Shown: one piece after another, positions 1-64,000 of the stretch
Layout of the letters: each line of letters opens with the position of its first letter
How positions within the stretch are numbered: the first letter of the stretch is position 1
Origin: Haloferax mucosum ATCC BAA-1512
GTDB lineage: Archaea > Halobacteriota > Halobacteria > Halobacteriales > Haloferacaceae
NCBI RefSeq assembly: GCF_000337815.1
Contig: NZ_AOLN01000006.1
Span: 124,001 to 188,000, forward strand
Length of the DNA stretch: 64,000 bases
Reading direction: 5' to 3'
Translations under genes and position numbers: made by a program
The notes under the pieces: generated by a model
The model's input: only the letters and a program-made list of their open reading frames with translations
Told to the model about the DNA's origin: nothing
Database searches by the model: none

Positions 1-1
1 C

Positions 2-334
2 GGCGACGCGTTCGGTATCGAGCGGCAACTCGACCCCGAGTCCTACGCGCTCACGTTCTTCGTGCTGTACGACCCGCGAACCGACGTCTGCTATCGCGTC
101 GAAGCACCCTACGCGTTCACGAAGGACACAGAACGCCGCGAGAATCTGATGCACCACGTCGTCCGCGACGTGGCCGCGACCCGTGGGCCGCCGAAAGCGG
201 TCGAGAAAGCAGACGAGTTAGCTCGGGTGAGCATCGGCGAAAAGGCGGCGCTCAGACGAAAGCTTTCGGAGAAACTCGATACGGACCTCGTAAAGAGTTA
301 CGACAACATTCGCTGGGTCGATGCCGACGAGTGA
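2..334 (+). CDS. nurA: NurA-type DNA repair nuclease, C-terminal fragment
   Basis: The reading frame is open from the window edge to a TGA at 332-334, so only about the last 110 residues are seen. They read like the end of a NurA domain: a hydrophobic strand (YALTFFVLYDP), then RVEAPYAF, then a conserved helix with GPPKAVEKADELARVSIGEK. NurA is a 5'-3' nuclease that works with the HerA translocase in resecting DNA ends. A herA gene follows on the same strand about 0.5 kb downstream, with one opposite-strand gene between them. The catalytic N-terminal part lies outside the window, so the call rests on the C-terminal pattern and the herA neighbour. Confidence 0.75.
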   Translation, partial: GDAFGIERQLDPESYALTFFVLYDPRTDVCYRVEAPYAFTKDTERRENLMHHVVRDVAATRGPPKAVEKADELARVSIGEKAALRRKLSEKLDTDLVKSYDNIRWVDADE

Positions 335-370
335 GCGCAGGGCGTTTCGAGACGTGCGCTCGCCGCGTCG

Positions 371-727
371 CTACGCGTTGTCTTCTGGCTGACCCTCTTC
401 TTCCGGCCTGATAACCTCGATACGAACGTCGCGTTCGGCGAGACCGATACGTGCAAACTGCGTCTTGATGTGTTCTTTCGCCGCGTCGAGTGCTTGCTCG
501 CGCGTTTCGAAGCCGCGCGGGAGCGGCGTGTCGAACGCGACCCGAATCGACTGGCCGTCTATCTCCAGTTTCGAGCCACCGCTTTCGACCTCGTAGAACT
601 CGTCGCAGACCCAGACGTACGGTGCGTCTTCATCGGGAGCACCGCGGTACGTCGGCGCTTCTTCACCCCGTTCGAATATCGTTCCGGTGAGCGCCGTTCC
701 ACCACCATGACCGCGGACGAGAAGCAT
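371..727 (-). CDS. Uncharacterised haloarchaeal protein (118 aa)
   Basis: A small acidic soluble protein. It starts MLLVRGHGGGTALTGTIFERG, has a central YVWVCDEFYEVESGG stretch, and ends in a helix with EQALDAAKEHIKTQFARIGL and a charged tail. There is no signal peptide or membrane segment. I do not recognise a catalytic motif and propose no function. It lies on the opposite strand between nurA and herA, and its start faces herA, so the two share a 136-base divergent promoter region. The amino-acid composition is strongly halophilic, which supports this frame over the overlapping arginine-rich frames. Confidence 0.75.
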   Translation of the reverse strand: MLLVRGHGGGTALTGTIFERGEEAPTYRGAPDEDAPYVWVCDEFYEVESGGSKLEIDGQSIRVAFDTPLPRGFETREQALDAAKEHIKTQFARIGLAERDVRIEVIRPEEEGQPEDNA

Positions 728-863
728 GGTTTAACTACGGACGCGAGACGGAAAAGTCGTGCGCGATGGCCCGACGGGAGACTCCACACCGCACAGACGA
801 GCGACACCTGGCCGACCGACGGTGACGTGTAGGTTTTTACTCACCGCCCGCAAGCGTTGGAAC

Positions 864-2822
864 ATGACCGACTTGGGGGACTTCAACGATTTCGTCGGCG
901 ACGACGACCCATCGGGCGACGCGGACCGCGACGACCCGACGGAATCCGCCGCGTCCGACGACGAGGGCGACAGCGCCGGAACTAACGACGGCGACCGAAC
1001 CGACCGTGCCGACCGAACCGACAACCCTCGCAGTGACGGCCGAACAAACGGGATTGCGACCGACGACCCCCCCGTGGCCGCCGAGACAGAACGCGAGACG
1101 ACGGACGAACTACAGTTCACCGAGTACGACGCTGAACCCGTGGGGACCGAAGACGGAATCGGTTCGATTGCGGTCTCACAGGGACTCCGTGTCGCAGAAG
1201 ACGGCGACCGGACGAAACTTCGTGCGTACGTCACGGCAGGGAACCGCGAGCGCGTCCGTCTCGGAAAGTATCTCGTCGTTCCATATCCCGGCGACGAACT
1301 GTTGTTCTGTCGCATCGTCGGTCTCGAATACGCCCAAGAGTTCCAGACCGACGATGCGACCGAGATTCACGCCCGCCGCGCCATGCGCCGCTCGCCCGAC
1401 GAGTTCGCAGAGCGCGACTACAAGTTCATGGCCGAACTCGAACCCATCGCCGTGCTGTTTTCGGACCGCGGCGACCTCAAACGCCGGATGGTTGACCGCG
1501 TCCCCAAACCGGGGGCGACGGTCGGCGAAGCGGACGACGCGACGCAGATCAAGACCGGCCTGAAGATTCCCGAAGACGGCGTCTTCCTCGGACACCTCTC
1601 TGTCGGCGGCGAGAAGGTCCGGACCGCGGCGCAACCGCCGACCATCGACTACCGACTGAAAGACGACTACACCGACGGCGACCCACTCGTGTTCCGCCAC
1701 ACGCTCGTCGCTGGGGGGACCGGGTCGGGGAAGACCCACGGGTCGAAGAACATTCTCCGCCAGTATCTCTCACCCGAGCGAACCTACGAGATGGACGACG
1801 GCCGTGAAGTACAAGCCGCCGTCGTACAGTTCGACCCACAGGACGAGTACGCGCAGATGCACGACGACAACCCGGATATGGACGCCGAAACCGCTCGTCG
1901 CTACGACCGAGAGGGCATCGCCTACGGCGGCCACGACGACACTGTCGCGCTCGTTCCGAAGATGGCCGGGTCGTCGTATCCGGGGTCGAACCATCGCGCG
2001 GAACAGTTGGCGTTCACCATCCCATTCTCGATGGCGCGGGACCTCCCGTGGCTCGTCGCCGGCAGTAGCCTCAACGACAACCAGTACCCGGCGCTTCTCG
2101 AACTGCTAAACCGCTTTTTCCGGAGTTACGGTGACAGCGGGACCTACGAGGAGTTCCTGACGTTCCTCGACGACCCCGCGCTCAAAGAGGAACTCGACGA
2201 ATCGGGTCGCGTCCACGAAGCGACCTTCGACGCGGTGAAACGTCGGGTTCGAGGGGTGCCGAACGGCGTCTTCGACCAAGACGCCCGACCGATTACCGAC
2301 CTCGACCACGAACTGGTCCGCCCCGGCGGGCTGACGGTCGTGCCGACGTACCACCTCTCGTCGAGTCGAGCGAAAGAGCTGTTCGTCCTCGCGGTTTCGG
2401 CCATGCTCATCGACGACAAACTCTCGAACGACCCCGCGAGCGACCGAATCAAAGAGACGCCGCTCGTGCTCGGGATGGACGAGGCACACAACTTCCTGAC
2501 CGACGCCGACACCGTACAGGCGCGGAAGGTTATCCAGAAGTTCACCGAAGCCGCCAAACAAGGCCGCAAAGAGCGACTCGGGCTGTTTCTCATCACGCAA
2601 GACCCCCAAGACATCGACGATTCGGTGTTCAAGCAAGTGAACACGAAAGTCGTGCTCAACCTCGGCGACGAAGACGCCATCAAGAGCGTCAACATCCCGC
2701 CGAATCTCGAAGACAAGGTGCCGTACATGGAGAAAGGCCAGATGGTCGTCTACTCGCCGGACAACTCCGAACCGGTCGAACTGAAGGGGCTTTCGACCTG
2801 CGTGACGCGCCACGGCGACTAA
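864..2822 (+). CDS. herA: HerA-type DNA translocase/helicase
   Basis: A 652-residue hexameric ATPase of the HerA/FtsK superfamily, expected to pump DNA for NurA during double-strand break end processing. Residues 1-110 are a very acidic, probably disordered region. A HerA-type beta-barrel region follows (VSQGLRVAEDGD, VRLGKYLVVPYPGDELLFCRI). Walker A is AGGTGSGKTHG near residues 283-293 and Walker B is LVLGMDEAHNF near 534-544. Then comes the sensor segment LFLITQDPQDIDDSVFKQVN. I chose the ATG at 864 because GTTTTTAC at about 833 is a TATA-like box 24-31 bases upstream, and because the longer frame adds arginine-rich, non-acidic sequence. The upstream gene is nurA. Confidence 0.9.
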   Translation: MTDLGDFNDFVGDDDPSGDADRDDPTESAASDDEGDSAGTNDGDRTDRADRTDNPRSDGRTNGIATDDPPVAAETERETTDELQFTEYDAEPVGTEDGIGSIAVSQGLRVAEDGDRTKLRAYVTAGNRERVRLGKYLVVPYPGDELLFCRIVGLEYAQEFQTDDATEIHARRAMRRSPDEFAERDYKFMAELEPIAVLFSDRGDLKRRMVDRVPKPGATVGEADDATQIKTGLKIPEDGVFLGHLSVGGEKVRTAAQPPTIDYRLKDDYTDGDPLVFRHTLVAGGTGSGKTHGSKNILRQYLSPERTYEMDDGREVQAAVVQFDPQDEYAQMHDDNPDMDAETARRYDREGIAYGGHDDTVALVPKMAGSSYPGSNHRAEQLAFTIPFSMARDLPWLVAGSSLNDNQYPALLELLNRFFRSYGDSGTYEEFLTFLDDPALKEELDESGRVHEATFDAVKRRVRGVPNGVFDQDARPITDLDHELVRPGGLTVVPTYHLSSSRAKELFVLAVSAMLIDDKLSNDPASDRIKETPLVLGMDEAHNFLTDADTVQARKVIQKFTEAAKQGRKERLGLFLITQDPQDIDDSVFKQVNTKVVLNLGDEDAIKSVNIPPNLEDKVPYMEKGQMVVYSPDNSEPVELKGLSTCVTRHGD

Positions 2823-2841
2823 GCGAGGGCGTCGCGGGCGA

Positions 2842-2904
2842 TTCGGCAGTTCGACTGTTCGACTGTTCGGAAATTCGATAGTTGGCGGTTCGACGATTCG
2901 ATTG
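2842..2904. repeat. Degenerate 8-bp tandem array after herA
   Basis: Starting 20 bases after the herA stop, the sequence steps in units of about 8 bases beginning TTCG: TTCGGCAG, TTCGACTG, TTCGACTG, TTCGGAAA, TTCGATAG, a 7-base TTGGCGG, TTCGACGA and TTCGATTG. Two units are identical. The array ends about 85 bases before the next gene. No protein-coding explanation is apparent. It could come from replication slippage or act in 3' end formation. Confidence 0.7.
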
Positions 2905-2988
2905 CCGGAGGCGTGTCGGAGCCTATTCCAACGCCGTCTCTCACGTTGCGCAGGACGGATTTTTCACCCACCCCGAGTAACTGGGACT

Positions 2989-3423
2989 ATGGCCGAACAC
3001 GTGCTCATTCCTGTCGATGGGTCGCCGCAGTCAGTCGCCGCGCTCCGCTTTGCGGCGTCGGAATGGCCCGAGGCTCGACTCACGCTTCTCAAAGTCATCA
3101 ACCCGTCAGACGCCGACTTCCGCGAGCGCGCCCTAAGCGGGTCCGAAGAGTGGTATCAAGAGGAGAAACGAGAGGCGCGAGAGACGTTTGCCGAACTGAA
3201 AGCCGAGGTTGGACTCGTCGATAGCGACCACGAGATTAGGAACACGATTGAAGTTGGAAGCCCCGCAAAGACCATCCTCAAGGTGTTAGACGCCGACGGT
3301 GCCGACTACGACCACGTGGTCATGGGAAGCCACGGTCGAACCGGCGTCTCGCGCATTCTCCTCGGGAGCGTTGCCGAGGAGGTCGTTCGCCGCTCGCCCG
3401 TCCCTGTGACGATTGCCAGGTGA
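2989..3423 (+). CDS. Universal stress protein UspA family
   Basis: A 144-residue single-domain UspA protein. It begins AEHVLIPVDGSPQSVAALRFAA (strand and nucleotide-binding Asp) and ends with the ATP-binding signature GSHGRTGVSRILLGSVAEEVVRRSPVPV, with the G-2x-G-9x-G(S) spacing of ATP-binding Usp proteins. The start at 2989 lies 25-32 bases after GATTTTTC, a TATA-like box suited to a leaderless message. It stands alone, after the herA repeat array and before a nitroreductase-family gene. The partner or signal cannot be deduced. A second, more divergent UspA protein is at 33202-33699. Confidence 0.92.
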   Translation: MAEHVLIPVDGSPQSVAALRFAASEWPEARLTLLKVINPSDADFRERALSGSEEWYQEEKREARETFAELKAEVGLVDSDHEIRNTIEVGSPAKTILKVLDADGADYDHVVMGSHGRTGVSRILLGSVAEEVVRRSPVPVTIAR

Positions 3424-3577
3424 CTGCCACGACGGTCACACTGGACTCGACGGTCACGGCAAGTAACACGCGTGTCACCTAATAAAATCGGTGGAATGAG
3501 TACTGCGACCATGCCGGAATCGGCGGATTAGGCCGGATTCCAACCCCCTATTATCGTGTCGTCCGTTGCGTGGAACA

Positions 3578-4249
3578 ATGGATTTCGAAGAGGTAGTGAC
3601 GACACGCCGTTCCATCCACGAATACGCCGACGAACCGCTCGCTGACGAGACGCTCGAAACGATATTCGAAAACGCCGTCGAAGCGCCGTCGAGCTACAAT
3701 CTCCAGCCGTGGGAGTTCGTCGTCCTGCGCGAAGACGAGACACAACAGGCGCTCCGCGAGGCGGCGTACGACCAAGAACACGTCACGGGTGCCGCCGCGT
3801 CGGTCGTCATTCTCGGCAACAAGGACCCCGAAGCACACGCCGACCGAATCGCCGACGACATGCTCGAAAAGGGGTACCTCCCGAACGAGGACGCCCGCGA
3901 CGGCGTGCTCGAAAGCATCGCCGGAATGGCCGACCTGCCCGAAGAAGAACGCCGTGTCTGGACCGTTCGCTCCACGTCGCTCGTTGCGATGTCGCTCATG
4001 TACGCCGCGTGGGACCAAGGCGTCGCCAGTTGCCCCATCGGTGGCTTCGACAGCGAGGCCGTACTCGACGCGTTCGACATCGACGGCGAGCAGTACGAAC
4101 CCGTGATGCTCCTGACGATGGGCATCCCCGCCGACGATGCCGCCGAGATGCAGGCCGAACGCAAGCTTCGTCGCCCGGTCGATGAAGTCGTTCACTACGA
4201 GGAGTTCGAACCCACGCAGTCGGCCGACCCCGCGCCCGCAGACGACTAA
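3578..4249 (+). CDS. Nitroreductase-family FMN oxidoreductase
   Basis: A 223-residue flavoprotein of the nitroreductase superfamily. The N-terminus MDFEEVVTTRRSIHEYADEPL carries the RRSI/H motif that contacts FMN phosphate. EAPSSYNLQPWEFVVLRE is the conserved second flavin-binding segment. MSLMYAAWDQGVASCPIGGF is the family's glycine-containing helix. Members usually reduce quinones, nitro compounds or cofactors with NAD(P)H as homodimers. The physiological substrate cannot be read from sequence. The tail after about residue 205 is acidic. The gene is monocistronic and convergent with the ATPase gene downstream. Confidence 0.88.
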   Translation: MDFEEVVTTRRSIHEYADEPLADETLETIFENAVEAPSSYNLQPWEFVVLREDETQQALREAAYDQEHVTGAAASVVILGNKDPEAHADRIADDMLEKGYLPNEDARDGVLESIAGMADLPEEERRVWTVRSTSLVAMSLMYAAWDQGVASCPIGGFDSEAVLDAFDIDGEQYEPVMLLTMGIPADDAAEMQAERKLRRPVDEVVHYEEFEPTQSADPAPADD

Positions 4250-4279
4250 GCGACTCCTCCCTCGGATGCGCTCCGTTCC

Positions 4280-4375
4280 CCCCTCATCATTTTCCCACCA
4301 GTACCCCTCATCATCTCCTCACCAGTTTTCCACCAGTACCTACCAGCATCCTCCCTCAGAACCGTCGAAGCCGCA
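4280..4375. repeat. Pyrimidine-rich direct repeats in convergent spacer
   Basis: The 257-base spacer between two convergent genes (4250-4506) holds a strand-biased tract rich in C and T. CCCCTCATCAT occurs at 4280-4290 and again at 4304-4314, a 24-base step. Each copy is followed by a CACCAGTA or CACCAGTTTT element, with a third CCACCAGTACC near 4330 and a weaker CTACCAGCATCC after it. I see no ORF here. It begins 30 bases after the nitroreductase stop. Confidence 0.55.
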
Positions 4376-4506
4376 GGCTTAGCATTAACTGACGTCGTGA
4401 TAGTAGCGTTTGGACCCGCCTCGGATTCGTACACGCGAGTCCGTCACGGAAGTCGGTCCTCGGTCCCGAAACGATGTTGTAGGAGAGAAAGCGATGGTGT
4501 GGCGAG

Positions 4507-5769
4507 TTAGAAGATATTCGCCTGCCGGTAGACGCTGATACCCTCGCTCGTGAGTTCGTACGGCTTCGTCTCGCGGGAGTGGTTAGCGTCGCGTATCTTC
4601 TGAATCTCGATTGCGAGGCGCGTTTCGCGGAAGTCGTCGGGGCGGATGTACTGGAGTACGAACACCGCGTCCGAGAGATATTCGACGATACCATGCCGTG
4701 AGACGTACGGATTCGATTGGTCCGCCTCGGAGGTAAGCATCGTCGTCACGCCAGCTTCTTTCAGCGACCGCGTGAAGTTGAACACCTCACTGCGGCGCTT
4801 CGACGGCTGGTCGTACATCATCTCCAAGAGCGACACGGAGTCGAGGACGAGTCGGTTCGCGCCGAAGTCCTCGATGAGGCGCGGCAGGTCGTTTCGGATG
4901 CTCGACAGGCTGTTTGCCATCTCGACGGGGTCTAAATCGACGATTGCCAGTCGACCGTCGCTCTCGTGTTCGGTGAAACCCCAGCCTTTCTCGTCTGCGG
5001 TGCTGAGGATGCGCTCGCGGCTCTCTTCGAGCGTGATGTAGACGCCGCTTCCGCCGTCTCGAAGCGTCTCGCGGAGGAACTGTAATCCGAACGTGGTCTT
5101 CCCGGTCCCGGCGCTCCCGATTGCGACCATGAGCGACCGCTTCGGGACGCCGCCGAGAATCATGTCGTCGAGTCCTTCGATGCCGGTGTCGATACGGGCG
5201 ATATCGGATTCGAACTCCTCGTCGTCGAAGGACGGCGAGTCGGATTGGTCGCCCGTGTCGAGCGCGAAATCGCCACCCATGCCACCGGACGAAGAGCCAC
5301 CGAATCCGCCTCCCGCGTCGTCCATCTCCGGCGTCGGCGCGTTTTCGAAGGCTGTTGCGAAGTCCATCGAAAACGGGTCGTCATCGGGGTCGTCGGCCGG
5401 GGAACCCGGTGATTCGCCGTCTGTCGTCTCGGTCGAGTCGTCTGGCCCGTCCGGGAACGGTTGGTCTGCAAACGGATCGCTATCGGCGCTCTCGCCTTTC
5501 GACGCGTCCGGAGACGCCAGTCCATCGCCCGACCCCGAGACCGATTCACGGTCGCCTGACTCGGAGTCGGCGTCTGTGTCGTCGTCCGACTCGCTCGGCG
5601 ACACCGCGCTGTCCGTGCCGTCTGGGGAGTCCGCGTCGTCGCCGCCCTCGGCCTCCGATTCGGCTGTTACATCGCTCTCTTCGTCGGCCGCAGCATCGTC
5701 GTCCTCGTCGGTGTCGCCGTCGCCACGCTCGCGGAGTGCCCGCTCGAACCAGTCGTCGTCCTCGCTCAT
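4507..5769 (-). CDS. KaiC/RecA-superfamily ATPase with long acidic N-terminus
   Basis: A 420-residue protein. The first 190 or so residues are Asp, Ser and Gly-rich low-complexity sequence, beginning MSEDDDWFERALRERGDGD. A single KaiC-like RecA core follows: RIDTGIEGLDDMILGGVPKRS, Walker A GSAGTGKT at residues 218-225, and the Walker B strand NRLVLDSVSLLEMM. It ends EIQKIRDANHSRETKPYEL. Archaeal single-domain KaiC homologues are linked to signalling or membrane-machinery regulation, and the target here is unknown. The N-terminal tail may mediate protein contacts. The start at 5769 was preferred over one four codons upstream, because MSEDDDW matches common haloarchaeal N-termini. Confidence 0.8.
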   Translation of the reverse strand: MSEDDDWFERALRERGDGDTDEDDDAAADEESDVTAESEAEGGDDADSPDGTDSAVSPSESDDDTDADSESGDRESVSGSGDGLASPDASKGESADSDPFADQPFPDGPDDSTETTDGESPGSPADDPDDDPFSMDFATAFENAPTPEMDDAGGGFGGSSSGGMGGDFALDTGDQSDSPSFDDEEFESDIARIDTGIEGLDDMILGGVPKRSLMVAIGSAGTGKTTFGLQFLRETLRDGGSGVYITLEESRERILSTADEKGWGFTEHESDGRLAIVDLDPVEMANSLSSIRNDLPRLIEDFGANRLVLDSVSLLEMMYDQPSKRRSEVFNFTRSLKEAGVTTMLTSEADQSNPYVSRHGIVEYLSDAVFVLQYIRPDDFRETRLAIEIQKIRDANHSRETKPYELTSEGISVYRQANIF

Positions 5770-5910
5770 CTCGCCCACCACCCGAGGACCGCGTGGCTGG
5801 CGTCCGTCCCTGCCATCACCTCAAGGTCGTCTGGGAGCGTCATGAACGTTTCCCGTGTGCGAGGATAGCGTGACGGTGGGCTTTTGCCCGGGGACATCGA
5901 ACCGCGTGAC

Positions 5911-6732
5911 ATGAAGGTCGGCATCGTCGCACAGAAGGGCAACAGTCGAGCCGCGTACCTCGCCGCGAACATGCGAGAGGCGCTTTTGGACGTCGATGTC
6001 GAGGCGGTCGTCGATGCGGCGACCGCCGGCGAACTCGGCGTTGACGGGCTTCCCGTAGAAGCGTTCGACGAGTGCGACCTCGTGGTAAGTATCGGCGGCG
6101 ACGGGACGTTTCTCTACGCCGCCAGAGGTGCTGACGGCGTCCCAATTCTCGGCGTCAACCTCGGCGAAGTCGGGTTCTTGAACGCCGTCCCGCCCGCCGA
6201 CGCCATCGACGAAGTCGTCGCTGAAGTCGCCGCGTTCCGCGAGGGGACGCTCTCGGTTCGGGAAGTCCCCCGCATCGTCGCCCGCGGTGACGACTGGAAG
6301 ATGGACCCGTCGATGAACGAAGTCGTCGTCCACGGCCCGAGACGCGGCCACGGCGGCGGTGCCGGGTTGGAAATCCGCGTCAACGGCTCGTTGTACTCCG
6401 GCGGCATCGCAGACGGCGTCCTCGTCACGACGCCCGCGGGAAGCACCGCCTACAACCTCAGCGAGGGCGGCCCGCTCGTCCACCCGGGCGTCGAGGGACT
6501 CGTCGTCACCGAGATGGCTTCACAGGAGGGGATGCCGCCGCTCGTCGTCCCGCTCGACGCGACCGTGACGGTGACCGTCACCGATGCGGATTCCGCTGTC
6601 GTCGTCGGCGACGGCCGAACCCGCCGCACCATTTCGCCTCCGACTGAGGTCCGAATCGAGCGGTCCGATTCGCCGGTTCGACTCGCCGGGCCGACCTCCG
6701 ACTTCTTCGAAGCGCTCGGCAAACTCGACTAA
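5911..6732 (+). CDS. ppnK: NAD kinase
   Basis: A 273-residue ATP-NAD kinase that phosphorylates NAD+ to NADP+. The family motif GGDGTFL occurs in VVSIGGDGTFLYAARGADG near residues 60-75. It is followed by GVNLGEVGFL and by the glycine-rich TPAGSTAYNLSEGGPLVHP of the C-terminal beta-sandwich. Length is typical. The start at 5911 (MKVGIVAQKGN) places the first beta-strand correctly, and GCTTTTGCCC 22-31 bases upstream can serve as TATA element. It is divergent from the KaiC-like gene. The next gene, an NmrA-type protein, may use NADP(H), but that link is inferred. Confidence 0.95.
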   Translation: MKVGIVAQKGNSRAAYLAANMREALLDVDVEAVVDAATAGELGVDGLPVEAFDECDLVVSIGGDGTFLYAARGADGVPILGVNLGEVGFLNAVPPADAIDEVVAEVAAFREGTLSVREVPRIVARGDDWKMDPSMNEVVVHGPRRGHGGGAGLEIRVNGSLYSGGIADGVLVTTPAGSTAYNLSEGGPLVHPGVEGLVVTEMASQEGMPPLVVPLDATVTVTVTDADSAVVVGDGRTRRTISPPTEVRIERSDSPVRLAGPTSDFFEALGKLD

Positions 6733-6813
6733 CCGTCGTCTCCGCGTTTTGTCTCCGTTCGGCAAACGCCTACCCACAGGTCTACCTCTCCCACTTTCGT
6801 GCACCGCTCCGAA

Positions 6814-7566
6814 CTAGTCCGCCGGTTCGCGCTCGCCGCGGCAGGGGTCTGAGTCACCCTGCGGAATCGGCGTCCACCGGATATCGACGGTGTGGTTCGT
6901 GCGGTCTCGGAGTCCCGGCCGCGAAACGACTTCGAACGTCCGGTTTTCCGTCTCTCTCGTGAACAGCGAATGCGCGAGGACGTTCGCCACGTCGGCCCGC
7001 GGAATACTTCCGGAGACGGAGTCGCCGCCTTCGCCGACGAGCACCTCGTCGGTCGTGGGCGCGTCAGTGAGCGCCCCCGGTCGGATAATCGTGTGAGCGA
7101 GCGGCGCGTTTCGGAGTCGTCTTTCGCTTCGTTCTTTCGCCGGGAGCACGCCCGTCGCGGTGAGTATCGCGCGCAAAGAGAGCGGAAGGCCGTCTTTCGA
7201 GTTGCCGACGCCGATAGAGGACATGAGAACGAAGCGCCGAATATCGGCGGCCGCCGCCGCCTCGACGAGGTTTTCGATGCCCTCTCCGTCCACGAGGTCG
7301 CCGCGAATCGTGTCGAGTCCAGCGGCGACGCCGACGGCCGAGACGACGGCGTCAACGTCGGTGACTGCGTCCCGAGCGGTGTCGCGGTCGAGTAAGTCGC
7401 CGACGACGACTTCGTCGGCACCGCGCGCTCGGAGCACCGACTTCGCGTTGGAGTCGCGGGTCAGCGCCCTGACGAGAAACGGCGTGTCCGCCAGCGCATC
7501 GAGGACGAGTCGGCCTGTCCGACCTGTCGCACCGGCGACGAGGACGCGGCCGCGCTTCCGTGTCAT
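6814..7566 (-). CDS. NmrA-type NAD(P)-binding Rossmann protein
   Basis: A 250-residue atypical short-chain dehydrogenase. A Rossmann nucleotide-binding motif VAGATGRTG is at residues 10-18, and ALTRDSNAKSV follows the second strand, where NADP-preferring members place basic residues. VVSAVGVAAG and RFVLMSSIGVG match NmrA/HSCARG-like proteins, which often sense NADP(H) rather than reduce substrates. The C-terminal part includes IIRPGALTDAP and ISRADVA-like PRADVANVLAHSLF. It is convergent with NAD kinase, with 81 bases between stops. Whether it is an enzyme or a redox sensor is open. Confidence 0.82.
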   Translation of the reverse strand: MTRKRGRVLVAGATGRTGRLVLDALADTPFLVRALTRDSNAKSVLRARGADEVVVGDLLDRDTARDAVTDVDAVVSAVGVAAGLDTIRGDLVDGEGIENLVEAAAAADIRRFVLMSSIGVGNSKDGLPLSLRAILTATGVLPAKERSERRLRNAPLAHTIIRPGALTDAPTTDEVLVGEGGDSVSGSIPRADVANVLAHSLFTRETENRTFEVVSRPGLRDRTNHTVDIRWTPIPQGDSDPCRGEREPAD

Positions 7567-7735
7567 ACCCGCACATGGAAGCGAGGGTCAATAACTTTCG
7601 TGGACGCGACAAACATCCTACCGGTGGCGCTGTCGTAGTGAAACCACCGCAGACACTACGCTAACCGGGTAATTTCGGGAGTTCCACAAAACAAATCGAG
7701 AATTCCGAGGTCGATGTCGGCGTCGGCGGGCGCGC

Positions 7736-10984
<3,249 letters not shown>

Positions 10985-11150
10985 CGTCGCAATCCAATCC
11001 GCACATCGTAATAAGTCCGGCGAAAAATTACGAGGTCCGAAACTCGGTTGCGAATTTCGAAACGAACGGCGAACGGCGGCGTCACGGCCGGGGGACGCTC
11101 TTTTCAGGGAGTTACGAAGTACTTTTGAGCAAATTAAGAGACATACACTC

Positions 11151-12173
11151 ATGCCATCGGTGTTCACGACCCCACCGCCGCTCGAAGATGGGAGTCAAAT
11201 CGCTATCGTCGCTCCGTCCCGTCCTATCGACGAGTCGCACCTCGACCGAGCGTGCGCGCGGCTTCGAGACACGTTTTCGCTCGAACCCGTCGTCTTCGAG
11301 TCCGCTCGCAAGGACTGGGAGTGGCTTCGAGAGAATCCACGGGCGCGCGCAGAAGACGTCATGGAGGCCTTCGAAGACCCGTCGATACGCGGTATTATCG
11401 CCGTCACCGGCGGCGACGACCAACTTCGCGTGCTCCCGCATCTCGACCCGACCAGACTGACTGCCTCGCCGACCCGCTTTTTCGGCTACAGCGACAACGA
11501 CAATCTCCGACTGTACCTCTGGAAACACGGCATCGTCAGCTACGGCGCGACACTCCACCCGACGCTCACCGTGGACCCGGAGATTCACCCGTACATCGAA
11601 CGCTACCTGAACCGCGCGTTCTTCGAGCGCTCGCTCGGCGTCGTCGAACCGGCCCCGGAGTGGACCGACGAGTGGTTCGACTTCGACACCGGTGAGCCGC
11701 GAGACTGGCGCGACAATCCGGGGCGGACGTGGCACGGCGAAGCGCGCGTGACGGGACGACTCTGGGGCGGGAACTTCAGCATCGTAAAGTGGCACCTCCA
11801 AACCGACCGATTCCTCCCGCCCGCCGACGAACTCGACGGGACGATTCTCGCCCTCGAAACGTCGGAAGACGTGCCGTATCCCCGCGAGGTTCGATACACC
11901 CTGCGGACGATGGGCGAACGCGGCCTGCTCGAACGGTTCGACGGTCTCGTGATGGGTCGCCCGCGGACACACTCGCCGGGATTAGAATGGGAGCCACCGG
12001 CTGACTACGGCGAGCAACTCCGCGACGAGGTGCTGTCAGTCCTCGCCGAATACAACCCCGAGGCGACGGCGGTGTTCGACGTCGAATTCGGCCACGCCGA
12101 CCCGAACGTCCCGCTTCCATTGGGTGCGAAGGCGACGCTGGACCCGACTGTCGGTCGGATTCGAATCGAGTGA
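11151..12173 (+). CDS. S66-family LD-carboxypeptidase-like peptidase
   Basis: A 340-residue serine peptidase of family S66 (LdcA / microcin C7 immunity MccF type). The Ser-Glu-His elements are visible: GYSDNDNLRL contains the nucleophile serine after the oxyanion region GIIAVTGGDDQLRVLP, LALETSEDVPYP has the glutamate, and DVEFGHADPNVPLPLGAKATLD has the histidine near the C-terminus. Haloarchaea lack murein, so cleavage of other acyl-amino-acid or peptidyl-nucleotide compounds, including detoxification as in MccF, is more plausible than cell-wall recycling. The start at 11151 excludes an upstream extension that overlaps carB. Confidence 0.88.
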   Translation: MPSVFTTPPPLEDGSQIAIVAPSRPIDESHLDRACARLRDTFSLEPVVFESARKDWEWLRENPRARAEDVMEAFEDPSIRGIIAVTGGDDQLRVLPHLDPTRLTASPTRFFGYSDNDNLRLYLWKHGIVSYGATLHPTLTVDPEIHPYIERYLNRAFFERSLGVVEPAPEWTDEWFDFDTGEPRDWRDNPGRTWHGEARVTGRLWGGNFSIVKWHLQTDRFLPPADELDGTILALETSEDVPYPREVRYTLRTMGERGLLERFDGLVMGRPRTHSPGLEWEPPADYGEQLRDEVLSVLAEYNPEATAVFDVEFGHADPNVPLPLGAKATLDPTVGRIRIE

Positions 12174-12247
12174 GCCGGTGAAAACGACGAGAAAGGCGGG
12201 CTTCGGGTTGTTTTAGACGGCCGCGCGGCAGGCGACGCGTCCGCGCG

Positions 12248-12778
12248 TTACATGTACGGTTCGGGGTCGATGTCGCGTTGGGCGCGGTACTGTTCGACGA
12301 ACTCGCTCACGTCGAATTCGAGCATCTTCGATTCGAACTCGGAGACGACGCTGTCGTCGTCGGCGTGGCTCACCGCGTGTTCCATGAGTTCGACGACGAG
12401 TTCGACGATAATCTCGTGCAGTCTTCGAGAATCGAAGTCGGTCACCCAAACGATGCCCGTGCCGATTTCACCGTCGTCAGAGACGTCCTCGGAGACGACG
12501 GCTTCGGGAAACTCTTCGAGGACGATTCCCATGAGGTGTGCCGTGCCGAACTCGGGCATGTCGTCGCTCGTCGTCTCGATGGTCTCCTGGAGGATTTCGA
12601 CGAGGAATTCGGGGATGAATCGGTCCGGTGGGTGGACGTCCATGACGACTGCGTGGGTGTCGCCGCACGGACAGTCGAACTCCCGTTTGCCCAAGTCGAG
12701 TTCCCGGACGCGTTTTTGTTCGCCACAGGGCAACTCCAAGACGGCCCCGCGACCGCCGGGAACGCGCGGTTCAGACAT
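12248..12778 (-). CDS. Uncharacterised haloarchaeal protein with Cys-rich N-terminal motif
   Basis: A 176-residue acidic protein. A CPCG motif at about residues 36-39, in FDCPCGDTHAVVMDVHPPDRF, and an earlier Cys in LELPCGEQKRV could form a small metal site. The rest is predicted mostly helical, with EILQETIETTSDDMPEFGTAHLMG and IIVELVVELMEHAVSH, and ends with DPEPYM. It resembles a conserved haloarchaeal DUF (I think DUF5815) of unknown role. It has no membrane segment and lies convergent to the S66 peptidase, upstream of two small membrane proteins on the same strand. Confidence 0.78.
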   Translation of the reverse strand: MSEPRVPGGRGAVLELPCGEQKRVRELDLGKREFDCPCGDTHAVVMDVHPPDRFIPEFLVEILQETIETTSDDMPEFGTAHLMGIVLEEFPEAVVSEDVSDDGEIGTGIVWVTDFDSRRLHEIIVELVVELMEHAVSHADDDSVVSEFESKMLEFDVSEFVEQYRAQRDIDPEPYM

Positions 12779-12864
12779 ACCCGTGGGTTGCGGTTCTCGC
12801 CGTTTAAACGTCGCGTTCTGTCGAATCGGCGGCGGAAAAGGATGGTTGGTCGGCGGCGCGGCGC

Positions 12865-13116
12865 TCAGCGGTTGCCCGAAACGTAGAGCACGGGACCGAC
12901 GATGAGCAGTGTCACGCCGAAAAACAGGTAGTGAGGCTTGGCCAGCGTCACCGGCGTCAACAGGAAGATAAGCCCGAAGACGACGGTGTTGACGCCGAGG
13001 ACGCGGCGGGACTTCAGCGGCAGTGCTCCGACAGTCGATAGAATGAACACGAGCAACAGCGCCTGCCCGATGTTGTAGTCGAGCAGGAAGGTGTCTATGA
13101 GCTGAAGGGGAAGCAT
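12865..13116 (-). CDS. Small membrane protein, three hydrophobic segments
   Basis: An 83-residue protein that is almost all membrane segments: IGQALLLVFILSTVGALPL, VLGVNTVVFGLIFLLTPVTL and YLFFGVTLLIVGPVLYVSG, with short basic loops (KSRR). I know no function for it. The next gene upstream on this strand is another short membrane protein (13239-13469), 122 bases away, so the pair may be co-transcribed. Confidence 0.7.
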   Translation of the reverse strand: MLPLQLIDTFLLDYNIGQALLLVFILSTVGALPLKSRRVLGVNTVVFGLIFLLTPVTLAKPHYLFFGVTLLIVGPVLYVSGNR

Positions 13117-13238
13117 TCTTGTTTTCTCGGTCGGTTCGAATCGACTATCAAAGTTCCGTTATTCTCGCTGGAACCCCGCGCCTCCGACCCATCATATAGG
13201 GGCGTCCCGGTCGTGATGGTGAGTCCACCCTCGAATCG

Positions 13239-13469
13239 TTAGGGGTTCTGTTCTTCCGGGCCGGTGATATCGAGCGGTCGAATCCAACCGAACCAGACGA
13301 GAAGCACCATTCCGGCGTAGCCGAGGGTGAACACGACCATTCCGAGCGTCGTGTATCCCGCGTTGCCGAGGTACCACCGCGCGACGCCCGGAAGGACGAC
13401 ACCGAGGGTCACGACGGCGATGAGGAACAGGTTCCCGCGCGTGAAAAACGACTCCTGCGTCTCGCTCAT
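13239..13469 (-). CDS. Small membrane protein, two hydrophobic segments
   Basis: A 76-residue protein with a polar N-terminus MSETQESFFTRGN, two membrane segments (LFLIAVVTLGVVLPGVARWYL and LGMVVFTLGYAGMVLLVWFGW) and a charged end ITGPEEQNP. The positive-inside pattern and composition support a real gene. Two overlapping arginine-rich frames on this strand were set aside. Function unknown. It is divergent from the interrupted acetyltransferase gene, with 147 bases between start codons. Confidence 0.72.
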   Translation of the reverse strand: MSETQESFFTRGNLFLIAVVTLGVVLPGVARWYLGNAGYTTLGMVVFTLGYAGMVLLVWFGWIRPLDITGPEEQNP

Positions 13470-13616
13470 GCGTTCACGTCAGGACCGCGGGGACGTGAAT
13501 CGTGCGGTTCTCGGTTCGGCGAGCCAGCGAGCGGACCTCAGCCGTGTGCCCCTCGCATCCATAGCAGTGCGATTCCCGCACCCAAAGCATATACCACCCG
13601 CCAACGCACCGCGGTT

Positions 13617-14031
13617 ATGCATCTTCGACCTCTTCCTGACGAGCACCGCGAGCAGTACGGCGACGTTCTCAACTACGCTTTCCGACCCGAAGCAGGACCC
13701 GACTGGGACGACAACCGAATTCCCGACCCCGAGGGGCACCACCCGCGAGGGTTCTACGACGCGCCCCCCGACACACCCACAGCGGCCCTCGGTAGAGACG
13801 ACCTCGTGACCGTCTGTGCCTTTTACGACTTCACAGCGCGCGTCCGCGACGAGTGGCATCCACTTCCCGATATCTCGGCGGTCGCGTCGCCGCCGCACAC
13901 GCGCCGACAAGGTCACATCGCCTCGATGCTCGACGAGCTTTTGGTCGAGTTACGCGACACGGGGCGCTATCTCTCGGCGCTGTGGCCGTTCAAATACGAG
14001 TTCTACCGCCGGTTCGGCTGGGCGACGGCGA
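13617..14031 (+). pseudogene. Eis-like GNAT acetyltransferase, 5' part (interrupted)
   Basis: This encodes the N-terminal 138 residues of an Eis-type multi-acetyltransferase: MHLRPLPDEHREQYGDVLNYAF, the first GNAT core with AVASPPHTRRQGHIASMLDELL (acetyl-CoA loop RRQGH) and YEFYRRFGWATA. At 14032 the frame runs into a TnpB element and stops at 14097-14099 after element-derived residues. The remainder resumes at 15507. Joining 13617-14031 to 15507-16309 gives 1218 bases, exactly 406 codons, reading WATANNYAQTTVPPEEL across the join. That shows a clean insertion into an intact gene. The truncated product would lack the second GNAT and SCP-like domains. Confidence 0.88.
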
Positions 14032-14180
14032 TTGACATCCTCCCCGCCCTGAAGGGCGAGGATTCCCAACCGCGTTGGGATATTAAGATTCGCGGTTAGC
14101 AACCTGTTCTCGTGGGGCGAAAACACCCTCACTACGGTCGAACAGGTGAACCGCTGGCTGTGCCAACCAGCCGTTATCCC
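14032..14180 (-). ncRNA. Candidate omega RNA (reRNA) at the tnpB 3' end
   Basis: IS200/IS605 elements produce an RNA from the right end, overlapping the tnpB 3' coding region, which guides TnpB. Its guide is the first bases beyond the element. Two stem-loops are visible at 14039-14062 and 14064-14080, just after the tnpB stop at 14083. The guide would be 5'-TCGCCGTCGCCCAGCCGAAC, the reverse complement of 14012-14031, so it would recognise the empty site in this gene. The 5' limit of the RNA is a guess; its existence is inferred from the family. Confidence 0.45.
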
Positions 14181-15357
14181 TATCACCGCCATCCGTGGCG
14201 AGACTCGGGAGTACCTTTTGTCGAATATTCTCCGCACCATTCACGTCCGCGTTCGCCACCGTATCGCACGCTTCACACACGTACAGGCCACGTTCAACTC
14301 GCTGACTATCGTCGGTGTGGCCGCACGCCGAACACGACTTTGACGTATCGCGTTCCGACACCAACGCCACGTCGATACCTTCCGCTTCTGCCTTGTAGTC
14401 GAGAAGCGTCGTGAAGCGGTCGAACGCCCACCCGTGCAAGTCGAGATTGCCGTGGTCGCCCCAATTCCGAGGTTTGCCGTCCTCGTCGTCTTCTCGGATG
14501 CCGCCAAGGTCGCCAACGACAAGCGTACCGACACCTCGTTCGGTACACTCCTCAACAATCGCTTTCGAGAGTGCGTGTAAGAAGTGTGTCCGGCGACCAG
14601 TACGCTTCCGGTCAAGACGAGTGGCCTCTCGGGACGAAGAATCGTCGCACTTGGCTTTCTGTTTCGTGAAGTAGTATTCGTCCTCTTTGAGTGCGCCACC
14701 GGGGTACAACACCGATTCACCACCGAACGAGACGGCGGCAAAGTTGCAAATCCCGAGGTCAACACCGGCCACCTCATCGCCCGATGGTTCCGGGTCGATA
14801 GTGGTGCGACAGACGAACTGGAGTCGCCACTCGTCGCGCTTGTAGACGGCGCGAACCTGTTGGATGTCCCACTCGGTCAGGTCAACATCGGGGCGAGTCT
14901 GGTACTCACACAGGATGAAGTCCGACCGGTGGTCTTTGAGGTTGCGTCCTTTCGAGAGGCGGACACGGGTGAACTGTGCGTCGTGCTTGAAGCCAGCCGC
15001 TTTGAACGACACGGTTGAACGCGGGTGGGAGTCTCCGTTTTTGCGGTAGCCGGGCGGTCGGGCACGGTCGTCGCCGTTCCGACGCTTACTGAACCAACCG
15101 TTGAACGCTTCAGCGAGTTCTTCGAGAACGCGCTGACTGGATTGAGAATGTAAGTCCGTGTAGCGTTCGTGGTCTTTGAGTTCGGTTTTGAGTTCCCCGT
15201 CGTCGGGAATCTCGCCCGTTTCGTCCCACCGTTCTTGTGCGTAGTAGCGACCGACGTTCCAGAGTTTGGAGGCGGCCCATCCGAGTTGGTCAAGGTCGTC
15301 ACGAACCTGTTGCTGGTTCGTAATGGTGGCCTCGAAGGTTCGGATGGTTCGGCCCAT
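14083..15357 (-). CDS. tnpB: TnpB RNA-guided nuclease family protein
   Basis: A 424-residue TnpB (OrfB). The N-terminus carries LWNVGRYYAQERW and VLEELAEAFNGWFSKR. The RuvC-I strand is VAGVDLGICNFAAVSFGG with the catalytic Asp. RuvC-II reads LVVGDLGGIREDDEDGK, where a Gly stands in the place of the usual Glu. A zinc finger uses CSACGHTDD and CEAC, and RuvC-III is ANADVNGAENI with the last Asp. The length is full and no frame is broken. It starts ATG at 15357, about 150 bases inside the element end. TnpB promotes retention of its transposon by cutting empty donor sites. The unusual RuvC-II makes activity uncertain. Confidence 0.92.
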   Translation of the reverse strand: MGRTIRTFEATITNQQQVRDDLDQLGWAASKLWNVGRYYAQERWDETGEIPDDGELKTELKDHERYTDLHSQSSQRVLEELAEAFNGWFSKRRNGDDRARPPGYRKNGDSHPRSTVSFKAAGFKHDAQFTRVRLSKGRNLKDHRSDFILCEYQTRPDVDLTEWDIQQVRAVYKRDEWRLQFVCRTTIDPEPSGDEVAGVDLGICNFAAVSFGGESVLYPGGALKEDEYYFTKQKAKCDDSSSREATRLDRKRTGRRTHFLHALSKAIVEECTERGVGTLVVGDLGGIREDDEDGKPRNWGDHGNLDLHGWAFDRFTTLLDYKAEAEGIDVALVSERDTSKSCSACGHTDDSQRVERGLYVCEACDTVANADVNGAENIRQKVLPSLATDGGDRDNGWLAQPAVHLFDRSEGVFAPREQVANRES

Positions 15358-15506
15358 TTTCTGGCGTCATAACTGGTTATGAATGCCGTTTTATTAATGG
15401 TGTCGGTTGGCGTGGAATATCCAACCGTGCCATCGAACGTGGCTAGTGGAGGAGTTGTCGGCTGTATCCCCGCCCTGAAGGGCGGGGTTTTAGCCTTGCA
15501 ACTTCC

Positions 15507-16309
15507 ATAACTACGCACAGACGACGGTCCCGCCCGAGGAGCTTTCGACGGTCGTTCCCGACCCGGACGGCGAGTTCGTTCGTCTCGACGGCGACGACTG
15601 TGACCGGCTCAAACGAGTCCACGCGAGCGTCGCGGACGAAGCCCTCGCGCTCGACCGAACCGAGAGCTGGATTCGACACCGTCTCCTCCGCGGGCGCGAG
15701 AGCGACCCCTACGCCTACGGCTGGGAGCGGGACGGCGACCTCCGAGGCTACGTCGTCTACACCGTCAGCGGCGACTTCGACGCGCGGACGCTCTCTGTCC
15801 GCGAACTCGTCAGCGTCGATGCCGACGCACGGGACCACTTGCTTCGGTTCCTCCGCGACCACGACTCGCAAGTGACGGAGGTCGTCTTCGAACGCGAACA
15901 CGAGTCCACTCGCCTCATCGACGTACTACCCGACCCCCGGGCCGCGACGGTCGAAATCAAGCCGGGGGCGATGGTCCGAATCGTTGACGTTCCCGCGGCA
16001 CTCGAAGCCGTGTCGCTCCCCGAGACGGTCTCTTTCGACCTCGCTATCGAGGTGACCGACGACCGGTGTGCGTGGAACGACGACACGTTCCGCGTCGTCG
16101 CTGACGCTGGAACGACGACCGTCGAAAAAACCGACGTCAACCCGGATGCGACGATCGAAATCGGCGCACTCTCGCAACTACTCGTCGGTGCGCGGTCGGT
16201 TTCCCGGGTGGTTCGAACCGACCGTCTCTCGGTCACCGGTTCGGACGCCGCAGACGCGCTCGATTCAGCCTTCACTCGACAGGACGTCTTCCTCCGCGAA
16301 GGCTTCTAA
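15507..16309 (+). pseudogene. Eis-like GNAT acetyltransferase, 3' part (interrupted)
   Basis: This is the downstream 267 codons of the gene begun at 13617. It reads NYAQTTVPPEELSTVVPDPDGEFVRLD, then a second GNAT-like region (WIRHRLLRGRESDPYAYGWERDGDLRGYVVYTV) and a C-terminal sterol-carrier-like domain (MVRIVDVPAALEAV, SFDLAIEVTDDRCAWND, IEIGALSQLLVGARSV), the Eis domain order. No stop or frameshift has built up, which suggests a recent insertion. An internal ATG at 15971 or a GTG could start a short fragment, but acetyltransferase function needs the first half. Confidence 0.85.
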
Positions 16310-16429
16310 GACTGACGAGCGCGGTCGCTACGACGGTGAAAACAAGCTCGCCGCGAAATGAGTTACTGCGGCGAGAGAGGTTGATACTGACCGCAACGCG
16401 GTCAACCCGGGAGGACTTCCGATTCCTGC

Positions 16430-16558
16430 TTAGTCGCCGGGCGTGTTACCACGCTGGTAGCGACCGACCATCTTCCACATCGCCGCGTCGAGATCGTCGC
16501 CGTCCGCGGCGGACTGGAGCTGGCGGTACAGGTGTTCGGAAACGTCGATAGTTGGCAT
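16430..16558 (-). CDS. Small haloarchaeal protein (42 aa)
   Basis: The minus strand encodes MPTIDVSEHLYRQLQSAADG, continuing DDLDAAMWKMVGRYQRGNTP and ending GD-stop. The start resembles short RHH/antitoxin-like proteins, in which MPTIxVSExLYxxL forms a strand followed by a helix. The acidic composition and the ATG-to-TAA frame look genuine. No toxin-like gene is beside it: neighbours are the tail of the broken acetyltransferase gene and tRNA-Ile. The predicted role, small DNA-binding or regulatory protein, is only a suggestion. Confidence 0.65.
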   Translation of the reverse strand: MPTIDVSEHLYRQLQSAADGDDLDAAMWKMVGRYQRGNTPGD

Positions 16559-16746
16559 CACCAGCACGTATGTCGTGTGTGACTTTAATACTACTGGAAT
16601 ACGGAACTGAGTAAATTTGTTCGGTGTCGTCGAAGAGATAGGGAGAAATCAGCCGTTCGCTCTGCGATTCAAATCAACCGAGATAGGGAGTTCTGTTCGG
16701 GTGTAGTTTCGTCAGAAGTTGGGTGGCCGGGGAGTTTCAGCCCCTA

Positions 16747-16780
16747 GCTCGCATCGGCAACGAATCGTTACCGATGTGAG
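16747..16780 (-). terminator. Hairpin abutting the 3' end of tRNA-Ile
   Basis: Read in the tRNA direction, the sequence immediately after the discriminator base folds into a long stem: CTCACATCGG pairs with CCGATGCGAG (one G-U), extended by AACGA/TCGTT after a small mismatch. No spacer separates it from the tRNA. It may be a 3' processing or termination signal; it carries no obvious U-run. Assignment as terminator is tentative. Confidence 0.45.
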
Positions 16781-16854
16781 TGGGCCAACGCGGATTTGAA
16801 CCGCGGGCCTCCCGGTTATCAGCCGAGCGCTCAACCTGACTGAGCTATTGGCCC
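16781..16854 (-). tRNA. trnI: tRNA-Ile (anticodon GAT)
   Basis: The minus strand gives a 74-base tRNA beginning GGGCCAATAGCTCAGTCAGG and ending in TTGGCCCA, with a complete 7-bp acceptor stem (GGGCCAA/TTGGCCC) and discriminator A. The D-arm is AGCTCAGTCAGGTTGAGC, the anticodon stem-loop has CTGATAAC with anticodon GAT (plus-strand 16818-16820), and the T-arm has GTTCAAAT. No intron is present and CCA is not encoded. A TATA-like CTTAAAAT on this strand (16887-16894) is at a suitable promoter distance. Confidence 0.96.
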
Positions 16855-16886
16855 AGGTAAGCGCATTCACTGGTTGTGCGCTGTTG

Positions 16887-16894
16887 ATTTTAAG
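16887..16894 (-). promoter_or_regulatory. TATA-like box of tRNA-Ile
   Basis: CTTAAAAT on the minus strand lies 33-40 bases upstream of the mature tRNA 5' end, leaving room for a short leader that RNase P would remove. It stands out against GC-rich surroundings. Confidence 0.5.
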
Positions 16895-17033
16895 ACTTTC
16901 TTTTCGAGCCAGCGTTGGTGCGTGTTAGTGCATGTCGGCTTCGTCGGTCGATTCGCGGGTCGGAACCGAGAGCGAATGACCGGACGGCACAGCGGGCGCT
17001 CACGACGAGACAAGACGACAAGAGGAGAGCAGT

Positions 17034-17552
17034 TTATTCGGAGTCCTGTCCACCGAAGCGGTACGAGTCGGGGTCTGCGTCGTAGACACCGTCGCCGCCG
17101 CTCCCGCCACCGCCCTTTGGAGCATCGTCCTGTGGGAATCCGGCAGTCCAGACGTTGCCGGTGACGAACCCGTCGGCCCGCTTGTCGAGGTACGGTTTGA
17201 CGACGAACCGTTTGAGCACCTGTCGAATCGGGTAGCGGGTCACCGGAATGGCGAGGAGGAAGCCGATCGTGTCGGTGACAAGCCCCGGCGTGAGGAGGAA
17301 CGCACCCGCCGCGATGAGCAGTCCGCCGTCCATGACCTCGTTCGTCGGGAGGTCGCCGCCGGCGAACTTCGATTGGAGGCTCCGGAGCGTGTGTCGCCCT
17401 TCGGCGCGGACGATGAGCATCCCGACCAGACCGGTCAGGACCACCAACGCGACGGTGGGCACGGCGTTGATGTAGTCCGCCACGACCACGAGCAACAACG
17501 CGTCGGAGAAGGGGATGAGGAGCAAGAGCGCAATGAGCGTACGCGTTCGCAT
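17034..17552 (-). CDS. FxsA family membrane protein
   Basis: A 172-residue protein with the FxsA layout. It has an N-terminal hydrophobic pair (TLIALLLLIPFSDALLLVVVADYI and VALVVLTGLVGMLIVR), then GLLIAAGAFLLTPGLVTDTIGFLLAIP, whose LTPGxxTD-x-x-G pattern is the family hallmark, and a polar Gly-rich tail. FxsA in E. coli affects phage F exclusion; the cellular function is poorly defined. I chose the ATG at 17552 because it places the first membrane segment at the N-terminus; two in-frame starts upstream add arginine-rich residues. It is divergent from the DUF255 gene. Confidence 0.85.
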   Translation of the reverse strand: MRTRTLIALLLLIPFSDALLLVVVADYINAVPTVALVVLTGLVGMLIVRAEGRHTLRSLQSKFAGGDLPTNEVMDGGLLIAAGAFLLTPGLVTDTIGFLLAIPVTRYPIRQVLKRFVVKPYLDKRADGFVTGNVWTAGFPQDDAPKGGGGSGGDGVYDADPDSYRFGGQDSE

Positions 17553-17693
17553 ACGCGCTACTACCGGGTCACGGCCCATAGCCCTTTTGTCCCGCCTGCG
17601 TGAGCGGGCGAACGCCCGCGAACCCGCAGACGAAAGCGATGCGTGCGGCGTGGCCTCGAAGCGCTTACCCGCATCCACCGCGGACGTGGGAGT

Positions 17694-19343
17694 ATGACCG
17701 ACGAGACACGCGTCGAGTGGCGGCCGTGGGGTCCCGACGCGTTCGCCGAGGCGCGAGCGGCGGACAAGCCGATTTTACTGTCGCTTTCGGCGACGTGGTG
17801 CGAGGATTGTCACGAGATGGACGCCGAGACGTACGCAGAGCCGCGTATCGCCGCGAATCTCAACGACGGGTTCGTGCCGATTCGGGTGGACGTGGACCGT
17901 CATCCGCGCGTCCGCGAGCGGTACAACATGGGCGGGTTCCCATCGACGGTCTTTCTCGCGCCTGACGGCCACCCGATTACGGGCGCGACGTTCATCGGTC
18001 CCGAGGGAATGCGACAGGTCATCGACCGCGTCCGTGAGGTGTGGGAAAAGAAAGGCGCGGACGCCGGGCGAACGCCGCGCGCGCTCGCCGGCGACCTGCC
18101 GCCCGCGGGGGATGTCTCGCCGCAGATCGAGGCGCACCTCGCCGGGCAACTGGAAGTCTCGTACGACGACGCACACGGTGGGTGGGGCGATGCCGCGAAG
18201 TTCCCACTCCCCCGGACCGTCGAGTTCGCGCTGAAGCGCGACAGCCAGCGCGCGCTCCGGACGCTCGATGCGATTCGTGACGGACTGTTCGACCCCGTCG
18301 AAGGTGGCTTCTTCCGCTACGCCGACGACCCGGCGTGGTCGAAACCGAATCGAGAGAAAACGCTCGAATCAAACGCCGCGCTCCTCCGTGCGTTCGCCAA
18401 CGGCTACCGCTACACTGGCGAGGACGCCTACCGCGACCCGGCCGTCGAGACGGCCCGGTTCCTCGTCGAGTCGCTGTGGACCGGGACCGGATTCGGCGGG
18501 AGCATGGGACCTGCCGCCGGGACGGACTACTATCTCCTTGGCGAAGACGGCCGCGAGAACGCGCCGGGACCGCGGACTGACCTCACAGTCTACGCTGGTG
18601 GCAACGCGCTCGCAGTAGACTCGCTTTTGGTTCTCAGCGGTCTCACGGACAACGAGGAGGCGCGCGAGTACGCGACCCGCACCCTCGACCGAATCGGCGA
18701 AGACCTCGTTGACGGCGGCGTCGTGACGCACTTCAACACGGGCGGCGACAGCGGCGAATCGCGCCTGCTCGAAGACCACGCGCGTGTCGTCACCGCGGCC
18801 TGTCGCGCCCGACAAGTACTCGGAGACGGGCGCGTCGCCGGCCAGCCGTATCTCGACTTCGCCGCGGCGGTCGCCGACACGGCAATCGACGACCTGTTCG
18901 TCGATGGCTCGTTCCTCGACGGGCCGTCGGACGGCGAAGCACTGCTCTCGTCGCCGCTTCGGCCGCTCGACGGAAACGTGGAGATGGCGAACGCGCTTCT
19001 CGACCTCGCCGCGCTCACGGGCGACGAGCGTTACCGCGACGTCGCCAAAACGACCATTGATTCGTTCGCCGGCGCGTGGGACCGAATCGGGGTGCAGGTC
19101 GCCGAATACGGAACGGCGTCGGCCCGCCTCCTCCGCGACCCGCTTCTCGTCGAGGTCGGCGGTGAAGCCGGCTGTGACCTCCATCGCGCCGCGCTCCGAG
19201 TCGCAGACCACGAAGCGCTCGTCGTTCCCGATGCGGACGTTGCCGACAACGTCGCCATCGTGAGCGCTGGCACCGCGTCGGTAGAAGCAACCACTCCCGA
19301 TGAGTTGATGCAGGCTGTCTCGTCAGTGACGCCCGACGCCTGA
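17694..19343 (+). CDS. DUF255/YyaL-type protein with thioredoxin-like domain
   Basis: A 549-residue protein. Residues 1-110 form a thioredoxin-like domain with a CxxC site (ATWCEDCHEMDAETY) and the cis-Pro region NMGGFPSTVFLAPDGHP. The remainder looks like an alpha/alpha-barrel resembling glycan epimerases/hydrolases: GGWGDAAKFPLPRTVEFAL, FFRYADDPAWSKPNREKTLESNAALLRAF, TVYAGGNALAVDSLL, DGPSDGEALLSS. This is the YyaL/SPATA20 family, here shorter than the roughly 680-residue bacterial forms. Substrate unknown. It is followed 74 bases downstream by a TrmB regulator on the same strand with its own promoter. Confidence 0.85.
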   Translation: MTDETRVEWRPWGPDAFAEARAADKPILLSLSATWCEDCHEMDAETYAEPRIAANLNDGFVPIRVDVDRHPRVRERYNMGGFPSTVFLAPDGHPITGATFIGPEGMRQVIDRVREVWEKKGADAGRTPRALAGDLPPAGDVSPQIEAHLAGQLEVSYDDAHGGWGDAAKFPLPRTVEFALKRDSQRALRTLDAIRDGLFDPVEGGFFRYADDPAWSKPNREKTLESNAALLRAFANGYRYTGEDAYRDPAVETARFLVESLWTGTGFGGSMGPAAGTDYYLLGEDGRENAPGPRTDLTVYAGGNALAVDSLLVLSGLTDNEEAREYATRTLDRIGEDLVDGGVVTHFNTGGDSGESRLLEDHARVVTAACRARQVLGDGRVAGQPYLDFAAAVADTAIDDLFVDGSFLDGPSDGEALLSSPLRPLDGNVEMANALLDLAALTGDERYRDVAKTTIDSFAGAWDRIGVQVAEYGTASARLLRDPLLVEVGGEAGCDLHRAALRVADHEALVVPDADVADNVAIVSAGTASVEATTPDELMQAVSSVTPDA

Positions 19344-19387
19344 GTCGAATCAGTACCAACGGTTCTCGTGTGTAAACATCCGGTTTG

Positions 19388-19395
19388 TTTATAAC
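19388..19395 (+). promoter_or_regulatory. TATA box of the TrmB-family gene
   Basis: TTTATAAC lies 23-30 bases before the ATG at 19418, the spacing expected when transcription starts at or next to the start codon. It supports the chosen start. Confidence 0.6.
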
Positions 19396-19417
19396 GAAGA
19401 AACGAGACGGACGGTGC

Positions 19418-20221
19418 ATGACCAGTCTTCGAGACCTCGGGTTGTCCGAGTACGAAGCCCGCGCGTACCGCGCACTGCTTCGAACCGGTGCGACGACGGC
19501 CAAAGAGCTGTCGCGCGCGAGCGACGTCCCGATGGGTCGGATTTACGACGTGCTGAACAGCCTCGAACAGTATCACCTCATCCGGAGTCAAGCGGCGAGT
19601 CGCCCGAAAAAATACGTCGCCGTCGAACCCGACACGGCGCTCGACCGGCTTCTCGAAAGCAAGCGCCAGGAGTTAGAAGAGAAAGCAGAGCAGTACGAAA
19701 ACGTCGTCGCGGAGTTGACGGATGAACTCGACGCCGCAGAGCCGGTCCACGACCAGTTCTGGACGGCGGCGGTCGGCGCGGACGAGACAGTTGACCTCCT
19801 CGTCGAACGGCTTGCGGCGGCCGACGAGACGCTCGTGATGGTCGCTGGAACGCCGTCACCGCAGTTCGACCTCGGCGCGGTCGGAGACCTCGTCGTCGAA
19901 GAACTCGAAGCCGCCCTCGAACGCGGCGTCGAAATCTCGCTTCTCATGTCGCCGGACCTCGTGGACAGCCTCCCCGAGAGCGTCGGCCGACGGTACATGA
20001 ACCGACTGTCGAAGCTTCCGAACTTCCACGTGCGGACGGCGGAGAACCTCACCGGCGTCTTCAACCTCATCGACGACGTCGAGGTCTGCATCGAGGTTCC
20101 GAACCCGCTCGACCCCGGACAGGCGTTTGCGATGATCGACCTGAAGGACCCCGAGTTCGCCGCAGACCTTCGGTCTACGTTCGACCCGCGGTGGGAACAG
20201 GCCGCACCGCTTCCGCTGTAG
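19418..20221 (+). CDS. TrmB family transcriptional regulator
   Basis: A 267-residue regulator. The N-terminal winged helix (LRDLGLSEYEARAYRALLRTGATTAKELSRASDVPMGRIYDVLNSLEQYHLI) is the TrmB hallmark, followed by KKYVAVEPDTALDRLLESKRQELEEKAEQYE, a dimerising coiled coil. The C-terminal part (ETLVMVAGTPSPQFDLG, GVEISLLMSPDLVDSLP, FAMIDLKDPEFA) is a PLD-like effector domain, short compared with sugar-binding TrmB proteins. The box TTTATAAC at 19388-19395 lies 23-30 bases before the ATG, so the transcript is probably leaderless. The regulated genes cannot be named. Confidence 0.9.
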   Translation: MTSLRDLGLSEYEARAYRALLRTGATTAKELSRASDVPMGRIYDVLNSLEQYHLIRSQAASRPKKYVAVEPDTALDRLLESKRQELEEKAEQYENVVAELTDELDAAEPVHDQFWTAAVGADETVDLLVERLAAADETLVMVAGTPSPQFDLGAVGDLVVEELEAALERGVEISLLMSPDLVDSLPESVGRRYMNRLSKLPNFHVRTAENLTGVFNLIDDVEVCIEVPNPLDPGQAFAMIDLKDPEFAADLRSTFDPRWEQAAPLPL

Positions 20222-20301
20222 GTGTCTTCGACAACACACTGCTGTTCTTGTGGGTTCTCGCGCCGCACCGTAGTCCGCGGTCGTCACACCGTCGATTCTG
20301 C

Positions 20302-20350
20302 GTTGCGTTGTTTCTGCGGTCGGTCCCGTGTTGCGCTGTTTCTGCTGTCG
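20302..20350. repeat. Two-copy direct repeat in convergent spacer
   Basis: GTTGCGTTGTTTCTGCGGTC at 20302 and GTTGCGCTGTTTCTGCTGTC at 20330 are near-identical 20-mers 28 bases apart, in the 187-base spacer between the convergent TrmB and mptA genes. A T-run (CTTTTTC) follows the second copy. A role in 3' end formation is possible. Confidence 0.45.
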
Positions 20351-20408
20351 CTTTTTCGACCGTCAAAACGGAGACGAAAGCGCGACCGATAGAAAGACCG
20401 CGTCGGGC

Positions 20409-21335
20409 TTAGACGTCGAGTTCGTCGCGGAGTTTCCCAAGCGTCACTTCGCGCTCGGCGTGGGCGTTGTGCTGGTGAATCGACTCGTCGTTCGACTGTT
20501 TCATGTGGACCACCGCATCGTCGCCGAGATGGTCGAACGCATCGACCGACAGTTCCGCCATCGTCCGAACGCAGTCCTCGACGAACTTCGCGTTCGCGTG
20601 GGCGTGGTACGTCATGTGGTCTTCGTCGGGGCGCTTGGCGAGGTTGTAGATGCGTGCCGACATCGAATCGCGGGCGATGTCGATGAGGTCCATCAAGTCA
20701 ACGTCGGGTGACCCGTTCGTCTCGACAGTGAGGGTCGCGTGGCCACGCTGGGAGTGTCCCGGTTGCGGGACTTTGTCGAGGAACGCTTCGATGGTGTCGT
20801 CGTCAACGGAGAGGTCCTGTAACACGTCGCGGGCGCGGGAAGCGGACATGCCCTGCGAGCAGGGACAGACCGTCATCCCGACGACTTCCGCACCGATCTC
20901 TTCGCGGGTTCCCTCGTCGGTCGCCGTCGCACTGGCGATGATTGTCGCGGTGCTTTGCGTGGAGAGACCGCTCGCGGGGGTGTCTTCGCGGACGACGAGT
21001 TCCGCAGTCATGCTGACCTCGGCGGTTGACGTGTAGTCGTGTTTGGCGAGGAGACGTTCGGCGGCGTCGCCGCACATGTCTTCGACACGGTATGCGGGCT
21101 CTGAAACGGCCGCTTCGAGCACCTCGTCGATGACCTGCATGTTCCGGCTCATGTCGATGCCCTTGCGGCCGCCCGGCAGATCGACGAAGACTTCGAACTC
21201 CGCCATCAAGACGAGGGGACGCTTTCCGTCACGGGCGATCTTGACGAGCTTTTCGACGCCTGTGACGCCGACTTGGCTCAGCCCGACGGTCACGTCCGGT
21301 TGAGAGGCCTGAACGTCAGGCAACTGGTGACTCAT
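20409..21335 (-). CDS. mptA: GTP cyclohydrolase MptA (FolE2 family)
   Basis: A 308-residue Fe(II)-dependent GTP cyclohydrolase that makes 7,8-dihydro-D-neopterin 2',3'-cyclic phosphate for archaeal methanopterin/folate-type cofactors and, in haloarchaea, also queuosine-type (archaeosine) pterin precursors. Supporting segments are [60 protein letters not shown] with the metal-binding Cys, [13 protein letters not shown] and the end [19 protein letters not shown] with conserved histidines. The start at 21335 gives [15 protein letters not shown], the typical N-terminus. A pterin-4a-carbinolamine dehydratase is encoded elsewhere in the window (54872), but the two are unlinked. Confidence 0.95.
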
Positions 21336-21515
21336 CGGCGAGTAAGAAGTGCTGTTGCCGATTAGTGCTTTCGATAGGGGAACATCGACACGTGTCAAAA
21401 CGGCACCGTACGCCGGATTTTCGGTACAGTATCGACCGTATGACGCTCGCTATCGAGGGACCCACAGGGACCGAGCGACACAATCTATATGGCCAATGTC
21501 AACATACTACGTGAT

Positions 21516-21842
21516 ATGAGTGCCGAAAGCCTCGAACGACAGACCCGAAGCTATCTGAGCAACAACGTACCGCAGATACAGGAACACGGCGGCTTCTTCG
21601 AGATACAGGACGTTGACGACGAGAGCGGCGAAGTGACCGTCGCTATCGGCGGTGCCTGTTCAGGGTGCGGCATCGCGCCGATGACGATGAACGCTATCAA
21701 ACACCGACTGCCCGACGACCTCGACGACGTGTCGAAAGTGAACGTGACTCGGGCGGGCGGGCCGCGTGCCGCGGTGATGCCGACCAAGACCGAAGAGATG
21801 GAGGAGATGGAAGAGTACAAAGACTACTCACCGCCGTTCTGA
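21516..21842 (+). CDS. NifU C-terminal-domain iron-sulfur protein
   Basis: A 108-residue NifU-like (Nfu) scaffold/carrier. A CxxC pair (Cys48 and Cys51 in IGGACSGCGIAPMTMNAIKHRL) binds a labile [4Fe-4S] cluster between two subunits for delivery to apoproteins. SYLSNNVPQIQEHGGFFEIQDVDDES is the usual first half, EVTVAIGG the strand before the Cys motif. The Met-rich acidic end MEEMEEYKDYSPPF is common in haloarchaeal members. MSAESLERQ at 21516 was chosen over a start nine codons upstream because it has the standard family N-terminus. It is divergent from mptA. Confidence 0.92.
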   Translation: MSAESLERQTRSYLSNNVPQIQEHGGFFEIQDVDDESGEVTVAIGGACSGCGIAPMTMNAIKHRLPDDLDDVSKVNVTRAGGPRAAVMPTKTEEMEEMEEYKDYSPPF

Positions 21843-22038
21843 GCACCCCTCACGGAGACCGCACCGGTTCTGCCGCGGTGACCGCTCACCGCGACACTGC
21901 CGTCTCTCGTGCGAAACGTACCGCTGTCAGTTGTCCGAAGTTCGTTCCAGACGCCTCGGAACACGTGCTATGTACCGAGACGAAAGAGAGAAAGTGCCGT
22001 GAGAGACGCCGTCGTCGGCGCGCGCGTCTCGGGTCCGG

Positions 22039-22461
22039 TTAGGGCCAGTCGTCGCGGCCGTCGTCCTCGAAGGGGTCTTCGACCGGGCCATCGTCGCCGG
22101 CGATAGCCCATTCGGCGGCCTCGGCGGCGTCCTCGACGGGCAGGAACTCCCAGCCCGTTTCTTCCGCCATCTCGCGGTCGTCGTCGGTCGTGCCGATGAA
22201 GACGTGTCTATCGGTGTCGAACTGGCGCATCACGTTTTCGAGGCTCTCTTTGACGCCGCGCGGTCCCGAGAAGAAATCCTGGCGGATGCGCTCTTTTCGA
22301 GTGAAGTTGGTCACGACGTAAGTGGGCTTTTCGCTCACCACGCCGACGTACTTCGTCCATGTCCGGGCGTCAGAAAACGCCGCGTTCGGGTCTGCGAGGT
22401 GCTTGAGCGCCTCTAATTCGAACGCGAGCGTCATCGTCCCTTGTCCGCCACCTGCTGCCAT
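22039..22461 (-). CDS. Uncharacterised haloarchaeal protein (140 aa)
   Basis: A 140-residue acidic protein. MTLAFELEALKHLADPNAAFSDARTWTKYVGVVSEKPTYVV suggests an alpha/beta fold, and FDTDRHVFIGTTDDDREMAEETGWEFLPVEDAAEAAEWAIA resembles a HAD- or Rossmann-like strand-helix end. It ends in the acidic DDGRDDWP. Two starts are plausible: 22461 (MAAGGGQGTM) and 22434 (MTLAF). It looks like a family conserved in haloarchaea that has no assigned role. It is convergent with the NifU-like gene; the 196-base spacer 21843-22038 shows no ORF. Confidence 0.75.
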   Translation of the reverse strand: MAAGGGQGTMTLAFELEALKHLADPNAAFSDARTWTKYVGVVSEKPTYVVTNFTRKERIRQDFFSGPRGVKESLENVMRQFDTDRHVFIGTTDDDREMAEETGWEFLPVEDAAEAAEWAIAGDDGPVEDPFEDDGRDDWP

Positions 22462-22578
22462 ACCCGCCGATATGCGGCGACGCGTGGAAAACCACTTCGG
22501 TCCTTCCGTCGGCGGTGTGACTCGCGGCTCGACACAACTCACGTCGAACGGTGGCGCGCTACGAGAACTGACGAGCGC

Positions 22579-22818
22579 TCACTGGATACGAAGGTATTCG
22601 GTAAATACGACGATGTCGCCGCGCGAGAGGCGCGTAGTGGAGGGGTCGATATCGAGTCGTCCCGTCGGCGTCGCGGTCGAAAGTGCGACCTGCGTCCGTT
22701 CGCTCAGTTCGTCGAAGTGGTGCACGCGAGCACTGCTGGGAACATCGCTGACGGGCACGACGGTCGGCGGCGTAGTGACGTCTGCAACAGACGTTGGCTG
22801 TCCATCTTGTGATGACAT
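22579..22818 (-). CDS. Uncharacterised haloarchaeal small protein (79 aa)
   Basis: A 79-residue protein: MSSQDGQPTSVADVTTPPTV, then VHHFDELSERTQVALSTATP and a beta-rich end with LSRGDIVVFTEYLRIQ. The 'RGDIVVFTEYLRI' end suggests a small beta-barrel. The AT-rich CATTTATG at 22844-22851 on this strand lies about 26 bases before the start, supporting expression. Function unknown. A frame overlapping in another register is arginine-rich and was rejected. Confidence 0.68.
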   Translation of the reverse strand: MSSQDGQPTSVADVTTPPTVVPVSDVPSSARVHHFDELSERTQVALSTATPTGRLDIDPSTTRLSRGDIVVFTEYLRIQ

Positions 22819-22973
22819 GTGATAACACACATCAGTAAATAACATAAATGTTTGGTGTATTTCATTCCCGGACCACGGCGGGCTACAGGTCGCTATTTCC
22901 GGTCCGGCAACGTGTGCGACAGGCGAGAAGAGCGCGGGAGAAACGAGAGAAAAACGCGGTCAGAGTCCTGTGT

Positions 22974-23012
22974 GAGCCAGTCGAAAGAGCCAGCCGAAAG
23001 AGTCAGTCGAGA
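22974..23012. repeat. 13-bp tandem repeat, three copies
   Basis: GAGCCAGTCGAAA (22974-22986), GAGCCAGCCGAAA (22987-22999) and GAGTCAGTCGAGA (23000-23012) follow one another without spacers. They lie 50 bases beyond the stop of the minus-strand flavoprotein gene (23063), that is, in its 3' region. Upstream on the plus strand the sequence is purine-rich. Confidence 0.8.
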
Positions 23013-23062
23013 CGGGCGAAGTCGCGGCTGGCCGAGGTTGAAAAGACGAGGGTGACGACCGA

Positions 23063-24304
23063 TTACTGTTCGGCGGCCGCGCCTTCGAGGTCGTCGAGTT
23101 CGAAGTCCTGCTTGACGAGGACTTCCTTCTGCCCGCTGACGTCAACCTGTTCGCGCATAAGCTTCTTATACTTCGTCTGCGGCGAGAGGTCGCCGATGAG
23201 GACGCCGCCGACGATTTTGCCGTCCTTGATGGCGAGACGCCGCCACTCGGTGTCGGAGTACTTGGCTTCGACGTGGTCGTCGCCGAGAGTCGGGTGACCG
23301 AACGAGAGGAACGGGAAGTCGAAGTGCGTGATGGAGTACGACGAGACCCAGCGGAACTCCTCGGAGCCGTACTCGACCATGTTCTTGGCCGCGATGGTAC
23401 CTTGTTCCTTGGCGGAGCCCCACGCACCGTTCTGTGCGCGCTCGCCGAGGATGAGGTCGTGGAACTCGGTGATGTCACCGGCCGCGAAGATGTCCTCGTG
23501 GTTCGTGCGCATGTACTCGTCGGTGTGGATACCGTTGTCGTAGTCGATACCGGTCCCGTCGATGATTTCGGTGTTGAAGTTCAGACCGATAGCGATGCCG
23601 ACGAAGTCGGCGTCGTAGTGGTCGTCGTTGGGGTCAACGGCGGTCGTGACGTGGCCGTCGTCGTCAACTTCGAAGTGGTCTACGCCGGAGTCGAAGACGG
23701 GTTCGACGTTGCGCTCGCGGAGCGCGTTGTGGATAATCTCTGCGCCGTCCTGCGAGAGCGCGTAGCGCCACCACGCCTTGCCGCGCATGAGGTACTTGCC
23801 TTCGACGTCCTGTGCGGCGGTGATGGCCGCGAGGTCGATACCGAGAAGGCCCGCACCGATGACGACGGAGTTGTCGGCCTGTTCGATGTGGTCTTTGATG
23901 TCGCGGGCGTCCTGGAACGTCCAGAAGTGGTGGATACCGTCCGCGTCGGAGTTCTCGACGGGGAGTTGCGTCGGCGTGCCACCGATTGCGAGGAGGAGTT
24001 TGTCGTAGTCGAACTCGGTCCCGTCGTGAGCCGTGACGGTGTGTCCTTCGGGGTCGATGTCCGTGATGAGCGTGTTCAGGACGAGGTCCACGTCGCGGTC
24101 GTCGTACCACGACTCTTCGTGAATGGAGATGGGTGCTTCGGGCAGTTTGCCTTTGGCGAATTCTTTGATCAGAATACGATTGTACAGCGGTTCACCCTCG
24201 TCCGTGATGATGGTGATGTCGGCGTCGGGTTCCTCTTCGCGGAGTGTCTCAGCCGCTGAGGCCCCGGCGATACCGTCGCCGACGATCACGTACGATTGAC
24301 TCAT
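23063..24304 (-). CDS. NAD(P)/FAD-dependent oxidoreductase
   Basis: A 413-residue two-dinucleotide-binding flavoprotein. FAD site: YVIVGDGIAGASAAETLREEEPDADITIITDE (GDGIAG at residues 9-14). NAD(P) site: DNSVVIGAGLLGIDLAAITAAQ. Second FAD motif: HEDIFAAGDITEFHDL. EPLYNRILIKEFAKGK matches the N-terminal reductase part of nitrite/rubredoxin reductase-like enzymes. A C-terminal domain with HVEAKYSDTEWRRLAIKDGKIVGGVLIGD follows. No redox-active CxxC is present, so it probably passes electrons to a separate carrier. The partner is unknown. Start ATG at 24304 gives MSQSYVIVG, putting the FAD motif at the right distance. Confidence 0.85.
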   Translation of the reverse strand: MSQSYVIVGDGIAGASAAETLREEEPDADITIITDEGEPLYNRILIKEFAKGKLPEAPISIHEESWYDDRDVDLVLNTLITDIDPEGHTVTAHDGTEFDYDKLLLAIGGTPTQLPVENSDADGIHHFWTFQDARDIKDHIEQADNSVVIGAGLLGIDLAAITAAQDVEGKYLMRGKAWWRYALSQDGAEIIHNALRERNVEPVFDSGVDHFEVDDDGHVTTAVDPNDDHYDADFVGIAIGLNFNTEIIDGTGIDYDNGIHTDEYMRTNHEDIFAAGDITEFHDLILGERAQNGAWGSAKEQGTIAAKNMVEYGSEEFRWVSSYSITHFDFPFLSFGHPTLGDDHVEAKYSDTEWRRLAIKDGKIVGGVLIGDLSPQTKYKKLMREQVDVSGQKEVLVKQDFELDDLEGAAAEQ

Positions 24305-24550
24305 GACCCGACGTTTGTATTCGGGGTTAATGTGGATTGCTATCTCCCTCATGATTGTTCAACAGTCGAACGCGGCCCTAAAACGGACTCTGCGCGCGAA
24401 ACAGCGGTGTTAGCAGTCTCGCATCGCGTCCGGACACCCACCGTCAGTCGTGGTCTGCTCGGGGGCGCGAAGACGGGTGAGGAATCCGCGAACGGCCGCC
24501 TGAACGTCGTTCGTGCGACGACGACTCCGACCGGACAGGGAGCGCGAGCG

Positions 24551-24793
24551 TCACTGCGAGGAACCCACTGACCACCCAGAGAACAACGCGACCACCCCGA
24601 GTGACGGAGCAAACGACGCGACGACAGTTGCCACTACTATCGCGGGAACGGTACCGAGAACCGCCGCAAGCGCGAGAAACACCGCCTCAGCCACCGTGTT
24701 AAATCCGTTCAGTGTCGTGTCAGGTGCGTCGAGACGCACCAAATGAATGTCGTAGGTCATCGCCGGCATCCTCACTGAGACGAACGACTCCAC
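24551..24793 (-). CDS. Small membrane protein (about 80 aa)
   Basis: The frame encodes a hydrophilic start and two membrane segments: VAEAVFLALAAVLGTVPAIVVATVVASF and SLGVVALFSGWSV. The GTG at 24793 lies about 22-29 bases after an AT-rich AAAATATC on this strand, which would fit a leaderless message; in-frame ATGs at 24769 and 24760 are alternatives. I recognise no family. The 246-base region 24305-24550, between this gene's stop and the flavoprotein start, shows no ORF or repeat I can support. Confidence 0.5.
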   Translation of the reverse strand: MESFVSVRMPAMTYDIHLVRLDAPDTTLNGFNTVAEAVFLALAAVLGTVPAIVVATVVASFAPSLGVVALFSGWSVGSSQ

Positions 24794-24849
24794 TCACCAA
24801 AATGGCAATGTAAATGATATTTTTTGTGAACAGAGTTACGGTATCGTTC

Positions 24850-25758
24850 TTATGCAACCGCTTCGATAGATTCGACAGTCGAATCGGTCACGACGAGCGT
24901 CTCGTCGAGGGCAACGACGAGTGCGTCGCCGCCGTATTCGATGCGGACGCGGATGCGCCACGGGTCGTCCGAAACCACGGTGAGGGCGTCGTCGCCGACG
25001 ACCCACGGGAACTGCCAGAAGGGCGTCCCACACACGTCGTGGCCCCGTGAAGAGAGGAATCCGAGGACGGTCGATTCGTCCAGCAACACGAGTCCGACGG
25101 GCGAGACGGCTTCGTAGCCACACTGCGCACAGCGGTGGCTCACGACCACGTCGAGGTCGAACGGGCCAGTGTCGCGGGACAGCGAGGTTTCCGTCGTTCC
25201 GCCGCACTCCGGGCAGACGCCGTCGGCGGCGAGACAGTGGAGGTGTCGAACGCGCTGGTCGAACGCCGACAGGAGTGCGTCCGACGAGCGGCCTTCGAGC
25301 CCGCCGGGTGGGAATTCCTCGTGTGCGTGAACTCGCGCGCAGTCGGCACACGAGATGGTGAGTTTCTCGTCGCCGTAGTCGGCTTCGAGCGACCCACCGC
25401 ACGAGACGCACGACCCGGGCGCGGAAAACGCTGGCAGGACGGGGTCCTCGTTGAACGTCCCCGCGAGGACGGCGCGGACGACCTTCTCACCGGCGTGGCG
25501 GAAGTCGTAGCCGTCGTCGGTCTTGCGGACGAACTGGCCCCGAAGCTTTCCGAGGTGGTAGTTGAACCGAGCGCTGTCGTCTACGCCGACGCGGCGGCGG
25601 AGGTCGGAAAACGAGACGGGGCGGTCCGGCGACTCCCAGAGCGCTTCGAGAATGGTCAGTCGCGTTTCGTCGGCAACGATTGCGAAGGCCTCGGCCGGTG
25701 AAAGACAATCGTCGCAGTCGAGGACGGAGTCCTCGCGGACGGATGCGGAATCACTCAT
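24850..25758 (-). CDS. ArsR-like HTH regulator with two zinc ribbons
   Basis: A 302-residue regulator. Winged helix at residues 20-90: SPAEAFAIVADETRLTILEALWESPDRPVSFSDLRRRVGVDDSARFNYHLGKLRGQFVRKTDDGYDFRHAG. A first zinc ribbon has CVSCGG and CADC, the second CPECGG and CAQCG. The C-terminal beta-rich part contains DDPWRIRVRIEYGGDALVVALDETL. The fusion type is common in haloarchaea and has no known ligand; the zinc ribbons could bind nucleic acid or metal. CATTAAAATAG at about 25784 is its likely TATA region. It is divergent from the 25890 gene and may regulate it. Confidence 0.82.
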   Translation of the reverse strand: MSDSASVREDSVLDCDDCLSPAEAFAIVADETRLTILEALWESPDRPVSFSDLRRRVGVDDSARFNYHLGKLRGQFVRKTDDGYDFRHAGEKVVRAVLAGTFNEDPVLPAFSAPGSCVSCGGSLEADYGDEKLTISCADCARVHAHEEFPPGGLEGRSSDALLSAFDQRVRHLHCLAADGVCPECGGTTETSLSRDTGPFDLDVVVSHRCAQCGYEAVSPVGLVLLDESTVLGFLSSRGHDVCGTPFWQFPWVVGDDALTVVSDDPWRIRVRIEYGGDALVVALDETLVVTDSTVESIEAVA

Positions 25759-25889
25759 ATGCGACGTATGTGGACCAATCGCATTAAAATAGGTCGTGAA
25801 ATCTCGTTTCGTATTGCGGGGGACATGTCGGTGGGTCGCCATCGGGAGACGTGGTCTTTAGGTGTATTCGACCCTAAGCCGACGACGAA

Positions 25890-26492
25890 ATGAAAATTCG
25901 CCAAAACATTCGTCATTTTGCGACGAAGAAGGCTCTCACGATGCCGGTCATCGGCGACATCGCCACCGAGAAGATGGTGAATCTCCACGTCCGCATCTTC
26001 GGCGAGCGCGCGGATGCCGACCGCCGCGAGGAGCGTGAGGACCACATGGCGGCGTTCTTCGAGTGCACGTTCGACACCTACCTCGCGGCGCTGGACGACG
26101 GGTTCCCCGAGGCCGAGGCCCGCGAGATAACCCACGTGCAGGCCAACTTCGACTTCTACAACCACGGCTGGACCGAGATGATGGAGATACCCGTGGACGA
26201 AATCGAGACCCACTACGAGCGCTACGAGGAGTTCTTCGAGCGCTACGACATCGACATCGCCAACCCGCTCGGCTCGTTCCGCACCATCGACATTCCGGAC
26301 GCGCCTGCGACGCTGGAGAAACTCGACGAGCCCGACCATCCGCACGCGGAGGCCGGCTTCGACGACGACGTCTATGTCGAAGACGACCACGGCGACGTCG
26401 GTGTCGGCGGCGCGGACGAACCCGAAGACGTAGACGTTTCTGCCGCACCTGGACTGCAGGACGTTGACAACGTAGACGAAGAGACCGTCTAA
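25890..26492 (+). CDS. Uncharacterised haloarchaeal protein (200 aa)
   Basis: A 200-residue protein starting MKIRQNIRHFATKKALTMPVIGDIATEKMVNLHV, with a predicted all-helical core (HMAAFFECTFDTYLAALDDGFPEAEAREITHVQANFDFYNHGWTEMMEIPVDEIETHYERYEEFFERYDID) and a disordered acidic tail. It resembles a conserved haloarchaeal family (I believe DUF6149) of unknown function. The helical core with repeated His, Glu and Asp could hold a metal, but no canonical site is clear. It ends 25 bases before the convergent MATE gene stop. Confidence 0.78.
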   Translation: MKIRQNIRHFATKKALTMPVIGDIATEKMVNLHVRIFGERADADRREEREDHMAAFFECTFDTYLAALDDGFPEAEAREITHVQANFDFYNHGWTEMMEIPVDEIETHYERYEEFFERYDIDIANPLGSFRTIDIPDAPATLEKLDEPDHPHAEAGFDDDVYVEDDHGDVGVGGADEPEDVDVSAAPGLQDVDNVDEETV

Positions 26493-26516
26493 AAGTAGCC
26501 GCGGGCAGTCGTTTTG

Positions 26517-28001
26517 TTAGTCGTCGGTCGGCATGGGCGGGCCGACATCGACGACACTGTCTTTCCACGTTCCGCGCGTGAACCACGCCAAAGCGAGTAG
26601 CGCCGACCCGACGTTCGAGAAGGCGATACCGTACCAGACGCCAGTCGGACCCATCGAGAAGAACTCGACGAGCACGAACGACGCCGGGATTCGCAGTACC
26701 CACAGCGAGATGAGCGAGAATACCATCGCCGTCCGGGTCGAGCCGCTCCCGCGGAACCCGCCGTTGACGACGTTAAACGCTCCGAGGAACAGGAACGTCG
26801 GACCGATGATTTGCAGGTAGTCCACACCGATGGCGATGACCTCCTGTTCGCCGGGGATGAACACCGAGACGATAGGCTCGGCGAACAGGTACGCGACACC
26901 AGTGACGAACACCAGCGCGGTGGCGATGATGCCGACAGCCCAAAACACCGCGTGTTCGGCGCGCTTGGGTTGGTCCGCGCCGAGGTTCTGCCCGACGACC
27001 GTTGAGGTCCCCTGTGCGAGACCGATTGCCGGCAGGAAGACGAGCGAGTTGAGGCGGTTTCCGATACCGAACGCGGCGACCGCGGTCTCGGTACTTGCGC
27101 CGCCGGCGTTGACCGCGGCGTAGGCGACGAGCGCCGTGAGGGCGGTCACGCCGAGCGCGCGGGTTGACTGCTCGATGCTCGACGGTGCACCGATACGGAC
27201 GATTTTCTCGACCATCTCGCGTTCAGGGATGAGGTCGCGCGGCGAGAGGCTGATACCGACCCGTCCCGAAAGCAGGAGCCAGAAGCCGACGAGCGCGCCG
27301 ACACCGCGGGAGAACACCGTGGCGATGGCCGCGCCCTGCACGCCGAAGCCGGTGAAGCCGGTCGCGGCGAAAAGCGACTGCCCGAGGCGTTCGAGACCGA
27401 GGAATCCGAATATCGGGTTGCCGTTGAATCCGAGGATGAGAAACGGGTCGAGAAAGACGTTGATGATGACGCCGAACGCCATGAGATACATCGGTGTCTT
27501 GGTGTCGCCCCACCCGCGGAGCAGTGCTTGGAAGATGAAAAAGCCGAACATGAACGCCACCCCGAGGAAGATGGTGCGCGTGTATTCGACCGAGAGACGG
27601 TGGACTTCGGTCCCGGGTGTCGTCCCGATAAGCGGGAGCAGTATCGGCGTCAAGAGATAGCCGATAACCGCGAATCCGGCAGACAACAGGATGACGAATC
27701 CGAGCGTCTGCCCGGCGGCGCGGTCAACCTCGTCGTGGTTTCCAGCGCCCTTGTTCTGGGCGACGAGGACCGTCCCGGCAACGGTGAACCCGCCGCCAAA
27801 CGAAATCATGAGGAAGACGAGAGGCCACGAAAACGACAGCGCCGAGACGGCCTCGGAGCCGACGCGACCGACCCAGAAGGTGTCGGCGAGGTTGTACGCG
27901 ACCTGCATAATCTGCGAGAAGACGAGCGGGAGCGACAGGACCAACATCGGCTTGACGAGGTCGCCGTCAACGAGGTTGACGTCCTTCGCCTTCGCGCTCA
28001 T
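26517..28001 (-). CDS. MATE family efflux transporter
   Basis: A 494-residue MATE antiporter with about 12 membrane segments in two related halves. LVDGDLVKPMLVLSLPLVFSQIMQVAYNLADTFWVGRVGSEAVSALSF is the conserved first bundle, and MVEKIVRIGAPSSIEQSTRALGVTAL starts the second. Such proteins expel organic cations or drugs in exchange for Na+ or H+; haloarchaea would plausibly use Na+. The ATG overlaps the TGA of the upstream tetR gene (ATGA), so the two are translationally coupled and transcribed together from the tetR promoter. The exported compound cannot be inferred. Confidence 0.93.
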   Translation of the reverse strand: MSAKAKDVNLVDGDLVKPMLVLSLPLVFSQIMQVAYNLADTFWVGRVGSEAVSALSFSWPLVFLMISFGGGFTVAGTVLVAQNKGAGNHDEVDRAAGQTLGFVILLSAGFAVIGYLLTPILLPLIGTTPGTEVHRLSVEYTRTIFLGVAFMFGFFIFQALLRGWGDTKTPMYLMAFGVIINVFLDPFLILGFNGNPIFGFLGLERLGQSLFAATGFTGFGVQGAAIATVFSRGVGALVGFWLLLSGRVGISLSPRDLIPEREMVEKIVRIGAPSSIEQSTRALGVTALTALVAYAAVNAGGASTETAVAAFGIGNRLNSLVFLPAIGLAQGTSTVVGQNLGADQPKRAEHAVFWAVGIIATALVFVTGVAYLFAEPIVSVFIPGEQEVIAIGVDYLQIIGPTFLFLGAFNVVNGGFRGSGSTRTAMVFSLISLWVLRIPASFVLVEFFSMGPTGVWYGIAFSNVGSALLALAWFTRGTWKDSVVDVGPPMPTDD

Positions 28002-28657
28002 TCGTCACCTCCGTCGCGGAGGAGGTTCGAAACGACGAACTCGTCGAGCGCGGCGCGGACCTCCCGCGGCGCGGCGCGTGCCGACTGGTTCGCCTCCGCG
28101 TCGGCCGACGGCGTCGCCACGGAGACGCGCTGGAGGCGCGCGCCGTCGAGCGCGGCGAACAGAAGTGACGCGGTTCGTTCGGCGTCAACGTCGCGGAAGA
28201 TGTCCGCTTCGATGCCGTCGCGGATGATGTCGGCGAACCGCTGTCTGATGACGTCCTCGTTTCGGTCGAACTGCTCGCGGTACGCCTCGACGTAGGGCGC
28301 TTGCATCCGCAGTTCGTTCAGCGCGAGACCGAAGCGGTCGTAGGTCTCGTCTTCGTCCTCCTCGGGGACCATCTTGTCGAGCAGAAATTCGAGGCGCTCG
28401 TCCGGTGCGTTCCCTTCCGTCGATTCGACCCGCTTTTCGAAGCGGTCGAGCAGGAAGGCGAGAAACGCGGCGAGCAGTTCGTGTTTCGTCCCGTAGTGGT
28501 AGTGCAGAAGTGACTTGCTCTTTCCCGCCTCGTCGGCGATTCGTTGCATCGTCAAGTCGGCGTACCCGTGGGCGCACAGCGCCCGATAGGTCGCCTGCAT
28601 CAGTTCTTCGTGGACCTCGTCGGGAACCGACTGGTCCGGCGTTTCGTCGGTACTCAC
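27998..28657 (-). CDS. TetR/AcrR family repressor of the MATE operon
   Basis: A 219-residue TetR-family protein. The N-terminal HTH is LTMQRIADEAGKSKSLLHYHYGTKHELLAAFL; the remaining helical C-terminal part is the ligand-binding dimer domain. The start is a GTG at 28657 (MSTDETPDQS), three bases after the palindrome described at 28661-28676, so the protein probably represses itself and the coupled transporter until a substrate of the pump binds. It shares a 4-base overlap with the MATE gene. This is inferred from arrangement. Confidence 0.93.
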   Translation of the reverse strand: MSTDETPDQSVPDEVHEELMQATYRALCAHGYADLTMQRIADEAGKSKSLLHYHYGTKHELLAAFLAFLLDRFEKRVESTEGNAPDERLEFLLDKMVPEEDEDETYDRFGLALNELRMQAPYVEAYREQFDRNEDVIRQRFADIIRDGIEADIFRDVDAERTASLLFAALDGARLQRVSVATPSADAEANQSARAAPREVRAALDEFVVSNLLRDGGDE

Positions 28658-28660
28658 TAA

Positions 28661-28676
28661 CTGACTGGTCAGTCAG
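28661..28676. promoter_or_regulatory. Palindromic operator of the tetR-MATE operon
   Basis: CTGACTGGTCAGTCAG has two perfect 7-bp arms (CTGACTG/CAGTCAG) around GT. It lies between a TATA-like CTTTTTAA (28681-28688, minus strand) and the tetR GTG at 28657, overlapping the expected transcription start. Binding there would block initiation, as expected for a TetR autoregulator. Confidence 0.8.
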
Positions 28677-28815
28677 CCACTTAAAAAGGAGTTTCGGACG
28701 AGCAACCGATTGCCGGTTTCTACGGGTCGGGTTGACACGGGGAGTGAGAGGCGATGTCGCTCGCGGGAGAGCGAGGCCTGTCCGGGTCGGAGCGAGCCAG
28801 AACAGACAGCGACTC

Positions 28816-30129
28816 CTACAGTCGCCGGTCGATTTTGTCGGCGACTTCGTAGCCCGCGACGATACCGCCGTTCAGCGAGCGTTCGGGATACTGCGCTTCC
28901 GAGGCCATCCCGGCGTAGTAGACGCCCTCAGCGACGTCGTCGGCGAGGTCGTACGGAACGACGAGGTCGAGATAGCCGCGTTCGTAGACCGGGCCGGCGC
29001 GGGGGTTTCGGGAGACGCGGAACTCCTCGACGGCCGAGCGGTCGAAGCCGGGAAACATCGACTCGATTTCGTCGAACCATGTGTCGTACACTTCGTCGTC
29101 GTCCATCTGCCAGAGGTCCTCGTGTGGACCCTGCACGTAGCTGGCGATGTACAGCAGGTGGTCGCCGCCGTAGCGCGCTTTCGGGACGAAGTTCGTGTGC
29201 TCGATGAGAGAGCCGAAGGGGGCGTCGTGGGCGATGTTGAGCCAGTAGGTGTCCATCAGCGACTCGGACATCGTTGCGAGACCGCAGACCGCGCCCTGAA
29301 AGTCGATGTCGCACTCGAAGCCGGTGAGGTCTTCGAGGACGTTCGGCATCGTCGCAACGACGACGGAATCGACATCATGGGTTTCGGTTCCCTGTTCGGT
29401 TTCGACGGTCAGCGTGCTGACCGCCTCGCCGTCGGTGCCGAGTTCGGTCACGCGAGCGCCAGTCTGGATGTTCTCGCGGCCCACGGCGTCAACGAGCGCG
29501 TCGATAAGCGGCGCGAATCCGCCGTCGAAGTAGCCGAGTTTCTCGCCGCGGAGCAGGTCGCGCTCGCCGCGGAAGCGGACGCGCCCGAGGAACCACGCCG
29601 CCGACACGTCGTGTTTTCGTTCGCCGAACTTCCCGTCGAGAAGCGGGTCCACGAAGTTGTCGTAGACGCCCTGTGTCGTGTGTTCGACGACGAAATCTTT
29701 GATTGGCGTGTGTTCGTACTCCGAGAGTTCCTCGTAGGCGTCGAAGTCGGGCAGTCCCCCGCGAACGTCGATGCCGAGCGTGAGCATGCCGAGTCGGAAC
29801 TTGTCGTAGAGGCTCATGTGGGGGTACGCCGCGATTTGCCACGCGGTGTCGAGCGGGTGGACCACGCCATCGACGTAGTAGGCGTTCTTGCCGATGCGCC
29901 ACTCCAAGTCGTCGCCGAGTCCGAGTTCGTCGGCGAGTTCGACGATGCTCTCTTCGGACTTCGAGAGGTGGTGGTAGTAGCGCTCGATGTCGTCGCCTTT
30001 CGTCTCGTAGGTGGCCGCGAGACCGCCGAGCGAGTCGGCCGCCTCGAAGATTCGAACGTCGTGACCCCGGTTACGGAGTCGGTGCGCCGCGGCGAGGCCC
30101 GCGATGCCGCCGCCGACGATGCCTATCAT
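28816..30129 (-). CDS. FAD-dependent amine-oxidase-like / protoporphyrinogen oxidase-like protein
   Basis: A 437-residue flavoprotein. The dinucleotide motif is IGIVGGGIAGLAAAHRLRNRGHDVRIFEAADSLGGLAATYE, and the C-terminal FAD contact is GVYYAGMASEAQYPERSLNGGIVAGYEVA. The middle (YFDGGFAPLIDALVDAVGRENI and VDSVVVATMPNVLEDL) has the layout of NAD(P)/FAD amine oxidases including protoporphyrinogen oxidase and polysaccharide-linked UDP-sugar mutase-like enzymes. No cluster context fixes the substrate. It has its own promoter region of about 95 bases, shared divergently with the histidine kinase gene. Confidence 0.83.
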   Translation of the reverse strand: MIGIVGGGIAGLAAAHRLRNRGHDVRIFEAADSLGGLAATYETKGDDIERYYHHLSKSEESIVELADELGLGDDLEWRIGKNAYYVDGVVHPLDTAWQIAAYPHMSLYDKFRLGMLTLGIDVRGGLPDFDAYEELSEYEHTPIKDFVVEHTTQGVYDNFVDPLLDGKFGERKHDVSAAWFLGRVRFRGERDLLRGEKLGYFDGGFAPLIDALVDAVGRENIQTGARVTELGTDGEAVSTLTVETEQGTETHDVDSVVVATMPNVLEDLTGFECDIDFQGAVCGLATMSESLMDTYWLNIAHDAPFGSLIEHTNFVPKARYGGDHLLYIASYVQGPHEDLWQMDDDEVYDTWFDEIESMFPGFDRSAVEEFRVSRNPRAGPVYERGYLDLVVPYDLADDVAEGVYYAGMASEAQYPERSLNGGIVAGYEVADKIDRRL

Positions 30130-30195
30130 AGCCCGGAGTTCGATGTGGGGCGGAAAGTCCTTTCTGATTGGTTAGTCTCAGGGTCGAAGGGGGGA

Positions 30196-30203
30196 GTTTT
30201 AAC
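30196..30203 (+). promoter_or_regulatory. TATA box of the histidine kinase gene
   Basis: GTTTTAAC is 22-29 bases ahead of the ATG at 30225, in an otherwise GC-rich spacer. The distance favours a leaderless transcript and the chosen start. Confidence 0.6.
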
Positions 30204-30224
30204 CTCGGTCAACGGAATGCGGGC

Positions 30225-32123
30225 ATGCACGGCGCGTCTCACTGGCAATCGACGCCGTATACGATCCCACTCGGGGTCGGTGCCGGACTCTTCATTGCGC
30301 TTGGAGTGTACCTACTGCATCGACAGACAGAACACCGACTCATCCCGGGTGCGACACTCGGCGCACTGCTTCTTTTCGCGTCGGGTCTCTGGATGGGGAC
30401 GTACGCGTTCGAACTCGCCCGCGTCGATTTTACGACCAAGGTACTGCTGAACCAACTCGGCTACTTCGGCATCGCACCGCTCCCGCTTTTGTGGTTCGCC
30501 TACGTGGTGCACCACGCCGGTGTAGACGACCTTCCCCGGACGGTATGGGCGGCCCTCGGAAGCGTCCCGCTCGCCACGATTGGTCTCGTCTTGACGAACG
30601 AGTGGCACGGTCTCATCTGGTCTCACCTCTGGGTCTCGACCCAAGCGGGATACGCCGTCCTCGTAAACGAACACGGCGTCGCGTTCATCGTCTACATCAT
30701 CTACGCGTACGTGCTCATCTTCGCCGGTATCGGCGCGCTCGTCCGGGCGCTCTTCAGAGCCGACGGAATCTACCGAAAGCAGACGTCCGGCCTGCTCGTC
30801 GGCGGTCTCATCCCGGCGGCCGGCGGCATCATCTACGTCTCGGACGCGAATCCCGTTCCGGGTCTGAACCTCCCGGCGCTGGCGTTCTCGCTCACGTCGG
30901 CGGCGGTCGCGTGGAGCGTCTTTCGCCATCGTCTGTTCACGCTCGTTCCAGTGGCGTGGGAGTCCGCGGTCGAGTCGATGCACGACGCGGCGCTCGTCCT
31001 CAACGAGGACAATCGTGTGCTCGATGCGAACCCGGCGGGCGAACGGTGTCTCACCCAGCCGCTCGAAGCGTCATACGGGGAACCGGTCGAAGACGTTCTC
31101 GTGCCCAAAGTCGTGGGGGCGCTCGACGCGACCGGCAGTACGGAGATGACCGTCACGGTTGACGGTGAGGAGTGGGACCTGTTGATAGAGACGACGCCGC
31201 TCGGAGACGAGTCGTTGGCCACGGGCACGCTCTTACTCATTCGAGACATCACCGAGCACAAACAGCGCGAGCGCCAACTACAGCGCCAGAACCGGCGACT
31301 CGACGAGTTCGCGTCGGTCGTCTCACACGACCTCCGGAATCCGCTAACGGTCGCTCGCGGCTATCTCGAACTGGCCGAAGAGACCGGTGAGGAGCAGTAC
31401 TTCCAACGCGTCGAGGAGGCCCACGACCGGATGGAGACCATCATCGAGGACTTGCTGACGCTCGCCCGGCAGGGGGAGACACTGACGGACGTGACACCGG
31501 TCGCGCTGAATACAATCGCACAGGAGGCGTGGGACAGCACCGCCGTCGGTGACGCGTCGCTCGAAGTCCGCCTTGGCCGGACGATTGCCGCTGACCGAGG
31601 GCGACTCCGACAACTGCTGGAAAACCTGTTTCGGAACGCAGTCGAACACGGTGAGATAGACGACCGCGGGACTGACGGCCGCACTATCACCGTCACTGTC
31701 GGTGCGCTCGGTGACGACGGCTTCTACGTCGAAGACGACGGTCCCGGCATCCCCGAGCGCGAGCGGGAAAACGTGTTCCAGCGGGGGTACACCACCCACG
31801 AAGACGGGACCGGGTTCGGTCTGCCAATCGTCAAGTCGGTCGCCGACGCTCACGGTTGGTCGGTCTCGCTCGTTACCTCGTCGTCCGGCGGCGCGCGATT
31901 CGAATTCACTGGCGTAGTGACCGACCCGGTGGCCCTGACGGGGAACCGCGGCGAGTCGGACCCGGCGGCAAGCGGCCGGTGTGTCGGCGAGAACCGATGG
32001 GACAACGACGGCGACCGCGGCGACGATGGCTGGCACGACGACGGCAACGACTGGGACGACGGCAACGACAGCGGCCGACGAAACGGCGGCGACGGCAACC
32101 GACACAACGGCAACGACAACTGA
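30225..32123 (+). CDS. Membrane sensor histidine kinase with low-complexity tail
   Basis: A 632-residue kinase. The N-terminal seven-transmembrane sensor (about residues 15-235) starts TIPLGVGAGLFIALGVYLL. A PAS domain follows (VESMHDAALVLNEDNRVLDANPAGERCL, 250-345). HisKA has the H-box SVVSHDLRNPLTVARGYLELA with His368 as phosphoacceptor. The HATPase domain has LRQLLENLFRNAVEHGE (N box) and DDGPGIPERERENVF (G1). The last 40 residues are Asn, Asp, Gly, Trp and His-rich repeats, probably disordered. GTTTTAAC at 30196 is 22-29 bases before the ATG, suggesting a leaderless mRNA. No response regulator is adjacent. Confidence 0.93.
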   Translation: MHGASHWQSTPYTIPLGVGAGLFIALGVYLLHRQTEHRLIPGATLGALLLFASGLWMGTYAFELARVDFTTKVLLNQLGYFGIAPLPLLWFAYVVHHAGVDDLPRTVWAALGSVPLATIGLVLTNEWHGLIWSHLWVSTQAGYAVLVNEHGVAFIVYIIYAYVLIFAGIGALVRALFRADGIYRKQTSGLLVGGLIPAAGGIIYVSDANPVPGLNLPALAFSLTSAAVAWSVFRHRLFTLVPVAWESAVESMHDAALVLNEDNRVLDANPAGERCLTQPLEASYGEPVEDVLVPKVVGALDATGSTEMTVTVDGEEWDLLIETTPLGDESLATGTLLLIRDITEHKQRERQLQRQNRRLDEFASVVSHDLRNPLTVARGYLELAEETGEEQYFQRVEEAHDRMETIIEDLLTLARQGETLTDVTPVALNTIAQEAWDSTAVGDASLEVRLGRTIAADRGRLRQLLENLFRNAVEHGEIDDRGTDGRTITVTVGALGDDGFYVEDDGPGIPERERENVFQRGYTTHEDGTGFGLPIVKSVADAHGWSVSLVTSSSGGARFEFTGVVTDPVALTGNRGESDPAASGRCVGENRWDNDGDRGDDGWHDDGNDWDDGNDSGRRNGGDGNRHNGNDN

Positions 32124-32186
32124 CATATTCGCGGGACAGTTGCGACGTTCGCCACATTTTTATCTGCGATACGGCAACTGCGGGGC

Positions 32187-33068
32187 ATGGTTACGGTCCG
32201 CGCACCCGCCACGAGCGCCAATCTCGGAAGTGGGTTCGACGTTTTCGGCGTGGCTCTCGACCGCCCCGCCGACGTCGTTCACGTCGAAAAGGCGGACCGC
32301 ACAACAATCGAGGTCACGGGCGTCGGTCGCCAGTACATCCCGACAGACCCGGACAGAAACGTCGTCGGTGCCGTCGCCGAGGCGCTCGACGCCCCCGCAC
32401 ACATCCGCATCGACAAAGGCGTCAGGCCCTCGTCCGGACTCGGGTCGTCGGCGGCGAGTTCCGCCGCGGCCGCAGTCGCCCTGAACGAACTGTACGACCG
32501 CGGTTTCTCCCGCGAAGAACTCGTTCCGGTCGCCGCCGAAGGCGAAGCCGTCGTCTCCGGCGAAGCCCACGCCGACAACGTCGCCCCCGCCCTCCTCGGC
32601 GGCTTCACCGTCGCAACCGACGGCGGAGTCACAGCGGTTGACGCCGATATCCCGCTCGTCGCGTGTCTCCCCGAAATCGTCGTTTCGACCCGCGATGCAC
32701 GCCGCGTCGTTCCGGGTCGCGCCAGCATCGAGGAGCTGGTCCACACGGTCGGAAAAGCGGCGACGCTCGCGGTCGGCATGTGCCGACGCGACCCGAAACT
32801 CGTCGGTGCCGGAATGGACGACCGCGTCGTCACTCCCGCGCGGGCGGAACTCATCACTGGCTACCACGAAGTACGCGAGGCCGCACTCGAAGCAGGGGCC
32901 GAAGGCGTCACCGTCTCGGGTGCCGGACCGTCGATTCTCGGCGTCTGCCACGCCGGCGACCGAACCCGCGTCGCGGCCGCGATGCTCGACGCCTTCGACG
33001 AGGCCGACGTGGCCGCCCGTGCCTATAAAACGAGGGTCGGTCGCGGCGCTGAAGTATTTGATATCTGA
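32187..33068 (+). CDS. thrB: Homoserine kinase
   Basis: A 293-residue GHMP kinase making O-phospho-L-homoserine from homoserine and ATP, on the route to threonine. The ATP-binding loop is RPSSGLGSSAASSAAAAVALNELY (about residues 80-100). MVTVRAPATSANLGSGFDVFGVALDRP is the classic N-terminus, EAHADNVAPALLGGF the substrate-binding region and GVTVSGAGPSILGV the third GHMP motif. A TATA-like CATTTTTATC near 32155-32164 lies 22-31 bases before the ATG. thrC and hom are not in the window. An inverted repeat begins at the stop codon. Confidence 0.95.
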   Translation: MVTVRAPATSANLGSGFDVFGVALDRPADVVHVEKADRTTIEVTGVGRQYIPTDPDRNVVGAVAEALDAPAHIRIDKGVRPSSGLGSSAASSAAAAVALNELYDRGFSREELVPVAAEGEAVVSGEAHADNVAPALLGGFTVATDGGVTAVDADIPLVACLPEIVVSTRDARRVVPGRASIEELVHTVGKAATLAVGMCRRDPKLVGAGMDDRVVTPARAELITGYHEVREAALEAGAEGVTVSGAGPSILGVCHAGDRTRVAAAMLDAFDEADVAARAYKTRVGRGAEVFDI

Positions 33069-33088
33069 ATGGTACAAAGAGAACCATT
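33068..33088. terminator. Inverted repeat overlapping the thrB stop
   Basis: AATGGT (33068-33073) and ACCATT (33083-33088) form a 6-bp stem around a 9-base loop, starting at the last base of the thrB TGA. A T-rich stretch (GTGTTTTTTG, about 33106-33114) follows 20 bases later. It may mark transcript ending before the UspA gene, which starts 114 bases on. Confidence 0.4.
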
Positions 33089-33201
33089 GGCACACTAAAT
33101 TGTGGTGTTTTTTGCCACCTGAGCCACTGGAAACGGTTGACACGGTGTATGGTAACGCGATTCCGAGAAGACTTTTCTCACTTACGCGAGACATTCGAGA
33201 T

Positions 33202-33699
33202 ATGCAACGAGCACTCGTCGTCGTCGGTCCGAACGAACGGTCGAACCGAATCCTCCGCGAAGCGGGCGAACTCGCCGCCGGAAGCGGAGCGGAACTCATC
33301 GTCCTCACCGTCCTCCCCGACGAGGAGTTCGAGCGCACACGCTCGGCCCTCGCCGACGTCGGGTCTTCGGACGTCGTCTACGGCATCGACCAAGCAACAG
33401 AATCCGCCACGCGCAAGGCAAAGCGCCTCGCACGCGAGGCCCTCGGCGACCTCGATGTCGATTACCGAGTCGTCGCCGACATCGGCCCGGAAATCGATTC
33501 CGTCCTCGAAACGGCTGAAGAGGAAGCCTGTGACCACCTCTTCGTGTCCGGTCGCCGGCGCTCTCCCACAGGAAAGCTCCTCTCGCGCGACGTGACCCAG
33601 TCGGTCATGCTCAACTTCGACGGACCGGTCACTGTCCTCCTCGGCGACGACTCCGAGGCGGACGACGATTCGAGCGGGAACTCTCGCGCACTCGCGTAA
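33202..33699 (+). CDS. UspA-family universal stress protein (divergent)
   Basis: A 165-residue UspA protein. MQRALVVVGPNERSNRILREAGELAAGSGAELIVLTVLPDEEF begins the fold, and the C-terminal signature is CDHLFVSGRRRSPTGKLLSRDVTQSVMLNFDGPVTVLLGD. The ATP-loop is divergent from the standard G-2x-G-9x-G(S/T), with SGRRRSPTGKL, so ATP binding is uncertain. It follows thrB by 133 bases with repeats between, so co-transcription is unlikely. An acidic tail of about 15 residues ends it. The protein is more divergent than the UspA at 2989. Confidence 0.88.
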   Translation: MQRALVVVGPNERSNRILREAGELAAGSGAELIVLTVLPDEEFERTRSALADVGSSDVVYGIDQATESATRKAKRLAREALGDLDVDYRVVADIGPEIDSVLETAEEEACDHLFVSGRRRSPTGKLLSRDVTQSVMLNFDGPVTVLLGDDSEADDDSSGNSRALA

Positions 33700-33983
33700 C
33701 CGCGTTCCGCACTCGTATAATCTCGTAACTGAGCACGACCCGCACCCAGTCTCGAACACTGGACGCGTCGGCGACGCAGACGCTATTATTTTCACCGACT
33801 CGCCGGCGACGCGGCCGACACACATCGAGTTTCAGAGCTACCGCACCATCACTCGCGCACAGCGTCGCGCGGAGCGGCCGCTTCGCGTCGCATCCGCGAC
33901 TCGGAGAGTCCCGTCGGTCGCGTCGCTACCGAACCTGCGTCGTCAGAAAAGCGGTCGCAGTCAGTACGGACGCGAGACGCCGC
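33700..33983. other. Convergent spacer without a gene
   Basis: The 284 bases between the UspA and pdxS stops contain no ORF with haloarchaeal composition and no tandem repeat I could support. An AT-rich CTATTATTTTC occurs near 33784 on the plus strand. Nothing else stands out. Confidence 0.5.
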
Positions 33984-34892
33984 TTAGACGCCGCGGCCCT
34001 GGAGCTTCTTCTCTTCGGGCATATCGACGTTCGCTTCGCCTTTCATGCCCTTGCCGATGCCGGAGGCGATGTCGGCGAGCGTCTCGGGGTCGTCCCAGTT
34101 GTTGACGGCTTCGACGACTGCCTCGCCCATCGTCTCGGGGTCCTCCGCACCGAAGATACCGGACCCGACGAAGATGCCGTCGCACTCGTGGTACATCATG
34201 AGTGCGGCGTCAGCGGGCGTTGCGATACCGCCGGCGGCGAAGTTGACGACCGGCAGACGGCCCATCTCGGCCGTCTCGTGGACGAGTTCCGCGGGCGCTT
34301 CGTGTTCGCGGGCCCACTTTTCGCGCTCGTCGAATTTGAGACCGGTCAGGGTGCGAATCTGGTTCTTGATGGTCCGCTGGTGCGTGACGGCCTGGTTCAC
34401 GTCGCCGGTGCCAGCTTCACCTTTGGTGCGAATCATCGCGGCACCTTCGTTGATGCGGCGGAGCGCTTCGGGGAGGTTGCGTGCGCCGCAGACGAACGGC
34501 GCAGTGAACTCGCGCTTGTCGATGTGGTAGTCGTTGTCGGCGGGCGTGAGAACTTCACTCTCGTCTACCATGTCGACGCCGATGGCTTCGAGAATCTGCG
34601 CCTCGGTGTAGTGACCGATGCGAGCCTTGCCCATCACCGGGATGGACACGGCATCGATAATCTCTTTGACCTTCTCGGGGTCGGCCATCCGGGAGACGCC
34701 ACCGCGTTTGCGGATGTCGGCCGGAACGGCTTCGAGTGCCATTACGGCGACTGCGCCCGCCTCCTCGGCAATCTTCGCTTGCTCTGCGTTGACGACGTCC
34801 ATGATGACGCCGCCTTTCTGCATCTGGGCGAACCCGCGCTTGACGAGTTCGGTCCCGCGCCGGAGTTCCTCAAGGTCGGTCTCCTCAGCCAT
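33984..34892 (-). CDS. pdxS: Pyridoxal 5'-phosphate synthase PdxS
   Basis: A 302-residue PLP synthase subunit of the DXP-independent pathway, making PLP from ribose 5-phosphate, glyceraldehyde 3-phosphate and ammonia from PdxT. Conserved pieces are [106 protein letters not shown] and the end [22 protein letters not shown]. The TIM-barrel length is full. pdxT is not in this window. ACTTAAGC on the plus strand (34915-34922) supplies a TATA-like box 23-30 bases before the ATG. The start [13 protein letters not shown] excludes a long upstream extension with foreign composition. Confidence 0.96.
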
Positions 34893-35013
34893 GTCCGTGG
34901 GTTGCGACCGGGTACACTTAAGCAATCGCTTCCACCCGTCACTGTCTCTCATCCGTCGTGCTCCCACGACACAGACCGGCACCGCTTTGGCTCCCCCACG
35001 CTTCGGCGTGCGT

Positions 35014-35751
35014 ATGGACGAGGTGACGCGATTACGCCGCATGCTCGACGACCCGAGACGCCTCTTCGGCGACGAGTGGTTGCCGCCCGCCGCGGACCTC
35101 CCGCGGTGGCTCGCGCCACTCCCCAAAGGGCTGGAGAACTTCGGACTCAACATCGCGTGGCTCGTCGTCATCATCAACCTCGTCGGGACCGCGTTCGGCT
35201 TCTGGTACTACGGCTTGCAGTTCAGCATCGAACCCGTCGTGATGTGGCCGTTCGTCCCCGACAGTCCGGTCGCAACGTTCTTTATCGCCCTCTCGCTCGC
35301 CCTCTGGAAAGTCGGCCGGTCGAACGAGTATCTCAACGCGCTCGCGTTCTTCGGCTGTCTCAAACTCGGCTTGTGGACGCCCTACGTCCTCCTCGTGTTC
35401 AAAAGCGACTTCTCGTATCTCCACTGGGCGATGTACAACTTCCTCTTTTGGAGCCACCTCGCCATGGTCGTCGAGGCGTTTCTCATCCAGCGCTACGCCC
35501 GCTTCCCGGCCGGTGCCGTCGCGCTCGCGGTCGGCTGGTACGGCTTCAACGACCTCGTAGACTACTTCGTCCCCATCGTCGGCACGCCACACCACACACT
35601 CATCCCGGCCGAACCAATCGTTTCCGGCGTCGTCCAGCACGTCTCGCCGGCCCACGACCTCGCCGCCGCCGGTGCCGTCGTTCTGACGGTTACGGCGACG
35701 GGACTCGCGCTGGCGACGCGAGCGGCGAAGGTCGAACACGGCGCGGTCTGA
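35014..35751 (+). CDS. DUF1405 membrane protein
   Basis: A 245-residue protein with about six to seven membrane segments: [76 protein letters not shown], and two near the C-terminus. The segment [25 protein letters not shown] and [18 protein letters not shown] match DUF1405 proteins in archaea and Bacillus; function unknown. The stop codon lies inside the first unit of a 23-bp tandem repeat. The start at 35014 is an ATG; other in-frame starts upstream run through pdxS antisense sequence. Confidence 0.85.
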
Positions 35752-35823
35752 GTTTCGAACACGGCACGGACTGAGTCTCGAACACGACGCAGTCTGAGTC
35801 GCAAACGCGGCACAGTTCGAATC
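35732..35823. repeat. 23-bp tandem array spanning the DUF1405 stop
   Basis: Four contiguous 23-base units at 35732, 35755, 35778 and 35801. The first three share TCGAACACG at the start and CTGAGT near the end; the fourth is more diverged (GCAAACGCGG). The TGA stop of the DUF1405 gene is within the first unit, and each of the first three units repeats a TGA. With a 23-base period, which is not a multiple of 3, the array is not a coding repeat. Confidence 0.85.
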
Positions 35824-35880
35824 GGCACCGACCGACCCGACGTGTACGCTTTTCAGCCTCCGAACCCAACTGCTCACTCG

Positions 35881-36936
35881 ATGACTCTTTTCGACCGCGT
35901 GGCCGACCACCCGCTCACCGTCGAGTCCGTCTCCCGCGACCGCTTCGAGAGCGATACGTCGAGCGGCTTTCTCCGCAAGACCACAGTGTTCTCACTCTCC
36001 GGCGACGGCGAGGTCGGCCGCGGCGAAGACGTAACATACGACTCGGAGGACCACGACGCCCTTGCGGACGCACCCGACGACGTGTTTGACCTTCAGGGGA
36101 CGTACGACTCGTTCGCCGCGTTCTCGGCGGCCCTCGACGACGTGTCTCTGTTCCCGACGAAGGAACGCGAACGCGAAACAGCGGCACACTACCGTCGCTG
36201 GGCGCTCGAATCCGCCGGTCTCGACCTCACGCTCCGACAACACGGGACCGACCTCGCGTCCGCCGTCGGCCGCGAACGCGACCCGGTTCGATTCGTCGTG
36301 AGTACGCGTCTCGGGGACCCGCCGTCGGCCGCCCGAATCGAGATGCTCCTCGACCGCGACCCCGACTGTGAGTTCAAACTGGACCCCACGTCGGCGTGGG
36401 ACGACGACCTCGTGGCGATGCTCGCCGAACGCGAGTGCGTCCAAATCCTCGACCTCAAGGGCCAGTACGAGGGCACCGAAGTTGACCAAGCGCCGGACCC
36501 CGCGCTCTACGAGCGAATAATCTCGGGATTCCCCGACGCCGTGGTCGAAGACCCCGCACTCACCGACGAGACACGCCCGCTGTTCGACGGCGAAGAATCT
36601 CGCGTGTCGTGGGATGCACCGATTACCGGCGTCGAATCGGTCGAAGCGCTCCCCTTCGAGCCATCGTGGCTCAATATCAAGCCCTCGCGGTTCGGCACCG
36701 TCGAATCGCTCTTCGAGACCATCGAGTACGCCGAGGCTCGTGGCATGTCCCTGTACGGCGGCGGCCAGTTCGAACTCGACGTCGGCCGCGACCACATCCA
36801 ACTGCTTGCGTCGGTGTTCTATCCGGACGGCCCGAACGACGTAGCCCCGGGCGAGTACAACCTGCCGGAGCCTCCGGAAGGGCTGTCGCGGAGTCCGCTT
36901 TCACCCTCGGCCGAAGCCACTGGGTTGGCGTTCTAA
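35881..36936 (+). CDS. Enolase-superfamily-like protein
   Basis: A 351-residue protein. It begins MTLFDRVADHPLTVESVSRDRFES, followed by a helical capping region and a barrel-like part: CEFKLDPTSAWDDDLVAML, VQILDLKGQYEGTEVDQAPDPALYERI, FPDAVVEDPALTDE, WLNIKPSRFGTVESLFETIEYAEARGMSLYGGGQFELDVGRDHIQLLASVFYPDGPNDVAPGEYN. The order resembles enolase-superfamily barrels, where Asp/Glu residues at strand ends bind Mg2+ and Lys residues act as bases. Substrate unknown. The acid/base residues differ from muconate cycloisomerase or OSB synthase consensus, so the fold call is moderate. Confidence 0.65.
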   Translation: MTLFDRVADHPLTVESVSRDRFESDTSSGFLRKTTVFSLSGDGEVGRGEDVTYDSEDHDALADAPDDVFDLQGTYDSFAAFSAALDDVSLFPTKERERETAAHYRRWALESAGLDLTLRQHGTDLASAVGRERDPVRFVVSTRLGDPPSAARIEMLLDRDPDCEFKLDPTSAWDDDLVAMLAERECVQILDLKGQYEGTEVDQAPDPALYERIISGFPDAVVEDPALTDETRPLFDGEESRVSWDAPITGVESVEALPFEPSWLNIKPSRFGTVESLFETIEYAEARGMSLYGGGQFELDVGRDHIQLLASVFYPDGPNDVAPGEYNLPEPPEGLSRSPLSPSAEATGLAF

Positions 36937-36965
36937 TCCGGTACGAATCGGACCGTTCTGACCGG

Positions 36966-37892
36966 CTACTCTTCGCTGTCAGCGTGGGCGCGGACCCACA
37001 ACTCGCCAATCCGGGAGAGTCGCGTCCGGTAGGACTTCCCGCGTTCTTCCTGCTCGATATACCCTTTGCCGCCGGGACCGAGGCGGTCTACGTTGTAGAT
37101 GACCTTCGACCGGAAGGAGTCGGTGTACTCCTCGTTCATCTCGCGTGCGAGGGCTTCGGCGAGTTCTGAGACGGAGCCGAATTCGCCGTGTTCGCCGAGT
37201 TTGAACAGGATAACCTCCTCGAACGGTTTGACGTTCGAAAAGGAGGCGACGGGGAGTTCGACGATGTGACGACCGTCGATCTCCTTCGCGCCGATGGTCG
37301 TTCCACGTTCGTCGAACTCCGAGAGGAGGTCCGAGGTGGCGTCGAGGCGCTCGCGGATGCGGTCGGCGTCGATTTCGCCGGATTCGAGGAGGTCTTGCAG
37401 GAGGGCGCGTTCGGTTCGGAGTTCCTCGGCGAGTTCGGTTTCGAGGTACTTCTCGGGTGCCGTGTAGTAAGTGTGGATGCGTTCGCGGTCGGCCTGTCGT
37501 TCGACCATGATGGAGTGTGCGGCGGTTGCGAAGGCAAAGGAGACGGGCCGAGGCATCGCGCTCACGTTGACCCACACTTCGCCGGGGTCATCGTCGTCGT
37601 CCCGGAGTTCGTCGTCGGCGTCGAGTTCCGCGTTGATGAGGTCGTACGCCTGCTCGAACGCGGCGTCGTAGTCGTACACGTCGTCAACGATGACCTGCTC
37701 TGTCTCCGCACCGAGGAGGTTCTGAAAGTCCTTGCCGAGTTTCCCCGAGAGGTTCCGTGAGTACTCGACGTTCGCCTCGCTCCCGACAGCGCCTTCGAGG
37801 AGAATGACGCGGTCAACGTCCAACTGATCGCGGATGAGCGGCGCGATGAGTCGGTCGTAGTCGAACCCGACGGGAACGATGTGCGTCTGCAT
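36966..37892 (-). CDS. CARF-like domain/winged-helix regulator (DUF6293 type)
   Basis: A 308-residue protein. MQTHIVPVGFDYDRLIAPLIRDQLDVDRVILLEGAVGS resembles the N-terminal strand of CARF-like nucleotide-sensing domains, and EVWVNVSAMPRPVSFAFATAAHSIM is the glycine-poor second signature. The C-terminal part is a winged-helix region (EVILFKLGEHGEFGSVSELAEALAREMNEEYTDSFRSKVIYNVDRLGPGGKGYIEQEERGKSYRTRLSRIGELWV). NCBI-type annotation calls related proteins HFX_2341-family transcriptional regulators. The ligand is unknown. There is no CRISPR or effector gene nearby. It is convergent with the enolase-like gene, 29 bases apart. Confidence 0.78.
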   Translation of the reverse strand: MQTHIVPVGFDYDRLIAPLIRDQLDVDRVILLEGAVGSEANVEYSRNLSGKLGKDFQNLLGAETEQVIVDDVYDYDAAFEQAYDLINAELDADDELRDDDDDPGEVWVNVSAMPRPVSFAFATAAHSIMVERQADRERIHTYYTAPEKYLETELAEELRTERALLQDLLESGEIDADRIRERLDATSDLLSEFDERGTTIGAKEIDGRHIVELPVASFSNVKPFEEVILFKLGEHGEFGSVSELAEALAREMNEEYTDSFRSKVIYNVDRLGPGGKGYIEQEERGKSYRTRLSRIGELWVRAHADSEE

Positions 37893-38124
37893 ACGTGGTA
37901 CGTCGGCGGGGTTGGTTATGAATCCGACCAACTAGGACGCGAGATTGTACTCAATTACGACAGTCTATCTCCCGCGTCCACACCGCTCGTCTACTGGCAA
38001 ACGCCACTCACAACGATAGTACAACTCGCATCAGCCGGTGCCTCGATACACAGGAAGCACCACGCCAGGTGAGCCAACGAATAATTGTCAGTTTATTATT
38101 ACGTATGGATTCTCAATCGATATC

Positions 38125-38556
38125 ATGGACATCGAAGCGAGACCGAGTACCGTCCCGACCGCCATCCGGCAGATGTTCGGCGTCGTCACCGACGGACAGT
38201 CGTACAAAAACATCGCGTACCTTCTGTTATCGTTCCCGCTCGGGAGCTTCTACCTCGTGGCACTCGTCGCGGGTCTCGGACTCGGTATCAGTCTCCCTCT
38301 CACCCTCGTTGGACTACCGCTCCTTTTCGGCGTACTCTATCTCGGGCGTCTCCTCGCCGCGGGTGAACGCCGCCTCGCTGAGAGGTTGTTGGGTCTCGAA
38401 ATCGAGCGTCCGCCATCGCTGGAGCGGTGGAGTCCCATGGACAGCCTCCAATCGGTCGCCACGACGCTAGAACGGTTCACGCCCTTCACACACGTCCCAC
38501 GACCCCAGCCGGGAACAGCAATCGGTGGCTCCTCACGAGTCCAGCATCGTGAGTAG
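38125..38556 (+). pseudogene. Sensor-domain membrane protein, N-terminal half (frameshifted)
   Basis: It encodes 143 residues: MDIEARPSTVPTAIRQMFGVVTDGQSYKNIAYLLLSFPLGSFYLVALVAGLGLGISLPLTLVGLPLLFGVLYLG, then LLAAGERRLAERLLGLEIERP, the first half of a 'putative sensor' domain (two membrane segments plus a short helix). It ends in a frame full of non-membrane residues (RPQPGTAIGGSS). The missing second half is read in the +1 frame just downstream (38549-38890). TTTATTATT (38091-38099) is a likely TATA region. Confidence 0.7.
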
Positions 38557-38890
38557 TGTCCGGTCACTTCTCACGAGCTCCGCGACGTGGACCTCGATGT
38601 TGTTTCTCTTTTTGAAATTCGTCCTCGGGACGGCGTCGTTCGTGCTCGTCTCGGTACTCGGGCCGCTGTCGCTTGGGTTTATCGCCGTGCCGCTGTACTA
38701 CGACCAACCGGACGTCTTCGTCGGCATCACTGGCGTGGTACAAGTCGAAACGCTCCCCGACGCGCTGGGCGTCGCTGTGGTCGGGTTCTTACTGCTCGTC
38801 GTTTCGCTCCACGTCTTCAACCTCGCGGCGCGACTGTCTGGTCGGATTGCGAAGGCCTTGTTAGCGCCGGGAGACCTCAGACCCGTCTGA
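38549..38890 (+). pseudogene. Sensor-domain membrane protein, C-terminal half (frameshifted)
   Basis: This frame carries SSVRSLLTSSATWTSMLFLFLKFVLGTASFVLVSVLGPLSLGFIAVPLYYDQPD, then TLPDALGVAVVGFLLLVVSLHVFNLAARLSGRIAKALL, the last two membrane segments of the same domain, in the +1 frame relative to the first half. An in-frame GTG at 38549 overlaps the TAG of the upstream frame, so translation by reinitiation is possible; another GTG is at 38525. Most likely one gene was split by a single-base change or a sequencing error, but coupled two-gene expression cannot be excluded. Confidence 0.65.
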
Positions 38891-38891
38891 T

Positions 38892-39278
38892 TCAGTTCCA
38901 TTTCGAGATGTCGAGGTGGACGCCGCCACGGATGAAATCGACGCCCAGAAAGAGCATCATCGAGACCATCGTCACCATCGCAAACACATCGAAAAATAGG
39001 GCTTCACGGGACCCGCCGGGCCTCGGGGCAGTCATTGCGAGCATGCCGATGCCGAAGCAGATGTAGCCAATTCCCGTGATGCCGTGCCATTCGATAGATT
39101 TCGAGCCGATGGCGAGCGAGTCGCGCAGTCCAGCGAAGATGAAGAGGAGACCCCCAACGGCGAACCCCGCCATCCAACCCACCTGACGAAGGTGGTCGGG
39201 AGGACCGAATAGCGCCATCAGCACGGCGAAGATGAGGAGGTTGAACACGCCGAGACCGAAGAGAAACCATCGCTTCAT
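38892..39278 (-). CDS. Small membrane protein, four hydrophobic segments
   Basis: A 128-residue protein: MKRWFLFGLGVFNLLIFAVLMALFG, WMAGFAVGGLLFIFAGLRD, WHGITGIGYICFGIGMLAMTA and ALFFDVFAMVTMVSMMLFLGVDFI, a compact four-segment membrane protein with a short C-terminus. I know of no function. It lies two bases after the stop of the frameshifted sensor gene, convergent with it, so their 3' ends are nearly joined. The nearest upstream gene on this strand (isochorismatase) starts 650 bases away. Confidence 0.72.
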   Translation of the reverse strand: MKRWFLFGLGVFNLLIFAVLMALFGPPDHLRQVGWMAGFAVGGLLFIFAGLRDSLAIGSKSIEWHGITGIGYICFGIGMLAMTAPRPGGSREALFFDVFAMVTMVSMMLFLGVDFIRGGVHLDISKWN

Positions 39279-39344
39279 ACGACCGCTATCCCCGACAGGA
39301 ATGAAAAGATACCGACAAAACTCGGAACGGTCGCGGGCGTCGGA

Positions 39345-39929
39345 TTACCGCGTCGGCAACAACGCCGCCGACTCGACGACCGTCGCAAACTCGTTGTTCA
39401 GATGTGCCAGCGCGGTCCGGTGCATCTCGTCGGCCGAGTAGGATTTGCCGTCGTGGCCGTCGCGGTCGAACGTCGCCGTCGCGTCGGCCGGGAGATACAC
39501 CTCGAACCCGAGATTCTCGGCCATTCGCGTCGTCGTCGAGACGCAGTGGTCGGTCGTGAGCCCGCAAACGACGAGCGTCGAGTGGTCGCGCTCGCGGAGC
39601 CACGATTCGAGACCGGTGCCGATGAACCCGCTGTTGACGCGTTTCGTGAACGTCGGTTCGTCGGTTTCGGGGGTCGCCTCCGGTTTCCAGTCGAATCCCT
39701 CGGCGTCGCTTCGAAGCGGTGAGCCCGCTTCCGTCGAGTCGTGGCGGACGTGGACGACCGGTCGCTCGGCCTCGCGCCACGCGTTGAGCAGGTCGGCGAC
39801 GCGGGCTTCCATCCCGGGGTTGTTTCGGTCGCCCCACGCGGGGTCGTCGAAGCCGACCTGCATGTCGATACAGACGAGAACGGCGTCTTCGGGGAGTCCA
39901 GCGCCGTCCGAGCGGACGATTTCAGACAT
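39345..39929 (-). CDS. Isochorismatase-family cysteine hydrolase
   Basis: A 194-residue hydrolase. The catalytic triad of this family is visible: Asp in [13 protein letters not shown] (about residue 22), Lys in [19 protein letters not shown] and Cys in [27 protein letters not shown]. The cis-peptide GLTTDHC is typical of pyrazinamidase/N-carbamoylsarcosine and isochorismatase-like enzymes. The true substrate is not predictable. Its ATG overlaps the TGA of the YqcI/YcgG gene by one base (TGATG), so the two genes form an operon with the YqcI/YcgG gene first. Confidence 0.9.
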
Positions 39930-40726
39930 CAGTCGTCCGCGGGTGCCGTCGACACTTTCGGGTGTTCACGGGAGATGCGAATCGGGCACTCGTCGGGGGC
40001 TTGTGAGTCGTCAGAAGAGAACATATACTGCGGCCACTCGCGGTCGCCTTCGACGCCCCAATCGCCGAGGTCGGCGTGTGGACAGACACCGTCGTACTCT
40101 TCGATGCGGTTCTGGATGACCTCGCGGGCGTGCTGTCCGGCCTCGGTGTCGGCGGTGATGCCGTCGAAGAGCGCCCGAGGCTGGAACGTGATTTCGAGTC
40201 CCCACGGGCAGTAACGGCTCATCCGCTCGTCGTAGAAGGGCGCGCGAGTGGTCGGGAACATGGGTTCGCCACCGAAGGAGAACTCCCACGTCGGGTCGTC
40301 GGGGTCGGTTGGGATGTCTTCGGGCCACGGTTCCGGGTCGTGGACGTGGAGGAACTGCAGGATATGCCAGAGGTGTTCGTGGTAGTCGGCCTCCGTCAGG
40401 TCCGCTTCGGGCGGTTTGAAGAACGTGACGAGTGAACACTGCTCGGAGTAGTCCGGATACGTGTCGATGTATTCGAGCAGGTTGTCCCGAAGCGCCAACA
40501 ATGCGTCTTTGTCGGTCATCGAATCGACGAACGTGTAGAGCGCGTCGCCGTTGCGCTCGGAGTCGATACCGAAGTAACACGGGAACGGCGAACCCTCGTG
40601 GTCGCCGAGCATCGTCTCGCGGAACGTCTCGTAGTGCTGGTCCGCCCAGTCGGGGAGGTCGTCGTCGTCGATACGACGACGAAGCACGCCTTGCTCCATG
40701 AGCACCTGGTGACCCGGCTCGTTCAT
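39929..40726 (-). CDS. YqcI/YcgG family protein
   Basis: A 265-residue protein of the YqcI/YcgG family. Supporting pieces: [118 protein letters not shown], and the end with [11 protein letters not shown]-like [23 protein letters not shown]. The Cys residues and the CPH-like motifs suggest a possible metal site. Biochemical function is unknown. It is coupled by overlap to the isochorismatase-like gene, hinting at a shared pathway. Confidence 0.8.
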
Positions 40727-40819
40727 GCGCGTGAGTTAGTGTGTGCCGATTTGAGGGTTCGGGTTTGTAGGTCGAATTAGACCCGTGAAACTGAGGATTC
40801 CGACACCAATCTCGGCCGC

Positions 40820-41314
40820 TTACAGCGGGCGGTCCATCTTCACGTACCGCGTCTCGTAGCCCAGTTCCTCGTAGCACGACCGTGCGACGTCGTTGCGGGC
40901 GTGGACGCTCAACGCGGCCCGGTCGCACCCACGTTCACGGCCCCAGTCGTGCGCCCGCTCCAGTAGCGCCGTGCCGAGGCCGTCGCCTCGGGCGTCGGAA
41001 GTGACGTAGAGGTCTTTCACCTTGGCGACCGAGTCGCGGGCGAACACCGACGGTGCCTCAGAATACGAGACGGTCGTATACCCGAGGAGGGACGCGTCAG
41101 AACCCTCGTCTCCGTCTTCGCCGACGGCGACGAACGTTCGTACGTCGTCGTCGTCGAGTTGGCTGTGACGGTACGCCACCGCTTCCGAGCGAACGTCAAC
41201 GTCGTCCGCCAGCGCATCGTACTGGTCGATATCGCCCATCTCTGCCGCGAAGGGGAGCCACAGGTCGTCGATGAGTGCGGGCACGTCGTCGGCGTGAAGT
41301 GGTCGAATCTCCAT
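40820..41314 (-). CDS. GNAT family N-acetyltransferase
   Basis: A 164-residue GNAT protein starting MEIRPLHADDVPALIDDLWLPF. The acetyl-CoA region is KVKDLYVTSDARGDGLGTALLERAHDWGRERGCDRAALSVHARNDVARSCYEELGYETRYVKMDRPL, with the Q/RxxGxG/A loop as ARGDGLGTA and the conserved Tyr near the end (SCYEELGY). The substrate is unknown. The ATG at 41314 was preferred over a start two codons upstream. It is followed on this strand, at 40726, by the YqcI/isochorismatase operon, separated by 93 bases. Confidence 0.9.
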   Translation of the reverse strand: MEIRPLHADDVPALIDDLWLPFAAEMGDIDQYDALADDVDVRSEAVAYRHSQLDDDDVRTFVAVGEDGDEGSDASLLGYTTVSYSEAPSVFARDSVAKVKDLYVTSDARGDGLGTALLERAHDWGRERGCDRAALSVHARNDVARSCYEELGYETRYVKMDRPL

Positions 41315-41391
41315 GTGCAACCGACGACTCCGACTGCTGTCAAAAAAGCATCTATTCTGCAGGGCGGTTCGGGGACACCGCAGTCACGGTA

Positions 41392-41676
41392 TCACTCGAT
41401 TTCGAGTTCGCCGGACACACCGCCGTCGCCGCCGTCTTCGTCCCATTCGAGTTCGAACTCGATGCTCAGTTCGCCGGGTTCGCCCGCGGGACCTTCGCGC
41501 TCGGCTTTTACCTCGAACGTCGGCGTGTCCGGTGGGTCCATCGTCACGGACTGGTCGCCCGCTTTCAGCGTAATCGCCTCGCCGGAGTCGAGTTTGTCGG
41601 CGACGGTCCGGAGGTACGCGGCGATATCGGCTCTCGTCTGGCGGCTCTCGGATTCGAACAGCACTTCTTCTGGCAT
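41392..41676 (-). CDS. Amphi-Trp domain protein
   Basis: A 94-residue acidic protein with the amphi-Trp pattern: MPEEVLFESESRQTRADIAAYLRTVADKLDSGEAITLKAGDQSVTMDPP, followed by a beta-rich FEVKAEREG and the closing ELSIEFELEWDEDGGDG. Members are common in archaea and some bacteria, have unknown roles and are sometimes linked to membranes or signalling. It is monocistronic, with flanking genes separated by 77 and 84 bases. Confidence 0.85.
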   Translation of the reverse strand: MPEEVLFESESRQTRADIAAYLRTVADKLDSGEAITLKAGDQSVTMDPPDTPTFEVKAEREGPAGEPGELSIEFELEWDEDGGDGGVSGELEIE

Positions 41677-41760
41677 GGCCCTGTATTACTCGCGCAAGCG
41701 GATAAACTTCGTCTCGATGCGAAAAGAGACTGCAGACGAGATGGGGGCGTCGAAACGGGG

Positions 41761-43260
41761 TCAGTCGGCCCGCAGGCCCTCAGAGAACCGGCTTTGGTTC
41801 TCTTCGGGCGCCGCGACGGTCGTCGCGGAGACGCCGACGGTGAGCACGGCCGAGAGGGCCATGCCCCAGAGCGCGTAATCCCACGTGAGATACGTCGCGC
41901 CGAAGAGGGTCATCGTGCCGATTTCGACGGCGGGAATGAAGACGTGCGCTAAATAGAACGCTTGCCCGCCGAGGATGCCCGCGAAGATTCCGGAGCGCGT
42001 GGTTTTCGTCCAGTAGAGCGCGACGATAACCGGGAGAGCCATCTGTGCGAAGCCGCCGAAGGCGGTGTCGCCGACCTCGATGAGCGTGCCGGGTCGGAAC
42101 AGGCTGGCGACGAACGTGAGGGTGGCAAAGAGCGCGACGCCGATGCGGGCGAGCCACGCTTCGCGGGCGTCGCTCGCCGACGGGTTAACGAACGGCCGGT
42201 AGAGGTCGCGGGTGAAGTACGACGACCCCGAGAGGAGCATCGAGTCCGACGAGGACATCATCGCGGCCATCGCGCCGGCGACGACGAGGGCGGCGAACCA
42301 GACGGGCGTGTACTCGTTGAGCAGGACGGGAAGGACGTTGGCCCCGTCGGGCACCGCGACGCCGAGTCCGGCCGCCCACGTCCCGAGGATGAACGCGGGG
42401 AGGAACAGCAGGACGACGAGAACGGGCCACAGAGCGAACGAGCGTTTGAGGACCGTGCCGGACTTGGCGACGAAAAATCGCTGGTTAATCTGTGGGAACA
42501 TCGCCACGCCGAAGGCGATCGTCACCGCCGAGGAGATGATGAACTGCGGCGAGTAGAGACCGCCACCGAGACTGAGGAATTCGGGTTTGTTCGTCGCCAG
42601 CGCGTTCGAGAGCGCCGCCGGCCCGCCGGCCGCGGAAGCGACCCACCCGACTGCGAGCCAGACGACGCCGAGCATGAACAGCCCTTGGAGCGTATCTGTC
42701 CACGCGACGCCGCGAAGCCCGGCGATGACGACGTAGGCGATCATGAACACCGTGATACCGGCGGCCCCAGCCCAGTACGGAACGAGACCGTTCGTGAGAC
42801 CGACGAGCGCTTCACCGGCACCCATCTGCTGGAGCATCACGTACGGGAACAGCCAAAACAGACTGATACCGGCGACGAGAGCGCGGAGGCGCTTCGAGCC
42901 GAAGCGGTCGCCGAGCATCTCGCCGAGCGTGACGTAGCCGTGGGCCTTGCCGACGAGCCACTGCTTGTAGCCGACGACGTACCAGAGAATCGCAAAGAGG
43001 ACGCCGTCCATGACACCCATCACGAGAATCCACTCCGGTCCCGCGCGGTAGGCGAGGTCCGGGCCGCCGAAGAAGGTAAACGCGGAGAGGAGCGTCGCAA
43101 ACGTCGTAAAGAGGAGTACGACGGTGCCGATAGAACGCCCGGCGAGGTAGTAATCTTCGGCGTCGCTACTCGTGAGACGGTACGCGAGCAACCCGACGGC
43201 GAGTGCGACCACTAAGTACGCGCCGACGACGCCGAGTTGCAGTTGGAGTTCGGACACCAT
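41761..43260 (-). CDS. Sodium:solute symporter (SSS family)
   Basis: A 499-residue sodium symporter with 13 expected membrane segments. LTSSDAEDYYLAGRSIGTVVLLFTTFATLLSAFTFFGGPDLAYRAGPEW is the SSS N-terminal core. GVAWTDTLQGLFMLG and GAMAAMMSSSDSMLLSGSSYFTRDLYRPFV, with its Ser-rich Na+ site region, complete the fold. The solute is not predictable. Its ATG overlaps the TGA of the DUF3311 gene by one base, as in many organisms in which DUF3311 accompanies the transporter. Two inverted repeats lie upstream of the operon. Confidence 0.94.
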   Translation of the reverse strand: MVSELQLQLGVVGAYLVVALAVGLLAYRLTSSDAEDYYLAGRSIGTVVLLFTTFATLLSAFTFFGGPDLAYRAGPEWILVMGVMDGVLFAILWYVVGYKQWLVGKAHGYVTLGEMLGDRFGSKRLRALVAGISLFWLFPYVMLQQMGAGEALVGLTNGLVPYWAGAAGITVFMIAYVVIAGLRGVAWTDTLQGLFMLGVVWLAVGWVASAAGGPAALSNALATNKPEFLSLGGGLYSPQFIISSAVTIAFGVAMFPQINQRFFVAKSGTVLKRSFALWPVLVVLLFLPAFILGTWAAGLGVAVPDGANVLPVLLNEYTPVWFAALVVAGAMAAMMSSSDSMLLSGSSYFTRDLYRPFVNPSASDAREAWLARIGVALFATLTFVASLFRPGTLIEVGDTAFGGFAQMALPVIVALYWTKTTRSGIFAGILGGQAFYLAHVFIPAVEIGTMTLFGATYLTWDYALWGMALSAVLTVGVSATTVAAPEENQSRFSEGLRAD

Positions 43261-43475
43261 CAGCGCGCCTCCCCCACGATACCGCGGTCCCACGCCTCTC
43301 GCGTGAACAGGTGGAAGACGATAGCCGTGAGAATCATCCAGCCGACGTGCCACCAGAGCCACAACGGAAGCCCGGCGAACACCCGACTGTCTCCCCAGAG
43401 GAACCACGGGACGGCAAACGTCACGAGAATTGCAAACGTCGCAATCCAGCGATAGTCGATGCGTGTGCTCGTCAT
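43260..43475 (-). CDS. DUF3311-like small membrane subunit
   Basis: A 71-residue protein with two membrane segments (WIATFAILVTFAVPWFLWG and LPLWLWWHVGWMILTAIVFHLF) and a polar end DRGIVGEAR. DUF3311 proteins precede SSS symporter genes and may be small transporter subunits. It overlaps the symporter start as TGATG, showing translational coupling. The start at 43475 (MTSTRIDYRW) fits the upstream sequences better than an extension through the inverted repeats. Confidence 0.8.
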   Translation of the reverse strand: MTSTRIDYRWIATFAILVTFAVPWFLWGDSRVFAGLPLWLWWHVGWMILTAIVFHLFTREAWDRGIVGEAR

Positions 43476-43506
43476 TCGTAGGAACAATAATCGACAATTA
43501 GACGTA

Positions 43507-43526
43507 AAGGTTACTCTATTAACCTT
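43507..43526. promoter_or_regulatory. Inverted repeat 1 upstream of the symporter operon
   Basis: AAGGTTA and TAACCTT, 7-bp arms separated by CTCTAT, lie 32-51 bases upstream of the DUF3311 ATG, near the expected core promoter. It is a candidate operator that could also affect the divergent isomerase gene. The regulator is unknown. Confidence 0.6.
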
Positions 43527-43536
43527 CGGTACTGCG

Positions 43537-43561
43537 CATTGAAGAATAATTTTCTTCAATG
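43537..43561. promoter_or_regulatory. Inverted repeat 2 in the same intergenic region
   Basis: CATTGAAGAA and TTCTTCAATG form perfect 10-bp arms around a TAATT centre. It lies 10 bases from inverted repeat 1 and about 62 bases upstream of the DUF3311 start; the sugar-isomerase-like gene starts 108 bases on the other side. The long perfect arms make a chance origin unlikely. Confidence 0.7.
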
Positions 43562-43668
43562 AGTGTCGGCGGCGTTCTGCCCGCGTGTGGGGTTACTCGC
43601 AGTCCGTTTCACCCGCTAATCGTTGCGTGCGCCGGAACAATTTCCAGCGGTGAAGCCGATACAGTCGT

Positions 43669-44409
43669 ATGAAGTTCGGGTTGCAGTTGTACTCGCTCAG
43701 GGCGCTCGACGAATCGACAGCCTCGCTCGTCGCCCGCACTGCCGACGCCGGGTTCGACGGGGTCGAGTTCGCGGGCGTCGATGACGAATCGAGCATCCGC
43801 ACGGCACTCGACGAAACCGGTCTCGAAGCGCCCGCCGCCCACGTTCCAATCGAGGCGCTCGAAGATGACCTCGACGCCGTCTGCGAGCAGTACGGGTCAC
43901 TCGGCGTGGAGACGCTCGTCGTCCCGTATCTCCCGCCCAAAGCCTTCGCCGACGCCGACGCAGTTGCCGAGACGGCACGCCGGTTAGACGACCTGACGGC
44001 GCGGTGCGACGACCGGGGCGTCAGACTACTCTACCACAACCACGAACACGAACTGCGGACGGTCGCGGGCGACCCCGCGCTCGACCACCTCGCAGAACGG
44101 TCCGGCATCGGCTTCGAACTCGACCTCGCGTGGCTCCTCGCCGCGGGCTACGACCCTGCGACGTACATCGAGCGCTACGCGGACAGAACGCCCATCGTCC
44201 ACCTGAAAGACGTCGTTCTCGATGCCGACGCCGAACGCGGGGGCCGCCCTGTCGTTCTGGGTGAGGGTGACCTCGACATCGACGCGTGCCTCGCGGCCGC
44301 CGGAGACGACTTCGTCGAGTGGGCAATCGTCGAGCACGACGACCCCGACGACCCGGCGGCGTTCTGTGCGGCCGCAGGAGACGTCGTCTCAACGCTTCGA
44401 ACGAGATAG
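43669..44409 (+). CDS. Sugar phosphate isomerase/epimerase-like TIM barrel
   Basis: A 246-residue xylose-isomerase-like TIM-barrel (AP endonuclease family 2). MKFGLQLYSLRALDESTASLVARTADAGFDGVEFAGVDDESS begins the barrel. Metal-binding residues are expected in LLYHNHEHELRTV, FELDLAWLLAAGYDPATYIERYADRTPIVHLKDVVLD and EWAIVEHDDPDDP. Members act on sugars or inositol derivatives or have other roles. It is divergent from the sodium symporter operon, so a shared uptake and use of one compound is possible. Its own promoter region contains inverted repeat 2. Confidence 0.88.
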   Translation: MKFGLQLYSLRALDESTASLVARTADAGFDGVEFAGVDDESSIRTALDETGLEAPAAHVPIEALEDDLDAVCEQYGSLGVETLVVPYLPPKAFADADAVAETARRLDDLTARCDDRGVRLLYHNHEHELRTVAGDPALDHLAERSGIGFELDLAWLLAAGYDPATYIERYADRTPIVHLKDVVLDADAERGGRPVVLGEGDLDIDACLAAAGDDFVEWAIVEHDDPDDPAAFCAAAGDVVSTLRTR

Positions 44410-44523
44410 ACACCGCGCCCGAAAACGAGCGAGTTCGACGAGTTCGCCGATTTTGCCGCGAGTGAAGCGCTCGCGCGGAGCGTTCGAATCGCCGGCCACG
44501 ATAGATATTTCCCTCGGGACCGA

Positions 44524-44534
44524 CTTATATAAAG
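44524..44534 (+). promoter_or_regulatory. TATA box of dnaG
   Basis: CTTATATAAAG is a strong symmetrical TATA element, 70 bases ahead of the dnaG ATG. Transcription would start near 44560, giving an unusually long leader of about 45 bases for a haloarchaeal gene, with GGGGG near 44591-44595 possibly helping ribosome binding. Confidence 0.55.
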
Positions 44535-44603
44535 ACGGTCGTGGGCCACGCCTGCGACGACATCACAATCATCACTTCACACCCCTCGCAGGGGGACTCA
44601 CCA

Positions 44604-46022
44604 ATGGACGACACTGCAAAATATCTCATTCACGCTTCCATCTCCGCCGACGGAGTTGTCGAACGGAGCGACGTGGTCGGGGCCATCTTCGGCCAGACCG
44701 AGGGTCTCCTCGGCGACGACCTCGACCTCCGTGACCTCCAGCAATCTTCGAAAGTCGGTCGGATAGACGTACAGATAGACTCGGAAAACGGCCATTCGTT
44801 CGGCCAGATGACCATCGCAAGCAGTCTCGACAAGGCCGAGACGGCAGTTCTCGCGGCCTCGCTCGAAACGCTGACTCGCGTCGGACCTTGTCAGGCGGTT
44901 ATCGAAATCACGAACATCGAAGACGTGCGGGAGGCCAAACGCCGCATGGTCGTCGATCGCGCCAAGGAACTCCTCTCGGAGTCGTTCGACGACACCGTGA
45001 TGACCTCGACTGAGATTCTCGAAGAGGTCAAAGAGAGCATCCGCGTCGAAGACATCACGGAGTTCCACGGTCTCCCGGCGGGACCGCGGGTCGCCGACTC
45101 CGACGCCATCATCGTCGTCGAGGGACGCGCCGACGTGCTGACACTACTCCAGTACGGCATCAAAAACGCCGTCGGCGTCGAGGGAACCAACGTTCCCGAA
45201 GACATTGCCGACCTCACCCAAGAGCGGACCGTCACCGCATTCCTCGACGGCGACCGCGGCGGCGAACTCATTCTCCGCGAACTCGCGCAGGTCGGCGACG
45301 TCGATTACGTCGCGTTCGCACCCGACGGGCAGTCCGTCGAGGACCTCGACCGCGGCGCAGTCATCCAGTCGCTTCGGGACAAAGTCGCCTTCGCGTCCCT
45401 GCCGAACGAGGGGAGTTTCCGGGCCGCGGTCGCCGCCGCCAACGGGACACAGGAGGTACCGACGGACCCTCGCACGGAGTCGCCGACGACTGACGACACG
45501 TCGCCGACTCCCCCTGCGGACGACCCGTCCGACGCGGCGACCGAGACGGGCGCAGACACTAGCAACACCGTCACGGTCGAGCCAATCGCGGACGTTGGCG
45601 TCGGCGCCGAGGCGGGAACTGTCGGCGCGGCGGACGAGGGAAGCGACCCTGACGCTCCTGCCGCGGCCGACGTGCTTGCCGCGGCGGAAGTCGAGACCGT
45701 CGCAGAAGCCGACCCCGTCCCCGAAACGCGGTCGCTTTCGGACCACACCCGCGAGATTATCGACGCAGAAAGTGGGCTGGCGCGCCTCCTCGACGCGAAT
45801 CTCGAACCCGTCGATGAAGTCGCCGTCGAGAAGGTCTACGACACCGTCGAGTACGCGGACCCGGCACCGGAGCTCGTCGTCATCGACGGCGAGGCGAGCC
45901 AGAAACTCGTCGATATCGCGGCCCAACGCGGCGTCGGAAACATCGTCGCCCGCTCGGCCGGTGAATACGTCAAAAAGCCGGTGAGCGTCCGCGTCAGAAC
46001 CGCTGAGCAACTGGTAGACTGA
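44604..46022 (+). CDS. dnaG: DnaG-type Toprim protein
   Basis: A 472-residue archaeal DnaG. N-terminal domain: MDDTAKYLIHASISADGVVERSDVVGAIFGQTEGLLGDDLDL. Toprim: SDAIIVVEGRADVLTLLQYGI with the Glu, and ERTVTAFLDGDRGGELILRELAQV with the DxD-type motif. A 95-residue Ala, Pro, Thr, Asp-rich linker (about 290-385) joins it to the C-terminal domain EIIDAESGLARLLDANLEPVDEVAV. In archaea, DnaG binds RNA and the exosome and has primase activity in some assays. Length fits haloarchaea. The start is ATG 44604 (MDDTAKYL). Confidence 0.94.
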   Translation: MDDTAKYLIHASISADGVVERSDVVGAIFGQTEGLLGDDLDLRDLQQSSKVGRIDVQIDSENGHSFGQMTIASSLDKAETAVLAASLETLTRVGPCQAVIEITNIEDVREAKRRMVVDRAKELLSESFDDTVMTSTEILEEVKESIRVEDITEFHGLPAGPRVADSDAIIVVEGRADVLTLLQYGIKNAVGVEGTNVPEDIADLTQERTVTAFLDGDRGGELILRELAQVGDVDYVAFAPDGQSVEDLDRGAVIQSLRDKVAFASLPNEGSFRAAVAAANGTQEVPTDPRTESPTTDDTSPTPPADDPSDAATETGADTSNTVTVEPIADVGVGAEAGTVGAADEGSDPDAPAAADVLAAAEVETVAEADPVPETRSLSDHTREIIDAESGLARLLDANLEPVDEVAVEKVYDTVEYADPAPELVVIDGEASQKLVDIAAQRGVGNIVARSAGEYVKKPVSVRVRTAEQLVD

Positions 46023-46053
46023 CTCTCGAAGTCGCGCGGGACAGTCCGCAGTT

Positions 46054-46141
46054 GAACGGGTGAATTTCTGCGGTCGGAAAGGCAACTCTGCGCAGTTGGA
46101 AAGGCGAGCCTCAGCCATCGGAAAGACGGGCCACTACAATC
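46054..46141. repeat. 22-bp tandem array downstream of dnaG
   Basis: GGAAAG occurs at 46076, 46098 and 46120, exactly 22 bases apart, and a weaker GAACGG is at 46054. Around each, unit content is also similar (for example CAGTTGAACGG and CAGTTGGAAAGG). The array starts about 30 bases past the dnaG stop in a 253-base spacer to the convergent GNAT gene. No further gene is seen in 46023-46275. Confidence 0.72.
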
Positions 46142-46275
46142 GGGAGAGCAGACGATAGCAATCGCATCGTCGCCGGAGCGTATTTTGGACCTTCGATTCG
46201 GACCGACCGGACAGTGCCGAGCAGATGGATACCAGCCACCTGACGCCGAACCGACACCACACTGCGCCCGCGATA

Positions 46276-46677
46276 TCACGCCGAGTCGAGAACGAGTCGG
46301 ATTCCGTCGTCGTCATCGAAGGCACCCGCAACCCGCGTCTCGCGTCGGAAGCCGAGTGCTTCGTAACACGCCCGAGCACCGTCGTTGTCGGGATGGACCA
46401 ACAACGTGAGTGGTGCGTCGTCGCTCGCCGCGCGGTACGCTTCGAGAAGCGCGGTCGCGCGTCCCTCGCGTCGGGCGTCGGGTGCGACCGCGAGTTCGGT
46501 CACGTGCGTGCCGACGCCGAGCAGATAGCCGACTGGTCGGTCGCGGTCATCGACCGAGACGAAGAGCGTGCCGACCGCCGGCCACGCGTCGAGAAGGGCC
46601 GGCGACGGGTGTGAGACGAGACGCTGGAGCGATTCGACAGCGTGTCTGTCACCGGGGCGGCCACGCCTGACGGTCAC
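46276..46677 (-). CDS. GNAT family N-acetyltransferase
   Basis: A 133-residue acetyltransferase beginning MTVRRGRPGDRHAVESLQRLVSH. Acetyl-CoA region: THVTELAVAPDARREGRATALLEAYRAAS, then LLVHPDNDGARACYEALGFRRETRV. The conserved Q/RxxGxG/A is RREGRA and the C-terminal Tyr is in CYEALGF. RimI-like, but a ribosomal substrate is not shown. The GTG at 46677 overlaps the DUF92 TGA as GTGA, the arrangement that decides the start over an upstream GTG at 46689. The pair is co-transcribed with the DUF92 gene. Confidence 0.85.
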   Translation of the reverse strand: MTVRRGRPGDRHAVESLQRLVSHPSPALLDAWPAVGTLFVSVDDRDRPVGYLLGVGTHVTELAVAPDARREGRATALLEAYRAASDDAPLTLLVHPDNDGARACYEALGFRRETRVAGAFDDDDGIRLVLDSA

Positions 46678-47990
46678 AGCGGAATCCACACCGCCATCGC
46701 ACCGAGTGCGCCCGCGAGTGTGGCGAGGAAGTTGACCGCCTGATTACCGAGTCCCGCGCCCTCGACGGTCGCGCCGAGGAGGCTATCGACCGTCATGCCG
46801 ATGACGCCGCCGGCGAGAACTGCGATTGCACCCGCCGTCGGGAACGGCAGGAAGAACGCGGCGACGGCCGCGATGAGCGCCGCCCCGCCCACGCCGGCGA
46901 CCTCACCTTGCCACGTGACCGCGCCGTCGGTCCCCGGCGGCACCGTCTTGAACGACGTGATGAGCCGCGGGTTGTCGAACAGCCCGCCGATTTCGCTGGA
47001 GAGCGTGTCGCTCATCGCGGCGGCGACAGAGCCGGCAAAGGCGAGCATAAAGAGGTCGGTCCCGAACGCGTGGCCGACCGTCTGCGTCGCGGCGTATCCG
47101 ACGACCGCGACGAGTGCGACCGCCGCGTTGCCGAGAACGTTCCCCGTGCCACGCGCGCCGTCGTTCCCCTCGGCGACGCCGCGTTCTGCCTTGCTGTCGT
47201 ATTTGAACTTCGTTGCGAGCGCGCCGACGCCGAAAAACGAGACGAGAACGACGGCCCAACCGAAGCCGCCGAACACGATGGTCAAAAGAAGCAGTAAGAC
47301 GCCGGTAATCACACCGGCGACCGACGCCGTCCCGAGCGCGTACGCCGCGTACCCGATTGCGACCGTGAAGGCGAACGAGATGACTGTCTGCGTGGGCGAA
47401 ACTGAGCCTGCAAGCGTATCAACGCCCCACAACGAAAGCCCGACGGAGAGCATGACGAGCGGGTCGTCACGCTCGTAGAGGGCGGTTCGAAGCAGTGCGG
47501 CGACGAGACCACCCAGCGCGGCGAGAAGCGTAAACTGGGCGAACGGCAGTTGACGCAGTGGTCCCGTCAGCGAGACGATGGCAATCTGTCCGACCGTCCC
47601 GGCCAGTATCGCGGCGACGACGAACCCCGCCGAGCGAAGGAACTCCTCGTCTGTCGTCGAATCCACCAGTCGCGCGCCGAGGTTGCCGTACGCGAGTATC
47701 AACACTGCCGCGGCGAATATCGGAAGGGGCATCCTGACCCGTGGAACCGTCGCCAGCAGTGCCAGCACGGTGGCGGCGAGGGCGAAGCCGGCCAGCCCGT
47801 TGAGGCGACCGTCTTCCCTGTCACCGGGCCGCGCGAACAGCTCGAAGAGGGGGCCATCGTCGATGACGAAAGCCGCCAAGAGCGCGACTGCGGCGAAGGG
47901 CGCGAACGCGGCCATGCCGAGACTGGGGGCCGCGAGGGCCAACGTCCCGACGACCGCGAACCCGCCCGCTCGCCGTAGTGTGGATGTCAC
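46674..47990 (-). CDS. DUF92/TMEM19-type membrane protein
   Basis: A 438-residue integral membrane protein with about 11-12 segments. The C-terminal half holds the DUF92 hallmark: VSFFGVGALATKFKYDSKAERGVAEGNDGARGTGNVLGNAAVALVAV, ASVAAAMSDTLSSEIGGLF, PRLITSFKTVPPGTDGAVTWQGEVAGVGGA and LGATVEGAG. Related plant protein VTE6 is a phytyl-phosphate kinase, so an isoprenoid-phosphate kinase role is plausible here. The GTG at 47990 (VTSTLRRAGGF) begins the first membrane segment; longer frames add soluble sequence. The genes after it, a GNAT and two prenyltransferase homologues nearby, do not prove a pathway. Confidence 0.86.
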   Translation of the reverse strand: MTSTLRRAGGFAVVGTLALAAPSLGMAAFAPFAAVALLAAFVIDDGPLFELFARPGDREDGRLNGLAGFALAATVLALLATVPRVRMPLPIFAAAVLILAYGNLGARLVDSTTDEEFLRSAGFVVAAILAGTVGQIAIVSLTGPLRQLPFAQFTLLAALGGLVAALLRTALYERDDPLVMLSVGLSLWGVDTLAGSVSPTQTVISFAFTVAIGYAAYALGTASVAGVITGVLLLLLTIVFGGFGWAVVLVSFFGVGALATKFKYDSKAERGVAEGNDGARGTGNVLGNAAVALVAVVGYAATQTVGHAFGTDLFMLAFAGSVAAAMSDTLSSEIGGLFDNPRLITSFKTVPPGTDGAVTWQGEVAGVGGAALIAAVAAFFLPFPTAGAIAVLAGGVIGMTVDSLLGATVEGAGLGNQAVNFLATLAGALGAMAVWIPL

Positions 47991-48109
47991 ACCGTTCGGT
48001 ATCCCCGACTCGCACTTAACCCTCCCGACATCAGAGACGACCGACAGTCGCGCCCACACCCGCACGCCGAACCCGAAGGGTTAGGGGACCCGGCGAACGA
48101 CGGCACGGC

Positions 48110-48718
48110 GTGGGACTGTACGACTACTATCTCGCCCTCCGATTCCGCCTCGACGACGCCGAGGCACCCGAGCACGTCGCGCTCGTCATCACCGAGCGCG
48201 ACCTGCTAGAACAGGGGTCTTACGACACCCTCGAATCGTTCGTCCGCTGGGCGTTCGAGTTCGGAAGCGAACGCGTCACCATCTCCGTGAGCGTCCTCGA
48301 CGAAGCGGTCGTTCCGACACTCGCCCGCGAACTCCGCGACATCGACGTCCACGCCGAAATCGAAGTCCGCGAACCCGGTGACACCGAACGGGCCGACGCA
48401 CCCGTACAGGTCAACATCGGTCTCGGCGGGAAACGCGAGTTCGCCGCCGTCGTCCGGTCGCTCGCCGAGGAAGTCGATGCCGACGAGGTCGACCCCGACG
48501 ACATCGACGCGGAAGATATCGAAGACCGCCTCGTCTTTCCCGACGAACCGGATTTCGTCGTCAAAACCGGCGCGGAGCGCCTGTCGGATTTCATGATTTG
48601 GCAGTCCGTCTACGCCGAACTCTACTTCACCGACGTGAACTGGCGCGACTTCCGGAAACGAGACTACCTGCGGGCGTTGCGGGACTACCAAGACAGACAG
48701 CGACGGTTTGGGCGGTAG
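48110..48718 (+). CDS. Divergent cis-prenyltransferase homologue lacking N-terminal catalytic motif
   Basis: A 202-residue UppS-family protein. Its C-terminal half is well conserved: FVVKTGAERLSDFMIWQSVYAELYFTDVNWRDFRKRDYLRALRDYQDRQRRFG, matching the IRTGGExRLSNF...YxELYFxxxxWPxF...YQxRxRRFG of the family. The N-terminal segment HVALVITERDLLEQGSYDTLESF takes the place of HVAIIxDGNRRWA, so the catalytic Asp and the NRRWA motif are gone. This recalls the NgBR/Nus1 non-catalytic partners of two-subunit enzymes. An intact synthase is 600 bases away on the other strand. Start GTG 48110. Confidence 0.8.
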   Translation: MGLYDYYLALRFRLDDAEAPEHVALVITERDLLEQGSYDTLESFVRWAFEFGSERVTISVSVLDEAVVPTLARELRDIDVHAEIEVREPGDTERADAPVQVNIGLGGKREFAAVVRSLAEEVDADEVDPDDIDAEDIEDRLVFPDEPDFVVKTGAERLSDFMIWQSVYAELYFTDVNWRDFRKRDYLRALRDYQDRQRRFGR

Positions 48719-48915
48719 ACCGAATCACGTGGCGACACTGCCGACACGGTGGGTTGAACGGTGAGCGCCAGCGAACCGTCCAAACGCTGTCGTGCTCGAA
48801 GAGTGCAACAGAAGTCGGCCGAGAGATCGACTTACGCGGCACGCAAGCACCTCGTTGACGCTCTCTCGTCGTCCGCACAGATATATGACCAAGTAATAAC
48901 AATAATACGGGACCC

Positions 48916-49272
48916 ATGCTCTCCACTTCAGCCGACCGGACCGACCTTCTTCCTCCGCCACCGCCGCCCAGCGAGTGGCTCGAAGACGGTCACATCTTCT
49001 TCGCGCTCACGATGCTGGTCATTCTTTGGCTCAACCGACCTGTCTCACCAGACTGGCCGTGGGCGCTCATCGGTGTCGCGGTCGTCCCGGCGTGGTTGTT
49101 CCTCGAATCGCGGTCCGACGGCTGGCGCTCGTTGGTCCCGACTGTCGTCTACAGCGGGGCGGTGTTACTGTTGGGACCGCGGTACGAAGCCGAGTTTATT
49201 GCCGCCGTTCTCGGGCAGAGTACAGCGTTGCTGGGATGGTTCTGCTGGCGGACGTACAGGCGGTGGACTTGA
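48916..49272 (+). CDS. Small membrane protein (118 aa)
   Basis: A 118-residue protein: a Pro-rich N-terminus (LLPPPPPPSEWLEDG), then IFFALTMLVILWLN, WPWALIGVAVVPAWLFLESR, VPTVVYSGAVLLLGPRY and FIAAVLGQSTALLGWFCWRTYRRWT, four membrane segments. Function unknown. AGTAATAACAATAAT near 48892-48906 gives an AT-rich promoter region just before the ATG. It is convergent with the uppS gene, 43 bases between stops. Confidence 0.7.
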   Translation: MLSTSADRTDLLPPPPPPSEWLEDGHIFFALTMLVILWLNRPVSPDWPWALIGVAVVPAWLFLESRSDGWRSLVPTVVYSGAVLLLGPRYEAEFIAAVLGQSTALLGWFCWRTYRRWT

Positions 49273-49315
49273 GAGTCGTCGTAACCAACGGACTCGAACA
49301 CGGCCGCAGACCGAA

Positions 49316-50245
49316 TCAGTCCGCCATCTCGTCGCTTCGCTTCGCCAACTCGGCGGACACCTCGTCGGCCCCCGAAGACGGGAGTTGTTCCCGGAGGCGA
49401 CCTGCCACGGCCCGCGCGTCGGCCAGTTCGACTTCGGCGACGGCCCGGACGAGCGTGACGGCGCGTTCGGTCCGCGTCCGTTGCCACGACCGCTCGCGCG
49501 ACTCGTACGTCCGAATGCCACGGAGGAGGTCAACCCGCGAAAACTCCGGCCAGTAGGGCGCACAGAAGTAGACGGCGGCTTCGTTGCCGTTCGCGTGCCA
49601 CGGGAGGAAGTTCGAGGTTCGCTCGTCGCCACCGGGACGGATGATGAGGTCCACGTCGCGGACGGGCTTCCGAGAGAGGCGGCGGTCAACCGCCGACACG
49701 TCCACGTCGTCCACCGAGAGGTCGCCGGATTCGACGGCGCGACAGACGTCGCGGGCGGCCCCGAGCAGTTCGGCCCGACCGCCGTACGCGAGTGCGACGT
49801 TGAGCGTGAAGCCGTCGTAGTCGGCAGTTCTGGATTCCGCGTAGTCGATAGCCTCACGGACTCTGTCGGGAAGCATGTGTACCTCGCCGATAGCCCGCAC
49901 GGCGACCTCGCGGTCGTGAACGCGGTCGGAGTCGGCGAACTCGTACAGTTTGTTCTCGACGAGGTCGAAAAGCGGTTCGCGCTCGTGGGGCGGGCGGTCG
50001 AAGTTCTCCGTCGAGAACGTATAGAGCGTCAGTTCTTCGATACCGATTTCTTCGCACCACGTCAGCACGTTTTCGGTCGTCTGCGCTCCGGCGCGGTGGC
50101 CGTCTGGCGCGTCGTCGCCGTGTTTTCTGGCGTAGCGGCGGTTGCCGTCCTGAATGATGGCGACGTGGGTGGGAGCACCGCTGATTTCACGAGAGAGCAC
50201 CCGCTCGTACGCACGCCGAAAGCCCTGTCGGACCCACCCGAACAT
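49316..50245 (-). CDS. uppS: (cis)-Polyprenyl/undecaprenyl diphosphate synthase
   Basis: A 309-residue cis-prenyltransferase that extends a prenyl diphosphate with isopentenyl diphosphate to make lipid carriers (dolichol-type in archaea) for glycosylation. The catalytic region THVAIIQDGNRRYARKHGDDAPDGHRAG is complete: Asp in QDGNRRY near residue 33. Later motifs are ELTLYTFSTENFDRP, LNVALAYGGRAELLGA, and DVDLIIRPGGDERTSNFLPWHANGNEAAVYFCAPYWPEFSRVDLLRGIRTYESRERSW. A 55-residue helical C-terminal extension is present. It is probably the catalytic subunit of a pair with the degenerate protein at 48110, which is inferred. Confidence 0.93.
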   Translation of the reverse strand: MFGWVRQGFRRAYERVLSREISGAPTHVAIIQDGNRRYARKHGDDAPDGHRAGAQTTENVLTWCEEIGIEELTLYTFSTENFDRPPHEREPLFDLVENKLYEFADSDRVHDREVAVRAIGEVHMLPDRVREAIDYAESRTADYDGFTLNVALAYGGRAELLGAARDVCRAVESGDLSVDDVDVSAVDRRLSRKPVRDVDLIIRPGGDERTSNFLPWHANGNEAAVYFCAPYWPEFSRVDLLRGIRTYESRERSWQRTRTERAVTLVRAVAEVELADARAVAGRLREQLPSSGADEVSAELAKRSDEMAD

Positions 50246-50330
50246 GTACCGTGAGTTGCATTCCGGGGCTATGTGTCTTGTGGGTTGTGGGACGCCATAG
50301 ACGAGTCAACGAGTGCCACAGTCCGCAGTA

Positions 50331-50475
50331 CCGAGAGAGATAGACGAGAAGAGAGGGCGGGAAAGAAGGTGAGAGTGCGGGAAAGAAGGTGAGGCAATGG
50401 GAGATAGAGAGAAGACGAGGGACCGCGAGCGGAAGTGAGAGGAGAAGAACGTGAGAAAGTCGAGAACAGGAAGGG
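50331..50475. repeat. Polypurine tract with 17-bp direct repeat
   Basis: In the divergent spacer between uppS and the 50532 gene, the plus strand is strongly purine-biased for about 145 bases. It contains GCGGGAAAGAAGGTGAG twice, at 50357-50373 and 50377-50393, 20 bases apart, with several more AGAGAG and GGGA runs. There is no ORF. Such tracts can form unusual DNA structures or affect divergent promoters. Confidence 0.65.
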
Positions 50476-50531
50476 GGTCGCGGCTACCGACGAATCGCCA
50501 CCCGTTTGTATCCCCCCGAGAAGACTCGGAC

Positions 50532-50930
50532 ATGAGCGACACCATCGACGAGGACCTCTACCAGCGAACGCTCGCCCTGCTCGAACCCGGCGAAATCGAG
50601 CTTGTGGGCGCTGTCGTCCACACCGACCTCGAAAGCCAAGAGGACTTGGAGATGCAGGAACTCACCGTCGGTATCAACGAGGTCATCGCCGAACACGCGG
50701 GGAAAGGCGACTCGTGGATTTACGCCGGGAACGACGATACGGCTTTCTCGTCGAACCAGTTCCAAGGGCTTTCGGTCGAAGGTGACGAGTTCGTCTGGGA
50801 GTGCCAACAACTCCTCCGACAGGGAACGTTCGACCTCGTGTTCTACTACGAAGCCACCGCGGACCACGACGCAATCATCGACGGACTGGAATCGCTCGAC
50901 CGCGTCGAGCGCGTCACGCCGGTTCCGTAA
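50532..50930 (+). CDS. Uncharacterised haloarchaeal protein (DUF5778-like)
   Basis: A 132-residue acidic protein: MSDTIDEDLYQRTLALLEPGEIELVGAVVHTDLESQEDLEMQELTVGINEVIAEHAGKGDSWIYAGNDDTAFSSNQFQGLSVEGDEFVWECQQLLRQGTFDLVFYYEATADHDAIIDGLESLDRVERV. It looks like a conserved haloarchaeal domain family of unknown function (I believe DUF5778). It is one mixed alpha/beta domain. The start at 50532 follows a purine-rich upstream region. Confidence 0.78.
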   Translation: MSDTIDEDLYQRTLALLEPGEIELVGAVVHTDLESQEDLEMQELTVGINEVIAEHAGKGDSWIYAGNDDTAFSSNQFQGLSVEGDEFVWECQQLLRQGTFDLVFYYEATADHDAIIDGLESLDRVERVTPVP

Positions 50931-51106
50931 CGCTCGATCTCCGCGGGTTCCAAAATCACGAGGCTTTTGGACTCCGAACTGGGCCGTCTCGAACGCGAAC
51001 ACCCTTTTTGTGCGCCCTCTCGCAGGTCAAACGCAGTCGAATCGAGAGCGTTCGCGGGACTCGGGGACTGTCTCGTCCGTTTCGCCGAAATGAGAACAAG
51101 CGAGGC

Positions 51107-51114
51107 GTTTATTC
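51107..51114 (+). promoter_or_regulatory. TATA box of the siroheme/heme operon
   Basis: GTTTATTC is 24-31 bases before the ATG of the fused ahbA-ahbB gene, fitting a leaderless operon transcript. Confidence 0.55.
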
Positions 51115-51137
51115 CTCTCGCATCCTGACTCACGCAC

Positions 51138-52199
51138 ATGATACAGGCGGACGCGGACCTTTCTCGTCTCGACCGCGCCATCGTCAACGCCTTCCAAGGT
51201 GGCTTCCCCGTCGTCGAACGCCCCTTCGAACCCGCCGCGGCCGCGCTCCGGGAGCGCGGGGTTGACGTGACCGCGACGCAACTCTGCGAGCGAGTCAAGA
51301 CGCTGGACGAAGACGGTGTCCTCTCACGATTCGGCGCGCTCGTCAATGCCGAAGAAATCGGCGGCACGGCGACGCTCGTCGCCATGCACGCGCCGCCGGA
51401 GCGGTTCGACGAGGTGGCAGAGCAAGTAAACGCCCACAGAGAAGTGGCACACAACTACGAGCGCGAACACCCGCATCTCAACATGTGGTTCGTCGTCTCC
51501 GTCGCCGCGGAGTCGCGGGTCGATGACGTCCTCGGCAACATCGAAGCGGAGACGGGCCAAGAGACGTACAACATGCCCAAGCGCCACGAGTTCCACGTCG
51601 GCGCGAAGTTCCTCCTCGACGGCCCCGTCGCAGACGGCGACCTCGACCTCTCACGGCTCGGTCCCGACGTAGAACCCTCGGGGGCACAGACCCTCACGCC
51701 GGCCGAACGGGACCTCGTACTAGAGATTCAGGGCGGGTTGCCAATCACGGAGACGCCCTACGCGGACATTGCCGACGCGCTCGACCAAGAGACCGCGTGG
51801 GTCGTCGAGACGATAAAACGCTTCAACGAAGAGGGGAAGGTACGCCGCGTCGGCGTTATTCCGAACCACTACGCGCTCGGCTACTCGGAAAACGGCATGA
51901 CCGTCTGGAACGTCCCCGACGACATCGTGATGGAAGTCGGTCCCGAAATCGCGTCACTCGACTTCGTGACTCACTGTTACCGCCGACCGCGACACGAAGG
52001 CGTCTGGCCGTACAACTTCTTTGCGATGACCCACGGCCGCTCCGAAGAAGAAAGCGAGGCCCGCATCGAGCGCGTCCGCGACGTCATGAGCGACTACTGG
52101 ACGGTCGGCGACGACGACTGGGACACTCTGTTTTCGACGCGCATCCTGAAGAAGACGGGTATCAGGCTCGACGAGCGCGCCGACGCCAACACGGAGTGA
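51138..52199 (+). CDS. ahbA-ahbB: Fused siroheme decarboxylase AhbA-AhbB
   Basis: A 353-residue fusion of two Lrp/AsnC-type siroheme decarboxylase subunits, turning siroheme into 12,18-didecarboxysiroheme in the alternative heme pathway. Each half has an HTH-like region and an active region: half 1 has AHREVAHNYEREHPHLNMWFVVSV, half 2 has DFVTHCYRRPRHEGVWPYNFFAMTHG. His and Tyr/Arg residues in these motifs are conserved in the family. GTTTATTC at 51107-51114 is a TATA-like box 24-31 bases before the ATG. It leads an operon with the precorrin-2 dehydrogenase and hemA; ahbC and ahbD are not in the window. Confidence 0.93.
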   Translation: MIQADADLSRLDRAIVNAFQGGFPVVERPFEPAAAALRERGVDVTATQLCERVKTLDEDGVLSRFGALVNAEEIGGTATLVAMHAPPERFDEVAEQVNAHREVAHNYEREHPHLNMWFVVSVAAESRVDDVLGNIEAETGQETYNMPKRHEFHVGAKFLLDGPVADGDLDLSRLGPDVEPSGAQTLTPAERDLVLEIQGGLPITETPYADIADALDQETAWVVETIKRFNEEGKVRRVGVIPNHYALGYSENGMTVWNVPDDIVMEVGPEIASLDFVTHCYRRPRHEGVWPYNFFAMTHGRSEEESEARIERVRDVMSDYWTVGDDDWDTLFSTRILKKTGIRLDERADANTE

Positions 52200-52200
52200 C

Positions 52201-52848
52201 ATGATTCCACTGGTTCACGACCTCGCCGGCGAGACGGTCTTGGTGTTCGGTGGCGGTCCCGTCGGCGCGCGGAAAGCGCGGCGGTTCGCCCGTGAAACCC
52301 GAACCGTCGTCGTCAGCCCGGAGTTCGGCGACCGCGACTTTGGCACCGCCGAGTTGATTCGTGCGGCCCCGACCGCAGACGGTGTCTCCAGTTGGGTCGA
52401 GCGATTCGAACCGGCGCTCGTCGTCGCCGCGACGAACGACTCGGCGGTAAACGACGCCATCGTCGCGGCCGCGAGCGACTGCGACGCGCTCGTCAACCGG
52501 GCCGACCAAAGCGGGAGCCGCGACGTCGGAAGCGTCGTCGTTCCCGCGACGGTCGAAGACGGCGATGTGTCGGTCGCAATCACGACGGGCGGAGGGAGTC
52601 CCGCTCTCTCGAAGTATCTCCGCGAGCGTATCGAAACCGAACTCGATGGAGCGGGCGCGATGGCCGCCCTGACAGCCGACCTCCGCGACGAACTCAAAGA
52701 ATCTGACACGTCTCCGTCCGAGCGCCGTGATGCGATTCGCGCGGTAGTTCGAGACCCGTCTGTTTGGAAGGCTTTACGTACCGGCGATGCAAACCCCCGA
52801 CGAGAGGTAGCGCGCGTGATACGAGACACACAGCGAGGTGATTCATGA
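52201..52848 (+). CDS. Precorrin-2 dehydrogenase / sirohydrochlorin ferrochelatase
   Basis: A 215-residue SirC/Met8-type enzyme converting precorrin-2 to sirohydrochlorin with NAD+, possibly also inserting Fe to make siroheme. The Rossmann motif is LVFGGGPVGARKARRFARE, followed by VVSPEFGDR, LVVAATNDSAVNDAIVAAASDCDALVNRAD and VGSVVVPATVEDGDVSVAITTGGGSPALSKYLRERIE, the usual family set. It starts two bases after the ahbA-ahbB stop and ends with an ATGA overlap with hemA, so translation is coupled through the operon. It supplies the substrate for the preceding decarboxylase. Confidence 0.94.
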   Translation: MIPLVHDLAGETVLVFGGGPVGARKARRFARETRTVVVSPEFGDRDFGTAELIRAAPTADGVSSWVERFEPALVVAATNDSAVNDAIVAAASDCDALVNRADQSGSRDVGSVVVPATVEDGDVSVAITTGGGSPALSKYLRERIETELDGAGAMAALTADLRDELKESDTSPSERRDAIRAVVRDPSVWKALRTGDANPRREVARVIRDTQRGDS

Positions 52849-54242
52849 GAAACGCGGGTGTCATCTCCGGTGTGAGTGTGGCCCATGGCCGGGCCAACGT
52901 CCGCGAGATAGAGTCCGCTTCGAGTGACGACGCACAAGCAGTCGTGAAGCGACTCCTCGCCCGCGACGGCGTCTCGGAGGCGTTCTCCCTCCAGACGTGT
53001 AACCGAGCGGAAGCGTACGTCGTCACCGACGATGCGACCGACGGCCGCCGCGCGCTCGACGATTTCGCACCCGACGTTCGAGACGGAAGCGTCCGCTACA
53101 TGGACCACGAAGAGAGCCTTCGGCACCTCATGCGGGTGGCCGCGGGCCTCGAATCGCTCGTCCTCGGGGAAGACCAGATTCTCGGGCAGGTCAAGACTAG
53201 CGTCGAGGCGGCCCGCGAGTGTGGCGCAATCGGGGCGATGCTCGAAGACGCCCTGATGAAAGCCGTCCACGTCGGCGAACGCGCCCGCGACGAGACGGCA
53301 ATCAACGAGGGTGCGGTGTCGCTCGGAAGCGCCGCCGTCAGACTCGCCCGGGCGGAACTCGACTCCCCTATCGACGAGAGCGCCGCGCTCGTCGTCGGTG
53401 CGGGCGAGATGGGAACGCTCGCCACGAAGGCGCTCGCGTCCGTCGATGTCGAGGAACTGACGGTTGCGAACCGGACCGTCTCGAACGCGACACACATCGC
53501 CCGCGAGATTCACGGCGTCACGAACGCGACGGGACTCGGCGACATGGCCGGCTTGCTCGGCGACGCCGACCTCGTCATCACCGCGACGAGCAGTCCGGAG
53601 TACGTCGTCACCGCCGGACACCTGTCCGAAACGGGATCGACGATACTCATCGACATCGCCCAACCGCGCGACGTTGACCCCGCCGCAGACGAACTCACCG
53701 GTATCAGCGTCCGCGACATCGACGACCTCGAAACGGTCACCGACAGGACGGCCGAACGCCGCGAGCGCGCGGCCAGCACGGTCGAGGCCATGATCGACGA
53801 GGAGTTCGACCGACTGCTCGCCGCCTACAAGCGAAAGCGGGCCGACGAGGCGATTAGCTCGATGTACGAGGCCGCAGAGCACGTCAAGCGCCGCGAGGTC
53901 TCGACCGCGCTCTCGAAACTCGAAGCGCAGGGCGACCTCACGGACGAACAGCGAGAGACCGTCGAATCGCTCGCCGACGCGCTCATCGGGCAACTGTTGG
54001 CCGCGCCGACGAAGAGCCTCCGCGACGCCGCCGGCGACGACGATTGGACGACCATCCAGACCGCGATGCGACTGTTCGACCCCGGTTTCGGCGACCTCCC
54101 CGGGTCCGGTCCAACGGCCACGGACGCGCCGTCCTCGCCGATGGATATCGCCGACGACCCGCCAATCGAGATGGACATGGACCGTGAGGTGGCCGAACAA
54201 GACGTCTCGCGTCGGATGCTCGAACAGTTGTCGAACGACTGA
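52845..54242 (+). CDS. hemA: Glutamyl-tRNA reductase
   Basis: A 465-residue reductase that turns glutamyl-tRNA(Glu) into glutamate-1-semialdehyde for tetrapyrroles. The catalytic Cys lies in FSLQTCNRAEAYV (about residue 50), with the motif HLMRVAAGLESLVLGEDQILGQVK, an NADPH domain VVGAGEMGTLATKALASVDVEELTVANRT, and a C-terminal dimerisation helix. The C-terminal 60 residues are acidic, a haloarchaeal addition. The ATG is within the ATGA overlap with the previous stop. This enzyme begins tetrapyrrole synthesis, which the two upstream genes continue after the uroporphyrinogen steps. Confidence 0.96.
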   Translation: MRNAGVISGVSVAHGRANVREIESASSDDAQAVVKRLLARDGVSEAFSLQTCNRAEAYVVTDDATDGRRALDDFAPDVRDGSVRYMDHEESLRHLMRVAAGLESLVLGEDQILGQVKTSVEAARECGAIGAMLEDALMKAVHVGERARDETAINEGAVSLGSAAVRLARAELDSPIDESAALVVGAGEMGTLATKALASVDVEELTVANRTVSNATHIAREIHGVTNATGLGDMAGLLGDADLVITATSSPEYVVTAGHLSETGSTILIDIAQPRDVDPAADELTGISVRDIDDLETVTDRTAERRERAASTVEAMIDEEFDRLLAAYKRKRADEAISSMYEAAEHVKRREVSTALSKLEAQGDLTDEQRETVESLADALIGQLLAAPTKSLRDAAGDDDWTTIQTAMRLFDPGFGDLPGSGPTATDAPSSPMDIADDPPIEMDMDREVAEQDVSRRMLEQLSND

Positions 54243-54322
54243 TTTTTCGCCGCGAGATGTACGAAACGCGTCGCCCACGAGCGGCGTGACTTCTTATACG
54301 AAACCGGAACCATCGACACCCG

Positions 54323-54826
54323 ATGACCGCTCTAGTTCGACCTGCACGGCTATCGCCGCGTTTCGGGTCTTCGGTGCGCTTCGGTCGGCGACTCCTCGCA
54401 CGAGTTCGGGAGCGTCGCGTCCGCCGTCTGGTGAACGCAACGCCACGGAGGCGTGTTCGTGACCTCGGCGATCTCGCCCGCGTGACCGTCGTCGGCCGGG
54501 TGGTCGATGTCGCGGGCGACGGACTGGCAGTCAGCGCGTGGCGGGGCGACGACCAGACGGACGGACCGGTTTCGAGACGGGAGGTTCGGCCGTTTACCGT
54601 TGACGACGGGACCGGAACAGTCAGGGTTCGCGTACCGCCGGACGGCTACGTCGTCGCCGCGGAAGACGGGAAGACCGGTTTCAGAGGACGTGACGGGAGT
54701 GTTCGGGACAGTCCCTCGGTCCGCATCGGTCGCGGCGACACGGTATCCGTCACTGGGCGTGTCGTCTCCAGACGGGGGACCGACCGGCTCGTGACCGGGC
54801 CGGGATTCGTCGCCGCCGCGTTGTGA
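54323..54826 (+). CDS. Uncharacterised protein with OB-like C-terminal region
   Basis: A 167-residue protein. The N-terminal 45 residues are unusually basic (RFGSSVRFGRRLLARVRERRVRRLVNATPRRRVRDLGDL). A beta-rich part follows: ARVTVVGRVVDVAGDGLAVSAWRG, REVRPFTVDDGTGTVRVRVPPDGYVV and IGRGDTVSVTGRVVSRRGTDRLVTGP, with the spacing of an OB or GIDE-like fold. Possible nucleic-acid binding is a guess. An overlapping minus-strand frame is less plausible. It follows hemA by 80 bases, with no repeat structure noted. Confidence 0.6.
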   Translation: MTALVRPARLSPRFGSSVRFGRRLLARVRERRVRRLVNATPRRRVRDLGDLARVTVVGRVVDVAGDGLAVSAWRGDDQTDGPVSRREVRPFTVDDGTGTVRVRVPPDGYVVAAEDGKTGFRGRDGSVRDSPSVRIGRGDTVSVTGRVVSRRGTDRLVTGPGFVAAAL

Positions 54827-54871
54827 CACACCGGCAGAATCCTTATCGGTTTACCGCCCGACACATCCGCC

Positions 54872-55147
54872 ATGGCAGACGTCCTCTCCAACGACGAGGT
54901 CGAAGCACAGTTGAACGACGAGTGGGACCGCGACGGCGACGAAATCGTCCGCGTCTACGAGTTTGACGACTATCTCGAAGGCGTGGCGTTCGCCGCCGCC
55001 GTCGGCGAAGTCGCAGAAGAAGAGTTCCACCACCCGGAGATAACGATTCGATACAAGGAAGTCGAGGTCCGCCTCACGAGCCACGAAGAAGGCGGAATCA
55101 CCGAAAAAGACCTTCGCCTCGCCGACCTGTTCGACGACGAGTTGTAG
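54872..55147 (+). CDS. Pterin-4a-carbinolamine dehydratase
   Basis: A 91-residue PCD/DCoH protein. LNDEWDRDGDEIVRVYEFDDYLEGVAFAAAVGEVAEEEFHHPEITIRYKEVEVRLTSHEEGGITEKDLRLADLFDD carries the conserved HHPE...YxxVxVxLxxHxxGGxTxxDxxLA pattern. It dehydrates 4a-hydroxytetrahydropterin for aromatic amino-acid hydroxylases, or has a regulatory role when no hydroxylase is present. No hydroxylase is in the window. It ends seven bases before the next gene (LWR-salt), which probably shares the transcript. The upstream TTATCGGTTTAC is a likely promoter region. Confidence 0.9.
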   Translation: MADVLSNDEVEAQLNDEWDRDGDEIVRVYEFDDYLEGVAFAAAVGEVAEEEFHHPEITIRYKEVEVRLTSHEEGGITEKDLRLADLFDDEL

Positions 55148-55153
55148 TCGGCG

Positions 55154-55531
55154 ATGGCGCTGACGTACGTGTTCCGCGTTCGCGTCCGCCTCGATACGGC
55201 GGCGAACGTCGCCGCCGACCCCGACGAGTTCGAGACGACGGTTCGCGTCACGCCGCCGGACCCCGGCGAATCGGGATGGCTGTTCTTCCGCGACGCGCTC
55301 TGGCGCGGCGAAGTGAACGACGACGTGCACGCGCGACAACTCGCGGAGTCGTGGCTGGATGTGCCGGTCGTCTCTTGTGCGTTCGCCGAGTTGCAAGCGA
55401 GCGAATCCGAACTCGACGCGTTTCGGGAAGCAATCGCCGCCAATCTCGACGCGTTCAACGCCGACTCCGTCCGCGACGTCCTCCACAAATATCTCGGGAG
55501 TGCGATTCGTGTCAAATCGGGCGACTACTAA
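55154..55531 (+). CDS. LWR-salt protein
   Basis: A 125-residue protein unique to haloarchaea. The motif DALWRGEVNDDVHARQLAESWLDVPVVSCAFAELQASESELDAFREAIAANLDAFNADSVRDVLHKYLGSAIRV contains the LWR signature and conserved helices. The N-terminus is MALTYVFRVRVRLDTAANVAADPDEFETTVRVTPPDP, a beta-strand region. Function unknown. It begins six bases after the pterin dehydratase stop and is followed by the HAD gene with its own promoter. Confidence 0.86.
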   Translation: MALTYVFRVRVRLDTAANVAADPDEFETTVRVTPPDPGESGWLFFRDALWRGEVNDDVHARQLAESWLDVPVVSCAFAELQASESELDAFREAIAANLDAFNADSVRDVLHKYLGSAIRVKSGDY

Positions 55532-55582
55532 TCTGCAACGACAGAAGACATTTATTCGGTCCTGACCTACATAGTTATCCGA

Positions 55583-56260
55583 ATGGTCGCCGATAACTAC
55601 GATTTCTGGCTGTTCGACCTCGACGGAACGCTCGTTGACGCCGAGTGGTCGTACACGCGCGACGTGTTCGACCGCGTCGGCGAACGGTTGAACCGCCAGT
55701 TCACCGACCGAGAAGCAGAGACCATCTGGCACGGACTCGGCGGTGCACGCGACCCGACCCTCCGCGAGTGGGGCATCGACCCCGCCGAATTCTGGACCGC
55801 CTTCCACAGCGAAGAAGACCCGCACAAGCGTGCTGAGGTGACGTACCTCCACGATGACGCCGAACGCCTCATCGAAGAAATCCACGCCACGGGCCGCCCG
55901 GTCGGCATCGTAACGCACTGTCAACAGTTCTTGACGGACCCCGTCTTGGACCACCTCGACATACGAGATTGGTTCGACACCGTGGTCTGTTGTACGGAAG
56001 AGACGGGCTGGAAGCCCAACGCCGAACCGGTGAGGCGCGCGGTGTCCCAACTGGGACACGACGACCGCGTGCTGACCGACGGCGGCACTGCCGGCGTCCT
56101 CGCAGGCGACGGCGAAAGCGACATCGGAGCCGCGTGGAACGCCGGGCTTGACGGGATTCACGTCGAACGACACGGTCCCGACCACCGCGGGCGCTGTGTC
56201 CTCGGCGAGTACCGCGTCGAGTCGTTCGACGAACTCCCGCGAACGCACAGACTCGAATAA
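55583..56260 (+). CDS. HAD-superfamily phosphatase
   Basis: A 225-residue HAD hydrolase. Motif I: DFWLFDLDGTLVDAEWSYTRDVF (nucleophile Asp and acid/base Asp). Motif II: PVGIVTHCQQFLTDPVL (Thr). Motif III: WKPNAEPVRRAV. Motif IV: VLAGDGESDIGAAWNAGLDGIHVERHG with the acidic pair. A helical cap lies between motifs I and II. Substrate unknown; phosphoglycolate phosphatase-like. TTTATTCG at 55551-55558 lies 25-32 bases before the ATG. Confidence 0.9.
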   Translation: MVADNYDFWLFDLDGTLVDAEWSYTRDVFDRVGERLNRQFTDREAETIWHGLGGARDPTLREWGIDPAEFWTAFHSEEDPHKRAEVTYLHDDAERLIEEIHATGRPVGIVTHCQQFLTDPVLDHLDIRDWFDTVVCCTEETGWKPNAEPVRRAVSQLGHDDRVLTDGGTAGVLAGDGESDIGAAWNAGLDGIHVERHGPDHRGRCVLGEYRVESFDELPRTHRLE

Positions 56261-56348
56261 GCAGGCCACTCTCCGAACGCGAACACCGAGTTCGAACGGT
56301 CTCAGAGAGAACTCTCAGTACGACGAAGTTGCTGAAACAGGCGCCTAG

Positions 56349-57116
56349 CTATCTGTAGAGCGTCTCTTCGGGGGTCGGACGGGCGTAGATGTCACCCGCA
56401 CTGGTGACCGCGAGTTGCAGGTCGCTATAGGGGAATCTGATTTCGATACCCGGTCGCTCTTCGTCTTCGATGACGGGGCGAAGCAACGCTTCGAGCGCGT
56501 CGGTGTCGATGAATTCGTACAGTGGGTTTTCGATGGCGGAGAGTCCGGCGTGCGCCTCGACGGCTTCGGCGATGACGATGCCGAGTTCCTCCTCGCCGAG
56601 CCACTGTCCGACGAGTTCCCACTCCTCGTCGAGACCGAAGGTCGCTTCCGAAGTGGCGTCTGCGTGCTCGGAGAGCGCCCGACCCACCGCCGACGACTCG
56701 CCGTCGAACGTTACGGCGGCGTCGCCAGCGCTGGTGTCGGCGTCGTCGTCGGAGAGAGAACGGACACGCTGAAGAACCGTCGAGAGGTCGCCGGGACCGG
56801 CCTTCTGGACGTACTCGGTGGCGCCCGCGGCCGAGACGACGTCGGACACTTCGGGCCACTCTTTCGCCGTGAACAGCAGGATTGGGATATCGTCGCGTTC
56901 CTTCCGAACGGCTTCGACGAGCGGCGTCCCGTTGGGAAGAATCAGCGAGTCGCTGACGACGCAGTCAACACGCTCACGTGAGAACACGTCGAGAGCCTCA
57001 CTGGCCGAGCCAGCAGTGAGGAGAGAAACCGTATCGAGCTGTCGAAATGCGGCCTCCGAGAGCGCGAGCATCTCGGGGTCGTCGTCAGCGTGAAGTACTG
57101 TCAGCGGACGGTGCAT
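56349..57116 (-). CDS. Response regulator with HalOD1 output domain
   Basis: A 255-residue two-domain regulator. Receiver: VLHADDDPEMLALSEAAFRQL, phosphoacceptor Asp56 in VDCVVSDSLILPNG, Thr in LLFTAKEWPE, Lys in EYVQKAGPGDL. After a linker, the C-terminal HalOD1 domain reads IVIAEAVEAHAGLSAIENPLYEFIDTDALEALLRPVIEDEERPGIEIRFPYSDLQLAVTSAGDIYARP. Such proteins signal in haloarchaea; HalOD1 is probably an interaction domain. ATAAAAAC (57141-57148) supports the ATG at 57116, read as GTTTTTAT on this strand. No kinase is adjacent; the one at 30225 has no regulator next to it. Confidence 0.88.
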   Translation of the reverse strand: MHRPLTVLHADDDPEMLALSEAAFRQLDTVSLLTAGSASEALDVFSRERVDCVVSDSLILPNGTPLVEAVRKERDDIPILLFTAKEWPEVSDVVSAAGATEYVQKAGPGDLSTVLQRVRSLSDDDADTSAGDAAVTFDGESSAVGRALSEHADATSEATFGLDEEWELVGQWLGEEELGIVIAEAVEAHAGLSAIENPLYEFIDTDALEALLRPVIEDEERPGIEIRFPYSDLQLAVTSAGDIYARPTPEETLYR

Positions 57117-57227
57117 ACAACCTATATTGAGGCTACGTGGATAAAAACGTTCCACATATTTTATACTTCAATGAATCGTGAATATCTGAAGGAGAACGAA
57201 GGGATTTGTAAAGCGTTACGATTGCCT

Positions 57228-59165
57228 TCAGACCTTCTCGAAGCCTGTAAGCCCGTCAAGTACGTCGTCGATTCGGTCGAGCGCGTCGCCGAGCGACTGC
57301 ACACCCCGTTTCCCAGTTCGGTCGGGATTTGCCAAGACGCGAACACGCTGGTCGCCGAGTGAGACGAAGCCCAATTCGAGCGCCGCGGCCGTCTCACGAA
57401 GCCCCAAGCCGACGGCCGCGTTGCCGGCGCGGACAGCGCGGGGGGGACTCTCGAACGCCTTCGCGCCGTTTTCGAACCCCTCGATTGCCTCGACGAGTTC
57501 GTGTCTGGTGACGTCGCGCGCCTCCGCCAGCGCGGCGAGGGCGTTTCCGAGTTCGGTCCGGAGCCCGGAGTTGGTGTCGCGGTTGACGAAGCGAAGGTCG
57601 TCGTCTACGAGGCTTTCGAGACCGGTCACGCCGTCGGGGTTGTCGGCGGGGACGACGAGTCCCCACTCGCGCGTCCACGACCCGAGTTCGACCGCTTCGT
57701 CGTCTCCGTGGTACTCGCCGGCGACGACAGCCACGTCCGGGATTCCGTTGCGCAGACGGCGCAGTCCCTCGCGCGACCCGAACGGGAGGTACCGCGGCGA
57801 CGGCACGCGGTCGAGCAGTCGGGACAGAGCCGGGTCGTCCTCGCCGACGCCGAGCAGTTCCGGCGGGCGAACGTCCGGTGAGAACAGTTGCACCGTGACG
57901 GACTCGCCCTCGGCGAGGTACTCGACATCGGCGGGGATTTCGACCACGCCGTCAGCCTCGACCAGACTCGTCGTCGCGCCCGACCCCTTGTCAACGGGAT
58001 AGACGAGTCGCTCGCTCGCGGTGTCGTCGGGGTTGTTCCTTGTGTCTGCGACCGAGTCACCGGTCGATGGGGCGCTTCCCGTCACGAGTCCGACCGGCAT
58101 CAGTCGCGTCCGACCCTCGGCGTATCGCTCGCGGACGGCCATCGACCCCTCGACGGTCGCCATCCGCGGTTCCGGCAGGCCAGCGGCGGCGCGGATGGCC
58201 GGCGCGGCGAACGTTCGGAAAATCGTGAGCGCCGAGACCGGATAGCCGGGCAAGCCGATGTACGCGCCCCCCTCACCAAGCGTCCCGACGAGCATCGGCT
58301 TGCCGGGCTTGACGGAGACGCCGTGAAGCAGTAACTCACCACGTTCTTCGACGACGCGGTAGATGACATCGACCGCGCTTGCCGAGGTCGAACCCGACGA
58401 GAGTACGAGGTCGCACTCGTCGGCGGCCTGCCGAAGCAGGCGCTCCATCTCGTCGTAGTCGTCGCCCGCGTGGGGGTAGAGCTTGGGAACTCCGCCCGCT
58501 TCATCGACGCCCGCGGCGATGGTGTAGGAGTTCACGTCATAGATTTCGCCCGCCTCAGGTCGGAGGTCGTCACCCGGCCGAACGAGTTCGTCACCAGTCG
58601 AGACGATGCCGACGACGGGTCTCCCGCGGACGGGCACGTCGTCGATGCCGAGCGCTGAGAGCAGGCCGATTTCGCGGGGTGTGAGCCGCGTTCCGGGACC
58701 GAGCGCGCGAGCACCCGCGGCGATGTCGGTGCCGGCGGACATCACGCTGTCGCCCGGCGCGACCGAGGTGTAGGTGAGAAGCGATCCGTCTCGTTCGTCG
58801 GTTCGCTCGACGATGACGACGGCGTCAGCGCCCGGCGGCATCACCGCGCCGGTCGAAATTTCGACCGCAGTTCCGGAGGTGACTTCCACGTCCGGTTCGG
58901 ACCCGGCGTGAACCTCGCCGACGAGTTCCAGTTCGACCGGGTCGGCCTCGTCGGCCCCGAACGTGTCCCGGGCGCGGACCGCATAGCCGTCCATGCTCGC
59001 GCGGTCGAAGCCGGGGACGTCCATCCCGGCGTCGATTCGCTCGGCGAGGACCCGCCCACGGGCCGCCGACAGCGGGACTGTCTCCGAATCGGGGGTCACG
59101 TCGAGCGACGCGATAGTTTCGCGGGCCTCCTCGGGGGAGGCGAGGTCGCGGAACTGTTTTCTCAT
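57228..59165 (-). CDS. MoeA fused to periplasmic-binding-like domain
   Basis: A 645-residue protein. Residues 1-405 are MoeA: FRDLASPEEARETIASLDVTPDSETVPLSAARGRVLAERIDAGMDVPGFDRASMDGYAVRA, VVGIVSTGDELVRPGDDLRPEAGEIYDVNSY, SGSTSASAVDV and GLPGYPVSALTIF. Residues 440-645 are a PBP-like domain: YLPFGSREGLRRLRNGIPDVAVVAGEYHG and FVNRDTNSGLRTELGNALAAL. MoeA inserts molybdate or tungstate into adenylated molybdopterin; the PBP-like domain may bind the oxyanion. The ATG overlaps the upstream moeA stop as ATGA, so it is the second gene of the pair. Confidence 0.9.
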   Translation of the reverse strand: MRKQFRDLASPEEARETIASLDVTPDSETVPLSAARGRVLAERIDAGMDVPGFDRASMDGYAVRARDTFGADEADPVELELVGEVHAGSEPDVEVTSGTAVEISTGAVMPPGADAVVIVERTDERDGSLLTYTSVAPGDSVMSAGTDIAAGARALGPGTRLTPREIGLLSALGIDDVPVRGRPVVGIVSTGDELVRPGDDLRPEAGEIYDVNSYTIAAGVDEAGGVPKLYPHAGDDYDEMERLLRQAADECDLVLSSGSTSASAVDVIYRVVEERGELLLHGVSVKPGKPMLVGTLGEGGAYIGLPGYPVSALTIFRTFAAPAIRAAAGLPEPRMATVEGSMAVRERYAEGRTRLMPVGLVTGSAPSTGDSVADTRNNPDDTASERLVYPVDKGSGATTSLVEADGVVEIPADVEYLAEGESVTVQLFSPDVRPPELLGVGEDDPALSRLLDRVPSPRYLPFGSREGLRRLRNGIPDVAVVAGEYHGDDEAVELGSWTREWGLVVPADNPDGVTGLESLVDDDLRFVNRDTNSGLRTELGNALAALAEARDVTRHELVEAIEGFENGAKAFESPPRAVRAGNAAVGLGLRETAAALELGFVSLGDQRVRVLANPDRTGKRGVQSLGDALDRIDDVLDGLTGFEKV

Positions 59166-60382
59166 GCAGACCACTCCCAGCCCTCGACAGTGACGGCTTC
59201 GCCTTCGTCGTAGCCTTCGACCGTCTCGGGAACGACGACCCACCCGTCAGAGAGTGCGACGCTGGAGAGAATGCCCGACCCCCTGGTTCGCGTGGGGGTC
59301 GCGGTGCGGTCGCCGCGCTCGCCGTCGAGTCGAACGCGGGCGAACGTCCGGACACCGGGCGAACTCGAAAGCTTCCGCGTAAGGGTTGCATCGACTGTCG
59401 GAACGGGGCGTTTCGAAAGCGACCCGACGCGTTTGAGCAACGGGCGAAGGAACTGGAAGGCGGTGACGAGGCAGGCGACTGGATAGCCGGGGAGCACGAC
59501 GACAGGCGTGTCTTCGACGACGCCGACCGCGACGGGGTGGCCCGGTTCGAGCGCGACGCCGTGAACCAACACGTCGCCGAGGTCGGCCACCACGTCGGGA
59601 ACGAGGTCACGCTCGCCGACCGAAGAGCCGCCGGTGGTGACGACCACGTCGGCGTCGAGGTCGGACTCGATGGCCTCACGAAGCAACACGGCGTCGTCGG
59701 CGACGGCGCTCCGAGCGGCGGCCGCACCGCCCCACCGCTCGACCAGCCGCGAGACAGACAGGCTGTTCGTCTCGATTACCTGCCCGGGTTCAGGGTCGGA
59801 GTCCACCAGTTCCCCACCGGTCGGGACGACGGCGACGTGCGGGCGCTCGAACACCGTGATAGATTCCAGCCCGAGCGACCGGAGCAGTCCGAGGTCTGAC
59901 GGCCGGAGTTCGTGTCCCGCGTCGAACAGCGTGTCGCCCTCGCGTACGTCTTCGCCGCGTTCACCGACGTTCTCACCCGCCGCGAGCGAGGAGAACACTT
60001 CGAGGTCGTCGCCGACGCGCTCTGTCGTTTCGACCATCACGACGGCGTCGGCACCGTCCGGAAGTTCGCTTCCCGTGTGGACGCGGGTTGCCGTTCCCGG
60101 ACCGACTGCGTCGTTTGTAACCCGGAGAACGGCCGGCGACCGACCGCTCGCACCGAACGTATCGCTCGCGCGGACCGCATAGCCGTCAACCGCGGCGCGG
60201 TCGTAGCCGGGCACGTCAACGGGTGCGACGACGGGTTCAGCGAGCGCCCGCCCGTCGGCCTCGCTGAGCGGGCGACGTTCGGTCCGTCCGTGTGGTGAGA
60301 CCGCCGCGAGAACCGTCTCGCGGGCGTCGGCCAAACGAGTCCGTGCTTTGAACCCGGCCGCGCGTCGGTCGTCGTGAGTCAT
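59162..60382 (-). CDS. moeA: Molybdopterin molybdotransferase MoeA
   Basis: A 406-residue MoeA. SPHGRTERRPLSEADGRALAEPVVAPVDVPGYDRAAVDGYAVRASDTFG is the N-terminal subdomain; ELPDGADAVVMVETTERV contains the MPxGAD-like motif; VAVVPTGGELVDSDPEPGQVIETNSLSV and VVVTTGGSSVGERDLVPDVV give the nucleotide- and metal-insertion sites; VVVLPGYPVACLVTAF is the conserved end. It inserts Mo into MPT-AMP. It overlaps the fused MoeA gene by 4 bases, so the two are made together. The start at 60382 (MTHDDRRAAGF) leaves 190 bases to the divergent Hsp20 gene. Confidence 0.92.
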   Translation of the reverse strand: MTHDDRRAAGFKARTRLADARETVLAAVSPHGRTERRPLSEADGRALAEPVVAPVDVPGYDRAAVDGYAVRASDTFGASGRSPAVLRVTNDAVGPGTATRVHTGSELPDGADAVVMVETTERVGDDLEVFSSLAAGENVGERGEDVREGDTLFDAGHELRPSDLGLLRSLGLESITVFERPHVAVVPTGGELVDSDPEPGQVIETNSLSVSRLVERWGGAAAARSAVADDAVLLREAIESDLDADVVVTTGGSSVGERDLVPDVVADLGDVLVHGVALEPGHPVAVGVVEDTPVVVLPGYPVACLVTAFQFLRPLLKRVGSLSKRPVPTVDATLTRKLSSSPGVRTFARVRLDGERGDRTATPTRTRGSGILSSVALSDGWVVVPETVEGYDEGEAVTVEGWEWSA

Positions 60383-60572
60383 ACCGTCACTTCGGCGGGA
60401 CGGACAAAAAGCGTCGGTCACTGCGGCGAGTTCGACGGCCGCGTCGGCACACCTGTCAGGTCCCGCCGTCACGACCGAGCAGGCGATGTGGCGGCCGAAT
60501 TTACCGCATTTAGCGCTCTCGCGCCCGCGCGGGACCGCCGGGTTTTTCGACCCCGCCTCCTTATGGGCAGTC

Positions 60573-61028
60573 ATGTCAACACTGCGCGACGCGCTGTCCG
60601 AACTCCCGGACGCGGTGTTCGCCGACCTGTTGGAATCCGAGACGTCGTACCTCCTGGTCATCGACCTCCCCGGAGTGACCGGCGAGACGGCCGACCTCCG
60701 GGTCGAGAAGGGCCGATTGGTCGTCGAAGCGCGACGCGACAAGCAACTCCCGCCGGAGTTCGACTACGTCCGCGAGGAACGTCCGCTGTTTCTCGATGCC
60801 GAACTTCCGTTACCGCCGGACGCGGTGGCCGACGAGGCCGAGGCGTCGATGGAGCGTGGGACCCTCGAAATCCGCCTTCCCAAGCGCGAGGCCGCCCCGG
60901 AGCGGACGATACCCATACTCACCGACGACGCTTCCGAGAGGACCGAAACAGCCGGCCAGCACGAATCCGGCGGCGTTGACGACGAACCCTCGTCGGACCG
61001 TCAGCATAACTCTGGCGACGACGCCTGA
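60573..61028 (+). CDS. Hsp20/alpha-crystallin-like small heat-shock protein
   Basis: A 151-residue alpha-crystallin domain protein. SYLLVIDLPGVTGETADLRVEKGRLVVEARRDKQLPPEFDYVREERPLFLDAELPLPPDAVADEAEASMERGTLEIRLPKRE is the Hsp20 beta-sandwich, with GVTGETADLRVEKGRL and MERGTLEIRLPKRE as family signatures. The IPI motif (RTIPIL) near the C-terminus mediates oligomer contacts. The last 40 residues are acidic. It probably holds misfolded proteins. Nine bases separate its stop from the UbiB-type gene, suggesting one transcript. Confidence 0.87.
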   Translation: MSTLRDALSELPDAVFADLLESETSYLLVIDLPGVTGETADLRVEKGRLVVEARRDKQLPPEFDYVREERPLFLDAELPLPPDAVADEAEASMERGTLEIRLPKREAAPERTIPILTDDASERTETAGQHESGGVDDEPSSDRQHNSGDDA

Positions 61029-61036
61029 CGAGGCGG

Positions 61037-62713
61037 GTGGTCACGCTGGTCAATCTCCGCGCCTACTGGCGGTTCCTCGTCGTCCTGTACCAGTTCTTCC
61101 CGCTCATCGTCGCGTACACCCGTGACAAGCGGAAGTATCTCCTCTTCGGTGGCACGCGTCGCGTCTCTTCGGAGATGCGCGTCGAACGCGCCGAAGTGCT
61201 CCTCGAGTCACTACTGACGCTCGGGCCGACGTTTATCAAACTCGGGCAGTTGCTTTCGACACGCCCCGACATCCTCCCGCCGCAGTACATCGAGGTGCTC
61301 GGAAGCCTTCAAGACGACGTGCCTCCCGCGCCGTGGTCCGAATCGAAAGTCGTGCTCGAAGACGAACTCGGCCCGGTCGAAGAGGCGTTCGACTCGTTCG
61401 ACACCGACCCGATAAGCGGCGCGAGTCTCGGACAAGTGTACGTCGCCGAGTACGAAGGCGAGAAAGTCGCCGTCAAGGTCCGACGCCCGGGTATCGAGGA
61501 ACTCGTCGAAGCCGACCTCCGGGTGATTCGGTGGTCGCTTCCGCTCCTCATGCGATTTATCGGGCAGGGCAGAGCGTTCTCGCTCGAAAACCTCGCCGAC
61601 GAGTTCGCCAAGACCATCCGCGAAGAGATGGATTACGCTGAAGAAGCCGAGACGCTTCAACAGATTCAGGAGAACTTCGAAGGCGACGACACGCTCGTCA
61701 TTCCCGAACCCATCGACGAGCGCTCGGACGACCGCGTCCTCACGATGGAGTACCTTCCGGGAACGAAAATAAACAACGTCGCCGCGCTGGACGAACTCGG
61801 CATCGACCGAACCGAGTTGGCGACGAACCTCCAGCGCATCTACCTCCAGATGATCGTCGAAGACGGCGTCTTCCACGCCGACCCGCACCCGGGGAACCTC
61901 TCTGTCACAGACGAGGGGCGAATCATCTTCTACGACTTCGGGATGCACGGCGAAGTTGACCCGTTTATCCAAGACAAAATCGTGGAGTTCTACATCGCCG
62001 TCGCCAATCAGGACGTTGACGGTATCCTCGACACGCTCATCGAGATGGGGACGCTCAGCCCCAACGTTGACCGACAGGTGATGGGCGACGTGATGGAACT
62101 CGCCATCGCCGACGCCCGTGGCGACGATATCGAGCAGTACCGCGTCAACCAAATCCTCGAACAGGTCGAATCGACCATCTACGAGTTCCCGCTTCGACTC
62201 CCACGGAACCTCGCACTCGTCCTTCGCGTCGCGGGCGTGGTCGAGGGTGTCTGTGTCACGCTCGACCCGGATTTCGACTTCATCTCGGTGGCGACCGACT
62301 ATCTGACCGAGGAAGGCTACCGCGAAGAGAGCATCCAGAAGATTATCGAAAGCTTCGGCCAGCAGGGTCAACAGACCGCCCAATCGCTGGTTCGCGTGCC
62401 GCCGAAACTGGAGCGCGTCCTCGACCGGGCCGACCGCGACAACCTGACCGTCAACGTCCGCCTCGAAGACAACAAAGGCGTCCTCGACCGACTGGCAAAA
62501 CGGCTCATATACGGCATCTTCCTGTCGTTCGGGTTCGTTTCGACGGTCATCATCTACGCGCTGAACCCGGAGAACCTCGTCGCAGTCGGTGTCGCAGGCG
62601 TGCCGACGGCGCTCGTCACCGTCCTCCTGTGGTGGTCGTTCCGAAGGCAAAAAGGCATCCGCGCAACACCTCAATTCACCAGACAGAACCTCCGACAACA
62701 GCGCGAAGAGTAA
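61037..62713 (+). CDS. ABC1/UbiB atypical kinase family protein
   Basis: A 558-residue protein of the ABC1/ADCK/UbiB family. The family KxGQ motif is LGPTFIKLGQLLSTRPDILPPQYIEVLGSLQDDVPP; the kinase features are VAVKVRRPGIEELVEADLRV, GVFHADPHPGNLSVTD and IIFYDFGMHGE. Two membrane segments end it (LIYGIFLSFGFVSTVIIYAL and LVAVGVAGVPTALVTVLLWWSF). UbiB proteins support ubiquinone/menaquinone synthesis or lipid handling. The start is GTG 61037. It follows Hsp20 by nine bases; the two may share a stress-related transcript. Confidence 0.92.
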   Translation: MVTLVNLRAYWRFLVVLYQFFPLIVAYTRDKRKYLLFGGTRRVSSEMRVERAEVLLESLLTLGPTFIKLGQLLSTRPDILPPQYIEVLGSLQDDVPPAPWSESKVVLEDELGPVEEAFDSFDTDPISGASLGQVYVAEYEGEKVAVKVRRPGIEELVEADLRVIRWSLPLLMRFIGQGRAFSLENLADEFAKTIREEMDYAEEAETLQQIQENFEGDDTLVIPEPIDERSDDRVLTMEYLPGTKINNVAALDELGIDRTELATNLQRIYLQMIVEDGVFHADPHPGNLSVTDEGRIIFYDFGMHGEVDPFIQDKIVEFYIAVANQDVDGILDTLIEMGTLSPNVDRQVMGDVMELAIADARGDDIEQYRVNQILEQVESTIYEFPLRLPRNLALVLRVAGVVEGVCVTLDPDFDFISVATDYLTEEGYREESIQKIIESFGQQGQQTAQSLVRVPPKLERVLDRADRDNLTVNVRLEDNKGVLDRLAKRLIYGIFLSFGFVSTVIIYALNPENLVAVGVAGVPTALVTVLLWWSFRRQKGIRATPQFTRQNLRQQREE

Positions 62714-62769
62714 TCAAACGTGAGAATCAGGCACATAAGTTTATTCTCGTTCGTGAAGTAACCCGGGGT

Positions 62770-63198
62770 ATGACGGAGTGGCGGCCGGTGACCGTTGGGG
62801 TGTGCCTTGCCGCGTGTACCGAAGCGCTCGTCTACGGAATGACCGGACAGTTCACGCTCGTCGGTGGCGTCACGGGGAGCGCGCTCACCGGCTACGTCGT
62901 CGGGACCGACCCTGCCGACGGTGGCTGGCACGGACTGATGGCTGGCGTCGTCTGGGGCTGTTTGCTCATGCCTATCTCGATTCTCCTGACGTTCCTCAAT
63001 CAAACGCCGATTCTCTTTCCGTTCCAGTACCTCATTCCGATGTTCGAGACGCCGGGAGAACTCACGACGGCCATCATGTTGGCGCTTGCACTGCCTAACG
63101 TCGCATCCGGCATGGTTGGGAGTCTCGCTCGCCGCGACGCCACCGGCACGTGGTTCGACCCGTCGATGGCGGAAGTCGAAGCAGTCGAAGACGCGTAA
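62770..63198 (+). CDS. DUF5518-like membrane protein
   Basis: A 142-residue protein with about four membrane segments: VGVCLAACTEALVYGMTG, LVGGVTGSALTGYVVG, GLMAGVVWGCLLMPISILLTFL and ELTTAIMLALALPNVASGMVG. The gene layout (Gly-rich GGVTGSALTGYVVGTDPADGGWHGLMAGVVWG) matches the small DUF5518-like group. Function unknown. GTTTATTC near 62740 is 23-30 bases before the ATG at 62770. Its C-terminus VEAVEDA is acidic. Confidence 0.78.
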   Translation: MTEWRPVTVGVCLAACTEALVYGMTGQFTLVGGVTGSALTGYVVGTDPADGGWHGLMAGVVWGCLLMPISILLTFLNQTPILFPFQYLIPMFETPGELTTAIMLALALPNVASGMVGSLARRDATGTWFDPSMAEVEAVEDA

Positions 63199-63262
63199 GC
63201 GTCGCGTTCGCGGGTCTACGACGCCCACGAGAAGGCTTCGCGTGCGAAGACGGTTCCAAACC

Positions 63263-63270
63263 GTTTATAC
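63263..63270 (+). promoter_or_regulatory. TATA box of the IF5A gene
   Basis: GTTTATAC lies 24-31 bases before the ATG at 63294, in a GC-rich spacer. It supports that start over the GTG two codons upstream and fits a leaderless transcript. Confidence 0.6.
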
Positions 63271-63293
63271 CCTCCATCCGATAACGAGTGGAC

Positions 63294-63668
63294 ATGGCGA
63301 AAGAGCAGAAGCAGGTGCGAGAGCTCCAAGAAGGAAGCTACGTCATGATGGAAGAAAAGCCGTGCAAAATCTACGGGTACAGTACCGCAAAGCCCGGCAA
63401 GCACGGTAGCGCGAAGGCACGCGTCGAAGCCCGCGGCGTCTTCGACAGCAAGAAGCGCTCGCTCTCCCAGCCTGTTGACGCGAAGGTGTGGGTTCCGATT
63501 ATCGAGCGAAAGCAGGGGCAGGTCGTCTCCGTCACCGGTGAGGACGCCCAGATCATGGACCTCGAAACCTACCAGACGTTCACGATGCGTATCCCTGAGG
63601 AAGAAGACCTCAACCCCGAAGACGAGATCGAGTACCTCGAATACGAAGGCCAGCGAAAGATCGTCTAA
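63294..63668 (+). CDS. eif5A: Translation initiation factor IF5A
   Basis: A 124-residue archaeal IF5A that helps ribosomes at hard-to-translate motifs such as polyproline. [55 protein letters not shown] contains the loop KPGKHGSAK, whose Lys is converted to hypusine or deoxyhypusine. The C-terminal OB domain is [38 protein letters not shown]. An agmatinase-family gene begins 15 bases after its stop, as in the haloarchaeal modification pathway. Confidence 0.96.
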
Positions 63669-63683
63669 ACGGGGGCCACAGAG

Positions 63684-64000
63684 ATGTTTCCCGGAGCCAC
63701 AGCGGACCGCGAGGTCGCTGACTACGTTATCGTTGGCGCTCCGCTCGACATCTCGACGTCATTCCAACCCGGAACCCGTTTCGGACCGAATCGCATCCGT
63801 CGGTTCGCCGAGTCGTTCGACGATTACGACCGGCGCACCGACCAGTTTTTCACCGAGTTGTGCGTCCACGACGCGGGTGACATCCGCGCGTGGGACGACG
63901 CACCTGACTACATCGACTGGCTCTCCGGGAGCGTCCGCGATGCCGTGTGGGACGACGCGGTCCCGCTCGTCATCGGCGGCGAACACACCGTCACCGCCGC
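63684..64000 (+). CDS. speB: Agmatinase-family ureohydrolase (partial)
   Basis: The first 105 residues are seen: MFPGATADREVADYVIVGAPLDISTSFQPGTRFGPNRIRRFAESFDDYDRRTDQFFTELCVHDAGDIRAWDDAPDYIDWLSGSVRDAVWDDAVPLVIGGEHTVTA. TRFGPNRIR and VIGGEHTVT (a metal His in the ureohydrolase fold) mark the agmatinase/arginase family. Agmatinase splits agmatine to putrescine and urea. In haloarchaea it is tied to the polyamine part of IF5A modification, and it follows the IF5A gene by 15 bases. The C-terminal metal site is outside the window. Confidence 0.92.
   Translation, partial: MFPGATADREVADYVIVGAPLDISTSFQPGTRFGPNRIRRFAESFDDYDRRTDQFFTELCVHDAGDIRAWDDAPDYIDWLSGSVRDAVWDDAVPLVIGGEHTVTA

Follow-up and report, generated by a model that had tools for sequence, protein, structure and literature searches.

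The window analysed here is a stretch of 64,000 nucleotides from Haloferax mucosum ATCC BAA-1512 (contig NZ_AOLN01000006.1, positions 124,001 to 188,000). Two genes of the cis-prenyltransferase family lie in it, tail to tail. The first, on the forward strand at 48110..48718, starts with GTG and encodes a protein of 202 amino acids (P), which a PF01255 match in its C-terminal half, a profile match to NUS1 and a fold model mark as a non-catalytic subunit of the NgBR/NUS1 kind. The second, on the reverse strand at 49316..50245, encodes a protein of 309 amino acids (C), assigned as a catalytic DHDDS-like subunit from its PF01255 match (E 3e-66) and its profile alignment with DHDDS. The genes are convergent and their stop codons are 597 bp apart, in agreement with an earlier note on this DNA, which had placed a complete enzyme about 600 bases from P. 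A family search of the whole genome finds P and C as the only PF01255 members; an enzyme of the MM_0014 type was not seen in this search. Automated annotation tends to call both proteins relatives of undecaprenyl diphosphate synthase. An ORF of 118 amino acids between P and C (48916..49272, forward strand) has no family match and no relatives seen outside loci of the same genus; it is probably unrelated to the pair. On the other side, head to head with P, lies the gene of a DUF92 integral membrane protein (46674..48065, reverse strand; PF01940, E 2.8e-55). Beyond C, at 51138-52199 on the forward strand, a 353-residue protein consists of fused siroheme decarboxylase subunits, AhbA-like (residues 12-158) and AhbB-like (193-343); its gene adjoins a siroheme synthase-like gene (52201) and hemA (52845).

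C matches PF01255 over the whole profile and carries all N-terminal catalytic motifs of the family, DGNRR (residues 33-37; 50135..50149, reverse strand) and FSTENF. DGNRR[YFW]A is conserved in 100 of 101 C homologues. At the place of the RxG motif of homodimeric enzymes, C reads RERSW (residues 250-254; 49484..49498, reverse strand), and RxG was found at the equivalent place in none of the C homologues, both in the alignment of C and in a joint alignment of 61 P and 55 C homologues. The catalytic domain is followed by a C-terminal extension (49319..49483, reverse strand) outside the PF01255 match, in a position comparable to that of the C-terminal domain of DHDDS; the C profile can be aligned to human DHDDS across positions 3-297.

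In P, PF01255 matches residues 91-201 only (profile positions 109-219, E 5.1e-25). Together with the RRFG tail, this bears out the C-terminal family signature which the earlier note had read in the protein. Its further reading, that P lacks a DGNRR-like motif and has ITERDLLEQ instead, is equally borne out, as VITERDLLEQ of P aligns with IIQDGNRRYA of C. TERDLLE (P residues 28-34; 48191..48211, forward strand) thus replaces the catalytic loop. In the joint alignment D33, G34, N35, R36 and R37 of C correspond to T, E, R, D and L in P, the 11 residues after the DGNRR site including H50 of C are deleted, and within the FSTENF region S78, E80, N81, R84 and E88 are substituted or missing. With these catalytic residues lost, P would be unable to hold an allylic substrate in the usual way. 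Retained are K or R at R203 of C, mostly R and S at R209 and S211, and E at E222. E29 and D31 of P are almost invariant (56 and 59 of 61 rows, respectively), so that this site is under constraint. Across Halobacteria, hardly any variation is seen in the TERDLLE region, in KTGAERLSDF or in the RRFG tail, and more than 60 columns of P are invariant among 33 haloarchaeal sequences.

The last five residues of P are R198-R199-F200-G201-R202, i.e. RxG plus one terminal residue (R199 to R202; 48704..48715, forward strand). RxG followed by exactly one residue ends 175 of 177 distinct P homologues, the other two ending in KxG plus one, and DGNxR or DGNRR occurs in none of the 177. Neither P nor C therefore combines DGNRR and RxG in one chain; the two motifs are cleanly split, DGNRR on C and RxG on P. 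The absence from C of the very tail that P keeps is the key evidence for the pair, and it had not been part of the earlier note. In a few haloarchaea the middle of P contains inserts that are acidic or rich in Asp and Ser (L127/G021, L124/G217, L126/L129); these are lineage-specific, and the RxG tail is kept in all of them, also in the very diverged P of G217.

No transmembrane anchor was detected in P, whose highest Kyte-Doolittle mean over 19 residues is 0.9 and whose sequence starts with the helix that directly precedes the domain. Across positions 16-202 the P profile can be aligned with NUS1 chains, if weakly (E 4e-4 to 4e-3); its match to homodimeric enzymes starts only near position 86. 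Used by itself, a profile of the N-terminal half gave nothing significant against solved structures; recognition of this half thus needs the C-terminal half as well, or the fold. The fold predicted from a phylum-wide alignment has a mean pLDDT of 85.8 (83 in an earlier model from haloarchaeal sequences only) and matches cis-prenyltransferases over most of its length. The top PDB matches listed for it are homodimeric UppS, plant enzymes and DHDDS, with no NUS1 chains among them, and fold comparison therefore cannot separate an NgBR-like from an UppS-like chain.

P is present in 292 of 292 Halobacteria genomes, 281 of which contain exactly two PF01255 members, and practically every well-assembled haloarchaeal genome has both P and C. 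Such a distribution of P, combined with its near-invariant motifs, excludes chance. A match to the P profile, full length in most cases, was found in 136 of 138 genomes sampled from the phylum. One genome (G072) shows P alone, in an assembly of 120 contigs, hence an absence of C cannot be claimed for it; an apparently truncated P in G235 was rejected, because the contig ends there. G298 and G306 (family f18), related members of the phylum, have no detectable PF01255 protein at 91% completeness. In a tree of 31 P, 31 C and 5 MM_0014-type sequences, P (support 99), C (85) and the MM_0014 type (100) are separated from each other, with members of the Methanosarcinaceae inside both the P and the C clade. 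Related organisms cluster together within P and within C, which dates the duplication before the families of the phylum. The pair is therefore phylum-wide and old, and not a haloarchaeal peculiarity. This refines the earlier proposal of a "haloarchaeal equivalent" of the known two-subunit enzymes, which is otherwise supported. One member of the Methanosarcinaceae (G309; L218, L219, L225, L228) encodes two proteins of the C type, along with one P and an enzyme of the MM_0014 type.

P and C are convergent in all 53 haloarchaeal loci in which both were identified, with stop codons often 2-120 bp apart, and in all 16 loci from named organisms with both genes inside the flanks, as well as in several genomes of other families; many of these loci were chosen for the closeness of the genes, and the counts thus describe orientation, not frequency. 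In some haloarchaea (e.g. G009, G017) and in the Methanosarcinaceae seen here the two genes are far apart. In all 68 haloarchaeal loci analysed, which are subject to the same selection, the gene diverging from P is that of the DUF92 protein. Among 80 loci from named organisms it lies head to head with P in 41, including Methanoperedens, ANME-2, Methanocella and Argoarchaeum. The spacing between DUF92 and P is about 70-250 bp in most loci (L003-L072, L153-L211), which come from several classes of the phylum. No DUF92 gene was seen next to P in ANME-1, in two loci from a single haloarchaeal genus (L098/L126, L129) or in Methanolobus and related organisms.

We consider it highly probable that one heteromeric haloarchaeal cis-prenyltransferase is built from P and C as its two subunits, with C catalysing and the RxG tail of P completing the active site of C. 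This reading follows from the division over two chains of motifs that homodimeric enzymes hold on one, and from an ending of P that equals the ending of NgBR. The earlier note had already suggested a catalytic and an NgBR-like partner and had asked if the genes co-occur across haloarchaea; their co-occurrence in these genomes, the reciprocal loss of DGNRR and RxG, the linkage, the full-length, if weak, profile match to NUS1 and the methanosarcinal members of both clades now speak for it. C would bind the allylic starter and isopentenyl diphosphate (IPP) and carry out the condensations by means of its DGNRR and FSTENF motifs. P, of the same fold and without catalytic loop and FSTEN region, would be unable to catalyse and would pair with C through the usual dimer face. 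Its RxG tail, with the free carboxylate one residue on, would reach into the active site of C, where, like the tail of NgBR in DHDDS, it would hold the substrates at their pyrophosphate/Mg end. We expect a long polyprenyl diphosphate as product, converted to C55/C60 dolichol phosphate for haloarchaeal glycosylation; dolichol phosphate of Haloferax volcanii is C55/C60 (PMC3827465). The comparisons directly show how the motifs are distributed, that the genes co-occur and are linked, that they descend from a common ancestor with the methanosarcinal pair, and what fold P has; binding of P to C, insertion of the tail and chain length of the product are what we infer from them. Several observations were counted against a heteromer: P and C are convergent and do not form one operon, some haloarchaea and most Methanosarcinaceae have them at separate places, an anchor of the NgBR type is missing from P, the match of P to NUS1 is weak and NUS1 chains are not among the top fold matches listed. 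In the literature searched, no report of a heteromeric cis-prenyltransferase from haloarchaea was found.

Alternatively, C might function by itself as a homodimer, and P might be a diverged paralogue that serves another purpose, e.g. as a prenyl-lipid-binding regulator. The complete set of N-terminal catalytic motifs in C is compatible with this, as is the weak activity of DHDDS alone (PMC7573591), and the near-invariant E-x-D of P at the former catalytic loop means that this face may do something. Still, such a division of roles appears improbable, given that C is without RxG throughout the phylum while P has it at its exact C-terminus, that P and C accompany each other in practically every well-assembled haloarchaeal genome, and that the orthologues from Methanosarcina form a heteromer (PMC8131916).

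It is even harder to regard P as a short cis-prenyltransferase that remains catalytically active with a rebuilt active site, and we rate this as very improbable. P has indeed kept the residues aligned with R209, S211 and E222 on the IPP side and K or R at R203, but it has no FSTEN motif, the loop that bears the catalytic Asp, Asn, Arg and His has been exchanged or deleted, and between the P strands 55-61 and 84-87 there is no space for the helices found in the C subunit. A decaying pseudogene or a truncated duplicate of C, as the shortness of P and its missing catalytic motifs might suggest, has a negligible probability. Its presence in every Halobacteria genome sampled and its more than 60 invariant columns already refute this explanation, and the tree gives P a single ancient origin.

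If P and C are one enzyme, the dolichol synthases of haloarchaea and of most related members of the phylum are heteromers, and assays of C alone would mislead. Moreover, the split known from humans would have an old archaeal parallel with a soluble and genetically tractable partner. An arrangement described for humans and other eukaryotes and for one methanogen (Methanosarcina) is very probably spread across an archaeal phylum, and class-wide in haloarchaea. The DUF92 protein is a candidate polyprenyl-lipid enzyme, as most linked loci have its gene in head-to-head orientation with P. The plant phytyl-phosphate kinase VTE6 is a member of the DUF92 family. For VTE6, PMC11926002 confirms the function only. 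Neighbourhood and family together suggest a role of DUF92 in polyprenyl phosphate metabolism. More tentatively, and with a good deal of doubt, DUF92, P and C may constitute a phylum-wide polyprenyl-carrier module in which DUF92 acts on the product of the synthase or on a recycled intermediate, e.g. as a polyprenyl or dolichyl phosphate kinase. By analogy with the anchor of NgBR in eukaryotes, the DUF92 protein might also place the soluble synthase at the membrane. The archaeal dolichol phosphate pathway is uncharacterised beyond the reductases (PMC5088576). The DUF92 neighbour hints at an unassigned step in it, and the module, if real, would fill part of this gap.

Bacterial homodimeric UppS has family and fold in common with P and C and differs in having DGNRR and RxG on one polypeptide, which are here divided over two. 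The MM_0014-type archaeal cis-prenyltransferase (7caq, 7vq9) belongs to the same family and phylum as P and C, forms homodimers (PMC8131916) and has kept its own DGNRRW; it constitutes the separate clade mentioned above. Like C, human DHDDS is a catalytic subunit with a C-terminal extension and without RxG; like P, NgBR has no catalytic loop and ends in RxG plus one basic residue, whereas its transmembrane anchor is missing in P and the sequence similarity of P to NUS1 is weak. In the human complex both substrate sites of DHDDS receive a contribution from RxG of NgBR: R290 is able to replace a Mg ion, IPP is contacted by G292, the terminal K293 touches catalytic arginines through its carboxylate, and either deletion of K293 or addition of one residue impairs the activity of the human enzyme (PMC7573591). 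Yeast Nus1 is without a canonical RxG (PMC7573591), and the motif is therefore not strictly needed in the partner role.

One of the closest described systems is found within the phylum itself. Two Methanosarcinaceae genomes (G401, G381) encode three PF01255 proteins each, one P, one C and one MM_0014 orthologue, the last being close to the solved MM_0014 and its Methanosarcina acetivorans counterpart. By elimination via this orthologue, the methanosarcinal P and C correspond to MM_0618 and MM_1083 of Methanosarcina mazei, a safe conclusion as long as M. mazei is like its relatives. A similar heteromeric enzyme has reportedly been found in Archaeoglobus fulgidus. MM_0618 and MM_1083 are described as paralogues forming a heteromeric enzyme with C45-50 products (Emi et al. 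2019, cited in PMC8131916). These would be the same two orthologous subunits as in haloarchaea, P and C falling into the same clades. The haloarchaeal genes differ in usually being convergent neighbours, as compared to the unlinked genes in the Methanosarcinaceae examined, and the haloarchaeal product is probably longer, C55-60 as against C45-50.
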